Shown in pieces: positions 1 through 64,000 of a stretch of 64,000 bases of DNA. The stretch is from assembly GCF_024343775.1 (NCBI RefSeq), contig NZ_RJUF01000004.1, positions 1-64,000 of the forward strand, read 5' to 3'. How positions within the stretch are numbered: position 1 is the first letter of the stretch; every line of letters starts with the position of its first letter. The notes under the pieces are model-generated. The model did no database searches. It saw nothing but the letters and a program-made list of their open reading frames with translations, and was not told the origin of the DNA. Source of the DNA: Lacihabitans soyangensis. GTDB lineage: Bacteria; Bacteroidota; Bacteroidia; Cytophagales; Spirosomataceae. Made by a program: the position numbers and the translations under genes.

Positions 1-347
1 CATTCGTCATTTCTCGCTCGGAAATCACAGAATCACACAGAATTATTACTCCGTAAAAGTTTTCCGTGAAATTCAATGATTTCTGTGCGGACATTTAACG
101 TAGTATTTTTTATAGTGAAAGAAATCCCTCATTCGTCATTTCTCGCTCGGAAATCACAGAATCACACAGAATTATTACTCCGTAAAAGTTTTCCGTGAAA
201 TTCAATGATTTCTGTGCGGACATTTAACGTAGTATTTTTTATAGTGAAAGAAATCCCTCATTCGTCATTTCTCGCTCGGAAATCACAGAATCACACAGAA
301 TTATTACTCCGTAAAAGTTTTCCGTGAAATTCAGTGATTTCTGTGCG
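1..347. repeat. 129-bp direct tandem repeat, 2.7 copies
   Basis: Copies begin at 1, 130 and 259. The first two are complete and look identical; the third stops matching after 347 and carries one A-to-G change (near 333). The left edge may continue outside the window. Each unit contains CACAGAA-type words and their complement TTCTGTG about 50 bases apart, so it can form imperfect hairpins, plus related CCGTAAAA and CCGTGAAA words. It lies directly downstream of the pckA stop codon. No gene is seen in this stretch. I cannot name the repeat family. Confidence 0.9.
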
Positions 348-356
348 ATATGAATC

Positions 357-1946
357 TCAAACTTTCGGCCCCGCAGCAATAATCGCCACCGAACTTCCTT
401 CTTCGAATTTCTTGAAGTTTTCTACAAATAAGCCTGCCAAGTGCTTGGCTTGGGCCTCATAAGCAGCTTTATCCGCCCAAGTATTTGATGGAATCAGCAG
501 CTCAGAAGGCACTTCGGGACAAGAAGTTGGTATTTCAAATCCGAATCTTTCGTCTTTTGTGGTTTTTACATTTTCCAATGCTCCCGTATGTATGGCATGG
601 ATGATAGCACGTGTATATTTTAGTTTTATACGGCTACCTACTCCATAAGCACCGCCAATCCAACCCGTATTTACCAACCAAACTTTGGTATCGTGCTTTT
701 TGATTTTTTCGGCCAAAAGTTCAGCATATTTGCTTGGATGCCACACCATAAATGCCGCACCAAAACATGCCGAAAACGTGGCTTGAGGCTCGGTTACGCC
801 CATTTCGGTACCCGCCACTTTGGCCGTATAACCACTTATAAAATGATACATACTCTGCTCAGGGCTCAGCTTCGCCACAGGAGGCAACACACCATAAGCA
901 TCTGCTGTCAAGAAAATTATATGATTCGGATGGCCACCAATGCAAGGAATCTGGGCATTCGGAATGTATTCAATCGGATAAGCCGCACGTGTATTTTCGG
1001 TAATGCTGGCGTCGGTATAATCCACTTCGGAGGTCACGGGGTTGAGTACCACATTTTCTAAAACTGTCCCAAACTTGATGGCATTAAAAATCTCTGGCTC
1101 TTTTTCGGCTGAAAGGTCAATGGCTTTGGCATAGCAACCGCCTTCGATGTTAAACACGCCGTCGTCAGACCAACAATGTTCGTCATCGCCAATCAATTTT
1201 CGGTCAGGATCAGCCGAAAGTGTGGTTTTGCCCGTACCGCTAAGGCCAAAGAAAAGCGAAACATCTGCATTTTCACTGCCCATGTTTGCCGAGCAGTGCA
1301 TGCTCATGATACCCTTTTTGGGCATAATATAATTCATGACTGTAAAGACGCCTTTTTTCATTTCTCCAGCGTATTCGGTGCCTAATATCACGAATTCTTT
1401 TCTCTCGAAACACAAATCCACGCTCGTGCGGGAATTCATGTGCGAGGTAAAGGTATTGGCCGGAAATTCTCCGCCATTATATATCACGTAGTCGGGCTTA
1501 CCAAAGTTGGCTAATTGCTCTTGAGTAGGCCTAATGAGCATATTATGCATAAAAAGTGCGTGATAAGGCCGTGTACAAATAACTCTAACTTTTATCTGAT
1601 ATTTTGGATCCCAACCTGCAAAACCATCTACCACGTAGATTCTTGTTCGGGTATTGAAATAATCGATGGCCCGTTGACGGTTGATATCAAAGGTGTGCTC
1701 GTCCATTTTAATGTTCACATTGCCCCACCAAATATCTTTTACGCTCTCTGGGCGTTCTATGATACGCTTGTCTTTGGGGCTACGACCTGTTTTAGAACCC
1801 GACTTCAAAGACAAGGCTCCCGAGCTCGTAATCTCAGCCTCTGGCTCGTATTTTATAGCTAGGGCATACAATTTTGCAGGTGCTGCATTTCTGATAACTT
1901 CTTTCGGGTTAATACCGTACTCCAACAAATTAAATGTTTCTAACAT
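357..1946 (-). CDS. pckA: Phosphoenolpyruvate carboxykinase (ATP)
   Basis: Converts oxaloacetate plus ATP to phosphoenolpyruvate, CO2 and ADP, the first committed gluconeogenic step, in the cytoplasm. The 529-aa length fits the ATP-dependent family (E. coli about 540). The kinase-1a P-loop GLSGTGKTT is at residues 234-242 and the kinase-2 metal-binding motif GDDEHCW at 253-259; the N-terminal part carries the [12 protein letters not shown] substrate-loop signature near residue 50. The ATG at 1944-1946 is preceded by a possible Bacteroidota -7 box on the minus strand (TAGATTTG, 1970-1963), without a convincing -33 element. Its stop codon lies ten bases from the tandem repeat array, which would be part of its 3' UTR. 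It is transcribed alone, divergent from the secreted-protein genes to its right. Confidence 0.97.
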
Positions 1947-2125
1947 GAGAATACTTTTTTTACAAATCTATTTCTAAAAGCAATAATATACTATGACAAA
2001 CTACATTGTTTACAAAAAAAGATAAAATTTCCATTATTGGATTGATTTTGAGAATTTTAAATTGTATATGAATAGTAAAATTCTAGATTTTAAAACATAT
2101 CGGTCTTTAGAACAGAGCGAAATAT

Positions 2126-2368
2126 ATGATAAAATTCATAAGATTTGGATGTTCATTTAATCTGTATTCAGAATTAGAATTTGAAATCCAAAGCGGCCAA
2201 AATCCGTTTAAACTTCTTAATTTTGTTTTCAATAATAAGCTACTTCTGGCGAGAGTAACGAAGATTAGAAAAAACTACTATTCGACGGAAATAAAAACCC
2301 CAAAACCTAATAAAATGCCAAGAATCGTTAATGAATGCAAGATGACTGAATACTTTGTTAGATTATGA
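2126..2368 (+). CDS. Small hypothetical protein (80 aa), coupled to next gene
   Basis: I do not recognise this protein. It is basic and lacks a signal peptide or membrane segment; the N-terminal half alternates hydrophobic and polar residues and the C-terminal half is Lys/Asn rich. Support for its reality is mainly positional: its TGA overlaps the ATG of the following secreted toroid-fold gene in an ATGA arrangement, as in translationally coupled pairs. Base composition is AT-rich like the flanking intergenic DNA, so a chance ORF remains possible. Confidence 0.4.
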   Translation: MIKFIRFGCSFNLYSELEFEIQSGQNPFKLLNFVFNNKLLLARVTKIRKNYYSTEIKTPKPNKMPRIVNECKMTEYFVRL

Positions 2369-3744
2369 TAAGGTTCGGAATTGTTCTTTTGGTTTTAATA
2401 AGTTCAAATATTTTGGGACAGGAAATTTCTTTGGAAAAAATAGAAACACATAAACAAAAGGCCCTTACATATCTTGAAAATTCCCAAATAAAAACGACTA
2501 CCGAAAATAAGACTTTTGCAGGAGAATGGCCCGCCTATATGCACATGACCAACGCCTTTGTGCTGCTCGGGAAATCCGAAAAATATAGAGATTCCAACTG
2601 CTTCAATATGACTGGCGTTTTCAACGCCTTGGCTGAAGCTTATCTACAAGACACCACACAATCGGCTATCAAAAACATGCTAAAAAATGCTTATCCTGAG
2701 CTACTTAGCTATAGAAAAGATTCGCTTTTTAATTTCTGGAAATTACTTCCTCCAAACAGAGATTTGTCCAGAAAAACAGATAATCCTGAAGGCCTTTTGG
2801 TGCGAAGGCCAACGCACTATAAACTCAAAACGAGGTTTATCAACAACGCCGCCAATGTGGCTTTTGATAACGACGACACCTCCATGGGCAACCTATCGCT
2901 CTTCTATTATTCCAGAATATTTGGTGAAAAACAATTTCAAAATGTTGGCTATGCCACTTTTGATAAATATCTAGACACCAACAGAAAAGCCTACCATTGG
3001 CACAATTATTTGGTGAAAATACCAAGAGAAACCAATGCTTTTCTGACCTGGCAAGGAAAAGAACGGGAATTTAAACGTTGGAGTTTTTTCAAAGCGGCCA
3101 TGCACAATTTGGTCTTCTATCTACCCTCAAGCTGTGCTAATCCGAGGCCATTTAAGCCTTATATACCTTGGGGAGCAAATGATATCGACGCAGTAGTCAA
3201 TGCAAATATTCTAACGTATTTAGGGTCAACCCAACAATTAGAGAACTCCAAAGGCCGAAAAGGTGCCGAACGATTGATCAATTACCAAATAAATCGTGGT
3301 CGCTGGAGCCGAGCGGGTATGTATTACCCCAACAAATATCATTTTCATTATGCTGTCAGCCGTAGTATGCTTGCCGGAAAGGATAAAATTTCGGCGAACG
3401 GTCAAACTATTTTGTCGCATTTGTTAGACACGCAATTTCAAGATGGGCATTTTGAAAGCCGCAGAAAAGTTAATAAAAAGGACATCCTGCAGTCGACCGT
3501 TTATGGCCTTACAAGCCTGCTCAACCTCAAAGAACTTGGCTATGATGTACCAAAAGACCGAATTAACCTAACGATGAGCTTTTTGTTAAAACATCAAAAT
3601 GAAGACGGCTCATGGAATGGTGGCGTTTTCTTTTCAGGAGGAACAGTGGTTAGAAATGTATTACATTTCAAATCAGAGGCTTACACTACGGCCTTAATGG
3701 TTTTGGCCATGAATAAGTGGGCTCACTTCGACTCCGCTCAGTGA
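2365..3744 (+). CDS. Secreted alpha/alpha-toroid (terpene-cyclase/prenyltransferase-fold) protein
   Basis: A 459-aa protein with a clear Sec signal peptide (residues 1-18, ending at LGQ). The C-terminal third resembles the helical-hairpin repeats of squalene-hopene cyclases and prenyltransferase beta subunits: a QW-like motif QNEDGSWNGG at 411-420 followed by a helix SEAYTTALMVLAM, and an earlier hairpin with TQFQDGHFES near 350. I see no DXDD or other catalytic acid motif of true terpene cyclases, so it may be a binding or structural relative rather than an enzyme. The last residues (HFDSAQ) are encoded by a copy of the dispersed CACTTCGACTCCGCTCAGTG repeat, so the native C-terminus may have been replaced. 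Overlaps the small ORF upstream by 4 bases. Function unknown. Confidence 0.75.
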   Translation: MIRFGIVLLVLISSNILGQEISLEKIETHKQKALTYLENSQIKTTTENKTFAGEWPAYMHMTNAFVLLGKSEKYRDSNCFNMTGVFNALAEAYLQDTTQSAIKNMLKNAYPELLSYRKDSLFNFWKLLPPNRDLSRKTDNPEGLLVRRPTHYKLKTRFINNAANVAFDNDDTSMGNLSLFYYSRIFGEKQFQNVGYATFDKYLDTNRKAYHWHNYLVKIPRETNAFLTWQGKEREFKRWSFFKAAMHNLVFYLPSSCANPRPFKPYIPWGANDIDAVVNANILTYLGSTQQLENSKGRKGAERLINYQINRGRWSRAGMYYPNKYHFHYAVSRSMLAGKDKISANGQTILSHLLDTQFQDGHFESRRKVNKKDILQSTVYGLTSLLNLKELGYDVPKDRINLTMSFLLKHQNEDGSWNGGVFFSGGTVVRNVLHFKSEAYTTALMVLAMNKWAHFDSAQ

Positions 3745-3876
3745 CCGCACTTCGGCTCATTTCGACGAGCTCAATGACCACCGCTCAGTGACCACACTTC
3801 GGCTCATTTCGACGAGCTCAATGACCACAGCTCAGTGACCACACTTCGGCTCATTTCGACGAGTTCAGGGGCCACA
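3736..3876. repeat. Three tandem copies of a 47-bp dispersed-repeat unit
   Basis: Units start at 3736, 3783 and 3830, each beginning GCTCAGTGACC and containing CTCATTTCGACGAGCTCAATG-like sequence; the third diverges at its end (GAGTTCAGGGGCC). The first unit overlaps the last codons and stop of the toroid-fold gene. The words match a repeat type I know to be scattered through many Bacteroidota genomes (CTTCGACAAGCTCAG and variants). Confidence 0.9.
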
Positions 3877-4010
3877 CTTTAGCTTCGCTCAGTTAACTCT
3901 GCTGTCAGGCTGAGCTTGTCGAAGCCACGCTTGTTATTGGTTATCAAAATCTATTCAAGCACTGAACACCCATTCGACAAGCTCAGGGAGACACTTCGAC
4001 AAGCTCAAGG
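3877..4010. repeat. Degenerate dispersed repeats with a 14-bp inverted pair
   Basis: Contains CTGAGCTTGTCGAA (3910-3923) and its exact reverse complement TTCGACAAGCTCAG (3973-3986), followed by another copy CTTCGACAAGCTCA (3994-4007). The inverted pair could fold into a long-loop hairpin between the convergent toroid-fold and MDR genes and may act as their shared 3' boundary. No coding sequence is seen here. Confidence 0.75.
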
Positions 4011-4022
4011 AAACAATTCGAA

Positions 4023-5018
4023 TCACGGAGCAGAATCAAAGTGACAATCAATCAAAACCTTCCCCGCAGACATACCTTTTACATAAGTTTCTAAGCCAGT
4101 TTGCAATTCTGACAATTTTACTTTTTTCTGTATCTGAGTTTCGAAGCCATTTGAAAGCATCTTTTGGATTTTCCTGACATCTAATATTACTTCCACAATG
4201 GACTTCTTCTGTGCTTCTTTGCTTAGCCAGTAGCCTTCAACTGTGTTTTGTTTAAATAGGATATTCTGTGGCGAAAAATCACTGGGGTTTTGATCCAATC
4301 TGCCATAAATCACCATTCTGGTATTGTCAGGCAAGGCATTTAATATTTGATACGGTATAGATCCTCCACCAACAGAGTCAAAAAATATTACTTTTTTGTA
4401 TGATTTTGCAGCTGAGTTTAATTCCTTCAGATATTCTGAATTTTCTGTACAAAAGACCTTTGTAAATCCCTTTTTCAAGGTCTCATCTTTCAGGTTTTCT
4501 TTTCGTATCACTCCAAAAACTGGGATATTTATTTCGTTTGCAAAGTGGGTAACCATCTGCCCCAATGCACTTCCGGCAGCAGAAAACACGATAAGGTCAG
4601 CACTCATTTTCTTTGCTTTTTTGGCAAAAGAAAGGGCCGTTAATGGATTTACAAACAACATGGAACCTTGCTCTAGACTTACATTTTTGCTCAAATCCAT
4701 GCATTTGTTGGCATCGGTGAGCATATATTCGGCCCATGTGCCATTGCCCGTATTAGGAGCGGTGCAAGCCACATTTTTATTCAACAATCTGTTGGCCATA
4801 AAACCTCCACCCGACTCCACCACTACTCCACTTCCTTCTAAACCTGGCACCACAGGAAACGCCTTTTTTAGACCATAATTGCCCGTCAAAAAGGCTAAAT
4901 CAGAGGGATTGATAGGTGCAAAGGCCATTTTAACCAATACTTGACCTTTGGCAGGAACTGGTTTTGGAATTTCGGCTAGCTCCCAATCGTTGGGGCCTTT
5001 TAGTAGAATGGCTTTCAT
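4023..5018 (-). CDS. Zinc-independent MDR oxidoreductase (quinone reductase-like)
   Basis: A 331-aa medium-chain dehydrogenase/reductase of the NADPH:quinone oxidoreductase type. A GroES-like N-terminal domain covers about residues 1-120 (MAFAPINPSDLAFLTGNYG, then PGLEGSGVV), and a Rossmann domain follows with SAAGSALGQM near 165 and FFDSVGGGS near 230. The catalytic and structural zinc cysteines of alcohol dehydrogenases are absent, pointing to reduction of quinones or enones with NAD(P)H. The exact substrate cannot be read from sequence. It stands alone on the minus strand, convergent with the toroid-fold gene across the dispersed repeats and divergent from the hydrolase gene at 5100. Confidence 0.88.
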   Translation of the reverse strand: MKAILLKGPNDWELAEIPKPVPAKGQVLVKMAFAPINPSDLAFLTGNYGLKKAFPVVPGLEGSGVVVESGGGFMANRLLNKNVACTAPNTGNGTWAEYMLTDANKCMDLSKNVSLEQGSMLFVNPLTALSFAKKAKKMSADLIVFSAAGSALGQMVTHFANEINIPVFGVIRKENLKDETLKKGFTKVFCTENSEYLKELNSAAKSYKKVIFFDSVGGGSIPYQILNALPDNTRMVIYGRLDQNPSDFSPQNILFKQNTVEGYWLSKEAQKKSIVEVILDVRKIQKMLSNGFETQIQKKVKLSELQTGLETYVKGMSAGKVLIDCHFDSAP

Positions 5019-5099
5019 AAAAATTCGTTAATAATTCTTAAATCAAATAGTTCTAAACAACTGAATGGGTAAAAGTAGCTTAATTTACTAATAAAAAAT

Positions 5100-6098
5100 A
5101 TGATTCGATTCTTTGTTTTATTCTTACTCTTTTATACCAAATTGATAGCTCAACCTAAAACTCCTGAGGATTTTGGATTAAAAGTCATTGAAACCAATTT
5201 TAAAAAAGATAAAATAAGTTACTTGGTTTTATCCAAAAAGGGTGAGGAATTTGTACAAAAGCCACTTTTTTTCTTCTGTCAAGGTAGTGGCCCCCAACCT
5301 TTAATCAAATATGATGGTGATGGAATGTACGGCATTTTACCATTTAATACAGACTCCTTGACGAATCATTTTCACATTGTCATTGTATCTAAACCTTCCA
5401 CACCAATTATTGAAAATGTAAACAACCTTAAAAATAATTTTCAGGTTTTAGACTCAACAGGAACCCCTTTAAAAGCCTATTCTGATAGAAATTATTTGGA
5501 ATATTACGTTTCAAGAAATATACATATTTTAAAAAGCCTGAGAAAGGAAAAGTGGGTTGACAGCAAAACATTAGTCGTGGCTGGGCATTCTGAAGGCAGT
5601 ACGATTGCGGCAAACATGTCTTTTAGTTTTAAGAAAATTACACATTTAATCTACTCAGGTGGAAATCCAGCTGGAAGAATTCTTTCAATTATTCAAGAAG
5701 AAAACCAAAAAGATTCTGATACTTTAAGTCTTGTAAAAAACGAAATGGAATACTGGAAAATGGTTTGCGGCGACTCTCAAAATTTAGATAACACCTTCGG
5801 TGATTCCAACAAAACGACATATAGTTTTTCCAAAAACATTATCACAAACCTTCTAAAATTAAAAATACCAGTTTTAGTTACTTTTGGTAGCTTAGATTGG
5901 AGTGCTCCATTTATAAATTTATTGGAACTAGAGTCAATACGAGCTAAAAAAAACAATTTCACCTTTAACGGCTACATAAATACTGAACACAATTTTTTCC
6001 CAGTAGATAAATTAAGAAACATAAACTATAGTATTTATAATTGGGATAAGGTTGGATTGTTCTGGTTGCAATGGATAAAAAAAAGCAGCCACAAGTGA
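5100..6098 (+). CDS. Secreted alpha/beta-hydrolase-like protein
   Basis: A 332-aa protein with a Sec signal peptide (about residues 1-18, ending LIAQ). The nucleophile elbow GHSEGS (162-167, Ser164) follows a hydrophobic strand, as in alpha/beta hydrolases. A later TFGSLDWSAPF segment can supply the acid and NTEHNFFP near the C-terminus the catalytic His. CQGSGPQP near residue 60 would sit at the oxyanion-hole position. Probably an exported esterase or peptidase-like enzyme; substrate unknown. Its last codons and TGA lie inside the hairpin that terminates the convergent gene at 6129. Confidence 0.8.
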   Translation: MIRFFVLFLLFYTKLIAQPKTPEDFGLKVIETNFKKDKISYLVLSKKGEEFVQKPLFFFCQGSGPQPLIKYDGDGMYGILPFNTDSLTNHFHIVIVSKPSTPIIENVNNLKNNFQVLDSTGTPLKAYSDRNYLEYYVSRNIHILKSLRKEKWVDSKTLVVAGHSEGSTIAANMSFSFKKITHLIYSGGNPAGRILSIIQEENQKDSDTLSLVKNEMEYWKMVCGDSQNLDNTFGDSNKTTYSFSKNIITNLLKLKIPVLVTFGSLDWSAPFINLLELESIRAKKNNFTFNGYINTEHNFFPVDKLRNINYSIYNWDKVGLFWLQWIKKSSHK

Positions 6099-6105
6099 CT
6101 GCTTT
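6077..6105 (-). terminator. Intrinsic terminator of the 6129-6839 gene
   Basis: Read on the minus strand, AAAGCAGTCA pairs with TGGCTGCTTT (one wobble) around a tight loop, followed by a run of eight T (plus-strand A-run 6077-6084). It overlaps the final codons of the convergent hydrolase gene. Confidence 0.75.
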
Positions 6106-6128
6106 CAAGTATTCTCTAAATTGACCTT

Positions 6129-6839
6129 TTACTTTACGCCGTCTTTTACTTCAAACAAAGAATCCTCTAAACCAGAATTTACTTTTATTTGAGTCGCCTT
6201 AAGTTCAAATGCGATCATTCCCATATCTTGTTTTAGCGAATGAGGGAATTTAACACTTCCTACTTGCTTATAATCAGCGTAGTCTATTGTTATTTTCATC
6301 TTACCCATTGGCGATTCTACTTCATTTATTTGACGTTTTTTAAGGCCAGAAGCTACTTCATAAAACTCCTCAGCCTCGCCAGCGGCATTCAATACTTTCA
6401 GTTTATGGCATTCAACACCGTCTAGCGTTTCTTTACCCAGATAAGTTAATTTTCCCAAATCTGTCAAATAAACCACCTCTCCAATGATGTTCGACTGGGC
6501 ATCTAAGCCTTTGGCAGCATCTCCTTCAATCACCTGTTCTTGACCCATTTGAGTCATTTTGCCTTTCACTCCGTCAAATACTGTATTGTTCACCTCGCCC
6601 ATACCGTCAATTTTTACTATGGTCAAAAACTTGTTAGGCATTTTTTTTCTAACCACCATGCTCATGGCTTGTCCTTGAACTTCAGCCGTCAAGTCCATTG
6701 AAAAGTCCTGAATGCCATCTATTGCTGCCTTTCCGCCAATGGTTTCGATATATTTCTCAATAACCATCTTTGGTGTAGTTTCTTGAGCTTTAGTAGCTAA
6801 AGCAAAAATCAAGAGTAAAGGCAATACTAATTTTTTCAT
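6129..6839 (-). CDS. Exported LolA-like / outer-membrane-lipoprotein-sorting-like protein
   Basis: A 236-aa secreted protein (signal peptide 1-18, ending TKAQ). The body resembles the Bacteroidota family with a LolA-like half-barrel: MVIEKYIETIGGKAAIDGI near the N-terminus, then alternating beta-rich segments (DFSMDLTAEVQGQAMSM, KFLTIVKI, YLGKETLDGVECHKLKV, MGKMKITIDYADYKQV). Related domains occur alone or fused to M16 peptidases. It probably binds a lipid or hydrophobic ligand in the periplasm, but that is inference. It lies 159 bases downstream of the anti-sigma gene on the same strand and could be co-transcribed or separately promoted. Confidence 0.72.
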   Translation of the reverse strand: MKKLVLPLLLIFALATKAQETTPKMVIEKYIETIGGKAAIDGIQDFSMDLTAEVQGQAMSMVVRKKMPNKFLTIVKIDGMGEVNNTVFDGVKGKMTQMGQEQVIEGDAAKGLDAQSNIIGEVVYLTDLGKLTYLGKETLDGVECHKLKVLNAAGEAEEFYEVASGLKKRQINEVESPMGKMKITIDYADYKQVGSVKFPHSLKQDMGMIAFELKATQIKVNSGLEDSLFEVKDGVK

Positions 6840-6998
6840 TTCTAAAGAGTTTAATTTTTGGCAAATGAATGATAATTTTCTGAGTCAAGCAAAAATTATT
6901 ATTTAAACTACGTTAATGGAACGTTAAAAGGTAAAATATAAACGCAGAAAACACCACTGTCCGCCGACAATGGTGTTAAGGGCTATCTCACTTTACCT

Positions 6999-7796
6999 CT
7001 AAACGTTTCCTATCACATACATTTCCTCTAATGTAGGCGTAGGACTTCCCCCTTGTTTTTCGAGCGTTATCGCAAACGCCGCTATATTGCCTTTTGGCAC
7101 TTTCATAGCCAATATTTTATTCTCAAAACTGAGGTCAATCATACCCATGTCTACTGGCTTACCGTCTACTATACCCCAGAGTTGGTATTGTTTACCCTTA
7201 GGTGCTGCAGGTAAATTTTCTACCATGAGTTTCATCTCTTCGGCTTCCTTATTCCAGAATACCATTACTTTGCTATCCGGCGATTTTTCAACACCTTTTA
7301 GCTCCATCGGTACGCTATTGTTATCTTTATAGAGAGCCAAAACGCTTTCCGTCATAGCTTGCTTAGACGCCTCTTCACTCATTTTAGCCTTTGTTTCGGC
7401 CAATTCATTGGACATTTTCTGAGAGTTTTGGTAAGTCCAGCCAAACAACAACCCGAAAACAACCGAAGCGGCTACTGCTACTTTTGACCACATTGGTATC
7501 ACCCTCACCTCTCTTTCTATTACTTCTTCTTTGTTACTTTCCAAAGTACTACCGCTTTCCTCAACTTCTTCGTCGAAGTTCATTTGAGCAAAAATCTTGG
7601 ATTTAAGCTGAGCAGATGGCTTTACCTCGTGCATTTTGGCATAAGTTTCCATCGTTTCCTCTATCGCCGTTAGTTCTGTTTTTATCTCTGGGTATATTTT
7701 CGATAAACACTCCACTTCTTGTTTCTCTTGGGGTGTAACCGAGCCAAGCACGTATGCTTCCAATATACCGGATGCTATATATTCGCTGGTATTCAT
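6999..7796 (-). CDS. RskA-like anti-sigma factor
   Basis: A 265-aa single-pass membrane protein. The N-terminal cytoplasmic region (residues 1-95) has the YIASGILEAYVLGSVTPQE pattern of RskA-type anti-sigma domains and lacks the HxxxCxxC zinc motif. A membrane span lies at about 104-122 (VAVAASVVFGLLFGWTY). The periplasmic C-terminal part matches the RskA domain: KVMVFWNKEAEEMKL, then GKQYQLWGIVDGKPVDMG near residue 205, then AFAITLEKQGGSPTPT. In the family this protein holds its cognate ECF sigma factor inactive until regulated proteolysis. It overlaps the sigma gene by 4 bases, the usual arrangement for a sigma/anti-sigma pair. Confidence 0.9.
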   Translation of the reverse strand: MNTSEYIASGILEAYVLGSVTPQEKQEVECLSKIYPEIKTELTAIEETMETYAKMHEVKPSAQLKSKIFAQMNFDEEVEESGSTLESNKEEVIEREVRVIPMWSKVAVAASVVFGLLFGWTYQNSQKMSNELAETKAKMSEEASKQAMTESVLALYKDNNSVPMELKGVEKSPDSKVMVFWNKEAEEMKLMVENLPAAPKGKQYQLWGIVDGKPVDMGMIDLSFENKILAMKVPKGNIAAFAITLEKQGGSPTPTLEEMYVIGNV

Positions 7797-8326
7797 ATCT
7801 TAAAAATCGTTTTTAGGTCCTGAAGAGCTGTCCTTATCCTTGATTTGGCCGTTCCGAGCGGTATTTGTAAAATATCCGCCGCCTCTTCTTGCGTATAACC
7901 TTGAAAATAAACCATATCTATCAACACTTTCCTGTCTGTCTTTAGTTTATCTGTAAGTCCTTTTATATCGAAAAGTGACATTTCGGGCTGAAAACTCGCC
8001 TTTCTGTCCACCGCTCCGATAGATTCGTCAATGTCTTCAAGCCAAATGTTTTTGTCCTTCCGGAACTGATCAATGGCTGTGTTGCGGGCTATGTTTACCA
8101 TCCAGGTAAACAGTCGGCCTTTTGATGGGTCGTAGTCGCCAATTTTCCGCCAAATTTTCAAGAATGCATCTTGCAGGATGTCTTCTGACTTTTCTGTGTC
8201 TTTGATAATTTTTACAATAACACCCATTAAACTTCCTGAGTAATTATCATACAAATATTCAAAGGCCTTCTGGCTATTTTGTTTGAGCGACCTCACCAAT
8301 TCTTCTTCTGAGATTTGCGTTGTCAA
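7793..8326 (-). CDS. ECF RNA polymerase sigma factor (SigK-like)
   Basis: A 177-aa sigma-70-family protein. Region 2 covers about 10-85 (AFEYLYDNYSGSLMGVI, DILQDAFLKIWRKIGDYD, GRLFTWMVNIARNTAIDQFR) and region 4 about 120-177 (VYFQGYTQEEAADILQIP, then GTAKSRIRTAL, the -35-binding helix). The reading frame starts at TTG (8326-8324): an in-frame TAA lies five codons upstream and the next ATG would remove much of region 2, so a TTG start is preferred. Coupled to the RskA-like gene. A fasciclin-domain gene lies just upstream on the same strand, as in mycobacterial SigK regulons, suggesting it may be a target. Confidence 0.92.
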   Translation of the reverse strand: MTTQISEEELVRSLKQNSQKAFEYLYDNYSGSLMGVIVKIIKDTEKSEDILQDAFLKIWRKIGDYDPSKGRLFTWMVNIARNTAIDQFRKDKNIWLEDIDESIGAVDRKASFQPEMSLFDIKGLTDKLKTDRKVLIDMVYFQGYTQEEAADILQIPLGTAKSRIRTALQDLKTIFKI

Positions 8327-8420
8327 AATAAAATTTGTTTAGAGGTTTTTTAAAAATAATTCAAAAATCAATATCAAAATACATATTGGAGGAATACTTT
8401 GATATCAAAGGCTTTTATAC

Positions 8421-8460
8421 CTCACCCTAAATCCCTCTCCACACGAGAGGGACTTTTGGG
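8421..8460. repeat. Dispersed hairpin element (TCCCTCTC...GAGAGGGA)
   Basis: TCCCTCTC (8432-8439) and GAGAGGGA (8445-8452) form an 8-bp perfect stem with loop CACAC, inside the wording CTCACCCTAAATCCCTCTCC, which I know as a recurrent intergenic repeat in Bacteroidota. It sits between the fasciclin and sigma genes and could end fasciclin transcription or stabilise its mRNA, though there is no T-run. Confidence 0.65.
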
Positions 8461-8504
8461 AATTTGGTTTTTGTTTTTCAATAATTTGTGCAAAATGTGA
8501 AATA

Positions 8505-9065
8505 TTACATCGGCAACAACACAGTATCTAAGGTATGTATCACGCCGTTTGACTGATACACATTATAGATAGCTATGTTAGCTACTCCACCTTTTTCGTC
8601 GGTAATAGAAATGTTCATATCACCGTTCATTTTGGCAACCAATGTACCGCCAGAAAGTGTTTTTAGTTTTGCCGAACCTTTACCTTTTTCGATCAATTTC
8701 ATCAACTCTTTGGCGTCAAACTTACCTGCAACTACGTGGTAGGTTAAAACCTTTGCCAACGTACCTTTGTTTTCAGGCTTTAGCAAAGTTTCTACTGTAC
8801 CAGCTGGCAATTTATCAAAAGCCGAATTTACTGGTGCAAATACTGTAAACGGACCGGCTCCCATTAAGGCATCTACCAAGCCTGCTGCTTTTACGGCTGC
8901 TACAAGCGTGGTGTGATCTTTAGAATTTACAGCGTTTTCAACGATGTTTTTCTTTGGATACATGGCTTCCCCGCCTACAGTAACAGTTCCACTTTGTGCA
9001 AAAGTTGACGATCCTACAAGTGCAAATCCAATTGCTAATCCTAATGTTTTAAGTAATCTTTTCAT
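8505..9065 (-). CDS. Secreted fasciclin (FAS1) domain protein
   Basis: A 186-aa protein starting at ATG 9065-9063, where MKRLLKTLGLAIGFALVGSS begins a good signal peptide ending TFAQ; an in-frame upstream ATG at 9134 would add 23 charged residues and is rejected. One FAS1 domain fills the mature protein: the H1 box FTVFAPVNSAFDKLP, the central YHVVAGKFDAKEL and the H2 box GVIHTLDTVLLP at the very C-terminus. FAS1 proteins act as surface adhesins or exported stress proteins. The gene lies upstream of the ECF sigma and RskA-like genes on the same strand and is a likely target of that sigma factor, by analogy with MPB70/MPB83 under SigK. No lipobox is visible, so it is probably periplasmic or secreted. 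Confidence 0.9.
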   Translation of the reverse strand: MKRLLKTLGLAIGFALVGSSTFAQSGTVTVGGEAMYPKKNIVENAVNSKDHTTLVAAVKAAGLVDALMGAGPFTVFAPVNSAFDKLPAGTVETLLKPENKGTLAKVLTYHVVAGKFDAKELMKLIEKGKGSAKLKTLSGGTLVAKMNGDMNISITDEKGGVANIAIYNVYQSNGVIHTLDTVLLPM

Positions 9066-9184
9066 TGTTTGTTCTTTTTTAAATTTGTTTGATTTAATTA
9101 CGCCTTCCTTTTGTTTTTGGATTGAAATACCCAAAACTTTTTTTATTATTGTTGGTTTTTAAATGAAATAAAACATTCATAATC

Positions 9185-9655
9185 ATGGCAAAGGCAAGTA
9201 TTGAAGTAATAGAAGCATTGAAAAAAACAGCAGACAGCATAGAAAACGGCTCTCCATACATGTGGGGACATATGGGCTCGTGCAACTGTGGAAACTTGGC
9301 TCAGGTGGTAACCAAAAGAACCAAAGCCGAAATACACGCCTACGCTATGCAAGGGCACGGCGACTGGAACGAGCAGGTGAATCACTATTGCGGACAAACA
9401 GAAATGCCTATAGATTTGATAATTTTTGAGTTGTTGACCTTCGGATTTACTACAGACGACCTAAAACACCTAGAAAAACTCTCTGATCCGAAAATTTTGG
9501 AACGTTTGGGTGACAAAAAATACACTTTGAGTCACAATCATAAAGACGATGTAGTCGTTTACATGAAAGAATGGGCTAAAATGTTAGAAAATCAGATGAT
9601 AGAAAACATAATACTGCCTACTTTTGAAGAAGAATATAACCAAATGTATGTATAG
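9185..9655 (+). CDS. Conserved hypothetical protein with GSCNCGNLAQ motif
   Basis: A 156-aa soluble protein with no signal peptide. The most striking part is MWGHMGSCNCGNLAQVV (about residues 26-42), a CxC plus nearby His that could bind metal, followed by another His/Cys pair in NHYCGQ (67-71) and several acidic helices. It looks like a family I have seen in Bacteroidota genomes under hypothetical names; no function is assigned here. Start ATG at 9185 is unambiguous because the fasciclin gene diverges just upstream. Its last 8 bases overlap the start of the following barrel gene, indicating co-transcription. Confidence 0.8.
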   Translation: MAKASIEVIEALKKTADSIENGSPYMWGHMGSCNCGNLAQVVTKRTKAEIHAYAMQGHGDWNEQVNHYCGQTEMPIDLIIFELLTFGFTTDDLKHLEKLSDPKILERLGDKKYTLSHNHKDDVVVYMKEWAKMLENQMIENIILPTFEEEYNQMYV

Positions 9656-10304
9656 AATCCTGTTGTTATTGTTTTTGAGCCTTAATCTGTCGGCACAAAT
9701 TATACCACCTGCTGAGCCAATTGAAGAAGAGGAACCTAAAGAAGAGCAAGAAGAAAAACCTGTTCTTTTTGAAGAACCTAAACCCGCTTGGAAACAAAGA
9801 ATGCATTGGGGAGGCAATTTTTGGCTTGGTTCATACGGATCTTTTTATGTTGATGCCTCACCAATGATTGGTTTTGATGTTTCGGAAAAGAACACAGTTG
9901 TGGGTCTAGGGGGTTCCTTAATATACTTCGGACAACCAAGAAATTCTGTAAGCGGTAGTCGAAATGGGTCCCTAAGCTATGGTGGTAGATTATTTTTGAG
10001 ACAAGGTATTTGGAAATCAATTTTTGCTCAGGCGGAGTATGAAATAATGAATTCTGATAAAATAAACTTTTATCCAATCGACCCAAAAGCTAATGACCCT
10101 GGTTATCTTGCCCCAACTGGTAAGAAATGGGGAGGGTTACCTCTAATTGGTGCTGGATTTTATCAGAATAGGTCTTGGCAACAAAAAGGAAGCTTTGTAT
10201 CAATTATGTATAGTTTAGGTGGTCAAAATTTTGGATACATAAATCCTCAATCCTTTAATTTGAATGGTTCTGTACTAGTCATGAGATTAGGAGTTTTCAT
10301 TTAA
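9648..10304 (+). CDS. Putative outer-membrane beta-barrel protein with acidic linker
   Basis: A 218-aa protein using ATG 9648-9650, giving signal peptide MYRILLLLFLSLNLSAQ; the longer ORF start at 9624 adds residues that would spoil it. After the signal comes a Pro/Glu-rich stretch (PPAEPIEEEEPKEEQEE, about 20-40), then alternating aromatic strands rich in Gly typical of small outer-membrane barrels (FWLGSYGSFYVDASPMIGFDV, LFLRQGIWKSIFAQAEYEI). It ends in Phe-Ile after a final strand (VLVMRLGVFI), consistent with an outer-membrane C-terminal strand. It overlaps the CNCG-motif gene by 8 bases. No functional family recognised. Confidence 0.72.
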   Translation: MYRILLLLFLSLNLSAQIIPPAEPIEEEEPKEEQEEKPVLFEEPKPAWKQRMHWGGNFWLGSYGSFYVDASPMIGFDVSEKNTVVGLGGSLIYFGQPRNSVSGSRNGSLSYGGRLFLRQGIWKSIFAQAEYEIMNSDKINFYPIDPKANDPGYLAPTGKKWGGLPLIGAGFYQNRSWQQKGSFVSIMYSLGGQNFGYINPQSFNLNGSVLVMRLGVFI

Positions 10305-10306
10305 AA

Positions 10307-10711
10307 TTATCTACTTGAAACTATTGCAAAGGCAACTGAAGTTGCCAGTGCTCCGAGCCAAGAGCCCCAAACTTTTTTGCGTTTAATTTTAGATGCTTTA
10401 TCAATGTAACCCATTCTATATTCAATATTTTTGGCCAATTTAGGTTCAGGATAATTTAAGTTTTTCTCTTTTGGTGGATTGAATGTACATGCCACAGCAG
10501 GAATTAAGCCAATTAAAGGTGATAATAAACTTACTCCGAAAGTTCCCAATTCGGACTTTCGATATCCCTTGTAATTTTTTTCGGCATCCAACATGCCCTT
10601 TACGTACATGTTTTCACCTCTAAAAACGCTTAAAGTATCTACGTATTCAAATTGACCAAATGCGAATACCGTTGAGAAAAGAAGTAAGAAGATGGTAGAT
10701 TTAATTTTCAT
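10307..10711 (-). CDS. Exported hypothetical protein with C-terminal hydrophobic segment
   Basis: A 134-aa protein. The start is set at ATG 10711-10709 because MKIKSTIFLLLFSTVFAFGQ is a typical signal peptide; the longer ORF from 10762 adds 17 unrelated residues. A second hydrophobic stretch (GVSLLSPLIGLIPAVACTF, about 60-78) and a third near the C-terminus (WGSWLGALATSVAFAIV) could be membrane segments. YMGYIDKASKIKRKKVWGS-like sequence lies between them. It faces the barrel gene tail to tail with two bases between stops. I recognise no family; it may be a small envelope protein. Confidence 0.68.
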   Translation of the reverse strand: MKIKSTIFLLLFSTVFAFGQFEYVDTLSVFRGENMYVKGMLDAEKNYKGYRKSELGTFGVSLLSPLIGLIPAVACTFNPPKEKNLNYPEPKLAKNIEYRMGYIDKASKIKRKKVWGSWLGALATSVAFAIVSSR

Positions 10712-10767
10712 TTCGAATTGAGTGTTAATTATTCGAAATACATTCAGCAAATATTTTGCCAAAGAGT

Positions 10768-11607
10768 TTAAAGAATCACCGTCCGATTCCCAAAAATAAA
10801 TACCCTATCATCCAAAACTAGTTTAAGGGCTTTTATCAGCACCATTTTTTCCACATCTCGGCCATCACGGGCCATGTCTGCTGCTGAGTAACGGTGATCT
10901 ACTTCACGGGTGTCTTGGGCAATAATTGGACCTTCGTCTAGGTGATTATTTACAAAGTGTGCAGTGGCACCTATAACTTTTACCCCACGTTCATAGGCTT
11001 GTTTGTATGGGTTAGCTCCAATAAATGCCGGAAGAAATGAATGATGTATGTTGACTATCTTATTGGAGTATTTCGAAACAAAATCTGGCGATAGAATCCG
11101 CATATATTTGGCCAAAACCAAGAGCTCTGGGTTATAAATGTCCAAAGTCTTCAAAACGGCGACTTCGTGTTCCTCACGGGTTTTATCTTCAGCCGAAACA
11201 TAATGAAAAGGAATGCCAAATTTACTTACAAACGGCTGTAAAGTGTTGTAGTTGCTCACCACGGCTAACACATTGGCATTCAATTCTTCAAAAGCATAGC
11301 GAATCAAAATTTCAGATAAACAGTGGTGTTCTTTAGTACAAAGCAACACGATATCCTTTTTCTTTTGTGTATTTAGCCTGAACTGTATTTCCTCACTTGG
11401 CACTTTTACCCGCAAATCCACCAATACTTTCTGGGTGTCAAAATCATCGGCACTCACAAACTCTGTACGCATAAAAAACCAACCATTCGGACTTACGTAT
11501 TCGTCTTGCCTGAGAATATTGCATTCGTTATTAAAAAGAACACTCGTCACATGAAATATAAGCCCCTTTGCATCCGGACCTTCCATAAGTAGGGTGTGTT
11601 TTGCCAT
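10768..11607 (-). CDS. purU: Formyltetrahydrofolate deformylase
   Basis: Hydrolyses 10-formyltetrahydrofolate to formate and tetrahydrofolate, balancing one-carbon pools and supplying formate for purine synthesis. The 279-aa protein has an N-terminal ACT domain (about 1-80: LLMEGPDAKGLIFHVTSVLF) and a C-terminal formyltransferase-like domain with the catalytic Asn/His/Asp signature in NIHHSFLPAFIGANPY, ATAHFVNNHLDEGPII. Length agrees with the family (about 280). The gene lies 24 bases downstream of the toxin gene on the same strand and 56 bases upstream of the small exported-protein gene, without obvious functional links. Confidence 0.95.
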   Translation of the reverse strand: MAKHTLLMEGPDAKGLIFHVTSVLFNNECNILRQDEYVSPNGWFFMRTEFVSADDFDTQKVLVDLRVKVPSEEIQFRLNTQKKKDIVLLCTKEHHCLSEILIRYAFEELNANVLAVVSNYNTLQPFVSKFGIPFHYVSAEDKTREEHEVAVLKTLDIYNPELLVLAKYMRILSPDFVSKYSNKIVNIHHSFLPAFIGANPYKQAYERGVKVIGATAHFVNNHLDEGPIIAQDTREVDHRYSAADMARDGRDVEKMVLIKALKLVLDDRVFIFGNRTVIL

Positions 11608-11631
11608 TTTGATTTCTTGAATATTATAGTA

Positions 11632-12090
11632 TTAACTTTCGTTATTGAGTAAAAGGAGTTCTGCCAAAATCTTATCAGAAATTCTGAAATTTGTTTCTGT
11701 AATTTTATCAAGTATTGGTTTGATGGCTTCAATTACTCCCAATTCTTTGGCTTTATGAATAATCCCAAGCGAACCAGTAATTTTCAAACCCAATTGTTTT
11801 GCCAATTTTCTACCTTTTAATTCATCCAATATCACTAATGGATTGTCCAATTCTTTGGCTAAAGCTATGGCACTTGCCTCTCCTAAATCAACCTGGGTTG
11901 ATAAAAAATCCAAATACTTTTGGTCTTTTACAGAAACGATTTTAATCCAAGAAGGCAAAGTTTCGTTAAATTCAGAAGCTATTTGAGGAGTGGTAATAAC
12001 ATTTTGATAAACCCTGAGCAGAATTTCTAGGTGGTCTATTTTATGAAACAATATCAAGCAACTTGTATCCGAAATTACAATATTAGGCAT
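11632..12090 (-). CDS. DUF3368/PIN-like toxin of a UPF0175 TA module
   Basis: A 152-aa protein of the PIN-like DUF3368 type. The N-terminus IVISDTSCLILF carries the first PIN acid (Asp near residue 7) with the following Thr/Ser; LGEASAIALAKELDNPLVILDE (about 71-92) carries the second acidic cluster and a further Asp, followed by RKLAKQLGLKITGSLG. PIN-domain toxins are Mg-dependent RNases. The gene overlaps the upstream UPF0175 gene by 8 bases on the same strand, the standard antitoxin-first order. Target RNA cannot be predicted. It contains all expected acidic positions I can align by eye, so it looks intact. Confidence 0.87.
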   Translation of the reverse strand: MPNIVISDTSCLILFHKIDHLEILLRVYQNVITTPQIASEFNETLPSWIKIVSVKDQKYLDFLSTQVDLGEASAIALAKELDNPLVILDELKGRKLAKQLGLKITGSLGIIHKAKELGVIEAIKPILDKITETNFRISDKILAELLLLNNES

Positions 12091-12310
12091 TTGAAATATC
12101 TGAATACAAGTCTGTCAAGGAACTACTGAAAACAGAAACACCATATTTGCCAATAATTTCTAAAAAAGCTCCTTTCGACAAACCCACCATTTCGGCAGCT
12201 TGTCCTAACGAAAGTTTACCTTCTTCAAATAATTTGGATGCTATTATCATCGAAAAATCATACTCTTTCAAATCTAAATCATCTGGAACTTGCAAATGTA
12301 TTGTCTTCAT
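12083..12310 (-). CDS. UPF0175-family antitoxin
   Basis: A 75-aa protein starting at ATG 12310-12308 (MKTIHLQVPDDLDLKEYD); the longer ORF from 12433 extends through the der hairpin and is rejected. A short N-terminal strand precedes helices with the family pattern ASKLFEEGKLSLGQAAEMVGLSKGAFLEII, resembling a helix-turn-helix DNA-binding unit (about 24-53). The C-terminal tail (VSVFSSSLTDLYSDI) would contact the toxin. It probably neutralises the DUF3368 protein and autoregulates the pair. A minus-strand -7-like box TATATTTG lies at 12336-12329, about 20 bases before the start. Confidence 0.87.
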   Translation of the reverse strand: MKTIHLQVPDDLDLKEYDFSMIIASKLFEEGKLSLGQAAEMVGLSKGAFLEIIGKYGVSVFSSSLTDLYSDISNA

Positions 12311-12404
12311 TTTTAGTGCTTCTTTTAACAAATATACATTTTTTCTAAAAGAAAAATAATACTTCGTTCTTAAAACTGTCTCCTTATAAACACAAATCGG
12401 TCTT

Positions 12405-12437
12405 AATAGTGAATGGGGCGATGCCCCATTCACTATT
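12405..12437. repeat. Perfect 15-bp-stem hairpin containing the der stop codon
   Basis: AATAGTGAATGGGGC (12405-12419), loop GAT, then the exact complement GCCCCATTCACTATT (12423-12437). The plus strand continues with a T-run, so it is a textbook terminator for plus-strand transcription, yet no plus-strand gene precedes it. On the minus strand it contains the TAG of der and separates der from the antitoxin gene. Confidence 0.85.
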
Positions 12438-13746
12438 TTTTTCGGAAAAACGTCGTAATCACCACACCTTCAAACCCAAAGTGCTCTCTGATTTTGTTCT
12501 GCAAAAATCTTTGGTAAGACTCCATCACATATTGAGGCAAATTACAGAAGAACACAAAAGTTGGCGATGGCGTAGGGACCTGAACGATATATTTGATTCT
12601 AACCATTTTGCCTTTCATAGATGGCGGTGGGTAGTTTTCAATAATCGGCAGTAGAATATCGTTCAATTTAGAAGTAGAAATCTGTGATTTTCTAACTTCA
12701 TAAACTTCCATTGCCTTTTCTATAACTTGGAAAATACGTTGCTTCTCCAATGCCGAAGCAAAAATGATAGGCATGTAATTCATTGGAGCCAATCTTTCCA
12801 AAATCTCCTTTTTCATAGTATCAGCCGTTTTAGAGTCTTTCTCCAAAGCGTCCCATTTGTTTACCATGATTACAATGCCTTTTTTGGCATTGTGAGCCTG
12901 AGCGATAATGCTCACATCTTGAGATTCAAGTCCTAGAGTTGCATCCAAAAGGACTATACATACGTCAGAATTATCAAGAGCCTTGATAGATCTCAAAACC
13001 GAATAAAACTCTATATCCTCATTTACCTTGGCTTTTTTTCTGATACCAGCGGTGTCCGTCAAGATAAAATCTTTGCCGAACATTTTGTAATGTGTATCTA
13101 TGGCGTCTCTTGTTGTACCTGCAATGTCTGTTACTATGCTTCTTTCCTTGCCTAACAAAGCATTCAGAAACGACGATTTACCAACATTCGGACGACCTAA
13201 AATTGAAATTCTCGGAATTCCCTCATTTGGATTCTCCACTTGGTCAAACTCGAGGTGTTTCACAACTTCATCCAGCAATTCGCCAGTTCCTGAGCCATCA
13301 GCCGCTGAAATAGGGTAAACTTCACTCGCCAAACCCATTCCATAAAACTCTGAGGCAACCAAATTGGCTCTTTCAAAAGTCTCTGCTTTGTTGGCAACCA
13401 CAAAAATTGGCTTTTTAGATCTACGCAAAACGTTGGCAAATTCTTCGTCCAACTCTGTCAAACCTTGCTTGGTATCAACCACAAAAAGAATGACGGTGGC
13501 TTCGTCCAATGCCAATTCCACCTGGCTTCTGATGGCTTCCTCAAAAGTATCGTCCGAACCAACCACATAACCACCCGTATCTATAACCGTAAAATTCTTT
13601 TGTAACCAAAATGCATTTCCGTAGTGCCTATCACGCGTTACGCCAGATTGGTTATCTGTAATAGCCACACGGTCCTCAATCAGTCTGTTAAATAATGTAG
13701 ATTTACCTACGTTTGGTCTACCTACTATAGCTACTATATTCGACAT
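12433..13746 (-). CDS. der: Ribosome biogenesis GTPase Der (EngA)
   Basis: A 437-aa double-GTPase needed for 50S subunit maturation. Two G domains in tandem: the first with P-loop GRPNVGKST (about 8-16) and DTGG, the second with GRPNVGKSS (about 183-191) and DTAG, each followed by an NKxD-type motif (VANKAE, MVNKWD). The C-terminal KH-like domain includes PPPSMKGKMVRIKYIVQVPTP-type sequence near 380. Length and order are normal for the family. The stop codon falls in a perfect hairpin. A minus-strand -7-like box TATCTTTG lies at 13819-13812, implying a leader of about 60 bases. Confidence 0.97.
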   Translation of the reverse strand: MSNIVAIVGRPNVGKSTLFNRLIEDRVAITDNQSGVTRDRHYGNAFWLQKNFTVIDTGGYVVGSDDTFEEAIRSQVELALDEATVILFVVDTKQGLTELDEEFANVLRRSKKPIFVVANKAETFERANLVASEFYGMGLASEVYPISAADGSGTGELLDEVVKHLEFDQVENPNEGIPRISILGRPNVGKSSFLNALLGKERSIVTDIAGTTRDAIDTHYKMFGKDFILTDTAGIRKKAKVNEDIEFYSVLRSIKALDNSDVCIVLLDATLGLESQDVSIIAQAHNAKKGIVIMVNKWDALEKDSKTADTMKKEILERLAPMNYMPIIFASALEKQRIFQVIEKAMEVYEVRKSQISTSKLNDILLPIIENYPPPSMKGKMVRIKYIVQVPTPSPTFVFFCNLPQYVMESYQRFLQNKIREHFGFEGVVITTFFRKK

Positions 13747-13881
13747 ATCACTTATCCCTCTTTTTATATAAATATTTTATTATCAACCCTTTCGAAAAAT
13801 CAAAAAGGATGCAAAGATAGGAAAAAATAAGGAAATTGGAAAGAAAAACCAGTAAAGTAGACTCAAAAATACAATTGACTT

Positions 13882-13914
13882 ACAGTTGACAACTTTTAAA
13901 AAGTTGTCAACTGT
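13882..13914 (-). terminator. Perfect palindromic terminator of the 18158-13925 operon
   Basis: ACAGTTGACAACTTTT (13882-13897) and its exact complement AAAAGTTGTCAACTGT (13899-13914) surround a single base. It lies 11 bases beyond the stop codon of the EamA gene, with short T/A runs in the stem centre. Likely a bidirectional terminator, though no long T-tail follows on the minus strand. Confidence 0.7.
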
Positions 13915-13924
13915 TTATACTGCT

Positions 13925-14827
13925 TCATGTTCCAAAAACCTCCTGCCAAGAAATCATCAAAATGGCAATAACGGCCAAGAAAAGCCCCAGTTTATTCAGA
14001 ATAGATACTTTTTCTTTGAAAAACAAAATGGCCACAAATGCAGAGACCAAAATAACACCCATGTTATAGATAGGATAAACAAAGGCTCCGCTATTCCCAA
14101 AATATCCTAAAGTTAGAATCAAAAAGTAAAAAGACAGAAAATTAGGTACACCTAGTGTTAAAGCCGCCACAATATTCTTTACTTCAATCTTTTCAGACCC
14201 ATTTAAGATTTTGAATATCAACAGAATAAGACCCGAAACAGCCGCTCCCAAAACCATCACTAGGGTAACAGGAACAACTTTAGAGGCATCTGCAATGTAA
14301 GTGATATTTAGGTAATTAATAGCCGTATTTGTTATGCCGTACATCAAAAAAACCGCTAATGCCAAACCTCCCTGAAGCCAAAAGTTTGCTTTAGTACTTG
14401 TATCAGACCCCGACTTAAAAGTAGCAATAGCAACCGAAACCACAGCGAGCACAAGACCGAGATAGTTTATCCAGTCAAAAGTTTTACCTCCGCTACCAAA
14501 AACCAATAAACTGAACAATACTGGAATAACCAAAGACACATTATTGGCCATAGAAGTGATGGTCATCCCTATTTTTTGCGTAGCCAAACCACTTAAAATG
14601 AAGGTAATAATAAACCCAACTCCCAAAGCAAGGCTGTACAAGGTCCAATTCTGCGAAAGATCCAATTGAAAACGTTGACCTTCGGGCATAAGCAGCATTC
14701 CGGTAAGAAAACAAACAGGATAATTGAATGCTATAGCCTGAAAAGTGCTGATGTTGAACTTTGGGAAAATCCGGAAATTTACCAGCAAAAGAACTGAAAA
14801 TAAAATACTTAGAGCTAAGTATAGCAT
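13925..14827 (-). CDS. EamA/DMT-family membrane transporter
   Basis: A 300-aa inner-membrane protein with about ten hydrophobic spans arranged as two five-helix halves, the drug/metabolite transporter (EamA) architecture. Visible spans include LYLALSILFSVLLLVNF at the N-terminus, LYSLALGVGFIITFILSGLA near 65, and LGLFLAVIAILMISW at the C-terminus; a conserved-looking TITSMANNVSLVIPVLFSLL segment near 90-110 matches the end-of-half signature. Substrate unknown; relatives export amino acids, nucleosides or other metabolites. The start is 3 bases after the stop of the large lipoprotein gene, so it is the last gene of a three-gene operon. Confidence 0.87.
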   Translation of the reverse strand: MLYLALSILFSVLLLVNFRIFPKFNISTFQAIAFNYPVCFLTGMLLMPEGQRFQLDLSQNWTLYSLALGVGFIITFILSGLATQKIGMTITSMANNVSLVIPVLFSLLVFGSGGKTFDWINYLGLVLAVVSVAIATFKSGSDTSTKANFWLQGGLALAVFLMYGITNTAINYLNITYIADASKVVPVTLVMVLGAAVSGLILLIFKILNGSEKIEVKNIVAALTLGVPNFLSFYFLILTLGYFGNSGAFVYPIYNMGVILVSAFVAILFFKEKVSILNKLGLFLAVIAILMISWQEVFGT

Positions 14828-14830
14828 AGC

Positions 14831-17209
14831 CTATTTTACAAAATTAGCGTAAGTTTCACATTCCTTCAATACCATCTTTTGGTATTGGGTATTTTGATAG
14901 TTCTTCCATAATTTGGTGAAGAAAGTCCTATATTTCGACAATTCGTTTTTCCGCATTTTTGCGGTATATGCTTCTTCCTGAGCATAATCATCTGGTCTCT
15001 CAGAATAATATTTCACCAAATACTGATTACGCTCGCAAAGTGCACCAGCATAGCATATTTTAGCCGCCAACTCTTGATCGGGATTAAGTGACAGTGCCTT
15101 TTCGAACGCTTTTCTGGCATTTTCGGTAAGATAATAATCTGATTTTAATTCATCATTGTACTCAAGGTCTGCTGTACTTTTGCCTCTCTGAGTCAATATC
15201 CAAGCTTGTCCGTAATAACTTAAATTATAAAGCCCTTTACCGTAGGCATACCAGTCTTCGGCTGAAGCATTTTTTTCGTTCGTCTTGGACTGTAAAACGG
15301 CTAATTTACTTACAAAATTTGCAGGCGAATCCTTCGCTCCAGATTTACCCAAATTGATGTCTTTGGCTTCACTCTCAAAATTTTCGGCAAAACCATTATT
15401 TGTAAGGGTCAAAGCCGAAACAAGTTTAAAAGTTTCTGATGCTTCAGCAAATTTTGACTCAGAAACTTGTCTTCTTGCCAGGGCTAGATTCATGTAATCG
15501 GCCTTTAAATTCGACAATTCAACGAGCTTTTTATCATTGATATTCAAGTCTTTCCTTTGAGTAAAAGCTATTAGTTTATGTAAGAAATCTGACGAACAAG
15601 TGTCTATCAAAGCATTGTGACTAGTACCTATTTGGTAGCCTCTGCCATAATCAGAACCCGCCGCGATACTGTGGGCCAGAAATGCCTTTACAAAATTTCC
15701 TTGCCCACCATCCGAATTGTCGGAACATGACCAAAACCACCCACTTTTCTTTTCTTCCTTCTTATTGGCGTAATAATTGGCCAATGTTTCGCTCATTTTC
15801 AGAAGCAAATTGTTGTCCCGATATTCTTTGATGTCAGTAAAAGTGGCCACCGTATTTAACATTTTTTGTTCTGTCTCATCTGATGGTGTTTTATCCATCA
15901 TCTCGAAAGTCAGAAATTCTACTTGTTTTTTCAGTTTGACATTTCCATCTACTTTTATGCCATTTAATAATTCCAATGCAGCTTTTGTATCGTTTTTGAG
16001 GTATAGGAAATAGGCAGTCGATAAGTTCCAAAACTGAGGATTTTCCACTTTTCCGTCAGAATTCAATTTTTCAGAAAAACTCAATAATTTTTCTAAATAT
16101 GTCTCTCCTTTTTTGTGTTGAGCATCTACTTTGGCTTGGTCAATTTTATAATTATCGTCGTAATAATTATCGAAATTACCGTAAACTGTGCTGTTTTTGT
16201 CAGCAAAAAATGCCATTTCGTTCTTGTTAATTTCCCTTGCAAAAACCAACTCCAATAGTGGGTGTTTAGGGTTCAAATCATACATTTTCTCCAAAATATC
16301 AAGTCCGTCCTGAAGTGGCTGGATTCCTTGCAAAGCCAAGACATTGGCTTTTTCGTCACTTTTTGTAGCGAGTTCAAGTGCTTCTGCAAAAAACTTAGGA
16401 CTGATTCTTCTGACACTTAAATCTGCTGCAAATCGTCTAGATGGACAATCATTAAAAATCTGAGCAAACATTAATACTGCATTGGCGGTATCTCCAAGAG
16501 CCATAGTAGCTCCCGCTACCCTACTTTTGGACCAATCAGAAATGAACGACTTTCGTTTTATGGCACGAGAATTTGCCGCAAAATCGTCAATAAGGTTATC
16601 GTACCTACCGATTTCGCCACTTAGCTTAATTTTCTGAAAAAGATATCTTTCCTTAAGAAAATCATTTGTGGCATTTTGAAATCCTTCTTGAGCCTTATCT
16701 ATCAAATCCACAATTTTGAGCGAATCGACTGCAGGACTCTCCTCCCAATAGTTTACTTTGTGCGGAGTGGCGGACTCAGCCTCTTGAGCAAAAACTAGAT
16801 AAAGACTCGCTGCTTTGTCAAAAGCCGAAACTTTTGAAGCCAACAAACTCAATTTGGACTCGCCGTACAAGGAAGACTTTATCACATCTCTAGAAACCTT
16901 AGACTTTAAATAAGCCTCCCATGCATTTATATTTTCCGTTTCCTCTACTGTTTCGGCTTTTGGAGACGGAGTTTCTTCATAAAAATACGGCTCTTCGTTC
17001 AGGAAATTCGTCGAAAAATAATAGGGCTTGGTAGCCGCTGGCGTATTGGCGTTTTCGGGGTAAAACAACGAAAAGTACTCCGCATAGTCCATAGGACTTG
17101 GGCCACACGCCAATATGGCCATAACCGCACACAACTTTATGAAAGTTTTAGTTTTGGGAGAAAAACTCCTGAATTTGTTCTTGATTGTAGTTTGAAAGGC
17201 TTTTTTCAT
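14831..17209 (-). CDS. Large lipoprotein of unknown function (792 aa)
   Basis: I do not recognise a characterised family. An N-terminal lipoprotein signal is visible: KTKTFIKLCAVMAILAC with a LAC lipobox (Cys at about residue 35) followed by GPSPMDYAEYFSLFYPEN. The basic pre-region is unusually long (about 22 residues), but starting at the internal Met30 would destroy the signal, so the first ATG is kept. It overlaps the upstream gene by 62 bases. The rest is largely helical with TPR-like hairpins, for example AIAFAEALELATKSDEKANVLALQ-type helices near 270-290 and LSLNPDQELAAKICYAGALCER near 730. It probably works on the periplasmic face of the outer membrane together with its operon partners. 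Confidence 0.75.
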   Translation of the reverse strand: MKKAFQTTIKNKFRSFSPKTKTFIKLCAVMAILACGPSPMDYAEYFSLFYPENANTPAATKPYYFSTNFLNEEPYFYEETPSPKAETVEETENINAWEAYLKSKVSRDVIKSSLYGESKLSLLASKVSAFDKAASLYLVFAQEAESATPHKVNYWEESPAVDSLKIVDLIDKAQEGFQNATNDFLKERYLFQKIKLSGEIGRYDNLIDDFAANSRAIKRKSFISDWSKSRVAGATMALGDTANAVLMFAQIFNDCPSRRFAADLSVRRISPKFFAEALELATKSDEKANVLALQGIQPLQDGLDILEKMYDLNPKHPLLELVFAREINKNEMAFFADKNSTVYGNFDNYYDDNYKIDQAKVDAQHKKGETYLEKLLSFSEKLNSDGKVENPQFWNLSTAYFLYLKNDTKAALELLNGIKVDGNVKLKKQVEFLTFEMMDKTPSDETEQKMLNTVATFTDIKEYRDNNLLLKMSETLANYYANKKEEKKSGWFWSCSDNSDGGQGNFVKAFLAHSIAAGSDYGRGYQIGTSHNALIDTCSSDFLHKLIAFTQRKDLNINDKKLVELSNLKADYMNLALARRQVSESKFAEASETFKLVSALTLTNNGFAENFESEAKDINLGKSGAKDSPANFVSKLAVLQSKTNEKNASAEDWYAYGKGLYNLSYYGQAWILTQRGKSTADLEYNDELKSDYYLTENARKAFEKALSLNPDQELAAKICYAGALCERNQYLVKYYSERPDDYAQEEAYTAKMRKNELSKYRTFFTKLWKNYQNTQYQKMVLKECETYANFVK

Positions 17210-18158
17210 CTAAATGATAAAGAATTATGGTAGTTTTTAAGGCTTTTGTTTTTTGTAAAATTCTATTTTTGGTCTTGTTTACTTTTTCAAATTCTGAGTT
17301 CTCAAATTTCAAAATATCGTTTTCTCGAAACGAAATATTCTTGAACTGAACGTCCTTTTTACACAAAAATTGATTTTCTGTTTTTGTTTTTTCAAAGGCC
17401 GCATTGGCTTCAATTTCACTAAGCGTACAATTTTTTATAAAAGTATAGAAAATCCCATTTCTATAAGCCAAAACTTGTTGAAAAAACGTAAAAGCAAAAT
17501 TCAAATTTAACGGATATTCAGAGAGATTGTCCAAATAATTCATAGTTGTTTGGGCATCAAAAAGCGAATTTTCCAAGGTCAACTTTCGCCAATCTCCTGT
17601 ATTATAAAGCATCAAAACACCTTCATCAACAGGTGGAATACCCGTTTTTTTATAAAATTTAATTTGGTGCAAACGAATGGTGGCTGAGTACTTCATATCT
17701 TTTGGCGACTTCTCATTTATTTTCTCCAAAAAGAAAAAATACTTGCTTTTTGTGCTTAGGGTCCAGTCGCAATCGAACTGAATTTCTTTATGTGCATTTG
17801 ATATTTTATTGATTTGGCCCAATACATTGGCCGATAAATCCTCGATTTGCTCAAACTTCAACCTTTCAAAAACGCGGTTGGTTATAAAGACAGTGGGTAC
17901 AATTTCTTGATTTACCTTAGTTCTGATAGAAACAATTCCTTTCGGAATAGCCTCATTTTGAAGCATATCCACATCAAAAAATCTCAAATAAATCTTTTCG
18001 ATTTTATTCTCTTCCAAAAACGCCTTTTCTTTTTTACTTAACTCAAAATTAGTCTTCCAAAAATACACTGCTCGGCCTAAATCTTTAGGCCTATTTTCAG
18101 ATTTGCAACCACCTAAAAATAAGACTAAAAATAAGAAATAAATCCTTGTCAAATTCAT
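17148..18158 (-). CDS. Lipoprotein, predicted TIM-barrel-like, unknown function (336 aa)
   Basis: The signal peptide MNLTRIYFLFLVLFLGGC has a lipobox LGGC (Cys18). The mature part contains motifs I associate with a widespread uncharacterised Bacteroidota family: VYFWKTNFELSKKEKAFL, KIYLRFFDVD, VPTVFITN, IQFDCDWTLSTKSKYFFF, ATIRLHQIKFYKKTGIPP, VDEGVLMLYNTGDW. The succession of strand-ending charged residues is consistent with a TIM barrel related to glycoside hydrolases, with acidic candidates in FFDVD and DCDW; catalytic activity is inference. It overlaps the large lipoprotein gene by 62 bases and heads a three-gene operon. A candidate promoter lies about 65-95 bases upstream. Confidence 0.8.
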   Translation of the reverse strand: MNLTRIYFLFLVLFLGGCKSENRPKDLGRAVYFWKTNFELSKKEKAFLEENKIEKIYLRFFDVDMLQNEAIPKGIVSIRTKVNQEIVPTVFITNRVFERLKFEQIEDLSANVLGQINKISNAHKEIQFDCDWTLSTKSKYFFFLEKINEKSPKDMKYSATIRLHQIKFYKKTGIPPVDEGVLMLYNTGDWRKLTLENSLFDAQTTMNYLDNLSEYPLNLNFAFTFFQQVLAYRNGIFYTFIKNCTLSEIEANAAFEKTKTENQFLCKKDVQFKNISFRENDILKFENSEFEKVNKTKNRILQKTKALKTTIILYHLDEKSLSNYNQEQIQEFFSQN

Positions 18159-18220
18159 AAAATCCGTGTTCTATCAAAATTCAGGTCAATGCACAAAAGC
18201 CTTAAATTCTGTGTTCACCA

Positions 18221-18255
18221 CAAACCTAAATCAAAAAAATAAGGTTTATCCAAAA
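18221..18255 (-). promoter_or_regulatory. Candidate Bacteroidota promoter of the lipoprotein operon
   Basis: On the minus strand TTTTG (18255-18251) is followed after 22 bases by TAGGTTTG (18228-18221), matching the TTTG / TAnnTTTG primary sigma consensus of this phylum. It would give a leader of about 55 bases before the ATG at 18158. Confidence 0.4.
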
Positions 18256-18264
18256 TTCCTTTTC

Positions 18265-18272
18265 TAATTTTG
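18265..18272 (+). promoter_or_regulatory. Candidate -7 box of the ABC exporter gene
   Basis: TAATTTTG fits TAnnTTTG and lies 6 bases before the ATG at 18279, implying an almost leaderless mRNA. No good -33 box is seen, so support is weak. Confidence 0.25.
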
Positions 18273-18278
18273 CCAACA

Positions 18279-20105
18279 ATGAATATATATTTCAAAATAT
18301 TAAAATACGCAGGTAACCTTCAAAACTTTGTAGTTCCTTTTGTATTTACTTCTCTTATCGCTGGAGTTTTTGGCGTATTAAACTTGGTTTTACTAAAGCC
18401 TTTGCTTGATGTACTTTTTGGACAAGTAGCTGATAGTGTGATTGTTGAAATGGCCAACAAAAAACCAGAAACCTATCAAATATTAGACTGGTATCAGAAA
18501 TATTTTACTGAAGCTATACTTTCAGATGGCAAACTCGGTGGGTTAAAATTTGTCTGTTTTACCATTTTAGGCGTCAGTTTTGTGGCCAATGTTTCAAGAT
18601 ATTTTAGTTTGAGATTATTGGAGAGATTCAAAACCAACATGGTGGCCAACCTTCGTCAGGCGGTTTTTGAGCATACTTTACAGTTGCATTTGAGTTTCTA
18701 TTCAAATGAAAAAAAAGGCGAACTCATCTCTAGAATTACAACAGATGTACAGGAAGTTGAAAATTCGATAGCCAATTCCTTCTCAGCGGCCATCAAAGAA
18801 TTCATACTTTTGGCGGCTTACTTGGTGGCTCTTTTTTATATTTCATGGAAACTCACACTGTTTTCATTGATTGTAATTCCTGTTACTGGGGCCTTTCTTG
18901 GAATTGTACTGAAAAGAATGCGACACAATGCTGGCGACAGTCAACAACGGCTGAGCAACCTCATCAGTATAATGGACGAAGCTTTCGGCAGTATGCGTGT
19001 AGTGAAGGCATTTCTGGCCGAAGCCTTTATTTCCAAAAGGTTTTTTGAACAAAACACAGCTTACCGAAAGTCGATGTTTGCCTATGCCTCAAAAAGAGAA
19101 ATGGCCAATCCATTTTCAGAATTCATCGGCATAAGCATGGTGGCCTCCTTACTTTATTTTGGTGGCAGCCTGATTTTAGAAGGAACTGGGTCTCTTACTG
19201 CCTCAACATTTATATCTTATATCGCCATATTTTCTCAAGTCATCAGACCAGCCAAAGAAATATCTCAAGCCATCAGCACCGCTCAAAGGGGTTTAGCATC
19301 CGGCCAAAGAGTAATGGAATTGATTAACCAAAAGGCGGATATTGTGGATGATAAAGATGCTACGGTTTTAGAGAGTTTTAACTCCAAAATAGAATTCAAA
19401 AATGTTGGATTTTCTTATATTGAAGACAAAGAAATACTGAAAAATATCAGTCTAGAAATAAAGAAAGGGCAAACTGTGGCCTTAGTTGGGGCTTCAGGAG
19501 GAGGTAAATCTACCATAGCCGACTTGTTGATAAGGTTTTATGACGTGCAAAAAGGCGAGATTTTGTTAGACACCCAAAATATCAAAAATATAAGCCAGAA
19601 AAGTCTAAGAGAACATATTGGAGTGGTTACCCAAGAACCAATGCTTTACAATGATTCCATTTTAAATAACATAGCCTTTGGAAGAAATGCGGGTTTGGAA
19701 GAAATTCAGAACGCCGCTAAAATTGCAAACGCACACGAATTTATCATGAATCAACCCGAAGGATACGAAACCAATATCGGCGACCGAGGTACAAAACTTT
19801 CGGGCGGGCAAAAACAACGTCTTTCGATAGCCCGAGCCATTTTGCAAAATCCGCCCATACTAATCCTAGATGAAGCTACCTCAGCCCTCGATACAGAATC
19901 CGAAAAACTGGTACAAGATGCCTTGGCGAATTTGATGAAAAACAGAACTTCGTTAGTGATAGCTCACAGGCTCAGTACCATTCAAAATGCGGACAAAATC
20001 TATGTTATTCAAAACGGTGAAGTGGTGGAGCAAGGCACGCATCAAAGTCTTTTCGATGAAGAAAACGGATATTATCGAAAATTGGTGACTATGCAGGGGT
20101 TGTGA
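18279..20105 (+). CDS. ABC transporter, fused permease/ATPase (MsbA-like)
   Basis: A 608-aa half-transporter that would dimerise to export lipids, glycolipids or drugs across the inner membrane. Residues about 1-330 form the six-helix type I exporter domain (spans around VPFVFTSLIAGVFGVLNLVLL, FILLAAYLVALFYI, FSLIVIPVTGAFLGIV), and the C-terminal ATPase has Walker A GASGGGKST, the Q-loop VTQEPMLYNDS, signature LSGGQ, Walker B ILILDEATSALD and the switch His in VIAHRLSTI. The ATG at 18279 is chosen over a TTG nine bases upstream. It diverges from the lipoprotein operon and is convergent with the HepT gene, with two bases between stops. MsbA is the best analogy, but the substrate is not determined. 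Confidence 0.9.
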   Translation: MNIYFKILKYAGNLQNFVVPFVFTSLIAGVFGVLNLVLLKPLLDVLFGQVADSVIVEMANKKPETYQILDWYQKYFTEAILSDGKLGGLKFVCFTILGVSFVANVSRYFSLRLLERFKTNMVANLRQAVFEHTLQLHLSFYSNEKKGELISRITTDVQEVENSIANSFSAAIKEFILLAAYLVALFYISWKLTLFSLIVIPVTGAFLGIVLKRMRHNAGDSQQRLSNLISIMDEAFGSMRVVKAFLAEAFISKRFFEQNTAYRKSMFAYASKREMANPFSEFIGISMVASLLYFGGSLILEGTGSLTASTFISYIAIFSQVIRPAKEISQAISTAQRGLASGQRVMELINQKADIVDDKDATVLESFNSKIEFKNVGFSYIEDKEILKNISLEIKKGQTVALVGASGGGKSTIADLLIRFYDVQKGEILLDTQNIKNISQKSLREHIGVVTQEPMLYNDSILNNIAFGRNAGLEEIQNAAKIANAHEFIMNQPEGYETNIGDRGTKLSGGQKQRLSIARAILQNPPILILDEATSALDTESEKLVQDALANLMKNRTSLVIAHRLSTIQNADKIYVIQNGEVVEQGTHQSLFDEENGYYRKLVTMQGL

Positions 20106-20107
20106 GA

Positions 20108-20449
20108 TTAGTTTTCTCCAACAAGTTTCTCCACATCTATTTTTAAAATAGGCAAATATTTAGTAACAATACTCCAAATCAGAACATCTGAAACTGAATC
20201 GTAACCATGAATTATGCGATTTCGAGCATCAACTATATTTCTAGAATAAGATATTTCTATTTCATCATTTGCCTTTAAAATCCTATTCATTGCCTCCCCT
20301 ATGATCTCAATATTTCTTTCTGTGGCTCTTTTTGTTCTGACGTCCTTGAGGTAAAAGTCAAAATTAGATTCTATATCAATCATGAAACCATCAATCTCCA
20401 TGATTGCATTCAAAATGTCATACAGCCAAGTTTTTATGTCATCTTGCAT
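20108..20449 (-). CDS. hepT: HepT-like HEPN toxin (DUF86)
   Basis: A 113-aa HEPN-domain protein with the complete RX4HXY active-site motif: Arg76, His81 and Tyr83 in RNRIIHGY. HEPN proteins of this class are RNases or tRNA-targeting toxins, and the motif tyrosine is the known site of AMP addition by the partner MntA in studied systems. The helical body (WLYDILNAIMEIDGFM, RNIEIIGEAMNRIL) is normal length. It overlaps the MntA gene by 11 bases and follows it, the usual order for this module. Confidence 0.92.
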   Translation of the reverse strand: MQDDIKTWLYDILNAIMEIDGFMIDIESNFDFYLKDVRTKRATERNIEIIGEAMNRILKANDEIEISYSRNIVDARNRIIHGYDSVSDVLIWSIVTKYLPILKIDVEKLVGEN

Positions 20450-20741
20450 AAATTAGCTTTTTTTGAATTTCTAAGGTTTTCCGAAAAAAAGGGTTTTTTA
20501 TTCCTTTTTCCTCCAACAAATCGATTGGCCTATTAAACAAATCTTGCAGAGAAAACTTCAAATTAAAATAATTATCTGCATACTCTTGGAAGTTCAAATT
20601 TTCAAAATCAACAACTAAATCTACATCACTTGCATCTTTAAAATTCTCTGTTAAAATAGAACCAAAAGCATAGAGAGTCTTGACTTTGTGATTGACACAA
20701 AGCTGCTGTATATCAAGAGAATATTCATCTAATGCACTCAT
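20439..20741 (-). CDS. mntA: MntA-like minimal nucleotidyltransferase antitoxin
   Basis: A 100-aa MNT-domain protein. The nucleotidyltransferase signature GSX10DXD is intact: Gly27-Ser28 then Asp39 and Asp41 (SDVDLVVDF). In characterised HepT/MntA pairs the MNT protein neutralises the toxin by adding AMP residues to the HEPN tyrosine. The C-terminal part (FSLQDLFNRPIDLLEEKGI, FFRKTLE) is typical. It lies 34 bases downstream of the DUF423 gene on the same strand and may be read through from it, or have its own promoter. Confidence 0.92.
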   Translation of the reverse strand: MSALDEYSLDIQQLCVNHKVKTLYAFGSILTENFKDASDVDLVVDFENLNFQEYADNYFNLKFSLQDLFNRPIDLLEEKGIKNPFFRKTLEIQKKLIYAR

Positions 20742-20775
20742 TTTGAAACTGTTTTTACAAAAATAACATATCTTA

Positions 20776-21147
20776 TCAACCTTTCAAAACACTCCAAAAT
20801 AGCAAGCCCCAGCCAATTACAAGCAAAGTACCGCCTATTGGAGCTACTGCTCCGAATACATTAATGCCCGTAAAACAAATTAAAAACAAACTACCTGAAA
20901 AAATCAAAGTACCCAAAAGGAAGGCATTTCCGCTCCAGTTGATGGTATTTCCAGGAAACTCTTTGCTCAAAATCCCAACCAACACCAAGGCTATGGCATG
21001 ATAAAACATATAACGCACCCCTGTTTCGAAGGTATCCGATCGGCCGGATGACTCTAACATTGCCTTCAAAGCATGAGCACCAAAAGCACCAATTGCCACA
21101 CCCAAAAGACCCAAAACCGAACCTGAAAGAAGAAAAAACTTATTCAT
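20776..21147 (-). CDS. DUF423 family small membrane protein
   Basis: A 123-aa inner-membrane protein with four hydrophobic spans (FLLSGSVLGLLGVAIGAFGA, MFYHAIALVLVGIL, AFLLGTLIFSGSLFLICF, APIGGTLLVIGWGLLFW). The AIGAFGAHALK segment with the conserved His is the hallmark of DUF423/YgdD. Function unknown in all organisms I know of. Monocistronic by appearance, with a 91-base AT-rich gap from the yggS gene upstream. Confidence 0.9.
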   Translation of the reverse strand: MNKFFLLSGSVLGLLGVAIGAFGAHALKAMLESSGRSDTFETGVRYMFYHAIALVLVGILSKEFPGNTINWSGNAFLLGTLIFSGSLFLICFTGINVFGAVAPIGGTLLVIGWGLLFWSVLKG

Positions 21148-21238
21148 AAATTGATTTTTTTAATATTTTGATTAAATCCAAAAATCGGAAACTAAAGATA
21201 TATTTAACATATTGATAATTAACAAATTATCACATTAA

Positions 21239-21904
21239 TTAACCTCGACTGCCAAAAATAGAACTGCCCACCCTTATCATCGTACTGCCTTCTTCCACCG
21301 CTAGCTGCCAGTCACCACTCATTCCCATTGAAATTTCGTCCAGTGAAAAATTATCCGCTTGAATGTTCCGAGTTTGTTCAAAAAGCTCTTTTAGGCTTCG
21401 AAATTCCTCTCGAATCAAATCCATATTGTCGGTAAAAGTACTCATACCCATCAAACCTTTTACTTTGATGTTTTTTAGCGACTTAAACTCCTCTGACTCC
21501 AGCATTTCTAGGTATTCAGCCTTATCCATGCCAGTTTTTGAATCCTCTTTAGCTATGTAAATTTGTATCAAACATTCAATAACACGCTCATTTCTCGCGG
21601 CTTGCTTATCTATCTCCTTCAAAAGCTTGAAACTGTCTACGGAGTGAATCAAATGCACAAAAGGAGCAATAGACTTGACCTTATTGGTTTGTAAATGCCC
21701 TATAAAATGCCATTCAATATCTTTGGGCAAGGCTTCGCATTTGTCAACTAACTCTTGCACATAGTTTTCTCCAAATGCTCTGAAGCCAATTTCATAGGCC
21801 TCCAAAAGCAATTCTTTTGGCTTAAACTTCGAAACAGCCACCAGTTTTACCCCGGCCGGAATTTGTTTTTTAAGATTTGTTATATTTTCCTGAACTTCCG
21901 TCAT
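21239..21904 (-). CDS. yggS: YggS-family PLP homeostasis protein
   Basis: A 221-aa pyridoxal phosphate-binding protein of the YggS/PLPBP family, which buffers PLP and affects amino-acid and vitamin B6 balance without known catalysis. The lysine that binds PLP is Lys26 in AVSKFKP; FGENYVQEL, WHFIGHLQTNK and GMSGDWQLAVEEGSTMIRVG are diagnostic family motifs in the right order. It overlaps pepT by 4 bases, placing it third in a coupled operon with the pyrophosphohydrolase-like gene and pepT. Confidence 0.95.
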   Translation of the reverse strand: MTEVQENITNLKKQIPAGVKLVAVSKFKPKELLLEAYEIGFRAFGENYVQELVDKCEALPKDIEWHFIGHLQTNKVKSIAPFVHLIHSVDSFKLLKEIDKQAARNERVIECLIQIYIAKEDSKTGMDKAEYLEMLESEEFKSLKNIKVKGLMGMSTFTDNMDLIREEFRSLKELFEQTRNIQADNFSLDEISMGMSGDWQLAVEEGSTMIRVGSSIFGSRG

Positions 21905-23151
21905 GCCTTTTCCTCATAAATTATGGCCAAATTTACAATAACTTCAGCCGCTTTGAGCATATCTTGTACTGAAACCCACTCTAATTTTGAATGAAAAGCA
22001 TGTTCTCCTGCAAAAATATTCGGGCAAGGTAAACCCATAAAAGATAACTTTGATCCGTCTGTTCCACCTCGTATGCTTTGCAACTTGGGTTCAATTCCCG
22101 CTCTTTTTATAGCTTGAATAGCATTTTCGGTCACCTGCGGATAATTGTCCAGAACGACTTTCATGTTCCGGTATTGTTCTTTCACCATAAACTCAAAGCT
22201 CGAGTTATCGTATTCTTTCAGCACATCTTCAACTATTTCTTTGAGCAGATTTTCTTTCTTCAAAAGTCCTGATTCATCAAAGTCTCTGACGATAAAACTC
22301 AGTTTACATAACTCCACATTTCCTTGAATATCAGTGGGATGAATAAATCCTTCTTTGCTTTCTGTCGTTTCAGGCGAAAGTATTTCTTTAGGCAAAGCTG
22401 CAATAATTTCAGCACCAATTTTAAGTGCATTTTGCATTTTTCCTTTGGCAAAACCAGGATGAGCACTCACACCATGAATCCTAATCTCCACACCATCTGC
22501 TGAAAAAGTTTCATTTTCAATAGAACCCAATGTTTCTCCATCCACCGTGTAACCAAAATCTGCATCCAATCGCTTCAAATCCACATTTTCAGTCCCTCTA
22601 CCCACTTCTTCATCTGGTGTGAAAAGAATTTTTATGTCGCCATGTTTAATTTCAGGATGCTTTGCTAAATATTCCAATGCGGTCATAATTGCAGCCAAAC
22701 CAGCTTTATTATCTGCACCCAAAAGTGTAGTTCCTGAGGCTGTGATGATGTCATTTCCAAGCTGATGTTTCAGGTCGGGATGTTCAGACATTCTGATAAC
22801 CTGAGAGTTATCATCTGGCAAAATCAAATCTTGCCCTTGATAATTTTCATGAATGATGGGTTTCACATTTTCACCCGAACAATCAGGCGAGGTGTCCATG
22901 TGAGAACAAAACATAATTTTAGGTACATCTGTCTTGGTAGAATTACGACTTAGGGTGGCATAAACTACCCCAAAATCATCCATTTCGGCATTTTGCAACC
23001 CAAATGCCTCCAACTCCTCCACCAAAATTCTTCCCAAATTCTTTTGTTTTTCAGTTGAGGGGCTACATTCACTTTCTGGATCAGACTGCGTGTCAATTTT
23101 AACATACCTCAGAAACCTATCGAGAAGTGCATCCTTTAGATTTATCATCAT
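21901..23151 (-). CDS. pepT: Peptidase T (tripeptide aminopeptidase)
   Basis: A 416-aa M20-family dinuclear zinc peptidase cleaving N-terminal residues from tripeptides in the cytoplasm. Metal-ligand motifs are in order: SHMDTSPD (first His/Asp), LLGADNKAGLAA (bridging Asp), FTPDEEVGRGTENVD (general base Glu and ligand Glu), DGETLGSIENETF, and the C-terminal AGEHAFHSKLEWV (last His). The RGGTDGSKLSFMG loop is typical of PepT. Length matches the family (about 408). Start at the first of two consecutive ATGs gives an ATGA overlap with the upstream gene; it also overlaps yggS, so all three are coupled. Confidence 0.96.
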   Translation of the reverse strand: MMINLKDALLDRFLRYVKIDTQSDPESECSPSTEKQKNLGRILVEELEAFGLQNAEMDDFGVVYATLSRNSTKTDVPKIMFCSHMDTSPDCSGENVKPIIHENYQGQDLILPDDNSQVIRMSEHPDLKHQLGNDIITASGTTLLGADNKAGLAAIMTALEYLAKHPEIKHGDIKILFTPDEEVGRGTENVDLKRLDADFGYTVDGETLGSIENETFSADGVEIRIHGVSAHPGFAKGKMQNALKIGAEIIAALPKEILSPETTESKEGFIHPTDIQGNVELCKLSFIVRDFDESGLLKKENLLKEIVEDVLKEYDNSSFEFMVKEQYRNMKVVLDNYPQVTENAIQAIKRAGIEPKLQSIRGGTDGSKLSFMGLPCPNIFAGEHAFHSKLEWVSVQDMLKAAEVIVNLAIIYEEKA

Positions 23152-23615
23152 TTTTCAAGAATAGATTTCAAATCAGCGGGAGAATAGTTAATATTCTTAA
23201 GCGTTTTGTTATCTGCTGTCCTATAAACCAAATATCTGTCCCCGTCTTTTTTATAATAGCATTCAAAACCTTTTTTGGTGTAATGCTCCACAGTAGCCTC
23301 CGCCTCTGCTACATTCGCACACGCTTTGCTCATATTTGACAGTTGCACCTCATCAAATAGCTCCTTGAATTTATCTCCCAAACCAAATTCTAAAACCGCT
23401 CCGGACAATACATATTGGATATCACAAAGGGCATCCGCAACCTCCACAATGTCATTATTTTTTATAGCCTCCGCCAGTTCTTTTAATTCCTCCGAAATAA
23501 GCTCAACCCTTAGCTCACAACGCTTCTGAGCAGGAATAATAGGTGTTTTTTCTATCGGATGGTGAAAAGTTCTGTGAAAATCAGCCACTTGATTTAAACA
23601 ATCGAGTTTGTCCAT
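23148..23615 (-). CDS. MazG/PRA-PH-like nucleoside triphosphate pyrophosphohydrolase
   Basis: A 155-aa all-alpha NTP pyrophosphatase-superfamily protein. The start ATG at 23615 (MDKLDCLNQVADFH) is preferred over the longer frame from 23684, which adds non-homologous residues. The core has the ELRVELISEELKELAEAI helix and VEVADALCDIQYVLSGA, which together carry the ExxE...ExxD metal-binding pattern of the fold. It may hydrolyse non-canonical nucleotides; the substrate is not known. First gene of the operon with pepT and yggS, overlapping pepT by ATGA. Confidence 0.85.
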   Translation of the reverse strand: MDKLDCLNQVADFHRTFHHPIEKTPIIPAQKRCELRVELISEELKELAEAIKNNDIVEVADALCDIQYVLSGAVLEFGLGDKFKELFDEVQLSNMSKACANVAEAEATVEHYTKKGFECYYKKDGDRYLVYRTADNKTLKNINYSPADLKSILEK

Positions 23616-23750
23616 TTTGTTTTTAATTATGATATTTGAAAAAATATTACCGTAAAATAAATATTCAATTGAATTATCTTGCAAAGTTGTTCAATTTTGA
23701 ATAATATTGCTAAAAATCTCGAAGTCAAATAAATCTTAATTCTTAAAATT

Positions 23751-24389
23751 ATGAACAAATTAGTAAAGCTACTATCAATTTTTGCACTAGCTACAACTGT
23801 TTCATTTTGGTCTTGCAAAGGTGATCAAGGTATACAAGGAGAAACTGGCCCTGTCGGCCCTATTGGACCTACTGGTGTTGCTGGCCCTACTGGCCCTACA
23901 GGCCCTGCTGGTGCTGTTGGCCCTGCTGGTCCAGCCGGAGCAAATGGCAATGCAAACGTTCAAAGCTTCCAAGCTACTGTAAAGTCTACAGACTGGAAAG
24001 AAGTTGACGTTACTGGCGTTGGCAATGGTGTATCTAGCAAATGGGGTGGTGTAGCGATAACAAATGCCTTGGTTTCAACAGACAAATTCGTTATGGTTTT
24101 TGTTAAAAATGGGGAAACTTTGAAAGCTTTGCCAATTCTATATACAAAGGATTTTGATAACTCTGTGGAGCGTTTAGACTACGGTTATAAAACTGGTCAA
24201 GTAGAGTTGTTCTACAGAATGCAGTCTCAATTGTTTGGTACAAACGGATCAACTTCTTACAAACCAAACGGTGACTTAACGTTTGACATTGTTGTAACTT
24301 CTAAAACTGTTGGTGCTTCTCTTGAGAAAAGCGGTGTTGACATGAAAAACTACAAAGAAGTCATGAATTTCTTGAGTACTAGCTTGTAA
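23751..24389 (+). CDS. Collagen-like repeat lipoprotein
   Basis: A 212-aa lipoprotein: the signal ends in SFWSC (Cys22), then fifteen uninterrupted Gly-X-Y triplets at residues 24-68 (encoded by 23820-23954), rich in GPT, GPA and GPV. Such tracts form collagen triple helices in bacteria, so the protein is expected to trimerise and project from the envelope. The C-terminal 140 residues are a beta-rich globular domain ([47 protein letters not shown]) that probably nucleates trimers or binds a ligand. Single-gene unit with its own terminator; divergent from the pepT operon. Confidence 0.9.
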
Positions 24390-24407
24390 TATCAAAAGGT
24401 CTTAATG

Positions 24408-24448
24408 AAAACCCTTTCTCTGCAACCAGCGAAAGGGTTTTTTTATTT
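24408..24448 (+). terminator. Intrinsic terminator of the collagen-like gene
   Basis: AAAACCCTTTC (24408-24418) pairs perfectly with GAAAGGGTTTT (24431-24441) around a 12-base loop and is followed by more T. The next gene starts 3 bases later. Confidence 0.9.
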
Positions 24449-24450
24449 TT

Positions 24451-25575
24451 ATGAAATCCAAAGTAATATCGTTTTTAATCGCTTTAATTGTTTGTCAACT
24501 ACCTTGTAAAGCTCAATTTTTAGACGATGAAAAGAACAAAGAACAGACTATTAAAGGCTTAGACTTCCTTTATAATCAGCAGTTTGACCAAGCCAAAGAG
24601 GCCTTAAACAACGTAAAATTGGCCTATCCACAACACCCCGTGAAGTTTCTACTTAATGCCTTAGAACTACAATGGCAATATGTGCCAATAGACAAAAATC
24701 CAGAAATCTTAAAAAAATATATAGCTGAACTAAACAAATGCATCTCAGCGGCCAAGGTGATTTACAAAAATCCTAAATACAAAAAGGAGGCTACTTTTTT
24801 CCTTTTGGCTGCTCATGGATTCATTGCACTGTCAAATAATTACCAAAAGGAATACTTCGATGCCGCCAGCGAGGCAAAAAAAGCTTATTCCTTTTTCAAT
24901 GAAGGAAAAAAATATAAAAATGAGAACCCCGAATTTTTGTTTGCATCTGGATTATATAATTTTTACAGAGTGCAGTATCCAGAATCTCACCCGATGGTGA
25001 AACCAGTGGTAATGTTTTTTGAAAACGGCAATAAAAAACTTGGCCTTCAGGAACTCGAAAACTCCTATAAAAAATCTATTTTCAGCAGAACCGAAGCTGC
25101 CTTATATTTGGTTAACATCAACATAAAGTACGAATCAAACTTTAAAAAATCTCTGGTCTATTCGAATATTCTACATTCAAAATACCCCAATAACTATATT
25201 TTCAAGATAAAGCACGTGGAGAGTTTATTGCTAAACAATGAATTTGAAGAAGCCATAAAACTTATTGAGCAATTAAAATCCAGAAAAGATAAAGTGAGCC
25301 AGTTGTCAACATTGGTTTTTGAAGCTTATAAAGAAGAACACGCAGACAAAAATCTACAGGGGGCTTTAGTAAACTATGCAAAAGCACTGAAAATACCTCA
25401 CGATGACCGCTACACCAAAGAATATCATGGAATGGCATATTTGGGAATGGCTCGTATATTTGTGAAACAAAAAGACCTAGGAAAAGCAAAGGCTTTGTAT
25501 AAAGAATGCCTCCAAATAGCAGAATACCAATGGGTTGTGGATGCCGCTAAAACAGAATTAAAAAAAATATCTTAA
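24451..25575 (+). CDS. Exported TPR-like helical-repeat protein
   Basis: A 374-aa protein with signal peptide MKSKVISFLIALIVCQLPCKAQ. The mature protein is helical with hairpins resembling TPRs: GLDFLYNQQFDQAKEALNNV (about 34-53) at the N-terminus and GMAYLGMARIFVKQKDLGKA near 335-355 at the C-terminus, where the spacing of Gly/Ala/Tyr fits the TPR consensus. The central part (residues 120-220) is more divergent. Probably a periplasmic scaffold; partner unknown. It starts right after the terminator of the collagen-like gene and is followed within 10 bases by pyrC, suggesting shared transcription with it. Confidence 0.78.
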   Translation: MKSKVISFLIALIVCQLPCKAQFLDDEKNKEQTIKGLDFLYNQQFDQAKEALNNVKLAYPQHPVKFLLNALELQWQYVPIDKNPEILKKYIAELNKCISAAKVIYKNPKYKKEATFFLLAAHGFIALSNNYQKEYFDAASEAKKAYSFFNEGKKYKNENPEFLFASGLYNFYRVQYPESHPMVKPVVMFFENGNKKLGLQELENSYKKSIFSRTEAALYLVNINIKYESNFKKSLVYSNILHSKYPNNYIFKIKHVESLLLNNEFEEAIKLIEQLKSRKDKVSQLSTLVFEAYKEEHADKNLQGALVNYAKALKIPHDDRYTKEYHGMAYLGMARIFVKQKDLGKAKALYKECLQIAEYQWVVDAAKTELKKIS

Positions 25576-25585
25576 TTTAATCAAT

Positions 25586-26923
25586 ATGTCGAGCTCGCTG
25601 ATTTTAAACGCCAAAGTCATAAATGAGGGAAAAATAGAGGAATTAGATGTCTTTGTAAAAGATGGGAAAATTGACAAAATAGGTAAAGACCTCAGACATT
25701 TAACTGCTGATAATATAGTAGATGCCTCAGAGAAATACCTAATGCCTGGTGTTATAGATGACCAAGTGCACTTTAGAGAGCCGGGATTAACACATAAAGC
25801 GACTATTGAGAGTGAATCGAAAGCTGCTTTGGCGGGAGGAACTACCAGCTTTATGGAAATGCCCAATACCGTTCCCAATGCCCTTACACAAGCCTTATTG
25901 GAGGACAAATACCAAATAGCGGCTCAATCAAGCTGGACAAACTACTCGTTTTTTATGGGTGGGTCCAATGACAATTATGATGAAGCCATGAAGACTGATT
26001 TGAGTCAAGTATGTGGTTTAAAGCTATTTATGGGTAGCTCTACCGGAAATATGTTGGTTGACAATGAAAAAACACTTGAGAACATTTTTAGTAATTTCTC
26101 AGGGCTAATAGCTACACATTGTGAAGACGAAGGCACTGTGAGAGCCAATCTGGAATTCTACAAAGAAAAATATGCAAATGGCGTAATTCCATATGATATT
26201 CATGCTCTCATCAGAAACGAGAAAGCCTGCTACTTATCCAGCTCTATGGCCTCGAGTTTAGCAAAAAAACATGGCACACGTCTTCATATCCTCCATATTT
26301 CGACGGGTGAAGAGCTCGAGTTATTCGATAATTCTATACCTCTAGCCGACAAAAAGTTGACCTCCGAGGTTTGTGTGCATCATTTATATTTTGACGCCGA
26401 AGATTATAAGCAACTTGGCACCAAGATAAAGTGTAACCCGGCCATCAAACACAATCATCGAGAAAAACTTTTAGCAGGTCTACTGAACGATAAACTCGAT
26501 ATTATTGCCACCGACCATGCACCTCACACCATAGAAGAAAAATCCAGTGACTATTGGAATGCACCTTCTGGTTTGCCATTGATACAAAATAGCCTCCAAG
26601 TTATGCTTGATTTTTATGCAAAAGGCAAAATAAGTCTGGAGAAAATTATAGAGAAAATGTGCCACGCTCCGGCAGAATGCTTCAAAATAGACCGCCGTGG
26701 GTATATTAGAGAAGGCTATTGGGCAGATTTGGTACTGGTAGATTTAAACTCACCATATACAGTTTCGAAAGAAAATATACTATATAAAGCAGGTTGGTCG
26801 CCTTTTGAAGGAAAAACCTTCGGAGCCAGTGTGTGCAAGACTTACATTTCGGGCGAATTACTTTATGACGAAGGTAATTTCTACAATAAGAAGTCAGGTA
26901 AAAGGCTCTTGTTCAATCGATAA
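25586..26923 (+). CDS. pyrC: Dihydroorotase-like amidohydrolase
   Basis: A 445-aa cyclic amidohydrolase, third step of pyrimidine synthesis (carbamoyl-aspartate to dihydroorotate). Motifs: VHFREPGLTHK near 61-71, GGTTSFMEMPNTVPN near 86, HCEDE, LHILHISTGEE, and the catalytic Asp in ATDHAPHTIEEKS. The metal motif that is normally HxH reads Gln60-Val-His62 (DDQVH), a variant I recall from other Bacteroidota PyrC proteins; it may alter metal content but does not argue against function. Length matches type I dihydroorotases. Followed by a bidirectional terminator. An allantoinase or hydantoinase-like role is the main alternative. Confidence 0.88.
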   Translation: MSSSLILNAKVINEGKIEELDVFVKDGKIDKIGKDLRHLTADNIVDASEKYLMPGVIDDQVHFREPGLTHKATIESESKAALAGGTTSFMEMPNTVPNALTQALLEDKYQIAAQSSWTNYSFFMGGSNDNYDEAMKTDLSQVCGLKLFMGSSTGNMLVDNEKTLENIFSNFSGLIATHCEDEGTVRANLEFYKEKYANGVIPYDIHALIRNEKACYLSSSMASSLAKKHGTRLHILHISTGEELELFDNSIPLADKKLTSEVCVHHLYFDAEDYKQLGTKIKCNPAIKHNHREKLLAGLLNDKLDIIATDHAPHTIEEKSSDYWNAPSGLPLIQNSLQVMLDFYAKGKISLEKIIEKMCHAPAECFKIDRRGYIREGYWADLVLVDLNSPYTVSKENILYKAGWSPFEGKTFGASVCKTYISGELLYDEGNFYNKKSGKRLLFNR

Positions 26924-26927
26924 ATAC

Positions 26928-26962
26928 AAAAAAAGTCGCTCCATTTAGAAGCGACTTTTTTT
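26928..26962. terminator. Bidirectional terminator, pyrC / small conserved gene
   Basis: AAAAAAAGTCGCT (26928-26940) and AGCGACTTTTTTT (26950-26962) form a perfect 13-bp stem with a 9-base loop; A- and T-runs at both feet serve both convergent genes. Confidence 0.9.
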
Positions 26963-26969
26963 TGAGTAC

Positions 26970-27170
26970 TTATGTGAGTTTTACTCTTCTAAAGACCTTA
27001 TTAAGTACGGTTTGATAAATTTTCCCAAATTTCTCATAGCACCAGTTTTTTAACTCTTTCATTTCTGGTGGCAGCAACTCCTTTAAACCCTTTTTTAATT
27101 CTTTTTCGAATAACTTTGAATCAAAACTAACTTTATCCAAGATCATTTTTATATACTCAAGCATCTTCAT
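26970..27170 (-). CDS. Conserved small protein (66 aa)
   Basis: A highly charged, helical 66-aa protein with no signal peptide. The pattern LEYIKMILDKVSFDSKLFEKEL ... ELKNWCYEKFG resembles small proteins I have seen across Bacteroidota, with conserved SFD, LF-KEL and the WC tail. It sits alone between pyrC and ispH; the upstream 93-base gap holds no other gene. Start could be Met1 or Met3. Function unknown. Confidence 0.72.
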   Translation of the reverse strand: MKMLEYIKMILDKVSFDSKLFEKELKKGLKELLPPEMKELKNWCYEKFGKIYQTVLNKVFRRVKLT

Positions 27171-27263
27171 GGGTAATATGTTTATGTCATTATATAACGT
27201 CGTTTATTTTCAATTCTTTTATAAATCTTTAAAAATAATCTTCCATTTAAGACTTTTTAAGGA

Positions 27264-28487
27264 CTACACTCGGGATATTACATTTTCAAAATCGGTACTT
27301 TCCTCAAAAAATCCAACAATTTTTCTAAGAACAGTCTCCACGACAGCATCTGGGCAAGACGCACCGCATGTGAGTACAATTGTAGGTTTTTTACCAAAAC
27401 TAAAAACACCAAAACTTTCCTTTTCCGTTTGAGTATGGATGTCAAAATGAGATACACAGTCTACCGATATTAGGTCGGCCTCCGTCTGAATAAAGTAAGT
27501 AGGAAAAGTGGTTTCAAGTAATTCCACCAAATGTGTTGTATTCGAACTGTTATAACCACCCACCACTATGGCCAAATCAGCTTGCTCTTTCATAAGGGCA
27601 TAAGTAGCATCCTGATTGTCGTTGGTAGCATAACAAAGTGTATCTCGCGTACTTGCAAAAAAGGCTGGAATCTGCAACTCTGATAAGTTCTTTGCTTTAA
27701 TAAGTTCGCCCTTTAAATAGTTGGCGATATCCTGAGTTTCTGAGGCCAACATAGTGGTTTGATTCACCACACCGAATCTTTCCAGATCCTTTTCAGGATC
27801 AAATCCTTCAGAAAATCTACCTTGAAACTGCTGATAAAATTCTGCCGAGGTTTTCTCCTTTCTGATGTAGGCTGCCAAAAGCTCCGCCTCCGACATGTCT
27901 TTTATAACTATGGTGGGCGAGTTTTCTTGACTATGCGAAAATGTCGCTCGGGTTTCTTCGTGATCGGGTTTTCCATGTACTATAACACTAAATCCCCTCT
28001 CTCCTATTTGTTGGGCACGGTTCCAGACTTTCTCAACAAAAGGACAAGTAGTATCATATTGGTATGAATTTATACCTAAAGCAGCCAGTTCGTTTTGCAA
28101 CTCGATGGTCGTTCCAAAAGCCGGCACTATCACTATGTCATCTGCTTTTAGATCTGCAAAGGCTTCCAATTTATTGCCTTTTGTATCCATCAAAAACTTT
28201 ACTCCTCTAGACAACAAATCGGCGTTTACCTCAGGGTTATGGATCATTTCGCTTAACAAGAAAATCCGCTTACCTTCATTCTCTGTTAACACTTTATAGG
28301 CAATCTCCACCGCATTTTCTACACCATAACAAAACCCAAAATGCCTAGCTATCAATATCTTAACACTCTCGAAATCCAGAACAGTAGGACTAAAGTCTTT
28401 CTTTAACTTATCTTTTAACCTGCGTTTTTCTTTGATACTTGCTATTATGGAACTTCTATATATTTGCGGAATCTCAAATGTCTTCAT
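27264..28487 (-). CDS. ispH: 4-hydroxy-3-methylbut-2-enyl diphosphate reductase
   Basis: Last step of the MEP isoprenoid pathway, giving IPP and DMAPP through a 4Fe-4S enzyme. The three cluster cysteines are visible: Cys53 in HFGFCYGVENA, Cys148 in DTTCPFVEKVW, and one of the LTCGASCPDA cysteines (Cys374 or 378). VGGYNSSNTTHL and GVVNQTTM are further family motifs. At 407 aa it is about 90 residues longer than E. coli IspH because of an N-terminal basic extension (1-42) and an insert near 200-230. This long form is common in the phylum. A -7-like box TAATTTTG lies upstream on the minus strand at 28544-28537. Confidence 0.95.
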   Translation of the reverse strand: MKTFEIPQIYRSSIIASIKEKRRLKDKLKKDFSPTVLDFESVKILIARHFGFCYGVENAVEIAYKVLTENEGKRIFLLSEMIHNPEVNADLLSRGVKFLMDTKGNKLEAFADLKADDIVIVPAFGTTIELQNELAALGINSYQYDTTCPFVEKVWNRAQQIGERGFSVIVHGKPDHEETRATFSHSQENSPTIVIKDMSEAELLAAYIRKEKTSAEFYQQFQGRFSEGFDPEKDLERFGVVNQTTMLASETQDIANYLKGELIKAKNLSELQIPAFFASTRDTLCYATNDNQDATYALMKEQADLAIVVGGYNSSNTTHLVELLETTFPTYFIQTEADLISVDCVSHFDIHTQTEKESFGVFSFGKKPTIVLTCGASCPDAVVETVLRKIVGFFEESTDFENVISRV

Positions 28488-28614
28488 TCAATTGGTTTTC
28501 GTTATTTTGAAAACTTAATGCATTATTGCTTTGTTCCAAAATTATCAATTAATCTGCTCATTAGTGCTAAATATTAATTATTTTCGCACCTTTCTTCCTA
28601 ATATTTTTCAGCAC

Positions 28615-30309
28615 ATGAGGTCAAAACTTCTGTTCCTTGTATTTCTTGTAAGTCTGCAAAGTGGTTTCTCGCAAAGTGCCAATAGTTCAATTTCACAAAT
28701 ATCTGATGCATTTCTTGAAAGAATAGAAGTTAAATCTGGCAAACTATCTAATACATTTCATGCCAACGTAAAACCCTTCAGCAGACAACAAATAGGTGAT
28801 TTTTTAGCCCAAATAGATACCTCTACTTTTTTGAAATTTTCAAAAGTAGATAGGCGGAACCTCGAATATCTCCAGATAGATAATTGGGAGTTTATCAATC
28901 AAAATAAAATAATAGAAAATAAAAGTAAAAAACCCATCCTCAAGCATCTCTACAAAAACAAATCAGAGATGTACTATGTACAAGCTGATGATTATGACAT
29001 TCACGCTTCACCGATTTTAAATGTCGGTCTCGGAACCAACTCCGCCCATGGTGAATTAGCTTCAAAATCTACATTTGTAAATACGCGGGGAATAGAAATT
29101 AGAGGAAGCATTAACAAAAAGTTGGGCTTTTATACGATGTTAACTGATAACCAAAGCTCAAGTGCCAATTTTCTGGTGAATTTCTACAAAATTTACGAGG
29201 GTTATCCTTACCAATCGTTGGTAAAAATAAAAAATGATAACTACGATTTACTTCAAGGCGACTATTTTTCAGCTCTTGGCTATTTCGCCTTTAAGCCTAT
29301 AAAAAGCCTTACCCTGACGTTTGGACATGACAAAAACTTTATCGGCTCGGGAATCAGATCCATGGTTCTCAGTGATTTTAGTGCACCATATTTACAACTA
29401 AAAACAGACCTACGAATTGGCAGACTTCAATATTTGTCTATTCTAGGACAAATGACCAACCTACAAGTTGTAAATCCACCTTTTAGCCAAATCACCAACG
29501 CACCTAAGTACATGGCTTTTCATCACCTAAACATTAATCTTACCAAAACCCTCAATGTAGGTTTGTTTGAAAGCGTGATGTATGGCAATCGTAGAACAGG
29601 TTTTGAGTTAAACTATCTCAATCCCGTTATTTTCTACAGATTCGTGGAAGGTTATTTGGGGAGCTCTGACAATGCCATGGTTGGGGCCGACTTTAAGCTT
29701 AATCTTTTCAAAACATTTACGGCGTACGGCCAGTATTTTTTAGATGAGTACAATTCAACTGAGTTTAAAAAAGAGGGTTGGTGGTCCAAAAAATATGCTT
29801 GGCAACTGGGAGCAAAATATTTTGATGTATTTAAAATCAAAAATCTTGACCTCCAATATGAACTCAATAGGGCCAGACCCTACATGTATTCTCACTTTAC
29901 AGACTACACCAACTACGTAAATTACAACCTCCCTGTTGCTCATCCATTAGGAGCAAATTTTAAAGAAAACATTGTTTCTGTCAAATATCAACCTCATGCC
30001 AAAGTATTTCTATCATTTGTGGCCATGAGTGCCTTGAAAGGGGAAGACAAAGACAGTAGTAATTACGGGGGAAATATAAAACTTAATAACCGCATTGGAA
30101 GAATATCAGATTATGACAACTACATAGGTCAGGGCTTCGAAAACCGCATTAAAAATACAGAAATGGTGGCCTCGGTAATGGTAAAACACAACTTATTCAT
30201 TGATTTAATGTATCAAAGACGCAAAGATTCTTACTTTGAAGACGAAACCGAGAGTATTTTGTCGTTTGGCCTTAGGTGGAACATGGTGAGGAGGCAACTG
30301 CTATTTTAA
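28615..30309 (+). CDS. Wzi/RemB-like outer-membrane beta-barrel protein
   Basis: A 564-aa protein starting at ATG 28615 (MRSKLLFLVFLVSLQSGFSQ signal); the ORF begins 28 codons earlier without supporting features. The mature part is strand-rich with long aromatic beta segments: GLGTNSAHGELASKSTFVNT, TLTFGHDKNFIGSGIRSMVL near 270, GQYFLDEYNSTEFKKEGWW near 380, and it ends at a final strand LSFGLRWNMVRRQLLF with terminal Phe. The layout resembles the Wzi capsule-assembly family and the Flavobacterium gliding protein RemB. A role in surface polysaccharide or gliding is inferred. No neighbour of a capsule locus is present. Confidence 0.78.
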   Translation: MRSKLLFLVFLVSLQSGFSQSANSSISQISDAFLERIEVKSGKLSNTFHANVKPFSRQQIGDFLAQIDTSTFLKFSKVDRRNLEYLQIDNWEFINQNKIIENKSKKPILKHLYKNKSEMYYVQADDYDIHASPILNVGLGTNSAHGELASKSTFVNTRGIEIRGSINKKLGFYTMLTDNQSSSANFLVNFYKIYEGYPYQSLVKIKNDNYDLLQGDYFSALGYFAFKPIKSLTLTFGHDKNFIGSGIRSMVLSDFSAPYLQLKTDLRIGRLQYLSILGQMTNLQVVNPPFSQITNAPKYMAFHHLNINLTKTLNVGLFESVMYGNRRTGFELNYLNPVIFYRFVEGYLGSSDNAMVGADFKLNLFKTFTAYGQYFLDEYNSTEFKKEGWWSKKYAWQLGAKYFDVFKIKNLDLQYELNRARPYMYSHFTDYTNYVNYNLPVAHPLGANFKENIVSVKYQPHAKVFLSFVAMSALKGEDKDSSNYGGNIKLNNRIGRISDYDNYIGQGFENRIKNTEMVASVMVKHNLFIDLMYQRRKDSYFEDETESILSFGLRWNMVRRQLLF

Positions 30310-30310
30310 C

Positions 30311-30338
30311 AAAAAAAACCTGCGATTAAATCGCAGGT
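30311..30338 (-). terminator. Terminator overlapping the stop of the 80-aa gene
   Basis: Minus-strand reading gives ACCTGCGATT, one base, AATCGCAGGT, then eight T (A-run 30311-30318). The TAA of the 80-aa gene is within the stem; the convergent barrel gene ends at 30309. Confidence 0.85.
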
Positions 30339-30568
30339 CTAAAGCTTTTAGAAAAATTTAAGATGTTTTGTATCGTCGATTCTCTCGGACTTAGATTTAT
30401 CTGGTTCATTTCTTCTTTAATCTCTATACAGTCGAGATAGAACTCCAGCAAATCATTGTCATAAATTAAAGAGGTCTCAATGATAACATTTTCAGAACTC
30501 GAGGTTTCGTTATAAATGTAACGGACAATCTCATTCTGCGTTGATGTACAGGTTTGTGTCATAGGCAT
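30326..30568 (-). CDS. Small ECF-sigma-linked protein (80 aa)
   Basis: An acidic helical protein without a membrane span or zinc motif. It overlaps the end of the ECF sigma gene by 38 bases (32 if Met3 is the start) and shares its terminator, so the two are co-transcribed. The pattern IVRYIYNETSSSENVIIETSL...ESTIQNILNFSK is similar to small proteins I recall next to ECF sigma genes in Bacteroidota, which suggests a soluble regulator of the sigma factor; that role is inference. No characterised homologue known to me. Confidence 0.78.
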   Translation of the reverse strand: MPMTQTCTSTQNEIVRYIYNETSSSENVIIETSLIYDNDLLEFYLDCIEIKEEMNQINLSPRESTIQNILNFSKSFRPAI

Positions 30569-31136
30569 ATTTTGTTTTACTCATCAATTTTCTCAGATTG
30601 ATAAGAGCATAACGCATACGTCCTAATGCAGTATTGATACTCACGCCCGTAGCTTCGGCAATCTCTTGGAAACTGAGGTCTTCATAATGCCTCATTACCA
30701 ATACTTCGCGTTGTTGCTCCGGCAACTTCTTGATCATACTCCTCAAATGCTCGTAAGATTCTTTTTTGATTTGAGCTGACTCAATAGAATCTTCTGCGAA
30801 ATTAAGAGAGTTGAACACACTACTTCCATCCTCAAAAACTACGTTAGGATAACGTTTTGCCCTACGAAAATAGTCAATGGCCAAGTTGTGGGCAATCCGA
30901 AGAATCCATGGCAAAAATTTGCCTTCTTCGTTGTACCTTCCTTCTTTCAAGGTCTTTATGGCCTTAATAAAGGTGTCTTGGGTTAGGTCTTCAGCGACGT
31001 AACTGTCTTTCACAACAAGGTAAATAGTAGTGTAAACTTTGGACTTGTATCTATTAACAAGCGTGGCGAATGCCTTTTCGTCTCCACGTATGTACGCTGA
31101 TATAAGCTCACTTTCGTTAACTAGGATTTTTTCCAT
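30531..31136 (-). CDS. ECF RNA polymerase sigma factor
   Basis: A 201-aa sigma-70-family regulator. Region 2 includes TLVNRYKSKVYTTIYLVV, AEDLTQDTFIKAIKTLKEG and FLPWILRIAHNLAIDYFRR (about 22-95); region 4 includes LPEQQREVLVMRHYEDLSFQE and EIAEATGVSINTALGRMRYAL (about 138-180). No anti-sigma with a membrane span adjoins it; instead a small 80-aa acidic protein gene overlaps its 3' end. Its 5' leader has three TTAGTTAA-type words. The protein matches a class that is abundant in Bacteroidota genomes. Confidence 0.94.
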   Translation of the reverse strand: MEKILVNESELISAYIRGDEKAFATLVNRYKSKVYTTIYLVVKDSYVAEDLTQDTFIKAIKTLKEGRYNEEGKFLPWILRIAHNLAIDYFRRAKRYPNVVFEDGSSVFNSLNFAEDSIESAQIKKESYEHLRSMIKKLPEQQREVLVMRHYEDLSFQEIAEATGVSINTALGRMRYALINLRKLMSKTKYAYDTNLYINAE

Positions 31137-31573
31137 TATGTATTTTCAGATTAGTTAACGTAGAGTTTTATACCATATTGTACGAACGGGGTTTTTAAAT
31201 TTGAAGAATTATTTTTCCGAAATATAAAACAATAAATTTTTAAAAGTCAAATTTTGGTAGAAAAAAATTAGTTAACGGTTAGTTAATAACCATTTTAAAC
31301 ACAATATTTTCTCTTGAAAGACCTCTAAATTTACTTCAAAAACTATTCCAAATAAACAAAAAGGGCATTTAATGTGTCATAGGGAAGATTATATTGGGTT
31401 TTTCAACGTTTATTTAAAAAAAGACTTTTCGGTACGATTTTTGTAAAAGAGTATGTACGAAATGTTATTGAATGGTACTAAATCAAGCTTTCAAAACTTT
31501 TATCTAGTTTTTGATTATTTTTGCACCTAGGTGCTTAAAAAATTAACAAATATCAATTTTATCTGACATTAGG
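31137..31573. other. Divergent AT-rich intergenic region between ECF sigma and linker-barrel genes
   Basis: A 437-base gap with no credible gene or RNA gene. It holds three TTAGTTAA words on the sigma side (31151, 31268, 31279) and one TATTTTTG -7-like box (31516-31523) facing the plus-strand gene, about 50 bases before its start. I see no strong hairpin. Confidence 0.6.
31151..31288. promoter_or_regulatory. Three TTAGTTAA words upstream of the ECF sigma gene
   Basis: TTAGTTAACG occurs at 31151-31160 and 31268-31277, and TTAGTTAATA at 31279-31288. The last two are 11 bases apart, one helical turn, which would place two sites on one DNA face. Could be an operator; in AT-rich DNA chance repetition is also possible. 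Confidence 0.3.
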
Positions 31574-32866
31574 ATGACCAAACTTTTATTTAAGGTTATT
31601 GTGTTTTTGGCCTTTATATTTATAGGCTCGAAAACTTACGCACAAAAAGATTTAATCATTACACAAGCCGGAGAAGAGATAAGGTGTAAAATCTTAGACG
31701 AAACCCCGACAAGGTTTGTTTATGCTTACTTGGGTCCAAAGAATAAAATTCTGAGAAATGAAATATTCAAAAATCTAGTATCCTCTTTTAAATACAGCTA
31801 TTACCCTAGTGATGTTTTGAAAAATGACAAACTAATAGAAAAAACCAAGTCGGGACAATCAAACAGAGCAGAACCACTTAGACCATCCACTGCTGAGGAA
31901 AAGCCTTCAACGGCTTCAAAAGGCAAGGAAACACCAGCAAAAAAAGAAGTAGGCAGCAATAACAAAAAAGCTGCAGTAACTGCTACAAGTAAAGATAGCT
32001 TGAGCACCAAAAGCAGCCCAGAAACGGCAAAATCTACGAGTACAGAATCTTCGGAAAAAGTAGCGGAAAAACCTGTAGAAAATAATACCCAAAAACCTCT
32101 AGAAGACTCCAAACCCGATACAAAAAACTCGAAGGCTGATAAATTAGCAAAAGAGGCTGAGGCTAAAAAAGAAGAAATAAAGAAAGAAGATTTGTCTCCA
32201 TTGGCTGATGCCGAGCCTGTTTCAGAGTTTAAAAACTACCTCAAGTACAGAATAGGTGCCAAGGGTGGTTTGGGAAACATTATTGCCAAGAACACGGATA
32301 CCTCTCCCTATGGATTGTATAAAGAAAAGCTCCTTAGAGGTTGGATGTTTGGCGTAGATGCCGCATACTTTTTTAAAGATAATATAGGAATTGGAGCAAC
32401 TTACACGAATTTTCAGGCTAGAAATTCAAGCACCCAACTCGATTACCCCAATTTGTTTACTGGTGAAGCTATTTCAGCGGGACAACTGTCAAACAAGGTA
32501 TCGCATAAGTTTGTAGGTCCAACATTTTTATATAGAAAAAACATAGACTACAAAACGTTCGCAATTTTGACCTTAAGCCCAGGTATGCACCTATACACCG
32601 ACAAAGGTTTAACCAACAATGCAGCGTTTAAATTTACAGGACAGGCCTATGGTGCTGCAGCTACACTAGGTTTAGACTTTTTGTTGGGAAATGACATTTT
32701 CGGACGAGATATTATACTCAGCCTTGAGGGCGGTTACAACTACGGCCAAATAACCACCATAGACAATTCTATAGAAAAAGTTAAACTACCTACGGCCATA
32801 AATCTAAACAGATTAGACTTTACCATAGGCCTACGTTTCACGAGATTCCCGATGTATCTGAGGTAA
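31574..32866 (+). CDS. Outer-membrane protein: periplasmic domain, low-complexity linker, C-terminal barrel
   Basis: A 430-aa protein with signal peptide (1-23, ending TYAQ). Residues 24-80 form a short beta domain (DLIITQAGEEIRCKILDETP, RFVYAYLGPKNKI) of a kind often found at the start of Bacteroidota envelope proteins. Residues about 95-210 are a Lys/Ser/Glu/Thr/Ala-rich disordered linker. Residues 220-430 look like an eight-strand barrel (YRIGAKGGLGNIIAK, GIGATYTNFQARNSS, FTIGLRFTRFPMYLR at the end). The linker may span the periplasm or bind peptidoglycan. No function assigned. AGG just before the ATG is one of the few SD-like sites here. Confidence 0.78.
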   Translation: MTKLLFKVIVFLAFIFIGSKTYAQKDLIITQAGEEIRCKILDETPTRFVYAYLGPKNKILRNEIFKNLVSSFKYSYYPSDVLKNDKLIEKTKSGQSNRAEPLRPSTAEEKPSTASKGKETPAKKEVGSNNKKAAVTATSKDSLSTKSSPETAKSTSTESSEKVAEKPVENNTQKPLEDSKPDTKNSKADKLAKEAEAKKEEIKKEDLSPLADAEPVSEFKNYLKYRIGAKGGLGNIIAKNTDTSPYGLYKEKLLRGWMFGVDAAYFFKDNIGIGATYTNFQARNSSTQLDYPNLFTGEAISAGQLSNKVSHKFVGPTFLYRKNIDYKTFAILTLSPGMHLYTDKGLTNNAAFKFTGQAYGAAATLGLDFLLGNDIFGRDIILSLEGGYNYGQITTIDNSIEKVKLPTAINLNRLDFTIGLRFTRFPMYLR

Positions 32867-32871
32867 AAAGC

Positions 32872-34182
32872 TTATTTCGCCAAAGTGCCATAAAGGTCAA
32901 ACTCAGCAGCACTGGTAATTTTAACATCAGCGAAGTCGCCAAGCCTTACATACTCGTCAGCCGATACCAAGACTTCGTTGTCTACTTCTGGGGAATCAAA
33001 TTGGGTTCTTCCTATAAAATACCCACTTTCTTTTCTATCAAAAAGGACTTTGTAAGTATTGCCAACTTTCTTTTGATTGAGCTCCTCAGATATTCCTTGC
33101 TGTAGCTCCATGATAATATCCACTCTTTCTTGTTTTTCCTCGGCTGGTATGTCGTCGTTCATCTGATATGAATGCGTGTCGTCTTCGTGAGAATATTGAA
33201 ACACGCCCAATCTATCAAATCTTTGCTCCTTTACGAAGTTATACATCTCCTCAAACATATCTTCAGTTTCGCCTGGATGACCCGCAATAAGTGTGGTTCG
33301 GATGGCAATTTCAGGTACTTTGTTGCGGATATCTGCCAATAGTTGCTCGGTTTTAGGTCTATCAATGCCACGACGCATGATTTTCAACATCTCTGAAGAG
33401 CCATGTTGCAAGGGCATGTCCAAATATTTACAGATATTTGGTTTCTTGGCCATTACGTCCAATATATCCATCGGAAAACCCGACGGGTAAGCGTATTGTA
33501 AACGTATCCAATCGATACCTTCCACATCAGATAACCTGTCCAAAAACTCAGCTAAATTTCTTTTTTTGTAAATATCTAAACCATAATAAGTTAGATCTTG
33601 TGCGATGAGAATAATTTCCTTTGTGCCTTTGGCTGCAAGATTTTTAGCAGAAAGTAACAACTCTTCCATTGGCCGAGACTCATGCTTGCCTCTCATGAGC
33701 GGAATAGCACAAAAACTACACGGACGGTCGCATCCCTCAGCAATTTTGAGATAGGCATAATGGGCTGGGGTAGTCAAAAGACGTTCACCAACAAGCTCCT
33801 TTTTATAATCCGCCTTGAGTGTTTTAAGCAATCTAGGAAGTTCATTGGTACCAAACCAAGAGTCTACAAGTGGTATTTCTTTTTCAAGTTCGTCCTTATA
33901 TCTGTGCGATAAACAACCTGTAACTATTACTTTCTCTACATGACCAGCTTCTTTGGCCTCCACGTATCTTAGAATGGTATCTATACTCTCCTGCTTGGCG
34001 TTGTCTATAAATCCACAGGTGTTAATAACTACTATTTGAGCGTCGTCCTTTTCGGCTTCATGTGTTACACTTAAACCATTTCCCTTTAGTTGTGTGTACA
34101 ATATTTCTGAGTCAACAAGGTTTTTTGAACAACCCAATGTGACTATATTGATTTTTGACTTACGATTTCCTTTTGTTTTCAT
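32872..34182 (-). CDS. rimO: Ribosomal protein uS12 methylthiotransferase
   Basis: A 436-aa radical-SAM enzyme adding a methylthio group to Asp89 (E. coli numbering) of ribosomal protein S12. Start chosen at ATG 34182 (MKTKGNRKSKINIVTLGC). The N-terminal UPF0004 domain has three cysteines in LGCSKN, NTCGFI and TGCLSH; the radical-SAM triad is CDRPCSFC (about residue 150); the C-terminal TRAM domain ends the protein (VGNTYKVLFDRKE, VRLGDFADVKI). MiaB is the main alternative, but IPLMRGKHESRPM after the triad favours RimO. Convergent with the linker-barrel gene, with 5 bases between stops. Confidence 0.94.
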   Translation of the reverse strand: MKTKGNRKSKINIVTLGCSKNLVDSEILYTQLKGNGLSVTHEAEKDDAQIVVINTCGFIDNAKQESIDTILRYVEAKEAGHVEKVIVTGCLSHRYKDELEKEIPLVDSWFGTNELPRLLKTLKADYKKELVGERLLTTPAHYAYLKIAEGCDRPCSFCAIPLMRGKHESRPMEELLLSAKNLAAKGTKEIILIAQDLTYYGLDIYKKRNLAEFLDRLSDVEGIDWIRLQYAYPSGFPMDILDVMAKKPNICKYLDMPLQHGSSEMLKIMRRGIDRPKTEQLLADIRNKVPEIAIRTTLIAGHPGETEDMFEEMYNFVKEQRFDRLGVFQYSHEDDTHSYQMNDDIPAEEKQERVDIIMELQQGISEELNQKKVGNTYKVLFDRKESGYFIGRTQFDSPEVDNEVLVSADEYVRLGDFADVKITSAAEFDLYGTLAK

Positions 34183-34297
34183 CTGATGTAATTTCTGTAC
34201 AAAGGTCGAGGAAAATCGCCACAAAACGGTATTTACAAGGAATGTATTTCAAAAAAATACATGTTACGAAAGGCTAAAATTAACTCCGAACGACAAA

Positions 34298-36400
34298 TTA
34301 TCTTAGTAATTCCAGAATTCCATCTTTGTTAAAAGATTCGCCATTTTTTAAAATTGCAGATATTCTGTAAAAATAAATACCAGCAGGAGCTGTTTTACCT
34401 TTGATACTTCCATCCCAACTTTCAGCTGGATTGGATAGTTGAACTACCTGCTCTCCATATCTATTAAAAACTTGGAGGTTATAAGATTCGATGTTGTCGA
34501 ATTTTCCTTTAAGTCCAAAAAAATCGTTAAACTTATCATTATTCGGCGTAAATACATTAGGGAAGACCAGATTCGTTGGAACTTCCATCTTTACCACATT
34601 AGAATAACTCACTAAGGCCGGATTAGAATCAGAAACGGTTTTGAGCCTAATCTTTGCTTGGTCGTTGTAACCTTCAAAATCGGCCTCATGTTGGTTTCCA
34701 ATTACTGGTTTTAAAGCTTTAATAGTATTGGCGTTCTCTTCCAAATATTCAATCTCTCTTGAAGCAATATTTGATTCAGAGAATGGATTGTCGTTTTTCC
34801 AATTGAGTAGCTTGGGTTCTTGATAACTCATAAATACAGAAGCAACAGAATCAGAAAGGGCCGAAACGCTTTCACACTTGTCTATATAACCAATTCTGTA
34901 TTCCTCAGATTTCGAAGCCAATACCTTGTCTGCAATAAAATCCGTCGGATGAACTAAGCTGTCTATTTTCTTAAAACTACCATTACTTTTTTTGTATAAA
35001 ACCCAACGGTTAATGTCTATGGGCCAGTTTGGGGTTTTATCAAAGTACACGGCATTCTTATTATCGAAATCAGTACTAACATACACCTCCTTTGGCTTTT
35101 CAGCTACAATATTTGACCTATCTACACATACAAGATTAGAGAGACTTTGTCCTGAAAATTTTAGAAATCCTATTTGACCAGTGGTATTGACTTTTACTCT
35201 ATAACAATATTTGTTTTTACAAGTAATTGTATTATCGGTATAAGTAAAAATATTGGCAAAAAGCATAATTGGGGTCACAATTGATGAGTTTTCTGTTCGT
35301 TCAATTCGCTGGCTGATTGCAATATTGGTAATAAAATTACTAGGCATACCAAACATTGTATTAGGGTATCTAGTCCAGTCCAATTTATACTGATAAGGGC
35401 TAAAAACAACACTTTTAAGTGGATGTGTGCATAGCTCGGCTGACCATTCGGTTGAGAAACCACAGCCAGTTTTTTCTCTTTGAATAAAATAACAATACGA
35501 CTTGGTGCTATCTGGTATATTCACCGAGTATTTGCCAGGAACAATATTAGAAATTATCACATTACTTGTAGTTGGTAAAGTGCCTTTAGGATAGGCATAG
35601 AGCCGGTATTGTTCAGCGGCAACATTAGAAGTGTGATACGAACCTGTAAAAGTTATGGTCGCTTTTTGTGGATTTTGTAGCTTGACTTCAGAAATATTGG
35701 GATTGAATGGGCGATCAATACCTCCTGCAACCAAAACAGAAGACGTAATTGTGGTAGTAGGAACAGGAGTTGAACAGCCTTTCGTTGGATCATTATAATT
35801 ACCTGTAACTTTAAACTGAGTTGGCAAAACAACATTTTTAGTCGTTTGATAGGGCAATTGACTTCGAGTAATCATTGTGCTAGTGGTACCAACAATAATT
35901 TCATAAGTGTCGAAATCATTATAAGTATGAACTGGAATATTTACAACAAGCGAACTTCCCACGCATTGGGTGTAGCTATGAATGGCATAATTCCCAGGTC
36001 TTACAACCAGATTTTTGCAAGCTACTGAAACTTTACCATTAAAATCACCAATTTGTACAACAGTAAATGTTTCAGGTTTTTTGACCAAAGAAGTATAGTC
36101 AAACGTGATTTGTGAGGTGGCCAACATTTTAACTTCTTCTAGGCTTTCTCCTTGATAGTTAAAGACATATTTAACATTTTTGCTCAATGATTTATCCGTA
36201 ACTGTCAACATTTGTGGTAAACAGAGTGTAGTACTACTTAGGTCAAATTCACCTTTGGCAAACGAAGGTTGTTGACACAAATCCTGAGATTTGGACTGAA
36301 AAAAAACGAAAGTCAATATGGAAAGTAATATTAATCGCAACCTATTTTCGATTTTGTTTCCTTTAAATATAACATGTATCAAACTTTTAACAAAAACCAT
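34298..36400 (-). CDS. T9SS cargo with gliding-motility-associated (type B) C-terminal domain
   Basis: A 700-aa secreted protein. A signal peptide is visible at about 18-39 (RLRLILLSILTFVFFQSKSQ) after a basic N-region, with no closer Met available. The middle carries Ig-like or fibronectin-like beta repeats with regular YRLYAYPKGT, YCYFIQREKTGCG and YRIGYIDKCESV segments. The last 85 residues are the type B sorting signal: NLVFPNVFTPNNDKFNDFFG, FNRYGEQVV, WDGSIKGKTAPAGIYFYRI. It should be exported by the type IX system and anchored or released at the cell surface. No PorP-like gene adjoins this one. Likely an adhesin-type surface protein. Confidence 0.9.
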   Translation of the reverse strand: MVFVKSLIHVIFKGNKIENRLRLILLSILTFVFFQSKSQDLCQQPSFAKGEFDLSSTTLCLPQMLTVTDKSLSKNVKYVFNYQGESLEEVKMLATSQITFDYTSLVKKPETFTVVQIGDFNGKVSVACKNLVVRPGNYAIHSYTQCVGSSLVVNIPVHTYNDFDTYEIIVGTTSTMITRSQLPYQTTKNVVLPTQFKVTGNYNDPTKGCSTPVPTTTITSSVLVAGGIDRPFNPNISEVKLQNPQKATITFTGSYHTSNVAAEQYRLYAYPKGTLPTTSNVIISNIVPGKYSVNIPDSTKSYCYFIQREKTGCGFSTEWSAELCTHPLKSVVFSPYQYKLDWTRYPNTMFGMPSNFITNIAISQRIERTENSSIVTPIMLFANIFTYTDNTITCKNKYCYRVKVNTTGQIGFLKFSGQSLSNLVCVDRSNIVAEKPKEVYVSTDFDNKNAVYFDKTPNWPIDINRWVLYKKSNGSFKKIDSLVHPTDFIADKVLASKSEEYRIGYIDKCESVSALSDSVASVFMSYQEPKLLNWKNDNPFSESNIASREIEYLEENANTIKALKPVIGNQHEADFEGYNDQAKIRLKTVSDSNPALVSYSNVVKMEVPTNLVFPNVFTPNNDKFNDFFGLKGKFDNIESYNLQVFNRYGEQVVQLSNPAESWDGSIKGKTAPAGIYFYRISAILKNGESFNKDGILELLR

Positions 36401-36459
36401 TGTTTTGAATTTGAAGACATTTTTAGAACGAAGATAAAAAATAGTTAAGGATAAAGCAC

Positions 36460-37050
36460 ATGAACGACAATAAATTTTTTAAACGGAGGGAGCCATTTGC
36501 ATTTATGCTTTATTTGGCCATTTTTGGAAGTACTTTATTATTTTTAGCAATTTTTGTGATTTTTCTAAAAAAAGAACTCGTCAATCAAAATATCCCATTG
36601 GTTCTACCGAAGGTTTTTTGGGCAAGTTCAGTGGCTATTTTGGGCAGTAGTTTATCTATATTTTTGGCCAAGAAAAACCTTGAAAATCAAATTTTTAAAG
36701 GATTCAAAACTAACCTAGGCATTACTTATTTACTAGGTTTGGCATTTTTGGTTTTACAGATAACAGGTTGGATGGAATTAGCAAACAGAGGCTTTACGAT
36801 GGCCAACCATACGGGTGTTTCATTTTTATACATTTTATCAGGACTCCACATCTTACATACTTTTGGAGGTATAGTGGGCTTATCACTGACTGTAGCCAAG
36901 GTTTTCCGTAACAAATCTTATGTAGACTCATTTGTTTACAGCGTTAATCCACCCAACCAATTGAATTTCAAACTAATCTATATTTATTGGCACTTCTTGG
37001 ATGTATTGTGGCTGTTTATTTTCTTATTTTTGTTGTATCATGCTACATAA
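36460..37050 (+). CDS. Heme-copper oxidase subunit III-like membrane protein
   Basis: A 196-aa membrane protein with five predicted spans (FMLYLAIFGSTLLFLAIFVIF, FWASSVAILGSSLSIFLA, LGITYLLGLAFLVLQITGW, LYILSGLHILHTFGGIVGL, WHFLDVLWLFIFLFLLYHA). HTGVSFLYILSGLHILHTFGG and YWHFLDVLWLFIF are diagnostic for cytochrome oxidase subunit III. It is not in the main cox cluster at the right end of the window, and its partner subunits are absent here. Its last 11 bases overlap the recO start, so the two are read together. It may be the short subunit III paralogue that many Bacteroidota place next to the longer one. Confidence 0.87.
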   Translation: MNDNKFFKRREPFAFMLYLAIFGSTLLFLAIFVIFLKKELVNQNIPLVLPKVFWASSVAILGSSLSIFLAKKNLENQIFKGFKTNLGITYLLGLAFLVLQITGWMELANRGFTMANHTGVSFLYILSGLHILHTFGGIVGLSLTVAKVFRNKSYVDSFVYSVNPPNQLNFKLIYIYWHFLDVLWLFIFLFLLYHAT

Positions 37051-37723
37051 AACAAAAGGAATTGTCATCAGTTTTGTAAAATACAAGGAGACATCCATCA
37101 TTGTAAAAATATACACAGAGATTTTTGGTATTCAAACATACATCGAGAATGGCGTAAGGAGCTCTAAAGGAAAAAATAAAATAGCTCTTTTTCAGCCACT
37201 TACACTACTCGACCTTGTGGTTTATCACGACTCCAAAAAAGAAATTCATAGAATCTCAGAAATAAAATGCCTCTACCCTTACAACACCATAACCGTAGAT
37301 ATTAAGAAATCGAGCCTTGGAATTTTTGTAAACGAAGTACTCAACAACAGCCTAAAAGAGCATGCCGAAAACACACCGCTGTTCAATTTCCTTGAGGACT
37401 CCTTGAAATATCTCGACCAACACGAAGAGCAAATTGAGAACTTTCACCTCTATTTTCTGATCAACTATTGCTTTTATTTGGGATTTGGGCCAGAAAACGA
37501 AGACGATGTAGTGAACCAATTACAAGAACACGCAATTCCGGTAAGTTCTGACGAGAAAAAGCTTTTGAAAGACCTAATTCAACAAAATTTTGGAAGTACA
37601 TTATTTATAAACAAACACCTAAGGATGAGACTATTAGACCTTATTCTTACCTACTATAAAATACATGTGGAGGGTTTTGGCAACTTGCGTTCGATGGGCG
37701 TTTTGAAAGAAGTACTGGAGTAA
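37040..37723 (+). CDS. recO: DNA repair protein RecO
   Basis: A 227-aa recombination mediator that works with RecR to load RecA at gaps. Start at ATG 37040 gives MLHKTKGIVISFVKYKETSI, the OB-fold N-terminus; the longer frame from 37001 runs inside the oxidase gene. GIQTYIENGVRSSKGKNKIALFQPLTLLDLVVYH is the family core pattern (I cite it only in part: VRSSKGK, ALFQPLTLLDL). The zinc-finger cysteines of some RecO proteins are not evident. The stop directly abuts the stop of plsY on the other strand. Confidence 0.92.
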   Translation: MLHKTKGIVISFVKYKETSIIVKIYTEIFGIQTYIENGVRSSKGKNKIALFQPLTLLDLVVYHDSKKEIHRISEIKCLYPYNTITVDIKKSSLGIFVNEVLNNSLKEHAENTPLFNFLEDSLKYLDQHEEQIENFHLYFLINYCFYLGFGPENEDDVVNQLQEHAIPVSSDEKKLLKDLIQQNFGSTLFINKHLRMRLLDLILTYYKIHVEGFGNLRSMGVLKEVLE

Positions 37724-38320
37724 TTATTTTTTAGAAGAAATCTTACTTTCAGTACCCTTGGCGAGCCTTTTGATGTTTTCGCGGTGCGTAAAAACCAATA
37801 GCAAAAACAATCCAAAAGCTATGAGAGACATGTAGGTTTGGTCAAAATTGAAAAACAAATAGTAAAATACAAATGTCAAACCAGCTAACATAGAGGCCAG
37901 TGAAACGTATCTTGTAAAATATACAACCGCAACAAACACTGCAACACTAAGACCAGCCCCGGCAGGTGAAACCGCCAAAATAACACCCAATGAAGTAGCA
38001 ATACCTTTTCCTCCTTTGAAATTGGCAAAAACTGACCAGATATGCCCCAAAATAGCTACAATACCTACAGTGAATGTTTGTTCTTCAGAAAAATCCAAAT
38101 AACGAGCAAGCAAAACTGGTAATAGACCTTTTAATAAATCAAAAATAAGAACTATAATGCCTGCTTTCTTTCCTAAAACTCTGAGGGAATTGGTAGCCCC
38201 CACATTGCCACTACCATGTTGTCTGATATCTATCCCATGAAAATATTTGGCATACCAATATGCAGTAGGGATGGAACCCACCAAATAAGCAAATGCGTAA
38301 ACTACAACTTTCAATAACAT
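37724..38320 (-). CDS. plsY: Glycerol-3-phosphate acyltransferase PlsY
   Basis: A 198-aa inner-membrane enzyme that transfers an acyl group from acyl-phosphate to glycerol-3-phosphate, the first step of phospholipid synthesis in this pathway. The GSIPTAYWYAK, HGSGNVGATNSLR and FKGGKGIATSLG motifs (three conserved loop signatures) are present in order, and five spans can be seen. Length is normal. It converges with recO with no intervening base, so the two terminate into one another. Ends upstream of a hairpin belonging to the glycogen synthase gene. Confidence 0.96.
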   Translation of the reverse strand: MLLKVVVYAFAYLVGSIPTAYWYAKYFHGIDIRQHGSGNVGATNSLRVLGKKAGIIVLIFDLLKGLLPVLLARYLDFSEEQTFTVGIVAILGHIWSVFANFKGGKGIATSLGVILAVSPAGAGLSVAVFVAVVYFTRYVSLASMLAGLTFVFYYLFFNFDQTYMSLIAFGLFLLLVFTHRENIKRLAKGTESKISSKK

Positions 38321-38384
38321 CGGGACTTTCTGGTATTATTTCGCAAAAATACAAAATTGTACGATTTTAATACCAAAAAATAAA

Positions 38385-38417
38385 AAATGATTGTAAATGG
38401 CTTATTTACAATCATTT
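38385..38417 (-). terminator. Terminator of the glycogen synthase gene
   Basis: AAATGATTGTAAAT (38385-38398) and its perfect complement (38404-38417) with loop GGCTT, followed on the minus strand by T-rich sequence. It is 16 bases beyond the glycogen synthase stop. Confidence 0.85.
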
Positions 38418-38432
38418 AAAAAATATCAAGAT

Positions 38433-40292
38433 TTAATTTTTCCCTAAACCTTTTTTCTTGAGAGCGAGGTCATGAGCAGTATCATAGTAAGCCCTAAGGT
38501 TGGTCCAGTCAAATACATCTGAGATGTTTTCAACGCGGTTTCTTTGCATAATTCTATCGCGGCGGGTCATGGTAACAAACTTAAACATGATGTTGGCCAA
38601 TTGATCGGCTGCTTTGTCGAAGTTCTGGTCCTTTCTATTTACCACATACACACCTACGTTTTCGTAGTCTGTCATCAGCTGCATCATGAAATCTCCAAAA
38701 CCTGATAAGTCACTGGTAACTGTTGGAATACCTCTGACCACGCACTCGAGCGGTGTATAACCCCATGGTTCATAATAACTTGGAAATACACCCAAGTGAC
38801 AACCTCTCACAAACTGACTATATTCTAAACCAAAAAGTGGATTGGTTGGTGAGATAAAATCGGGATGGTAGACAAATTTCACCCTGTCCTGCTGGTGATT
38901 CATGAGGTTGGTTCTCTCAAAGAAATCGGTGATATCGTCAGGCTCTTTCAGCAGATGAGTCACCGTGCGAGGAAGGGTTTTAGTTCTCCAAGTTTGTATA
39001 GTCCTTCTTAACCGAAGTCTCCAGTACTCACTTACAAACTCGTTGAGGTCAGGCAAGTTTACATCCTCATTTGATGCCGAAGCATGAAAAAGATGCTCAC
39101 CGATTTCTTTCTCCATTGACTCGCAAGTCTGTCGGATTTCCTCCATCACTGCACGAGACTGAAGCACCTGAGGATCAATAGAATGTACCGGATTTTTCGT
39201 TATCATAAACATCACTACCGTCATGTCCAGACCAGACTGTACAATCTTGAAATTGAGCCTTTTTAGTGCTTCCAAAGTAAGGTCGTAGCCCTTGTTTTTG
39301 AACTCATATCGGCCTGAGGTAAAGAAGTAAAGTGTATTGTCAAGATCCCAAGAGTAACTCTGAAAGAAATGCCCCATCACAAACTGATTGATTTTTTGTT
39401 TGTATTTGAGGTGTAAATTCTGAAACTCGTGTGTGGCCGCAAATCGTGTAATGTTCAGACCGTTAGGAAGAATCAAGTCGCACACTCTTCCGAAGAAAAC
39501 CTCACACTCTTTGGCTGTAACATCGCTCACTGTTGTAAGTACGTGCGACAATTGAGCTGACTGACGCTCTATACCTGCTTGGGCTTCAATACCGTAGTTT
39601 TTGGCCTCTTTCTCCCAGTCGTATCTATCCAGCTTTTCATAAAAATCATTCACATTGCCGGCAATGTACCTACCCAACATGGTGGCATGGGTGGTAAATA
39701 CTGTACCAATATTTACCTTGTCTTTTCGCAAATCAATCAATGCTGTCGAAGCCATCCACTCGTGAAAATGGGCAATTACCTCTTGCTTTTTGCTATGGTC
39801 TTCTACAAAAGATTGCAGGTATTGCCTCACCAAATCACCAAACGCTATAACACGGTTTACCAAATCCTCGCAATTAATAGTCGATATTCTGTGTCTTTCC
39901 CAAAGATCAAACTTCAACATATCTACCTTGGCTAGATTGGCATGAAAATCAATAAGTATGATTCTTGGCTTACCTGTAACCAACCAACGACCATAATACA
40001 CCTCCATCCCCTTTTCTCTCAATCCTTGTGCGGCTTTTGAAAATATAGAATCGTCGTTATCAAGCCTTTCAAACTCAATACCAGCTGTCTGGGCAAAATA
40101 TGGTCCAATCAGACAGTAATTGTCACCCCATTCCTCCACCATTGCGGGTACTTTGGAGCGTATAACGGTATAAATTCCACCAACTTGATTACAAACTTCC
40201 CAAGCTATTTCAAAAAGAATTGGCTTAGCTGAGGTCTTTCTCTCAATTTTTACTGTTTCCTCTTGTTCTCTTTTCAATTTTCCTATGGGCAT
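38433..40292 (-). CDS. Glycogen synthase, GT3 (eukaryote-like) family
   Basis: A 619-aa glycosyltransferase making alpha-1,4-glucan from a nucleotide-sugar donor. It is of the animal/yeast-type GT3 family and not the bacterial GlgA (GT5) type: ILFEIAWEVCNQVGGIYTV near the N-terminus (UDP-glucose site), HFHEWMASTALIDLRK and FTTHATMLGRYIAGN in the middle, and the C-terminal YEPWGYTPLECVVRGIPTVT, then SDLSGFGDF, matching yeast Gsy-type sequences. Length (about 620) fits without the C-terminal regulatory arginine cluster I would expect in eukaryotic enzymes. It stands alone here, flanked by its own and the ruvB terminators. Confidence 0.94.
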   Translation of the reverse strand: MPIGKLKREQEETVKIERKTSAKPILFEIAWEVCNQVGGIYTVIRSKVPAMVEEWGDNYCLIGPYFAQTAGIEFERLDNDDSIFSKAAQGLREKGMEVYYGRWLVTGKPRIILIDFHANLAKVDMLKFDLWERHRISTINCEDLVNRVIAFGDLVRQYLQSFVEDHSKKQEVIAHFHEWMASTALIDLRKDKVNIGTVFTTHATMLGRYIAGNVNDFYEKLDRYDWEKEAKNYGIEAQAGIERQSAQLSHVLTTVSDVTAKECEVFFGRVCDLILPNGLNITRFAATHEFQNLHLKYKQKINQFVMGHFFQSYSWDLDNTLYFFTSGRYEFKNKGYDLTLEALKRLNFKIVQSGLDMTVVMFMITKNPVHSIDPQVLQSRAVMEEIRQTCESMEKEIGEHLFHASASNEDVNLPDLNEFVSEYWRLRLRRTIQTWRTKTLPRTVTHLLKEPDDITDFFERTNLMNHQQDRVKFVYHPDFISPTNPLFGLEYSQFVRGCHLGVFPSYYEPWGYTPLECVVRGIPTVTSDLSGFGDFMMQLMTDYENVGVYVVNRKDQNFDKAADQLANIMFKFVTMTRRDRIMQRNRVENISDVFDWTNLRAYYDTAHDLALKKKGLGKN

Positions 40293-40341
40293 ATAAATTC
40301 AAGTTTATAAATATTAATGGTCTGTTTTATAGATATTTAAT

Positions 40342-40385
40342 AAAAAAATCACTGTTTTTAGACAATATAATCTAAACACAGTGAT
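40342..40385 (-). terminator. Terminator of ruvB
   Basis: ATCACTGTTTTTAGA (40348-40362) pairs with TCTAAACACAGTGAT (40371-40385) with one mismatch and an 8-base loop. On the minus strand it is followed by seven T (A-run 40342-40348). Confidence 0.85.
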
Positions 40386-40424
40386 AAAAATAAAAATAAA
40401 AATGTTAAATAAAATCTTTTCAGT

Positions 40425-41450
40425 CTAAAATAACTCTCCCAATTTATATTTAGGAACGAGATTCAAATGCCTGTACGCTTTTTCGGTAGCCTCACGGCCT
40501 CTGGCTGTTCTTTTAAGAAAACCTTCTTGTATCAAAAACGGCTCATAAACCTCCTCAATTGTTTCGGCCTCCTCTCCTACTGCAGTGGCTATGGTAGATA
40601 ACCCCACCGGACCTCCTTTGAATTTTTCGACAATGGTTAGTAATATCCTATTGTCCATTTCGTCAAGACCGTCTTGATCAACTTCAAGTGCGGTGAGGGC
40701 CATTTCGGCTATTTCTATGGTGATAATGCCGTTGCCTTTTACTTGTGCAAAATCTCGGGTTCTTCTCAACAAGTTATTGGCAATCCTAGGCGTTCCTCTA
40801 CTTCTTCGGGCTATTTCGAAAGCTCCTTTCTCGTCTATGGGTGTATTTAAAATTTGTGCCGAACGCACCAATATTCGACTTAAAAGTTCGGCATCGTAGT
40901 ACTCCAAACGGGCATTAATTCCAAATCTAGCTCTTAGAGGCGATGTCAATAATCCAGAACGAGTAGTAGCTCCAACCAAAGTGAATGGATTCAGACCAAT
41001 CTGCACACTGCGGGCATTGGGGCCTGAATCGAGCATGATGTCTATTTTGTAATCTTCCATGGCCGAATACAGGTATTCTTCCACTATCGGATTCAATCGG
41101 TGAATCTCATCGATAAAAAGTACATCGTTGGTATCTAATGAAGTCAATAAGCCAGCCAAATCGCTGGGTTTATCCAGCACGGGACCTGAGGTTATTTTCA
41201 GACTTGCACCTAACTCATTGGCTACTATATGCGAGAGTGTAGTTTTTCCCAAACCTGGAGGTCCGTGTAGTAAAACATGATCCAAGGCCTCATTCCGCAT
41301 TTTGGCGGCCTTCACAAACACCTTCAAGTTTTCCAAGATTTTATCCTGCCCTGCAAAATCTTCAAACGAAACAGGCCTCAAAGCCCTTTCGAAATCTTTT
41401 TCGCCTGGGCTCATTCCCTCATCATCTCCTGTTAAAAAATCTTGACGCAT
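40425..41450 (-). CDS. ruvB: Holliday junction branch migration ATPase RuvB
   Basis: A 341-aa AAA+ motor that, with RuvA, drives branch migration at Holliday junctions. Walker [21 protein letters not shown] (about 61-80), Walker [12 protein letters not shown], sensor 1 [12 protein letters not shown] and the C-terminal winged-helix domain ([16 protein letters not shown]) are all in place. The start methionine yields [17 protein letters not shown], a normal N-terminus. Monocistronic with its own terminator. A minus-strand -7-like box TATATTTG is at 41498-41491. Confidence 0.97.
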
Positions 41451-41534
41451 GTATTGAATATTATTTTCAAAGAAAATACTAACCTAAACTCAAATATAGA
41501 GGTCATTGACGAAAAAATCGTTTAGAAACAGGTA

Positions 41535-44174
41535 TTATTTTAAAATCAGAATCGAACCTCGAGTCTGGAGTTCGCCTCGTTCGGGGAAATATTTTGAACG
41601 ATAATTGATGATGTAAGGATACAATTGATTTCCGAAAACCTTACCCTTGAATTTTCCATCCCATTTGATTTCGGGGTTTTTTGATGTAAAAACCAATTCA
41701 CCCCAACGGTTAAAAACCTTAAAGTCAAAGTCGGTAATGTAAGCTGGAATAACCTCGAGGTCATTGTTGAGGTTGTCGTCGTTGGGTGTAAAAACATCTG
41801 GCAGAAAAAGTTCTGGTTCACAGCCTTCTCTAACAGTGATGGTATCTTTCGCAAGACATCCAAAATTATTTTCGACATCAAGTAAATACGTGGCTGGAAT
41901 ATCAAAAACATAGGCGGAGTCTCTACTTAAGGTGGTACCTAAGCTTGTCATCCAGGTGTAGTCGAAACTATCGCCTCCTTTTGGACTCGGACCAAACGCC
42001 TTTTTCTCAAATTCCTCAAAACATATATACAGTGTCCTTGGCAACTGTGTAACCGGAGCCGGTTTAATGTAGATAGTACCTGTGTATTCCTCCTCGGTAC
42101 ATTCTGTTTCAGTTAGTCTATCGACTACTTGATTGTTGACCACGCTGCTGATTTTACTTTTCTGAAAAACCTCAATCACCATTCTGATGGGATACCAGCC
42201 TGGTTTTGTGTAAGTATATGATGTTTGAGTTCCTTCCTTGCTTGTGCCATCGTGGAAATACCACGTCACCTTATTTCGCATTGGACTACAAATACCTTGT
42301 GTGGTAAGGATGGTGGGAGAATTCTGGCAATTTCCACTGTAATTAGCACTAATTCCTTCTCCTTCTTGCTCAGCTGCAGGTGCCAAAATGTTCGGTAATC
42401 CAAGCGTAGCCAAGCCATCAAGTGGGGCTCCAAATTTTGCTGAACCCGGAACGTATGTCAAACCCACCACAGCCGCATTTCCTTTTACATCAGGATTTTG
42501 CAGATAAGGCAAAAAGTTTTTATTGTTCACACTCATGTATAAATATTTGGTACCAGCACCATAAACTGGCCCTAGCATCAAAGCACCGAATTCCTCACCA
42601 CGACGTTGAGAAATTATTTCCTTTTGAGCAGCTATACTGGCGGCATCACCGAGAAAAAGAGCAAGTTGAACTAAGTAAGAATCTTGATTTAAAGCTGGAT
42701 TCCCTTTAACGGTAGTATAAAGAATATCGCTGTTTGAGCCAAAAGCCACGCCATAAACCACCGGAGGGGCAGCTATGTTGAGATCTATAAGCATTGGATT
42801 TGAGAGGGTATTTGTATTTAGATTTCTATCAAAAATCTCTACATAATTTCTGCCGGCTATGACAACACCATGTGCCAACTTACGCCCATTGGGCGATATA
42901 GCGATGTAACCAATTGACGAAGAACTATCTACAACTGGACTTCCGATAATTTGCTCAGTGGTTTTTATCCCAGTAGAATCTATGGTGAGTATATTAAATG
43001 CTCCTTTTTTGTAGTCAAAGGAATACATCACATAGGCGGAATCGTTACTTGATCTTATTGCTGCCATTTTTTCCGAAGCAGTGAAGGCTATTGGGATATT
43101 TTGCTCCACAACAGCTCCTTTTCTATTGTTGTAACGCATGTCTATCACGCTGTAAGACAATAACTTAGTGACAGGATTCTGAGAAAGCAAATAGTATTCC
43201 GTAAAATTACAGGAGTTGCAGTTAGGCTTAGGGACTAGCGTTAATCCTTGAGCACTGTTTGGATTTCCAACGGTAAAATTCGTTCCGCTAGCTGTAAAAA
43301 TTTCAGAATCATCGCTTCCGGCAAAGAGCTTGGTACCGTCGGTATAAAAAACTAGATTGTTATTTTTGTCATAAACCATGGCTACCGCACCATTGGTGTT
43401 TACCAAACTGAGGTCGTTTGAATCGCTAGGTTTATAAGTGGGGTCTTCAATTGTCAAGTCAGGATTCAAATCTCCCTCATTGGCCAACGAATCACGTTCG
43501 GTACTATCGCCCTCGACACCAAATTCCAAGCTTCCACCTTTTCCAAAATACCATTTTTCTGATCCTCCACCAGAGCTACTCTCTTGCAAACAGAACTTTA
43601 CGTTTATTTTGGCACTTCTTGAACATCCCGAGACTGCATCAAAAACCTCCACCGAATAGCAGCCAGAAGTATCCACGGTTATGGTTTTGGTGGTGTCGCC
43701 TGTTGGAAACCAACGATATTTTACATTGCCCGCCAACTGAAGTTTGAAAGGATTGAGTTCTAAACTACTTGACTCACAAACCGTGGTGTCTGCCGAAATT
43801 TTATCGTTAAACTTTGGTTGAGTTGGAAAAGTGCCTACCGTAACATCTCTTGTTTGTACGTCCAAAGTACCGTTTGCCAAGGTTCTATTCAACCTGACCG
43901 TATATGTACCTGGGGATTGGTAAGGATACTGGGGATTTCTCGAAATAGACTGACCACCATCGCCAAAATCCCAGAACCAAGCCGTAGATGAAGGGTCAGT
44001 ATCAAAAAACGAAGTTCTTTTCTCGCAACCTATCATTTGCCCGGTGGCAGGGTCCATCGATATGTCTGTTACACATACTTTAGGGCTAACATAAAACTGG
44101 GCATGCACACTCCCTACCACACCCAAAAGGAGCGTAATTAGAAGGGCTTGAAATATTTTTACCCAATTTTTCAA
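41535..44174 (-). CDS. T9SS cargo: PKD domain, beta-propeller-like region, type B C-terminal domain
   Basis: An 879-aa secreted protein. The start codon is TTG (44174-44172): an in-frame stop lies two codons upstream and the signal peptide KNWVKIFQALLITLLLGVV begins directly. A PKD domain covers about 30-110 (STAWFWDFGDGGQSISRNPQ). Residues 200-650 have repeats suggestive of a propeller (NLVFYTDGTKLF, YIAISPNGRKLAHGV, YGVAFGSNSDILYT), another PKD-like segment WYFHDGTSKEGTQ follows, and the C-terminus is the gliding-motility-associated sorting domain (LFLPDVFTPNDDNLNNDL, FNRWGELVF, WDGKFKGK). It is divergent from the PorP/SprF gene at 44445, its likely secretion partner. Confidence 0.92.
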   Translation of the reverse strand: MKNWVKIFQALLITLLLGVVGSVHAQFYVSPKVCVTDISMDPATGQMIGCEKRTSFFDTDPSSTAWFWDFGDGGQSISRNPQYPYQSPGTYTVRLNRTLANGTLDVQTRDVTVGTFPTQPKFNDKISADTTVCESSSLELNPFKLQLAGNVKYRWFPTGDTTKTITVDTSGCYSVEVFDAVSGCSRSAKINVKFCLQESSSGGGSEKWYFGKGGSLEFGVEGDSTERDSLANEGDLNPDLTIEDPTYKPSDSNDLSLVNTNGAVAMVYDKNNNLVFYTDGTKLFAGSDDSEIFTASGTNFTVGNPNSAQGLTLVPKPNCNSCNFTEYYLLSQNPVTKLLSYSVIDMRYNNRKGAVVEQNIPIAFTASEKMAAIRSSNDSAYVMYSFDYKKGAFNILTIDSTGIKTTEQIIGSPVVDSSSSIGYIAISPNGRKLAHGVVIAGRNYVEIFDRNLNTNTLSNPMLIDLNIAAPPVVYGVAFGSNSDILYTTVKGNPALNQDSYLVQLALFLGDAASIAAQKEIISQRRGEEFGALMLGPVYGAGTKYLYMSVNNKNFLPYLQNPDVKGNAAVVGLTYVPGSAKFGAPLDGLATLGLPNILAPAAEQEGEGISANYSGNCQNSPTILTTQGICSPMRNKVTWYFHDGTSKEGTQTSYTYTKPGWYPIRMVIEVFQKSKISSVVNNQVVDRLTETECTEEEYTGTIYIKPAPVTQLPRTLYICFEEFEKKAFGPSPKGGDSFDYTWMTSLGTTLSRDSAYVFDIPATYLLDVENNFGCLAKDTITVREGCEPELFLPDVFTPNDDNLNNDLEVIPAYITDFDFKVFNRWGELVFTSKNPEIKWDGKFKGKVFGNQLYPYIINYRSKYFPERGELQTRGSILILK

Positions 44175-44444
44175 AGGAGGTTAATTATTTGTACAAATAC
44201 ATACGCAAAAAACGTACTAAATATACTTTTTATTTCGGATTTTTAGACTAAAAATAACCAAAAGAAAATGAAAAACTTTGTGGTATGGCAATTTGTTTGG
44301 AATTCTTAGTTATTTTAGTAGTTTAGTGCGAAGGAACAATTTTAAAATCGCGTGAAACAACTTTCCAAAATCTGATGCGTTTTATGAAAAAACAAATTGG
44401 AACGAAATTTGTAGGATTAATTTGACTGTTCCATAAAATACTGT

Positions 44445-45506
44445 ATGAAAAGACTTTTTCAAATATTGATATTGGCAAATTTGGTAAACGTGGCCTTTGC
44501 ACAAGACCCACAATTTACCCAGTTTTACGCTGCTCCTTTGTATCACAACCCCGCCTTTACGGGTTCTGGATATGCTCCAAGGTTGATTTATAATTACAGA
44601 AATCAGTGGCCTTCGTTGAATGCTAATTTTATAACTTCGGTTATAAGTGTAGATCATTTCATAGAAAAAGCCAACAGCGGCATAGGCATTACCATGATGA
44701 GTGATGCCCAAGGCAATAGAATTAAAAACTCAGAAGTAACGGCTCTTTATGCTTACCAACTAAGAGTTGGGGAGAAAAATTTTCTAAGAATGGGGCTTCA
44801 AGGTAGTTATTCCAACAGAGGTTTTGATCCTAACGGATTAATTTTTGGAGATCAGTTGTCCAATAGTGGCTATACAGGCAATCCTTCTGCTGACCCATAT
44901 GCAAGTCTTACCAACTACCGAACAGTTAAAAATTTCGACGTGGGCTCAGGGGTTTTGTTTTACAATCCAAAAGTATTTATGGGTTTGGCAGTTACTCACA
45001 TAACACAGCCTACGGTATCTTATAGCGGAGTTTCTACTGCTGACGGATGTGCTACAGGCGACTGTATTCCTCGTAAATATGTAGTAAATGGAGGCTATAA
45101 TATAAACTTAAGCCACTTAATAACAGGTTCGGCCAATATGGATAAGGAATTTACCATAACTCCGACGTTTTTATACAAAAAACAAGGTCAGTTTTCTCAG
45201 TTGGATTTGGGAGCCTACGCCACCTACACGCCACTTACACTGGGACTTCAGTATAGAGGTATTCCACTTAAAAAGGTTTTTGACAATTTCCCGAACCAAG
45301 ACGCCATAGCAGCATTAGTAGGTTTCAGATTTGATAACTTTTCGGTTGGTTATAGTTACGACTTCACGATATCGGGCTTAGCAGCGGGCCGAGGAACTGG
45401 TGGCTCACACGAGTTTTCTATATCTTATCAGTTGGACAAATTTGACAATGACAAGAGTCCTTATTTAAAGCAGAGAAAGAAAGAATTGGCTTGTCCAAAA
45501 TTCTAA
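44445..45506 (+). CDS. PorP/SprF-family type IX secretion membrane protein
   Basis: A 353-aa outer-membrane barrel protein with signal peptide (1-19, ending VAFAQ). The opening DPQFTQFYAAPLYHNPAFTG is the hallmark of the PorP/SprF family; RLIYNYRNQWPSLNANFITS and SVDHFIEKANSGIGITMM continue it, and the C-terminal LVGFRFDNFSVGYSYDF and HEFSISYQL are barrel strands. SprF-like proteins are needed for secretion or anchoring of particular type B CTD cargo. The cargo gene at 41535-44174 diverges from it across 270 bases. A terminator follows. Confidence 0.94.
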   Translation: MKRLFQILILANLVNVAFAQDPQFTQFYAAPLYHNPAFTGSGYAPRLIYNYRNQWPSLNANFITSVISVDHFIEKANSGIGITMMSDAQGNRIKNSEVTALYAYQLRVGEKNFLRMGLQGSYSNRGFDPNGLIFGDQLSNSGYTGNPSADPYASLTNYRTVKNFDVGSGVLFYNPKVFMGLAVTHITQPTVSYSGVSTADGCATGDCIPRKYVVNGGYNINLSHLITGSANMDKEFTITPTFLYKKQGQFSQLDLGAYATYTPLTLGLQYRGIPLKKVFDNFPNQDAIAALVGFRFDNFSVGYSYDFTISGLAAGRGTGGSHEFSISYQLDKFDNDKSPYLKQRKKELACPKF

Positions 45507-45524
45507 ATAATGATATGAATTCAA

Positions 45525-45564
45525 AAAAAGCCTCTCAGATTGAAATATATTTGAGGGGCTTTTT
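45525..45564 (+). terminator. Intrinsic terminator after porP/sprF-like gene
   Basis: AAAAAGCCTCTCA (45525-45537) pairs with TGAGGGGCTTTTT (45552-45564) with one wobble and ends in five T. It explains the gap before dsbD. Confidence 0.85.
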
Positions 45565-45625
45565 GTTAGAAAAGAAACGATATCTTACAAATACTCGTAT
45601 ACATATTCAAACGAACAAACCATTT

Positions 45626-47596
45626 ATGCATTTCAGAAAGGTTCTTATTCTACTTTTTATATCGATTTCGGCGTTTGCCCAGTTAGAGAAACCTACAACT
45701 TGGAAATACAAAGTTTTACAAGACAAAATATCTGTCGGAGATGTGGTGGATGTAGAATTTACGGCTACAATTCAGAAAGACTGGTATTTGTATTCATCAG
45801 ATTTTAGTCCTGAACTAGGCCCAACGGTTACCGAGTTCACCTTTCCAAAAGACGAAGGTTTTCAGCCAGTTGGGAAAATAAAACCCATTAATCCGAAAAA
45901 GAAATTTGATGAGATTTGGGGAGGTGACGTTACTTACTTCAAAGGAACAGGGAAATTCATTCAAAAAATTAAGATACTCGAGGCCAATCCTACCATAAAA
46001 GGAAAAATAAGTTATCAAACCTGTACTGATATAGACGGCAAGTGTGTGCCTGGAAATGAGAATTTTAGCATAAAAATAGCTACTACAGAAGCCGCCAAAA
46101 CAGAGCCGATAGCAGACATAGTGAGCCAAGATACTGCAACGGCAGTTATAACTAATGAAAACGCTCCAAATGATAAAAAAATAAGCAGAAAATCAGAAAT
46201 TTCTCAAAAACCCATGGAAGAAAGTAAGAGCCTTTGGCAATTTTTATTGGCCGCATTTGGTGTTGGATTTGCGTCCATATTTATGCCATGCATCTACCCC
46301 ATTATGCCGATGACGGTCAGTTTTTTTACAAAACAAAAAAACGGAAAATCAAAAGCAGTTTTCTACGGCATATCAATTATGGCTATTTTTGGCTTAATGG
46401 GACTCGTGGCGATGGCTTTTGGTGCACCTTTTCTTAACTTTCTCAGTACCCACTGGGCTCCTAATTTATTATTTTTTGTGATATTCATACTTTTCGGTAT
46501 ATCTCTCTTAGGGGCTTTTGAGATTGTCCTCCCTCATTCTACTGTAAACAAAGTCGACAGACTCGGGGACAAAGGCGGTTTAATAGGCATATTTTTTATG
46601 GCATTAACTTTGGTTTTGGTTTCATTTAGCTGTACAGTTCCATTAGTAGGTACGTTGCTGATTGCTGCCGCTCAAGGTGAGGTACTTCGTCCATTGTACG
46701 GAATGCTTGCTTTCGGAGCTCCTTTTGCAATAGTGTTTGCAGGTTTGGCCATGTTTCCACAATTGCTCAAAAACCTTCCTAAATCTGGCGGATGGTTAAA
46801 TGAACTGAAAGCTGTCTTTGGATTCTTAGAATTTGCACTGGCATTGAAATTCTTGAGCAATATTGACTTGGCTTATAATTTTAACTTACTCCATAGAAAT
46901 ATTTTCTTGGCCATTTGGATAGTTATCGCTGTCATTACAGGCATTTATATTTTAGGTTTCATCCGTTTTTCTAAGGATGATAAAATTGAAAAACGTGGAC
47001 CTTTAAGAATAGCTTTTGCTGCTCTATTCTTAGGATTAGCTGCATATATGCTTCCTGGAGTGGCCAACAAACCATTGGCTTTGCTATCTGGAATACTACC
47101 ACCAATGCCAGTAGAATCTCCTAGTGCTTCAAATGCAAATTTACCAACAGACAAAATGCGAGCTCTGCCGCACGGATTATACGGTTTTTATGATTTTGAT
47201 GATGCCCAAGCTTATGCAAAAGAAATAAATAAGCCGATTTTGATAGATTTCACGGGTTATGCTTGTGCCAATTGTCGCAAAATGGAAGAAAACGTTTGGT
47301 CAAAACCCGAGGTACTTAAAAGGCTGAAAGAAGATTTTGTGATAGCCTCACTTTACGTGGATGACAAAAAGGAACTGCCAAAAGAAAAACAGTACACCTC
47401 TACATACGATGATGAGCTAAAAACTACCGTTGGCGACAAAAACATGGATTTGGAAATCACCAAATATAACAATAACGCTCAGCCTTACTACGTCATCGTT
47501 CATCCCAATGGTGAGAAATTATTGGAACCACTCGGTTACTCTAGTGAAGCCGATTTTATCAAGTTTTTAGACAAAGGCAAGGCAGGATTTAAGTAA
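45626..47596 (+). CDS. dsbD: Thiol:disulfide interchange protein DsbD
   Basis: A 656-aa membrane protein that carries electrons from cytoplasmic thioredoxin to the periplasm. The start is ATG 45626, giving signal MHFRKVLILLFISISAFAQ; the longer frame from 45491 crosses a terminator and is rejected. The N-terminal periplasmic domain holds Cys133 and Cys140 (QTCTDIDGKC); the membrane domain holds the redox pair in FMPCIYPIMP and SFSCTVPLV, with about eight spans from residue 205 to 485; the C-terminal thioredoxin-like domain has Cys547-Ala-Asn-Cys550. All three modules are intact. It ends in a hairpin shared with the MFS gene. Confidence 0.94.
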   Translation: MHFRKVLILLFISISAFAQLEKPTTWKYKVLQDKISVGDVVDVEFTATIQKDWYLYSSDFSPELGPTVTEFTFPKDEGFQPVGKIKPINPKKKFDEIWGGDVTYFKGTGKFIQKIKILEANPTIKGKISYQTCTDIDGKCVPGNENFSIKIATTEAAKTEPIADIVSQDTATAVITNENAPNDKKISRKSEISQKPMEESKSLWQFLLAAFGVGFASIFMPCIYPIMPMTVSFFTKQKNGKSKAVFYGISIMAIFGLMGLVAMAFGAPFLNFLSTHWAPNLLFFVIFILFGISLLGAFEIVLPHSTVNKVDRLGDKGGLIGIFFMALTLVLVSFSCTVPLVGTLLIAAAQGEVLRPLYGMLAFGAPFAIVFAGLAMFPQLLKNLPKSGGWLNELKAVFGFLEFALALKFLSNIDLAYNFNLLHRNIFLAIWIVIAVITGIYILGFIRFSKDDKIEKRGPLRIAFAALFLGLAAYMLPGVANKPLALLSGILPPMPVESPSASNANLPTDKMRALPHGLYGFYDFDDAQAYAKEINKPILIDFTGYACANCRKMEENVWSKPEVLKRLKEDFVIASLYVDDKKELPKEKQYTSTYDDELKTTVGDKNMDLEITKYNNNAQPYYVIVHPNGEKLLEPLGYSSEADFIKFLDKGKAGFK

Positions 47597-47622
47597 AAGG
47601 ACTTGGTTTTTGCATACAAATT

Positions 47623-47662
47623 GAAGCACAATCGGATTATTTCGGTTGTGCTTCTTTATTTT
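47623..47662. terminator. Shared terminator of dsbD and the MFS gene
   Basis: GAAGCACAATCGG (47623-47635) pairs with TCGGTTGTGCTTC (47642-47654) with wobbles; a T-rich tail follows on the plus strand. The MFS stop codon starts at 47637, in the loop. Confidence 0.75.
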
Positions 47663-48866
47663 TCACAATCCTATAAACCCTATAAATAAACCAAACGGTC
47701 ATTAGTATAAAAATAGAACCAATGATACCCAATATTGGATAGTTTTCTAGTGGACTATTTTTGTCTTTCTGAACAATAATCAGACCTGCCAACATAGTAG
47801 CTATGCCTCCTGCTATCTGTTGCAAGGAAGAATTGATACTCATAAATGCTCCTCTATCTTGAAGGTTTGGAATAGCAGAAGTAAGTGTGCTTGATGGTAT
47901 CATCCTAGACGAAATACCCATGAACAACAAAATATTCAGCGTAATAATAGCATAAAGCGGAGTAACTGAAAGATTGGTATAAATCAAGGTAAAAACCACA
48001 GCCCAAACAGACCCGATTGCAAAAATCTTGAACTTGTCGTATCTATCACTTAGTTTACCTACCAAAGGCATAAAAATCAAAGAAGATACACCCGTAAGCA
48101 TAAAAATAAGTGGAAGTTCTGACTGTAAAACGCCCAAATTATTCACCGCAAAGGCACTTCCAAAAGGCATCATCAAATAACCTCCAATAGATAGCAAGGC
48201 CGTTGAAAGAAACGCAATTCTGTAATTTTTCAAGAACAAAACGTGTCTAAAATGAGCCCAAACATTTCTTTCGTTTTTCACTGATAAATGTGCGTTGACT
48301 GGCTTCAGTTTAATTATTACAACGAGTATTACGACCACTGCCAAAACCACAATCATCATAAATGGTGCATGCCAGCCCCAAAGATTGGCAAAATACAGTC
48401 CCATTGGAATTCCTAATACTTGACTGGCCGCAAAGCCCATCTGGACTATCCCCATCACTCGTCCTCGTTGATTTAGCTCAAAAATATCGGTAATGATGGC
48501 CATGCTGATGGAACCCATTACACCGCCGAAAATACCTGTGAATATTCTAGCGGCTACCAATGTTTCGTAAGTTGGAGCCATTCCACAAAGAAAAGTACCC
48601 ACTATAAAGCCCAAATAGAAAAATATCAAAAGCTTTTTCCTATCAAATTTATCTGCAAAACCTGCAGCCAATAAACCAGAAATACCTGCACTGAATGCAT
48701 AACTCGAAACCGCAATTCCAAATTGTTTCGGTGTAATTACCAAAGACTTCATCAAAATATCTCCCAAAGGAGACATCACCATAAAATCTAAAACAACGGT
48801 AAACTGGGTAATTGCCAGCATGGCCATCACAAACTTTTGATATGAACTGAGGGGTTTTATTTCCAT
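47637..48866 (-). CDS. MFS transporter
   Basis: A 409-aa major facilitator with about twelve hydrophobic spans. Between spans 2 and 3 lies the signature GFADKFDRKKLLIFFYLGF, and the mid-protein loop (KPVNAHLSVKNERNVW) separates the two halves. LVGKLSDRYDKFKIFA is the matching loop between spans 8 and 9. N-terminal LDFMVMSPLGDILMKSL is reminiscent of the DHA1 drug:H+ antiporter group. The substrate is not readable from sequence. Convergent with dsbD; upstream of it, 83 bases separate it from comM on the same strand. Confidence 0.88.
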   Translation of the reverse strand: MEIKPLSSYQKFVMAMLAITQFTVVLDFMVMSPLGDILMKSLVITPKQFGIAVSSYAFSAGISGLLAAGFADKFDRKKLLIFFYLGFIVGTFLCGMAPTYETLVAARIFTGIFGGVMGSISMAIITDIFELNQRGRVMGIVQMGFAASQVLGIPMGLYFANLWGWHAPFMMIVVLAVVVILVVIIKLKPVNAHLSVKNERNVWAHFRHVLFLKNYRIAFLSTALLSIGGYLMMPFGSAFAVNNLGVLQSELPLIFMLTGVSSLIFMPLVGKLSDRYDKFKIFAIGSVWAVVFTLIYTNLSVTPLYAIITLNILLFMGISSRMIPSSTLTSAIPNLQDRGAFMSINSSLQQIAGGIATMLAGLIIVQKDKNSPLENYPILGIIGSIFILMTVWFIYRVYRIVKNKEAQPK

Positions 48867-48949
48867 TATTTCAGAGAGGTATTTTTCAGTAATAGCCTTA
48901 TTTTGTAATCAAAAATAGGTGGAAATGGTTCAGAAGTCCTAAATAAACC

Positions 48950-50494
48950 TTACCCTGCCCAATTTTCTCTATCCAAACTTCTATATTGGATGGCCTCCGC
49001 TAGGTGCTCTATTCTTATTTCTTCTGTCCCTGCCAAGTCAGCTATCGTTCTGGAAACTTTCAGGATTCGGTCGTAGGCACGTGCAGAAAGACCAAGACGT
49101 TCCATTGCTTTTTTAAGGAGTGCTTTGCCTGGGTCGCCAATTTCACAAATTTTCTTCACCATTTCGGCGGGCATCATGGCGTTTGAATGTATTTCTTCAA
49201 AAGATTTAAATCGCTCAATTTGAATTTCCCTAGCTTTTACCACACGCTCTCTAATTTGAGATGAGGTTTCGTTTTTACGCGTAGAAGAAATCTCATCAAA
49301 ACTCACCGGGGTTACCTCCACATGCAGGTCTATTCTATCCAAAAGTGGGCCTGATATTTTATTCAAATACTTTTCCACGGCTCCCGGTGGGCAGGTACAG
49401 TCTTTTTCAGGATGATTATAATACCCGCATGGACAAGGATTCATACTGGCAATGAGCATAAAACTTGAAGGAAATTCTACCGCCAGTCGAGTTCTAGAAA
49501 TCACCACTTTGCGTTCTTCCAAAGGTTGCCGCATAACCTCCAAAACCGTCCGTTTGAATTCTGGCAATTCGTCGAGAAATAATACCCCATTATGTGCCAA
49601 AGATATTTCGCCAGGTTGTGGAAAACTGCCTCCACCTACCAAAGCGGCATCTGAAATGGTGTGATGTGGATTGCGAAAAGGTCTTCTTGAAATCAAGGAG
49701 GATGAAGAATCCAATTTGCCTGCAACTGAGTGTATTTTGGTAGTTTCTAGGGCTTCCATTAAGGTTAAAGGCGGCAAAATAGAAGGCAATCGCTTGGCTA
49801 ACATCGTTTTACCAGCCCCGGGAGGACCAATCATTATGGCGTTGTGACCACCAGCAGCAGCAATTTCTAACGCCCTTTTGATATTTTCCTGTCCTTGCAC
49901 ATGGGAGAAATCCGCCTCATACTCGTTTATAGTATGATAAAAGATATCTCTGGTATCGGTTATGAGTGGCTTTATGTCGAGTTCTCCAGTCAAAAAGCCT
50001 ACGGCATCTTGTAAGGTCTCCACCGGAATAACGTCTAAATTGTTAACTATGGAAGCTTCAAGAGCATTTTCTTTTGGCAAAATAAAACCCTTGAGTTTAT
50101 TGGCTCTGGCCTCTATAGCTATTGGCAAAACTCCTTTTATGGGTCTTAGTTTTCCATCTAAAGACAATTCTCCAAGTATCACATACTCTTTAAGGTCTTT
50201 TTCATACTCTAACTTACCTCCAGAAGTAAGCATACATACCGCTATGGGCAAATCGTAAGCCGAGCCTTCTTTCCGAATGTCAGCCGGAGCGAGATTGATA
50301 ATGGTTTTGTATCTCGAAAGTTCGAAACCACCATTTTTGAGCGAGGCATCTATTCTTTGTAAACTTTCTCGAACTGCATTGTCAGGTAGACCAACCACGC
50401 TCACGCCAAAGCCGCCCTTTAGTACACTAACTTCTACTGTTATTAAAGCCGCACTGACACCATAAACGGCAGCACCAAATGTTGTGGATAACAT
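48950..50494 (-). CDS. comM: YifB/ComM family Mg-chelatase-like AAA+ ATPase
   Basis: A 514-aa helicase-type AAA+ protein; ComM in Vibrio is a branch-migration helicase in natural transformation. The N-terminal Lon-substrate-binding-like (ChlI) domain (VSVVGLPDNAVRESLQRI) precedes Walker A IGPPGAGKTMLAKRLP (about 213-228), Walker B VLFLDELPEF, the cysteine-rich insert NPCPCGYYNHPEKDCTCPP, and the C-terminal Mg-chelatase helical region ending ADLAGTEEIRIEHL. Length and order match the family. Its start is 15 bases beyond the stop of the M28 peptidase gene, so the two are probably one transcript. Confidence 0.95.
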   Translation of the reverse strand: MLSTTFGAAVYGVSAALITVEVSVLKGGFGVSVVGLPDNAVRESLQRIDASLKNGGFELSRYKTIINLAPADIRKEGSAYDLPIAVCMLTSGGKLEYEKDLKEYVILGELSLDGKLRPIKGVLPIAIEARANKLKGFILPKENALEASIVNNLDVIPVETLQDAVGFLTGELDIKPLITDTRDIFYHTINEYEADFSHVQGQENIKRALEIAAAGGHNAIMIGPPGAGKTMLAKRLPSILPPLTLMEALETTKIHSVAGKLDSSSSLISRRPFRNPHHTISDAALVGGGSFPQPGEISLAHNGVLFLDELPEFKRTVLEVMRQPLEERKVVISRTRLAVEFPSSFMLIASMNPCPCGYYNHPEKDCTCPPGAVEKYLNKISGPLLDRIDLHVEVTPVSFDEISSTRKNETSSQIRERVVKAREIQIERFKSFEEIHSNAMMPAEMVKKICEIGDPGKALLKKAMERLGLSARAYDRILKVSRTIADLAGTEEIRIEHLAEAIQYRSLDRENWAG

Positions 50495-50509
50495 ATATTT
50501 TATAAGTGA

Positions 50510-51985
50510 TTATTGTTCCCAACGCCAATCTTTACCAATGATTAGCTCTTTCTTGAGGTTTTGTTTTGTTAAAAATTCTTTTGTCTCATCGTCTGTCATG
50601 GTCTTAGTAGGTAGTTCGTCCATGTTGGCCAAGGCATAAAGCATCATGGCTGTAAACCTTACATTGTTGTTAATTTGGTCTTTATTGATAAGATCAAATC
50701 TGTCGCAATTGGCGTGGTAACAGTTGTAAGCCTTAACCGGAAAGCTACCCGACGGCGAACAAGTAGAAACTCCGCGAAGCATAAATGGCTGATTGTCGCT
50801 ATGTAAACCAGCGGCGTTGCGATTCATGTTTTTATAATCTGGGTCTACTGACTTTATGATTTCACCTATTTCATCCATTTTTGCCTTCAGAGCATCGTTT
50901 CCGCCGGCATTAAAACCCATAGTATTGTTTACCATGTCAAGGTTCATCATCAACTTCACGTTGTTTAATTGATTAGTTTCCAAGTACTTTTTAACCATAT
51001 GTCTCGAGCCCAACAAGCCTTGTTCTTCGCCCATAAACATCGTAAATTCTATGGTACGTTTGGTTTTCAAATTTAGGGCCTTAAATACTCTGGCAACATC
51101 CAAAATAGTAAAAGAACCGATTCCATTATCCATAGCTCCAGTTGCCAAATCCCATGAGTCAAGATGCCCACCAATCACTATTTTCTCATTTTTAAGCTTT
51201 TTGGAGGTTCCAGGAAGCGTGGCCACTACATTTCTTGCGTTTATCGGACGACTGAAATTCCGCATATCAATTACCGCTAAAATATTTTTCTCGTCTCTTA
51301 TCCAACGTCTCATACTTTTACCCGATTCTACTGACACACAAACGGCCGGTATGGGTATTAATTCACCAGTAACCGAAGCCGTTCCTGTTAGCAAAACTCC
51401 ACCCTCAACAGCATTGGCAATGATAACTCCAGTAGCTCCATATTGAATAGCCAAAGCCGTTTTCTCCGAGCGGTGCAAATTCTTTTTGCCCTTGTTCGCC
51501 TCAGATTGTATGTTGATATTAAACAAAGCCACCTTGCCTTTGACTTCGTCTTTGACTTTCTCGAAATCTTCCTCTAATCCATCGCCACAATCGACAATTT
51601 TACCTGTAACATGCGATGAAACAGGAGAATGAGCCAAAGCCACTACCTTATAATCGACATAATTGTCACTTTTCTCAGGCACAAGTGTCAAACTCACGGT
51701 ATCTCTAGACCAAGACTCCACCACAAATGGTTGATATTGCGTATTGGCGAATCCATATTTTTTTAGGAGATTGTAGGCATATTCCTCCGCCTTTTTGCCG
51801 TTGGTACTTCCTGTTAATCGATGGCCAATTGTAGAAGTAGCTTCTTCCAAGGTTTCATACACCTTACCATTTTGTAAAACGTCTGCATTTATCTTCGTAA
51901 AAATACCTTTCAGGTCCGCATCTTTGGCTTTGAATGCACTTATGCCAAATAAAAATATAAATGCCGCAAGAAAATAATTTTTCAT
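50510..51985 (-). CDS. Exported M28-family metallopeptidase
   Basis: A 491-aa secreted zinc peptidase with signal peptide (1-20, LAAFIFLFGISAFKA). A PA domain insert occupies about 130-230 (GKVALFNINIQSEANKGKK). M28 ligands appear in order: GGHLDSWD (His, Asp), MDNGIG (bridging Asp), MFMGEEQGLLGS (general base Glu and ligand Glu), MMNLDMV (Asp) and a late His in NCYHANCDRFD. These indicate an aminopeptidase or carboxypeptidase acting on oligopeptides outside the cytoplasm. Upstream of comM by 15 bases, and divergent from the S9 peptidase gene. Confidence 0.9.
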   Translation of the reverse strand: MKNYFLAAFIFLFGISAFKAKDADLKGIFTKINADVLQNGKVYETLEEATSTIGHRLTGSTNGKKAEEYAYNLLKKYGFANTQYQPFVVESWSRDTVSLTLVPEKSDNYVDYKVVALAHSPVSSHVTGKIVDCGDGLEEDFEKVKDEVKGKVALFNINIQSEANKGKKNLHRSEKTALAIQYGATGVIIANAVEGGVLLTGTASVTGELIPIPAVCVSVESGKSMRRWIRDEKNILAVIDMRNFSRPINARNVVATLPGTSKKLKNEKIVIGGHLDSWDLATGAMDNGIGSFTILDVARVFKALNLKTKRTIEFTMFMGEEQGLLGSRHMVKKYLETNQLNNVKLMMNLDMVNNTMGFNAGGNDALKAKMDEIGEIIKSVDPDYKNMNRNAAGLHSDNQPFMLRGVSTCSPSGSFPVKAYNCYHANCDRFDLINKDQINNNVRFTAMMLYALANMDELPTKTMTDDETKEFLTKQNLKKELIIGKDWRWEQ

Positions 51986-52105
51986 AATGATGGTCTGTTA
52001 ATAGGAAGTATATTGGTTTGAAGCTTAGATTTGCTTTGTGTTTAGGTAAATCAAAACATAAATATAAATATTTTTTTTTATTTCAGTTTTTAAATCTTTG
52101 TTCTG

Positions 52106-54238
52106 ATGAAAAAAACACTTTTAGTTCTTCTAAATATAATAGCAATTAACGTATTAATGGCACAAAAAATGACTTCAGCGGGTTTGACAGCACCCAAAGC
52201 TACTAAAAAACCTCATCCAATGACTATTCACAATCACACAAGAGTGGATGACTACTACTGGCTCAATAAAAGAGAAGACAGCGAGGTGATAGACTATTTG
52301 AATGCCGAAAATACCTATACCGAAAAAGTAATGTCTTCTTTGGAAAGTCAAAAAAATGCACTTTTTGAGGAAATGAAAGGTCGGATAAAAGAAAAAGACG
52401 AATCGGTACCTTACAAAGATGGATCTTATTTCTATTATTCAAAATTCGTTGAAGGCGGCGAATATCCCGTTTTTTGTAGAAAATACAAATCTCTTGATGC
52501 CGCAGAGGAGATAATGCTCGATGGAAACCAGATGGCAAAAGGTCATACTTATTTCAGCATTGGAGGCTTTGAAATATCTGATAATGAAGAAATTATAGCC
52601 TTCGGAGAAGACACGGTAAGTAGACGAAATTACATATTGCAATTCAAAAACCTCAAAACGGGCCAGCTTTATCCTGAAAAAATACCAAATACAGAGGGCG
52701 GAAGCTACGCTTGGGCTGCCGATAACAAGACTTTTTTCTATGTGGTAAGAGACCAACAGACCTTACTGGGCAACAAAGTTTACAAACATATTTTGGGAAC
52801 AGACCCCAAAACCGACGTATTGGTTTATGAAGAAAAAAACAACCAATATTACATGGGTATCGGTAGAATGAAATCTAAAAAATATGTGGTTATTTTCTCT
52901 GAACAAAACGGAATAGCTACTGAATATCAACTAATTAACGCAACTACTCCAAATGTGGCACCTAAAACTTTTTTGAAAAGAAAGAATGGCTTGGAGTATT
53001 ATTTGGAGCACTACGAAAACAAGTTTTTTATAAGAACAAACCTCGGTAATTCTCCTAACTACCAGCTAATGGAAGTGGATGAAAAACTGGGTGGAAATCC
53101 GAAGAACTGGAAGACAAAGATTGCCCATCGCAACGATGTTTTCTTGGAAGGTTTGGAGGTATTCAAAAACCATTTGGTTTTGCAAGAACGTAAAGAAGGA
53201 CTCATTCAACTCAGAATTATGGATCAAAAAACGCAGAAAGAACATTTCCTAGATTTCGGCGAACCTACTTATGACGCTTACATTGGCACAAACCCCGAAT
53301 TTGATACCAATACCTTGAGATTTGGTTATAATTCAATGACTACGCCAAACTCGACATTCGACTATGACATGAACACAAAAGCGAAAGTTCTCAAAAAGGA
53401 ACAAGAGGTTTTGGGAGGTTTTGACAAATCGAATTACAAAACCGAGCGTATTTATGTGACTGCAAGAGACGGTGCCAAAATACCAGTGTCTATTGTTTAC
53501 CACAAAAACACCAAAATAGACGGAAATTCACCCCTGCTGCAATATGCCTATGGATCATATGGTTCTTCAATGGATGCATCGTTTAGCTCTACAAGACTAA
53601 GCCTACTCAATAGAGGCTTTGTTTATGCTATCGCTCACATTAGGGGCGGGCAAGAAATGGGAAGACAATGGTACGAGGACGGTAAAATGTTCAAAAAAAT
53701 AAACACCTTTAACGATTTTGTTGATTGTTCAAAAGCCCTAATTGACCTAAAATATACCAGCAAAGACAATTTATTTGCTATGGGAGGCAGTGCTGGAGGA
53801 CTTTTAATGGGAGCCATTATCAATCAATCGCCAGAACTTTACAAAGGAGTTGTAGCGGCCGTTCCATTTGTCGATGTTGTAACTACCATGCTTGACGAGT
53901 CTATTCCGCTCACTACTGGGGAGTTTGAGGAGTGGGGAAATCCAAAAAACAAGGCTTCTTATGACTACATGCTTTCGTATTCGCCTTATGATAATCTGGA
54001 AAAGAAAAAATACCCTAATATGCTTGTTACTACCGGTTTACATGATAGCCAAGTGCAATATTGGGAGCCAGCAAAATGGGTAGCTAAGTTAAGAGATTAC
54101 AAAACAGACGATAACATCTTATTGCTTCACACTGACATGACCTCGGGCCATGGTGGGGCTTCTGGTAGATTTTCAGCGTTAAAAAACACCGCATTGATGT
54201 ATACATTTATTTTAGGGTTGGCACAAAAACTTAATTAA
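52106..54238 (+). CDS. Exported S9A prolyl-oligopeptidase family peptidase (oligopeptidase B-like)
   Basis: A 710-aa serine peptidase with signal peptide (1-19, MKKTLLVLLNIIAINVLMAQ start). The N-terminal seven-bladed propeller region (PKATKKPHPMTIHNHTRVDD, through EYYLEHYENKFFIRT) limits access to long substrates. The C-terminal hydrolase has the nucleophile in MGGSAGGLLMG (Ser near 570), the Asp in GLHDSQVQYWEP and the His in SGHGGASGR; the RLVSY-type oligopeptidase B features are also seen in GGQEMGRQWYEDGKMFKKIN. Unlike the cytoplasmic E. coli PtrB this one has a signal peptide, so it probably digests peptides in the periplasm. Trypsin-like preference is likely but not proven. Confidence 0.92.
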   Translation: MKKTLLVLLNIIAINVLMAQKMTSAGLTAPKATKKPHPMTIHNHTRVDDYYWLNKREDSEVIDYLNAENTYTEKVMSSLESQKNALFEEMKGRIKEKDESVPYKDGSYFYYSKFVEGGEYPVFCRKYKSLDAAEEIMLDGNQMAKGHTYFSIGGFEISDNEEIIAFGEDTVSRRNYILQFKNLKTGQLYPEKIPNTEGGSYAWAADNKTFFYVVRDQQTLLGNKVYKHILGTDPKTDVLVYEEKNNQYYMGIGRMKSKKYVVIFSEQNGIATEYQLINATTPNVAPKTFLKRKNGLEYYLEHYENKFFIRTNLGNSPNYQLMEVDEKLGGNPKNWKTKIAHRNDVFLEGLEVFKNHLVLQERKEGLIQLRIMDQKTQKEHFLDFGEPTYDAYIGTNPEFDTNTLRFGYNSMTTPNSTFDYDMNTKAKVLKKEQEVLGGFDKSNYKTERIYVTARDGAKIPVSIVYHKNTKIDGNSPLLQYAYGSYGSSMDASFSSTRLSLLNRGFVYAIAHIRGGQEMGRQWYEDGKMFKKINTFNDFVDCSKALIDLKYTSKDNLFAMGGSAGGLLMGAIINQSPELYKGVVAAVPFVDVVTTMLDESIPLTTGEFEEWGNPKNKASYDYMLSYSPYDNLEKKKYPNMLVTTGLHDSQVQYWEPAKWVAKLRDYKTDDNILLLHTDMTSGHGGASGRFSALKNTALMYTFILGLAQKLN

Positions 54239-54284
54239 AATTTTAATAAACCCCTAAAATGTTTTATTTAAATGTATTTTGTCA

Positions 54285-54292
54285 TATTTTTG
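54285..54292 (+). promoter_or_regulatory. Candidate -7 box of the OmpA/TSP3 gene
   Basis: TATTTTTG matches TAnnTTTG in the 139-base gap before the gene at 54378. No clear -33 element is found; support is weak. Confidence 0.3.
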
Positions 54293-54377
54293 TGTAATAA
54301 TATGCACTGAATGATTGTGTAGCAATATTTTTTGTAGTAAATTCATTCAAATTTCTTTCAATATTACTTAAATTCAA

Positions 54378-56099
54378 ATGAAGAAGGTAACATTTTTAAT
54401 TTTAGCTTTCTTTGCTTTTGGCTCCATTACAACAAAGGCACAAGATTCTTGTACTGTTTGCAAACCTTACCCTTGGGAGATTGGAGCACTTTTAGGCGTC
54501 AATCAATATTTCGGTGACATGCACTGCAGCAAGCCCTATGCTTCGCAGAATAACTTCATGGGTGGTCTTTTTGTTAGAAGACACATCAGTGATTATTTCG
54601 CAATAAGGCCACAAGTACTTGTTGGTAAATTAGCGGGTAGAGACCTTGACAATCCTGACGGACTTTGGGACTACAGAAGACTAAGATTTTCATCTACTCC
54701 GTTTGTAGAAGCTGCCGTTCTTGGTGAGTTTTATCCATTGAAAGAAAGACGATTTACATGTGATGGTTTTATGAAGAAAACCCTCTCTCCTTATATTTTT
54801 GGTGGTATTGGTGCTACATATAGTAATCCGACTATCTACCAAGAACCTGGTGCACAGTTCCCAGTAATTCCAAGAGATTTGCAAGCAGATAGAGACCACA
54901 CAGCCAAGTTTGGTAACAGAATAGCTGCAGTTATCCCTGTGGGTTTAGGTTTGAAGTACAATATTGCTAGAAGATTTACGATTGGAGCTGAGGCTGGTTA
55001 CAGATTCTCTACTTCGGATTATTTAGACGGATTGAGCCTTGCCGGTAATTCAGACAGAAAAGATGGTTATTTTTTAGCCAACGTACTAGGTTCTTATAGA
55101 TTTGGTGACAAAGATGCTGACAAAGACGGTGTTGTTGACAAATGTGATGTTTGTGTAAACGAAGCTGGTTTGCCAAAATTCCAAGGTTGTCCTGACACAG
55201 ACGGCGACGGAGTGCCAGATAAAGACGACGAGTGCCCAACAGCTCCAGGCCCAATTGGCTTAAAAGGTTGTCCGGATAGCGATGGTGACGGTATTGCAGA
55301 TAAAGACGACGCATGTCCTACCCTAGTGGGTCCTGCTTACTTAAAAGGATGTCCAGATAAGGATTTTGACGGCGTTGCTGATAAAGACGATGCCTGTCCA
55401 GATGTAGCTGGTGTGAAAGAACTAAAAGGTTGCCCAGATACCGACGGTGATGGTATAGCAGACAAAGACGATGCGTGTCCAAATGCTGCAGGTCCTGCTG
55501 CCTTGAACGGTTGTCCTGACACTGATGGTGACGGAATAGCTGATACAAACGATGACTGTATCAATGTAAAAGGTTTAGCCTCTGCCAACGGATGTCCTGA
55601 TAGTGACGGTGATGGAGTGCCTGATAATAAAGATTTGTGTCCGTCTGTTCCTGGCTTAATGAGCAACCAAGGTTGTCCTGAAGGTTATGTAAACGGTGTT
55701 GCCCCAATGAGAGGATATAAATCAGCCAGTGGTTGTATAATCACGGCTAACGAATTGGAGCAATTGAGTTTTGCTGCACAAGGAATTGAGTTCTACCCTG
55801 GAACAAACAAACTGAAGCCATCTTCTTACAAGTCTCTTCAAAGAGTTTGTGATGTTCTTGGAAGATGTAAAGACGCTAACTTGACCATCAATACTTACAA
55901 CGACGGTGGAAGCGGTTCTCAAAATGTAAGATTGGCTAAATTAAGAGCTTGTGCTATTTATACTTATTTCATGAAAAAGAAATGTGTATCTAAGGCAAGA
56001 ATGTCTTATGATGGATTTGGCGATGAAGATCCAAACACATCTTACACCAACGCTACCGGAGCAAAATCTGGTTCTAGAACCGAATTCTTGTTGAAATAA
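54378..56099 (+). CDS. OmpA-family outer-membrane protein with seven TSP3 repeats
   Basis: A 573-aa envelope protein. Signal peptide 1-21; an eight-strand barrel covers about 30-240 (WEIGALLGVNQYFGDMHC, AVIPVGLGLKYNIARRF, LANVLGSYRFG). Seven 27-residue thrombospondin type 3 repeats follow (DNA 55113-55679), each with calcium-type DxDxDG and a paired Cys at GCP. The C-terminal domain is an OmpA-like fold with weakened peptidoglycan motif: TYNDGGSGSQN then LAKLRA keeps Asp and Arg at the expected sites but has lost the usual GHTD wording, and two extra Cys occur (RACAIY, KKKCVS). It tethers the outer membrane to the wall or forms a surface stalk. Followed by a UUCG terminator. Confidence 0.92.
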   Translation: MKKVTFLILAFFAFGSITTKAQDSCTVCKPYPWEIGALLGVNQYFGDMHCSKPYASQNNFMGGLFVRRHISDYFAIRPQVLVGKLAGRDLDNPDGLWDYRRLRFSSTPFVEAAVLGEFYPLKERRFTCDGFMKKTLSPYIFGGIGATYSNPTIYQEPGAQFPVIPRDLQADRDHTAKFGNRIAAVIPVGLGLKYNIARRFTIGAEAGYRFSTSDYLDGLSLAGNSDRKDGYFLANVLGSYRFGDKDADKDGVVDKCDVCVNEAGLPKFQGCPDTDGDGVPDKDDECPTAPGPIGLKGCPDSDGDGIADKDDACPTLVGPAYLKGCPDKDFDGVADKDDACPDVAGVKELKGCPDTDGDGIADKDDACPNAAGPAALNGCPDTDGDGIADTNDDCINVKGLASANGCPDSDGDGVPDNKDLCPSVPGLMSNQGCPEGYVNGVAPMRGYKSASGCIITANELEQLSFAAQGIEFYPGTNKLKPSSYKSLQRVCDVLGRCKDANLTINTYNDGGSGSQNVRLAKLRACAIYTYFMKKKCVSKARMSYDGFGDEDPNTSYTNATGAKSGSRTEFLLK

Positions 56100-56117
56100 T
56101 ATTTTCTACTCAAATAT

Positions 56118-56147
56118 AAAAAAAGCGACTTTCGAGTCGCTTTTTTT
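56118..56147. terminator. Bidirectional UUCG-loop terminator
   Basis: AAAAAAAGCGACT (56118-56130), loop TTCG, AGTCGCTTTTTTT (56135-56147): a perfect 13-bp stem with the very stable UUCG tetraloop, serving the OmpA gene and probably the Gfo gene from the other side. Confidence 0.92.
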
Positions 56148-56250
56148 ATGCCCATACTTTTAGGCATAAATTCTACCTCTACCGGCAAAAAGAAATGGCA
56201 TTCTAAATTTCTTTAAAATGCCATCCCTAATTATATCTACTTCTTTCAGT

Positions 56251-57708
56251 CTACACTTCCCAGCCTTTACGGTAAGTACGTCCAACAAATTGATTGGCTT
56301 CTTCAAGATTAGTAATTCTCATGTTTTCACCATCCCAAAGCAATTTCTTACGAGCGAAGAATTCCATTTTGCCTTTACTATCTTCTTTTCTGAGCATATA
56401 ACTTCTAATGGCCAAATTACCCATCAAAACGGTTTCGGTCATTGGGCCGGCGTAATCGAATGAGGAAGTCAAACCAAGATGCTCCTTGCTCTTAAAACCA
56501 GCTTTGCAGGCATCCACCCATAGTCTTTGGTGTCCATACTCAGACTCCATATCTTTTGGTAGATCAGGGCCGAGTTCGCGGGTGCCATCATTCAAAAATA
56601 ACTTAGGCATCATTGGAGAGCTATCGTTTATATTGGTGGTTATGATACCTTTTTCTCCAATTATCATTACACCATTTGCACTATTCGCACCGCCAATATC
56701 TTCGTTTGCAGGAATTATATCAGGATGTGAAGGTCTTATGCCTCCATCACTCCAAGTCATTTCTATTTTTGACTTACTTTTCGGAGTCTCGCCAAAATGC
56801 AAAGTAATGAATGAAGATGCAGGGCAACCCTCTGGATTGTAGTCAGCTGTCCACATTTTGGTGTAAACCGAGGCTACACTACATTCTGCATCTGTTGGAT
56901 ACTTCAAACCTAAGGTACGAAAAGGAATATCAATCAAGTGACAACCCACATCACCCAATGCTCCTGTGCCGTAATCCCACCATCCACGCCAGTTAAATGG
57001 GTGCATATTTGGTGTAAAAGGCTTAAATTCGGCTGGTCCTAACCACATATCCCAATCCAAATCTTTGGGCTTAAGGCTGTCGTCTGGTTTTGGCATAGCT
57101 CCACCTTGTGGCCATACTGGACGGTTTGTCCATATTTGAACTTTACCAATCTTGCCCAATTTGCCTGAATCCACCCATTTCTGAACAGTTTTCAAAAGCG
57201 GATTTGAGGCTCCTTGGTTACCCATTTGGCTTACAATTTTATATTTTCGAGCCATTTCTGTGAGTAACCTAGCTTCACGGATATTATGTGTCATTGGTTT
57301 TTGCACATATACATGCTTCCCTCTTTCCATGGCATATTTCGCTGCAGGACCATGTACGTGATCAGGTGTAGAAATTGTAACTGCATCGATGTCCTTCATC
57401 GAATCTAACATTACACGATAATCCGAAAAACGTTTGGCATTTGGAAATAACTTTACCGAGTCAGCAGCCGATCCTGAAAAGTCGACATCACACAAAGCTG
57501 TTACTCTTTCACGCCCATTTACCGACGCATTTTTGATATCGCTCCTACCTTTTCCACCTGCACCGATAGCTGCTAGGTTTAATTGGTCACTTGGAGAAAT
57601 AAACCCAATTCCACCAAGTACATTACGGGGAACTATAAAAAACGAAGAAGCTATTGCTCCGTTTTTTATGAATGACCGTCGAGAATTTTCTTTTTCTTTT
57701 TTGCTCAT
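56251..57708 (-). CDS. Tat-exported Gfo/Idh/MocA-family oxidoreductase
   Basis: A 485-aa NAD-dependent sugar oxidoreductase. The N-terminus has a Tat motif with Arg10-Arg11 (SRRSFIK) followed by a hydrophobic stretch (GAIASSFFIVPRNVLGG), so it is exported folded with cofactor bound. The Rossmann part contains LNLAAIGAGGKGRSDI and VTALCDVDFSG, then VTISTPDHVHGPAAKYAMERGKHVYVQKPM (cited here in pieces), where the YVQKPM Lys is the catalytic base of the family. The second half includes HPFNWRGWWDYGTGALGDVG and CHLIDIPFRTLGL. It is common in Bacteroidota, but the substrate is unknown. It lies 115 bases downstream of the sugar isomerase gene and may belong to that catabolic group. Confidence 0.92.
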   Translation of the reverse strand: MSKKEKENSRRSFIKNGAIASSFFIVPRNVLGGIGFISPSDQLNLAAIGAGGKGRSDIKNASVNGRERVTALCDVDFSGSAADSVKLFPNAKRFSDYRVMLDSMKDIDAVTISTPDHVHGPAAKYAMERGKHVYVQKPMTHNIREARLLTEMARKYKIVSQMGNQGASNPLLKTVQKWVDSGKLGKIGKVQIWTNRPVWPQGGAMPKPDDSLKPKDLDWDMWLGPAEFKPFTPNMHPFNWRGWWDYGTGALGDVGCHLIDIPFRTLGLKYPTDAECSVASVYTKMWTADYNPEGCPASSFITLHFGETPKSKSKIEMTWSDGGIRPSHPDIIPANEDIGGANSANGVMIIGEKGIITTNINDSSPMMPKLFLNDGTRELGPDLPKDMESEYGHQRLWVDACKAGFKSKEHLGLTSSFDYAGPMTETVLMGNLAIRSYMLRKEDSKGKMEFFARKKLLWDGENMRITNLEEANQFVGRTYRKGWEV

Positions 57709-57823
57709 TTTATTTTAAGATTGAATAAATATTGAATGTTCTGTTTTTGAATACAATTTACAAAGATTACTTAAAAATAAAATTTGAGGATGGCTAATAA
57801 ATGAAATTGAGTAGACCAAAAAA

Positions 57824-58714
57824 TCAATTTTCAGGCCAATACAAAGCCATCTTATTTTTTAAGAAAGTGACACTTCTCGCCAGCTGCTCCATTCCTTCTA
57901 CACCATCTTCTATACTAATCCAGCCATCGAAACCAACCCTTTTTAGTTCAGCAAAAATCGCATCGTAGTCGTTTAGCCCTTTACCGATTTCACCATGGCG
58001 AAGTCTTTTGGCATATCCGAGCGAGCCGCCTTCCTCTTTGCGTAAATCTTCAATGGTACCCTCAATGAGGTATCGGTCACTGGCATGCATAGTTACAACC
58101 CTGTGCGAAACCCTATTCAAAAGCTCTAGCGGATCCTCTCCTGCCAAAAAGGTATTACTTGGGTCATAATTTACCCCGAAGTTTGGATGATTTATTCTGC
58201 CAACCAATTCACAAAAAACATCCATTTTTTGGGCGAATTCAGGAAATTCCCAAAAATCGTCTTTGTAATGATTTTCAATTATTAATGTAATCCCGCACTC
58301 AACGGCGAAAGGTAAACATTCCTCAATACATTCTACTGCGTATTGAATTCCTTCCTCAATCGAAAGCTCTGGCCGACGCTGTCCCGAAAGTACTCTGCAG
58401 TATTTTCCTCCAAGTGTCTGGCACATCCTAATCCAGTTTTTTTGTTTCTCTATCTCTTTTTGCCTGAATGCAATATCCGGATGAGTGAAATCGGACGAGC
58501 AACAGAGCATAGGAATTTGTTTCCCTTTATTGGACACTTCTTCCTTGAATTTTTGCCAATTATTAGGATCTTGCATTTCCAAAAAGCCAGCATACCACTC
58601 CAAACCTTCAATATCCAATTTTGAAGCAAGTTCTATCCACTCTGACACCTTCATGGTGCCAGTTTTACATAATTCTTGCATAAAAGCCTTGGGAAATGCA
58701 GCTAACTTCGGCAT
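57824..58714 (-). CDS. Sugar phosphate isomerase/epimerase, TIM-barrel
   Basis: A 296-aa protein of the xylose-isomerase-like TIM-barrel superfamily. Metal-ligand signature positions can be seen in GLEWYAGFLEMQ, LIIENHYKDDFWEF, NFGVNYDPSNTFL, VVTMHASDRYLIEG and GWISIEDGVEGM, giving Glu, Asp, His and Glu in the expected order. No signal peptide. It is the last gene of a four-gene operon (60547-61251, 59522-60547, 58729-59520, then this), 14 bases after the SDR gene, so it probably epimerises or isomerises an intermediate in the pathway. Confidence 0.9.
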   Translation of the reverse strand: MPKLAAFPKAFMQELCKTGTMKVSEWIELASKLDIEGLEWYAGFLEMQDPNNWQKFKEEVSNKGKQIPMLCCSSDFTHPDIAFRQKEIEKQKNWIRMCQTLGGKYCRVLSGQRRPELSIEEGIQYAVECIEECLPFAVECGITLIIENHYKDDFWEFPEFAQKMDVFCELVGRINHPNFGVNYDPSNTFLAGEDPLELLNRVSHRVVTMHASDRYLIEGTIEDLRKEEGGSLGYAKRLRHGEIGKGLNDYDAIFAELKRVGFDGWISIEDGVEGMEQLARSVTFLKNKMALYWPEN

Positions 58715-58728
58715 TCTCTAAATCTAGT

Positions 58729-59520
58729 TTACTTGGTAATAATTATATCTTTTGGCATATTTCTACCAATTAAAGGAAACTGCTCCATGTCAAAAACCTG
58801 ACTACTAACGGGGCCACACTGATCACTTAACAGGAATGCCGCCATATTGGCAATTTCTTCTGGTTTAAAAATCCGGCCGGCCGGTGCAAAAAAATCAGAA
58901 ATGTCTTCAAACCAATTGTCTTTCATTCCTTGCTCCTTTTTATTGCGTTTTTCTTTGTCCGTTAATACCCATCCGGGATTTATTTGATTTACCCGAATAC
59001 CCTTTTGGCGAAATAAAGAATCCCCTAAATTTCTTGTTAAGGTCATCAAAGCCCCTTTTGAAACGGAATAAGCCAAAAGGTGAGGCTCACCTCCCCAGGC
59101 GTTTATAGAGCCAATATTAACTACACATCCACCATTATTAGACAATTCCTTGGTCGAGGCTTGAATTAGAGCAAATGGTGCAATAGTATTAACTTTAAAC
59201 ATTTTTTCGAAAAAGGCAATTTCCGTATTATCAATGTCTGACGTGGCTATGAAGGCAGCATTATTTACGACCGCATCCAATTTCCCGAAAGTCTTTTTGG
59301 CTGTTTCAACGAGTAAATTGGGCAAATGACTTTCTGTAATATCCCCAATAACCAATTCTGCATTTTCATTTCCCAAAAAACCAATTAATTCTACGCCTAA
59401 ATCATCCTCCAAGCCATTTATTACAACTTTGGCACCTTCTTGAACACACTTAATGGCTACAGCCTTGCCAATGCCTGTACAAGCTCCAGTTATGATGATT
59501 ACTTTTCCAGATAGCATCAT
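58729..59520 (-). CDS. SDR-family short-chain dehydrogenase
   Basis: A 263-aa Rossmann oxidoreductase. Cofactor motif TGACTGIGKAVA near residue 10, DAVVNNAAFI near 85, catalytic Ser in NIGSINAWGG near 135 and the YSVSK Tyr-Lys pair near 151, all intact. Start Met1 or Met2. It lies one base downstream of the zinc dehydrogenase gene and 14 bases before the isomerase gene. Likely acts on a polyol or keto-sugar in the same pathway; stereospecificity cannot be determined from sequence. Confidence 0.92.
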   Translation of the reverse strand: MMLSGKVIIITGACTGIGKAVAIKCVQEGAKVVINGLEDDLGVELIGFLGNENAELVIGDITESHLPNLLVETAKKTFGKLDAVVNNAAFIATSDIDNTEIAFFEKMFKVNTIAPFALIQASTKELSNNGGCVVNIGSINAWGGEPHLLAYSVSKGALMTLTRNLGDSLFRQKGIRVNQINPGWVLTDKEKRNKKEQGMKDNWFEDISDFFAPAGRIFKPEEIANMAAFLLSDQCGPVSSQVFDMEQFPLIGRNMPKDIIITK

Positions 59521-59521
59521 C

Positions 59522-60547
59522 TCAAACGGGTTTTAAAACACTTTTAACTACTTTGCCAGAATGCATATGATGAAAAGCCTCGTGCCAATCCGTTATCGCC
59601 CATACACCACCTATAATCGGCTTAACATCTAACTGACCACTACTCAAAAGAGAGATTACTTTTTCCCAAATCGGCCAGTTATGACTAAAACTACCTTGAA
59701 GACGCACATTCTTTTGTACCAAAGGATCAAGAGAAAAACCCAAAGGTTGTGGCCCCCAGCCTACTTTAGTGATCTGCCCATTGGGTCTTACTAACTCTAA
59801 AGCCATCTTTAAAGTAATACTAGCACCTGCCGCATCTATTATGGTATCTGCCCCAAGTCCATCCTGACGAAAGGCCCATTCTGATGCGTCGCCAATTATT
59901 CCCTCACACCCATATTTTTTGGCTATTTCTAAACGTGATTTATCACTTTCTAAACCTACTACTGCCACTTGTGCTCCGCAGAGGCGAGCCATAGCGGCAC
60001 ATAAAATCCCAATTGTTCCAGGCCCTAAGACCATCACCCTATCCCCAGGTCGGATGTTGGAATTTACTACCACTGCATTGTATGCCACAGAGCATGGTTC
60101 AGTAAGACAAGCTTCTTCAAAAGCTAGATTATCAGGAACCTTATGAAGTATTCTGGCTGGCACTTTAACATATTTGGTCATAGCACCATCCACACCATAT
60201 CCAAAACCTTTTCTTGAAGGATCAAGGTTATAAAGCCCCTGCCTAGACATTGGGCTGAAAGGATTAATTATTGCAGCGGTCTCGCTGACCACTCGGTCTC
60301 CTTCTTTCCAAGCAGTTACATCTTTTCCCAACTCTACAATATGACCACCAAATTCATGTCCCAAAACAACTGGATAGTTCACAGGCCAACTATGGTTTGA
60401 GGTCCATTGGTGCAAATCACTCCCACAAACTCCGACATTGGCCACTTGAAGCAAAATATCATCATCACCAATTACGGGTTTGTCTATTTCTCTGATCTCT
60501 ACACTTCCTTTTTCAGCAGAAAAGTTTACGACGGCTGCGTTTTTCAT
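59522..60547 (-). CDS. Zinc-dependent alcohol/polyol dehydrogenase (MDR)
   Basis: A 341-aa medium-chain dehydrogenase resembling sorbitol and threonine dehydrogenases. The catalytic zinc Cys is in GVCGSDLHQW (near residue 38), with GHEFGGHIVELGK near 64 and a Rossmann motif VLGPGTIGILCA near 170. The four structural-zinc cysteines usually found around residue 95-110 are missing: that loop reads NPFSPMSRQGLYNLDP. This reduces confidence in tetramer type, not in the fold. It overlaps the upstream decarboxylase-like gene by 1 base, and the SDR gene begins immediately downstream. Confidence 0.93.
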   Translation of the reverse strand: MKNAAVVNFSAEKGSVEIREIDKPVIGDDDILLQVANVGVCGSDLHQWTSNHSWPVNYPVVLGHEFGGHIVELGKDVTAWKEGDRVVSETAAIINPFSPMSRQGLYNLDPSRKGFGYGVDGAMTKYVKVPARILHKVPDNLAFEEACLTEPCSVAYNAVVVNSNIRPGDRVMVLGPGTIGILCAAMARLCGAQVAVVGLESDKSRLEIAKKYGCEGIIGDASEWAFRQDGLGADTIIDAAGASITLKMALELVRPNGQITKVGWGPQPLGFSLDPLVQKNVRLQGSFSHNWPIWEKVISLLSSGQLDVKPIIGGVWAITDWHEAFHHMHSGKVVKSVLKPV

Positions 60548-61251
60548 TATGATTTCAGTTTAATATCTCCGTAAGCATGAATTTTATCACAAATCAACCT
60601 TAACGAACTTTCTAAATCTCCATCAGCCGTTTTAAATGAGTCAGCGTCGATAGTCAACGGTGCTCCCAACACTACCAAAGGTGCTCCAAAGGAAGGACAA
60701 GCAATGGCTTGCTCTATAGTCAAACCACCAACAGCTTGTACAGGAACTCGAACGGCATCTACAACTTCTTTTAGTTGATCCATGGGACTAGGCATTTGTT
60801 TTCCTTGAGCCGCAATTCCTCTTCTTTCATCATAACCAATATGGTGAATCACATAATCACAGCCCAAATCTTCCAACCATTTCGCACCCGCCACCATATC
60901 CTCACAACCTAAATTATCCCCCATGACTTTGATGTTATAATCCTTACCAGCTTGCACCACCACCTTTATAGTTTCTTCGTGTGCACGAGCCATTACAACC
61001 ACATGGGTAGCACCCGCTTTGGCCATCATTTCGGCCTCAAGATAGCCTCCATCCATGGTTTTAAGATCCGCAACTATTGGAATATCAGGAAAAGCCTCAC
61101 GAAGTTTTCTAACACCATGAAGACCCTCCGCCAAAATTAACGGAGTGCCCGCTTCTAACCAATCCACTCCAGCTCTTAGAGCCATGGCGGCAGTCTCTAA
61201 GGCTTCATCGATATTGGTAAGGTCAAGTGAAATTTGAACAATTGGTTTCAC
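60547..61251 (-). CDS. Hexulose-6-phosphate synthase / keto-gulonate-phosphate decarboxylase-like TIM barrel
   Basis: A 234-aa member of the OMP-decarboxylase suprafamily (HPS/KGPDC group). The start is GTG (61251-61249), MKPIVQISLDLTNIDEAL. The catalytic DxKxxD motif reads ADLKTMDGG (Asp61, Lys63, Asp66 approximately), and GTPLILAEGL, GATHVVVMARAHEE and VQAVGGLTIEQAIA follow at the usual positions. It would either condense formaldehyde with ribulose-5-phosphate (HPS) or decarboxylate 3-keto-L-gulonate-6-phosphate; the neighbouring dehydrogenases and isomerase favour a sugar-acid catabolic role over methylotrophy, but this is inference. First gene of the operon. Confidence 0.88.
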   Translation of the reverse strand: MKPIVQISLDLTNIDEALETAAMALRAGVDWLEAGTPLILAEGLHGVRKLREAFPDIPIVADLKTMDGGYLEAEMMAKAGATHVVVMARAHEETIKVVVQAGKDYNIKVMGDNLGCEDMVAGAKWLEDLGCDYVIHHIGYDERRGIAAQGKQMPSPMDQLKEVVDAVRVPVQAVGGLTIEQAIACPSFGAPLVVLGAPLTIDADSFKTADGDLESSLRLICDKIHAYGDIKLKS

Positions 61252-61422
61252 TGAAATAATTTTAAGGTTGAATATTTCTTGAAATTAAATCCTAAATAAT
61301 AATAGAATCCTATTTCTTCTAGCACAAATGCAAATAATGATTTTTAAAATTAATAATTTTTTTTAATAAATCACTATAAAGTTAAAAATCACAGAAAACA
61401 ACGGAGCAAATTGGTTTAAAAC

Positions 61423-61455
61423 AAAAAAGATGTTGAGTCAAGCCCAACATCTTTT
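61423..61455 (-). terminator. Terminator of the cytochrome oxidase operon
   Basis: AAAAGATGTTG (61425-61435) pairs with CAACATCTTTT (61445-61455); on the minus strand T-run follows (A-run 61423-61428). It lies 23 bases beyond the 91-aa gene stop. Confidence 0.88.
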
Positions 61456-61477
61456 AAAACATCTGATAATTAATATA

Positions 61478-61753
61478 TCACTTGTTATATATTTCCGACA
61501 ATCGCTTGTCGAGAGCTTGTCGCTCTTTCAATTCTTTTTTACCAATTCTAAACCAGAGAAAAATCAATCCACCAACTAACAAATATGGAGCAGATAACAA
61601 ATATAAAATGCCAAAATTTAATCCTGTACCTATTACTCCCCTACCCTCACTCAAGTTACTTTCTACTGTGGCTCTACACATGGCACATTGCCCAAAACTC
61701 TCAACGGAAATAATTAGTAAAAATAGGACAGATAAATATATTACCTTTTTCAT
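61478..61753 (-). CDS. Small exported membrane protein with CAMC motif, cox cluster
   Basis: A 91-aa protein with a signal peptide (1-22, ending SFGQ) and directly after it Cys-Ala-Met-Cys, a CxxC pair, then SNLSEGRGVIGTGLNFGILYLLSAPYLLVGGLIFLWF, of which the hydrophobic part (about 47-68) is one membrane span. The tail is charged (GKKELKERQALDKRL). This protein recurs at the end of SCO/DUF420 gene clusters in Bacteroidota, in my recollection. A copper or thiol role in oxidase assembly is suggested by the CxxC, not shown. It ends the operon before a terminator. Confidence 0.8.
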   Translation of the reverse strand: MKKVIYLSVLFLLIISVESFGQCAMCRATVESNLSEGRGVIGTGLNFGILYLLSAPYLLVGGLIFLWFRIGKKELKERQALDKRLSEIYNK

Positions 61754-61754
61754 A

Positions 61755-62285
61755 TCAAAAACTATAATATGGAGAAATCATTATATACGCCAAAACACCC
61801 GTTACGGACACATATAGCCAAATTGGATAAGCTATTTTAACTACTTTCCTATGCTTATCATCCATTCTATTCCAACCATAATAATAAGCCCGCAAAACAA
61901 AGGGCAAAACAACCAACGAGGCTCCGATATGCGTGATAAGATTAAAGTAGTAAAAGTATCTTATCAAACCCTGACCTCCATAAGGTGTTGATGGATTACT
62001 GATATGATAAATTACATAAAAAACAAGAAACGATCCACCGAGACCGAAGGCCGCGGACATAACCAACTTGTGAGCAGAAATATTTCTATTTTTTATCAGA
62101 ACTAAACCCAATATGAGAAGCACTGCGGTTGTAGAATTAATAATGGCATTAACAAAAGGCAAATTTTGTGTCCACGACCCTAAGTCTAACTTAGTCCTAA
62201 TCCCCAACAAAATAGCCACAACTACGGGTATAACAACAGAAATAACGTTAATACTACTAAACAAACCCTTTTTCTCCACTTTCAC
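61755..62285 (-). CDS. DUF420 membrane protein (oxidase-associated)
   Basis: A 176-aa protein with five hydrophobic spans and conserved polar residues (AHKLVMSAAFGLGG, ITHIGASLVVLPFVLRAYYYG), matching DUF420, whose Bacillus relative CtaM is needed for caa3 oxidase activity. The start is GTG (62285-62283), which overlaps the SCO stop in a GTGA arrangement. The next gene is one base downstream. Its function in Bacteroidota is inferred from the neighbourhood. Confidence 0.88.
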   Translation of the reverse strand: MKVEKKGLFSSINVISVVIPVVVAILLGIRTKLDLGSWTQNLPFVNAIINSTTAVLLILGLVLIKNRNISAHKLVMSAAFGLGGSFLVFYVIYHISNPSTPYGGQGLIRYFYYFNLITHIGASLVVLPFVLRAYYYGWNRMDDKHRKVVKIAYPIWLYVSVTGVLAYIMISPYYSF

Positions 62286-62959
62286 CTATCTTTTAATAAA
62301 ACTTTAATTTCTACCACCAAACGTTCGATATCGGACTTATTGGTTCCTTCATAAATACCTCTAATGTGACCCTTGGTATCTACTAATAATAACTTGTCGG
62401 AGTGGATAAAAGTTTGGTCAATATCGACAATATTTTTGTCATATTCAGACGCGTCTGAAACCGGTAACTTAAAACCCTTTATGGCTAAATCGTATATGTA
62501 TTTTTTGTCACCAGTCAAAAATCTCCAGTTTTTGTAATTTGCTCCCAACTCACTTGCATACTTTTTCAAAACGTAAGGACGGTCAAAAACAGGATCAACT
62601 GTCAAAGAGTAAATCTTTACCGCATCGTAGGTTTTAAAGTTTTCGGCAACTCTAAGGAGGTTTTTGTTTGTGATTGGACAAACTGTCCCACAACGACTAA
62701 AAAAGAAGTTTACAACTGAAATATCTGAATTCTGATATTGCATTAACGAACTATCCTGATCGGTAAGCGTAAATTGAGGAACCGTGACAAAAACCGTATC
62801 TCCATTCACAACTCTTACTTCACCCGACTCGTCAAGTTCAGGAAAATAGTGAGGCAAATCGAATTTGTTTTCTCCGAAAACCTTCAAAAAGATAAAAACA
62901 AAAGCCGGAATACCCAAAACGATTAGGAGTATTCCGGCCTTAATATATTTTTTTAACAT
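62282..62959 (-). CDS. SCO1/SenC-family copper chaperone
   Basis: A 225-aa membrane-anchored thioredoxin-fold protein that delivers copper to the CuA centre of cytochrome oxidase. One N-terminal span (about 8-28) anchors it facing the periplasm. The copper ligands are Cys90, Cys94 (SRCGTVCP) and His186 (FIHSDKL); all are conserved. It has normal length. It lies in the cox operon directly after the COX4-like gene, with no spacer. Confidence 0.94.
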   Translation of the reverse strand: MLKKYIKAGILLIVLGIPAFVFIFLKVFGENKFDLPHYFPELDESGEVRVVNGDTVFVTVPQFTLTDQDSSLMQYQNSDISVVNFFFSRCGTVCPITNKNLLRVAENFKTYDAVKIYSLTVDPVFDRPYVLKKYASELGANYKNWRFLTGDKKYIYDLAIKGFKLPVSDASEYDKNIVDIDQTFIHSDKLLLVDTKGHIRGIYEGTNKSDIERLVVEIKVLLKDR

Positions 62960-63292
62960 TTATCTAACTTCACCTATGTAACCACCTTCAAAGTAAACCA
63001 ACGCTGCCAAAAGCCAAACCACAAACACCACTGGTATCACTATGGTCCATATCATTGACTTCACTTCATGACGTAAGTGCATAAAATTACCCACGATATA
63101 GAAGGATTTCACAAAAGTTAAAAGGATAAACAAACTTATCTTCAGCCATTTTCCAAAGTTGTTGTCCGAACTAATTTGGAATGCGATTATAAATTCAACC
63201 GCAGTTATTGCCAAAAGAATCCAGAATACCTTCCAAAGTTCCTTGGTTTGTGGCTTTTGCCTTTCTGTTGAGTTTTCTACTGAATGTCCCAT
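62960..63292 (-). CDS. Cytochrome c oxidase subunit IV-like protein
   Basis: A 110-aa membrane protein with three spans: WKVFWILLAITAVEFIIAF (about 18-38), KISLFILLTFVKSFYIVGNF (49-70) and MIWTIVIPVVFVVWLLAALVYF (80-101), the layout of the prokaryotic COX4 family (small subunit). FMHLRHEVK between spans 2 and 3 is the usual loop. Located between subunit III and SCO in the operon. Confidence 0.9.
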   Translation of the reverse strand: MGHSVENSTERQKPQTKELWKVFWILLAITAVEFIIAFQISSDNNFGKWLKISLFILLTFVKSFYIVGNFMHLRHEVKSMIWTIVIPVVFVVWLLAALVYFEGGYIGEVR

Positions 63293-63313
63293 CTTAAATA
63301 TTTTTTAAAAAAA

Positions 63314-64000
63314 TTAAACCAAATAAAAAAACGTAAATACAAACACCCAAACTAAATCAACAAAGTGCCAGTATAAACCTACTTTCTCAACCATTTCGTA
63401 ATGTCCACGTCTCTCGTAAACACCATTGGTTGCGTTATAAAATATCATAATATTCAGAACCACTCCAGAAAGTACGTGTGTTCCGTGAAAACCTGTTATA
63501 AAGAAAAAGAAGTCAGCAAAGGCAGCTGGGCCATATTCATTTTGAACCAAATTAGCCCCAAAAACTTTAGCTCCATTCGCCAATGTCAAACCATCTTCTG
63601 AACCATGTATAAAGTGAGCCCACTCCCAAGCCTGAGAACCCAAAAACATAAATCCACCAAGAATAGTCCAAAGCATCCATTTCTCAACATCCGCCTTATC
63701 TTTTCTATGCCCAGCTTCAACAGCCAAAACCATAGTTACCGAACTAAATATCAAAATAAAAGTCATCAATCCAACAAAAACCAATGGAAGAGACATGCCG
63801 TGTAAAAAAGGAACCGCTTCAAACACTTTCTCCGGAATTGGCCAATACTGCTGAGACAATTCAAAAGTCTTATAGGTCATATCCGGAAGGACATCTTTAA
63901 AAGTAGGAAAACTGAATCTTACCAGACCATAAGAGATAAGTAATGCCGAAAATGTAAATGTGTCAGACAACAAAAATATCCACATCATTAACTTTCCATA
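63314..64000 (-). CDS. Cytochrome c oxidase subunit III (partial at right edge)
   Basis: At least 228 codons; the reading frame stays open to base 64000, with Tyr-Gly-Lys-Leu before the first visible Met, and that Met-Met-Trp is a mid-helix position in homologues, so the real start is outside the window. Spans include LSDTFTFSALLISYGLVRF, LPLVFVGLMTFILIFSSVTM, WTILGGFMFLGSQAWEWAHF and GFHGTHVLSGVVLNIMIFY, with the diagnostic FHGTHV and YWHFVDLVWVFVF. Subunit III stabilises the oxygen-reducing core. The operon continues with COX4, SCO, DUF420 and a CAMC protein. Confidence 0.94.
   Translation of the reverse strand, partial: YGKLMMWIFLLSDTFTFSALLISYGLVRFSFPTFKDVLPDMTYKTFELSQQYWPIPEKVFEAVPFLHGMSLPLVFVGLMTFILIFSSVTMVLAVEAGHRKDKADVEKWMLWTILGGFMFLGSQAWEWAHFIHGSEDGLTLANGAKVFGANLVQNEYGPAAFADFFFFITGFHGTHVLSGVVLNIMIFYNATNGVYERRGHYEMVEKVGLYWHFVDLVWVFVFTFFYLV

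Follow-up and report, generated by a model that had tools for sequence, protein, structure and literature searches.

A 64,000-nt stretch of the Lacihabitans soyangensis genome (hereafter the window) contains three closely spaced genes coding for two predicted lipoproteins, here termed G1 and G2, and an EamA-family transporter. An earlier note on this DNA had read the three as one self-contained operon and as the leading candidate for an undescribed system. This raises the question of which of these genes belong together and what their products might do. The described layout was borne out, with all three open reading frames (ORFs) on the minus strand, the 62-nt overlap and the 3-nt gap (Table 1). 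The perfect 33-base palindrome was likewise found, consisting of two 16-nt arms and a 1-nt spacer. Sequence comparison nevertheless identifies the G1-G2 pair as the unit, not a trio with EamA.

Table 1. Position of the features at the G1-G2 locus (numbering of the window).
Feature	Position	Strand	Description
G1	17148-18158	minus	ORF, 336 aa; predicted lipoprotein, GH18-like TIM barrel
G2	14831-17209	minus	ORF, 792 aa; predicted exported TPR-like solenoid; start inside the G1 end
G1 end/G2 start overlap	17148-17209	minus	62 nt
EamA-family transporter	13925-14827	minus	ORF, 300 aa; 3 nt between G2 and EamA
Promoter-like TTTG-N22-TAnnTTTG	18221-18254	minus	pattern and kept flank
Palindrome, 33 nt, perfect	13882-13914	none	after EamA; 16-nt arms, 1-nt spacer

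The locus and its transporter gene

Homologues of G1 and G2 are present throughout the phylum, showing that both are real genes. The nearest named G1 records come from Lacihabitans (L044 and L045, 90% and 80% identity) and from a MAG labelled Leadbetterella (L046, 77%). From their sequences, we take the flanking genes to be Der and an ABC transporter. For the proposed promoter, the pattern alone is not significant (TTTG-N22-TAnnTTTG was observed four times in the window versus 4.92 expected); it is favoured by the conservation of the region around it in other loci of the genus. On visual comparison, TTTAGGTTTG with its flank was recognized in L044, L045 and L046, the TTTG half reading TCTG in L044. 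The promoter-like element is located directly ahead of EamA in G008, a genome of the same genus that lacks the pair (67/82 identities), which makes joint transcription of G1, G2 and EamA in the window probable. The palindrome folds into a hairpin that was better than 200 of 200 shuffles (z -3.96), and a T-run is absent after it. An exact copy is also present in G008 (locus L186), and no further one was found in 290 loci beyond G008 and the window's own genome.

A second hairpin with 15 pairs, followed by a T-run on the plus strand, is located at 12405-12437 and spans the end of Der and the start of a small ORF. The latter is one of two beside Der (11632-12433, minus strand) that presumably encode a PIN-domain toxin and a UPF0175-type antitoxin, the hairpin reaching into the UPF0175-like one. 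Two further small ORFs (20108-20741, minus strand) we take to resemble a HEPN/MNT (HepT/MntA) toxin-antitoxin pair, and one end of L291 carries an ORF related to the MNT one. Rfam searches over 12000-20500 and a tRNA scan yielded no match. A defence system was rejected, as PADLOC gave no match for five proteins at E<=0.1, and a search for plasmid carriage gave no match either.

The earlier note had counted the transporter as part of the system, yet by the test of co-occurrence that it had set itself, EamA does not track the pair. It is present in 31 of 39 relatives, including the same-genus genomes G007, G008 and G009, where the gene order is Der-EamA-ABC transporter with no G1 or G2 match between these genes. 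In G023, which belongs to another genus, Der-EamA is found on one contig and G2-G1-ABC on another. The EamA protein of G008 is 93% identical to that of the window and thus as close as those of the pair-bearing genomes G005 (92%) and G003 (91%), making a recent joint loss of G1 and G2 in G008 the simplest reading. A single functional system in which EamA exports a metabolite would fit the observation that EamA follows G2 in all seven pair-bearing genomes of the genus, with a gap of up to about 80 nt (G006), and the likely shared promoter. This explanation is largely refuted by the distribution of EamA over relatives with and without the pair, and among the loci examined, many with short flanks, the transporter gene was seen beside the pair only in these seven genomes; we consider it very improbable. 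What stands of the three-gene operon is the gene order and probably the transcription in one genus. Thus, on sequence grounds EamA is a neighbour in this genus and not part of the G1-G2 module, with which it probably shares a promoter but not a function. Its position beside the pair is no ground for treating EamA as a partner.

Co-occurrence of G1 and G2

Short peptide patterns identified 137 relatives of G1, and the best 80 loci were analyzed. G2 is adjacent, that is, up to 400 nt from G1, in 67 of these 80 loci; 41 of the 67 match the window G2 at E<1e-10, and 26 were recognized via a profile generated from the window G2 and those 41. The gap counted as adjacent in L054 is 311 nt, and for L077 the count rests on a G2 piece of 157 aa where the contig ends. 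In L123, both parts are located within one ORF. The remaining 13 loci comprise two at contig ends and 11 without a recognized G2 neighbour. For ten of these 11, genome-wide searches detected G2 elsewhere in the genome (E below 1e-160 in all ten), and the last one, L110, contains a 732-aa ORF at the expected position of G2 that the profile did not recognize. Concerning the contig-end cases, G557 has G2, and G555 gave no G2 match in the 1.9 Mb examined. In L053, L060, L084, L090, L097 and L205, G1 located apart from G2 often adjoins an ORF of 462-504 aa, presumably encoding an MBL-fold RNA-processing protein.

Presence and absence were then compared genome by genome. G1 was found in 22 of 59 relatives (the window's own genome included), and all 22 have G2, which was detected by the single-protein search in 20 and by the profile, adjacent to G1, in the other two (L214, L216). 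The G2 of G044 is divergent and encoded on another contig than G1. In 247 Bacteroidota genomes (apparently the identical sample for the G1 and the G2 search, with the top candidates per genome scored), G1 matches were obtained in 28 genomes, 27 of them at E<1e-20, and G2 matches in 32, 26 of them at E<1e-60, counts that are not independent since many of the genomes come from one genus. All 26 genomes with a strong G2 match have G1, and no strong G2 was found without G1 in this sample. Six weak G2 matches (E 5.6e-7 to 5.7e-4) in genomes without G1 may reflect general TPR likeness. The lone strong G1 without G2 (G089) is partial, a 242-aa ORF of which 129 residues align with the family. Of the 26 strong-pair genomes, 24 have G1 and G2 side by side. 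G420 has them on two contigs, each well away from the ends; in G398, G1 lies at a contig end, and three tandem G2 copies start another contig (L208, 1-7051), the first being cut by the contig end.

Among 65 candidate pairs at other loci, which include the unrecognized L110, 60 overlap, three abut and two are apart (39 and 311 nt), with a median overlap of 38 nt, where the furthest-upstream starts were used, some of them surely too far upstream. The distances between G1 proteins and those between their G2 counterparts are correlated (Mantel r 0.81, n=44 loci; maximum of 2000 permutations 0.19), a correlation to which shared species history contributes too. The comparison of gene neighbourhoods across Bacteroidota, which the earlier note had proposed, therefore agrees with its expectation for the two predicted lipoproteins (67/80 loci adjacent; 26/27 genomes). 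The database search that it had also proposed left both window proteins below the Pfam and NCBIfam cut-offs. Clustering of the neighbours over the 80 loci revealed no conserved third gene, as no family besides the pair occurs in more than eight loci; thus, no pathway is indicated. Several of the neighbour clusters around G1 represent same-genus synteny. Taken together, the sequence data indicate that in the genomes examined G1 and G2 co-occur almost without exception, mostly overlapping, and are absent together. The pair is almost obligate and, as far as searches of an open-licence library go, apparently undescribed; passages of PMC12419801 present what reads as a different system.

Additional copies and an odd placement were also observed. 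Several genomes of genus g106, including G412 (L211, L212), contain two paralogous G1-G2 pairs, the second G2 in L212 being split over two ORFs. G036 carries a second G2-like gene in two overlapping ORFs (L217, 7083-9606), and no G1 match was obtained in 13 kb there. One pair (L071) comes from a MAG that bears the label Rhizobacter; the contig may belong to Bacteroidota and have been misbinned or mislabelled.

Predicted folds, the G1 cleft and location

The AlphaFold2 model of G1, based on 76 sequences, has a mean pLDDT of 95 and contains eight barrel strands and an inserted region after strand 7. At E<=0.001, Foldseek returned 52 PDB matches, with SleL (5e-10) and GH18 chitinases at the top; the best 50 of the 52 are mostly GH18-type, and the weaker ones include galactanases, a methionine synthase and PgaB. 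TM-scores near 0.5 point to a shared fold class rather than close kinship. A TIM-barrel model with GH18-type best matches is in line with the earlier guess of a glycan-active barrel, and the acid motifs named in its support hold up: the acids at the end of strand 4 (DCDW) are invariant, and the Asp of FFDVD is present in 75/76 members. Conserved residues gather near the strand ends. In the cleft, Y32, W34, E125, Q127, D129, D131, W132, T160, R162 and Y185 are invariant (76/76), and D62 and Q165 (75 each), N94 and N186 (74 each) and H164 (73) nearly so. The conserved segments are EIQFDCDW (125-132), TIRLHQ (160-165) and MxYN (183-186). Trp228 after strand 7 is kept in 72/76 members, the remaining four, among them the window protein, having Gln instead. 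In the model, G1 takes the form of a GH18-like barrel whose cleft hardly varies across the family.

The canonical catalytic Glu of GH18 is absent in all 76 members, none of which carries the DxxDxDxE motif, and G1 may thus be a dead enzyme. At position 133, which corresponds to the GH18 Glu in the DxDW register, 59 members have T, 15 have S and two have N, and position 131 is an invariant Asp; the Asp of MxYD is replaced by Asn in 74/76. A profile alignment with SleL places D131 at the position of the GH18 Glu (E 0.59, not significant), and hhalign with GH18 proteins of the relatives places T133 there and N186 at the MxYD Asp (probability 0.7%, not significant). None of the profile comparisons with GH18 was significant, and an assignment to GH18 by this route was rejected. 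The window G1 gave no PF00704 row at E<=1, and PF00704 is absent among the listed 25 of 27 families for the 76 members. Glutaredoxin, the Pfam family that the window G1 matches best, stays below the cut-off (19.5 versus 22.9 bits) and is sub-threshold in 3/76 members (best E 0.0012). A PDB profile search gave nothing significant for G1.

The model of G2 (56 sequences, pLDDT 83) is nearly all helix, and its PDB matches, one of them at E<=0.001 and with low TM-scores, are mostly TPR and other helical scaffolds. The TPR-like helices recognized earlier in the 792-aa protein were thus recovered, and the model presents G2 as a long TPR-like solenoid. The best Pfam TPR score of the window G2 is below the cut-off (16.8 versus 25.7 bits); another member reaches TPR_14 at E 7.2e-8. 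The PDB profile search for G2 yielded a designed protein at E 0.0085, followed by weaker matches.

There is good support for calling members of the G1 family lipoproteins (Cys18 in 74/76), but the lipobox of G2 is loose despite a Cys in 56/56 members: the -1 position is mostly A, G or S, and -3 is varied. A lipid anchor of G2 is plausible; alternatively, the invariant Cys35 may be part of a disulfide, for instance with the nearly invariant Cys784. Passages of PMC5080379 describe the surface lipoprotein export signal (LES) as a polar residue followed by a run of D/E just after the Cys. Residue tallies at +2 to +7 did not reveal a signal of this description in either family: G1 is net basic (mean 1.54 basic versus 0.76 acidic residues), and G2 is net acidic (1.27 acidic versus 0.13 basic) and begins with G or A. 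The surface location suggested by the earlier note therefore gains no support from an export signal after the Cys in either family, and from the sequences, G1 and G2 facing the periplasm is the better guess.

Possible roles and comparison with known systems

Fold, conservation and a single gene fusion lead us to tentatively propose that G1 and G2 form a two-protein, periplasm-facing module that handles envelope glycan. Both proteins would be exported and anchored facing the periplasm, with G2 as a scaffold that holds G1 and a further partner. The cleft of the G1 barrel would take an amino-sugar-type envelope glycan, either a peptidoglycan strand or a secreted or lipid-linked glycan, and probably process it, the D129/D131 pair standing in for the canonical Asp-x-Glu of GH18. 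EamA would be a neighbour with a separate function, probably under the common promoter. The fusion is found in three genomes of one genus (G432, G506 and G518), in which a multi-span membrane part precedes the DCDW motif within ORFs of 834-874 aa. For G432, the region after the membrane part matches the G1 profile at E 1.4e-110, and the next gene is G2. Nine hydrophobic windows were counted in the membrane part, about seven of them distinct since some overlap, together with a D-x-x-K-H-N loop. A close relative of the membrane part that stands alone is encoded in G015, where no G1 was found.

The most credible alternative, although we consider it unlikely, is that G1 is a catalytically dead GH18-like lectin that binds glycan and that G2 is the working scaffold, serving as tether or sensor. 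The T, S or N at position 133, never Glu, and the Asn in place of the MxYD Asp are as expected for such a protein, but the rest of the cleft is almost invariant, which would exceed the usual need of binding, and in the SleL register the invariant Asp131 occupies the Glu position, neither register being statistically supported. A more specific and rather doubtful version of the preferred module, hinted at by the fusion, would be an undescribed phylum-wide envelope machine in which an Asp-x-Asp GH18-like barrel is docked on a TPR scaffold and acts on nascent or lipid-linked glycan. The fusion could also mean that the pair acts on such glycans together with a GT-C-like membrane glycosyltransferase. 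The position of G1 behind a multi-span domain with the D-x-x-K-H-N loop would fit, but the GT-C-like resemblance is one that we presume, the membrane domain gave no Pfam match worth naming (four relatives, E<=1) and no PDB match, and the fusion is restricted to one genus, homologues in 41/119 relatives being otherwise shorter ORFs. This explanation is quite unlikely. A Sus-like surface unit for capture and degradation of glycans in nutrition appears less likely again. The GH18-like barrel would suit it, and a chitin locus of Flavobacterium johnsoniae is described in PMC5127042; however, clustering of the neighbours gave no family in more than eight of 80 loci, the residues after the G1 Cys are unlike the export signal described above, and the acidic stretch of G2 starts with G or A.

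If the periplasmic glycan-handling module is the correct reading, an unnamed envelope pair that occurs in many Bacteroidota from the environment and the gut can be studied as a single co-inherited unit. Two unannotated families would gain a first functional handle, and one of them may be a GH18-like enzyme whose catalytic pair is changed.

Among known proteins, SleL and GH18 chitinases (4s3j, 8hw7, 4s3k, 5jh8) share the TIM-barrel fold with G1 (Foldseek E 5e-10 to 5e-8), and GH18 chitinases have an inserted region after strand 7, where G1 has its own. G1 differs from them in lacking the catalytic Glu and a PF00704 row at E<=1, and in MxYN replacing MxYD. According to its PDB title, SleL is a spore-cortex enzyme; Bacteroidota are not known to form spores. 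DUF3142 (PF11340) matches the middle of the barrel weakly in 2/76 members (best E 9.7e-4) and at E 1.4e-4 in L124, itself a G1-G2 pair; it was rejected as the family of G1, since the best G1-family scores stay below the cut-off (22.5 and 22.4 versus 30 bits) and the window G1 gave no match at E<=1. The window EamA is an ordinary member of its transporter family (PF00892; 34.7 bits versus a cut-off of 28.2); in the loci examined, no genus but this one has it next to the pair. Exopolysaccharide export of the Pga and Alg type, for which a synthase or porin encoded nearby would be expected, may differ from G1-G2 in its gene context, clustering of the neighbours having given no family in more than eight of 80 G1-G2 loci, and PgaA differs from the all-helical model of G2, which has no porin barrel and matches the TPR part of PgaA at chance level (E 0.22). 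The likeness lies in the combination of parts: in PgaA/PgaB and AlgK-type systems, an envelope TPR protein has a GH-like barrel partner, as proposed for G1-G2, and PgaB is itself a weaker fold match of G1 (4f9j, E 4.8e-4).
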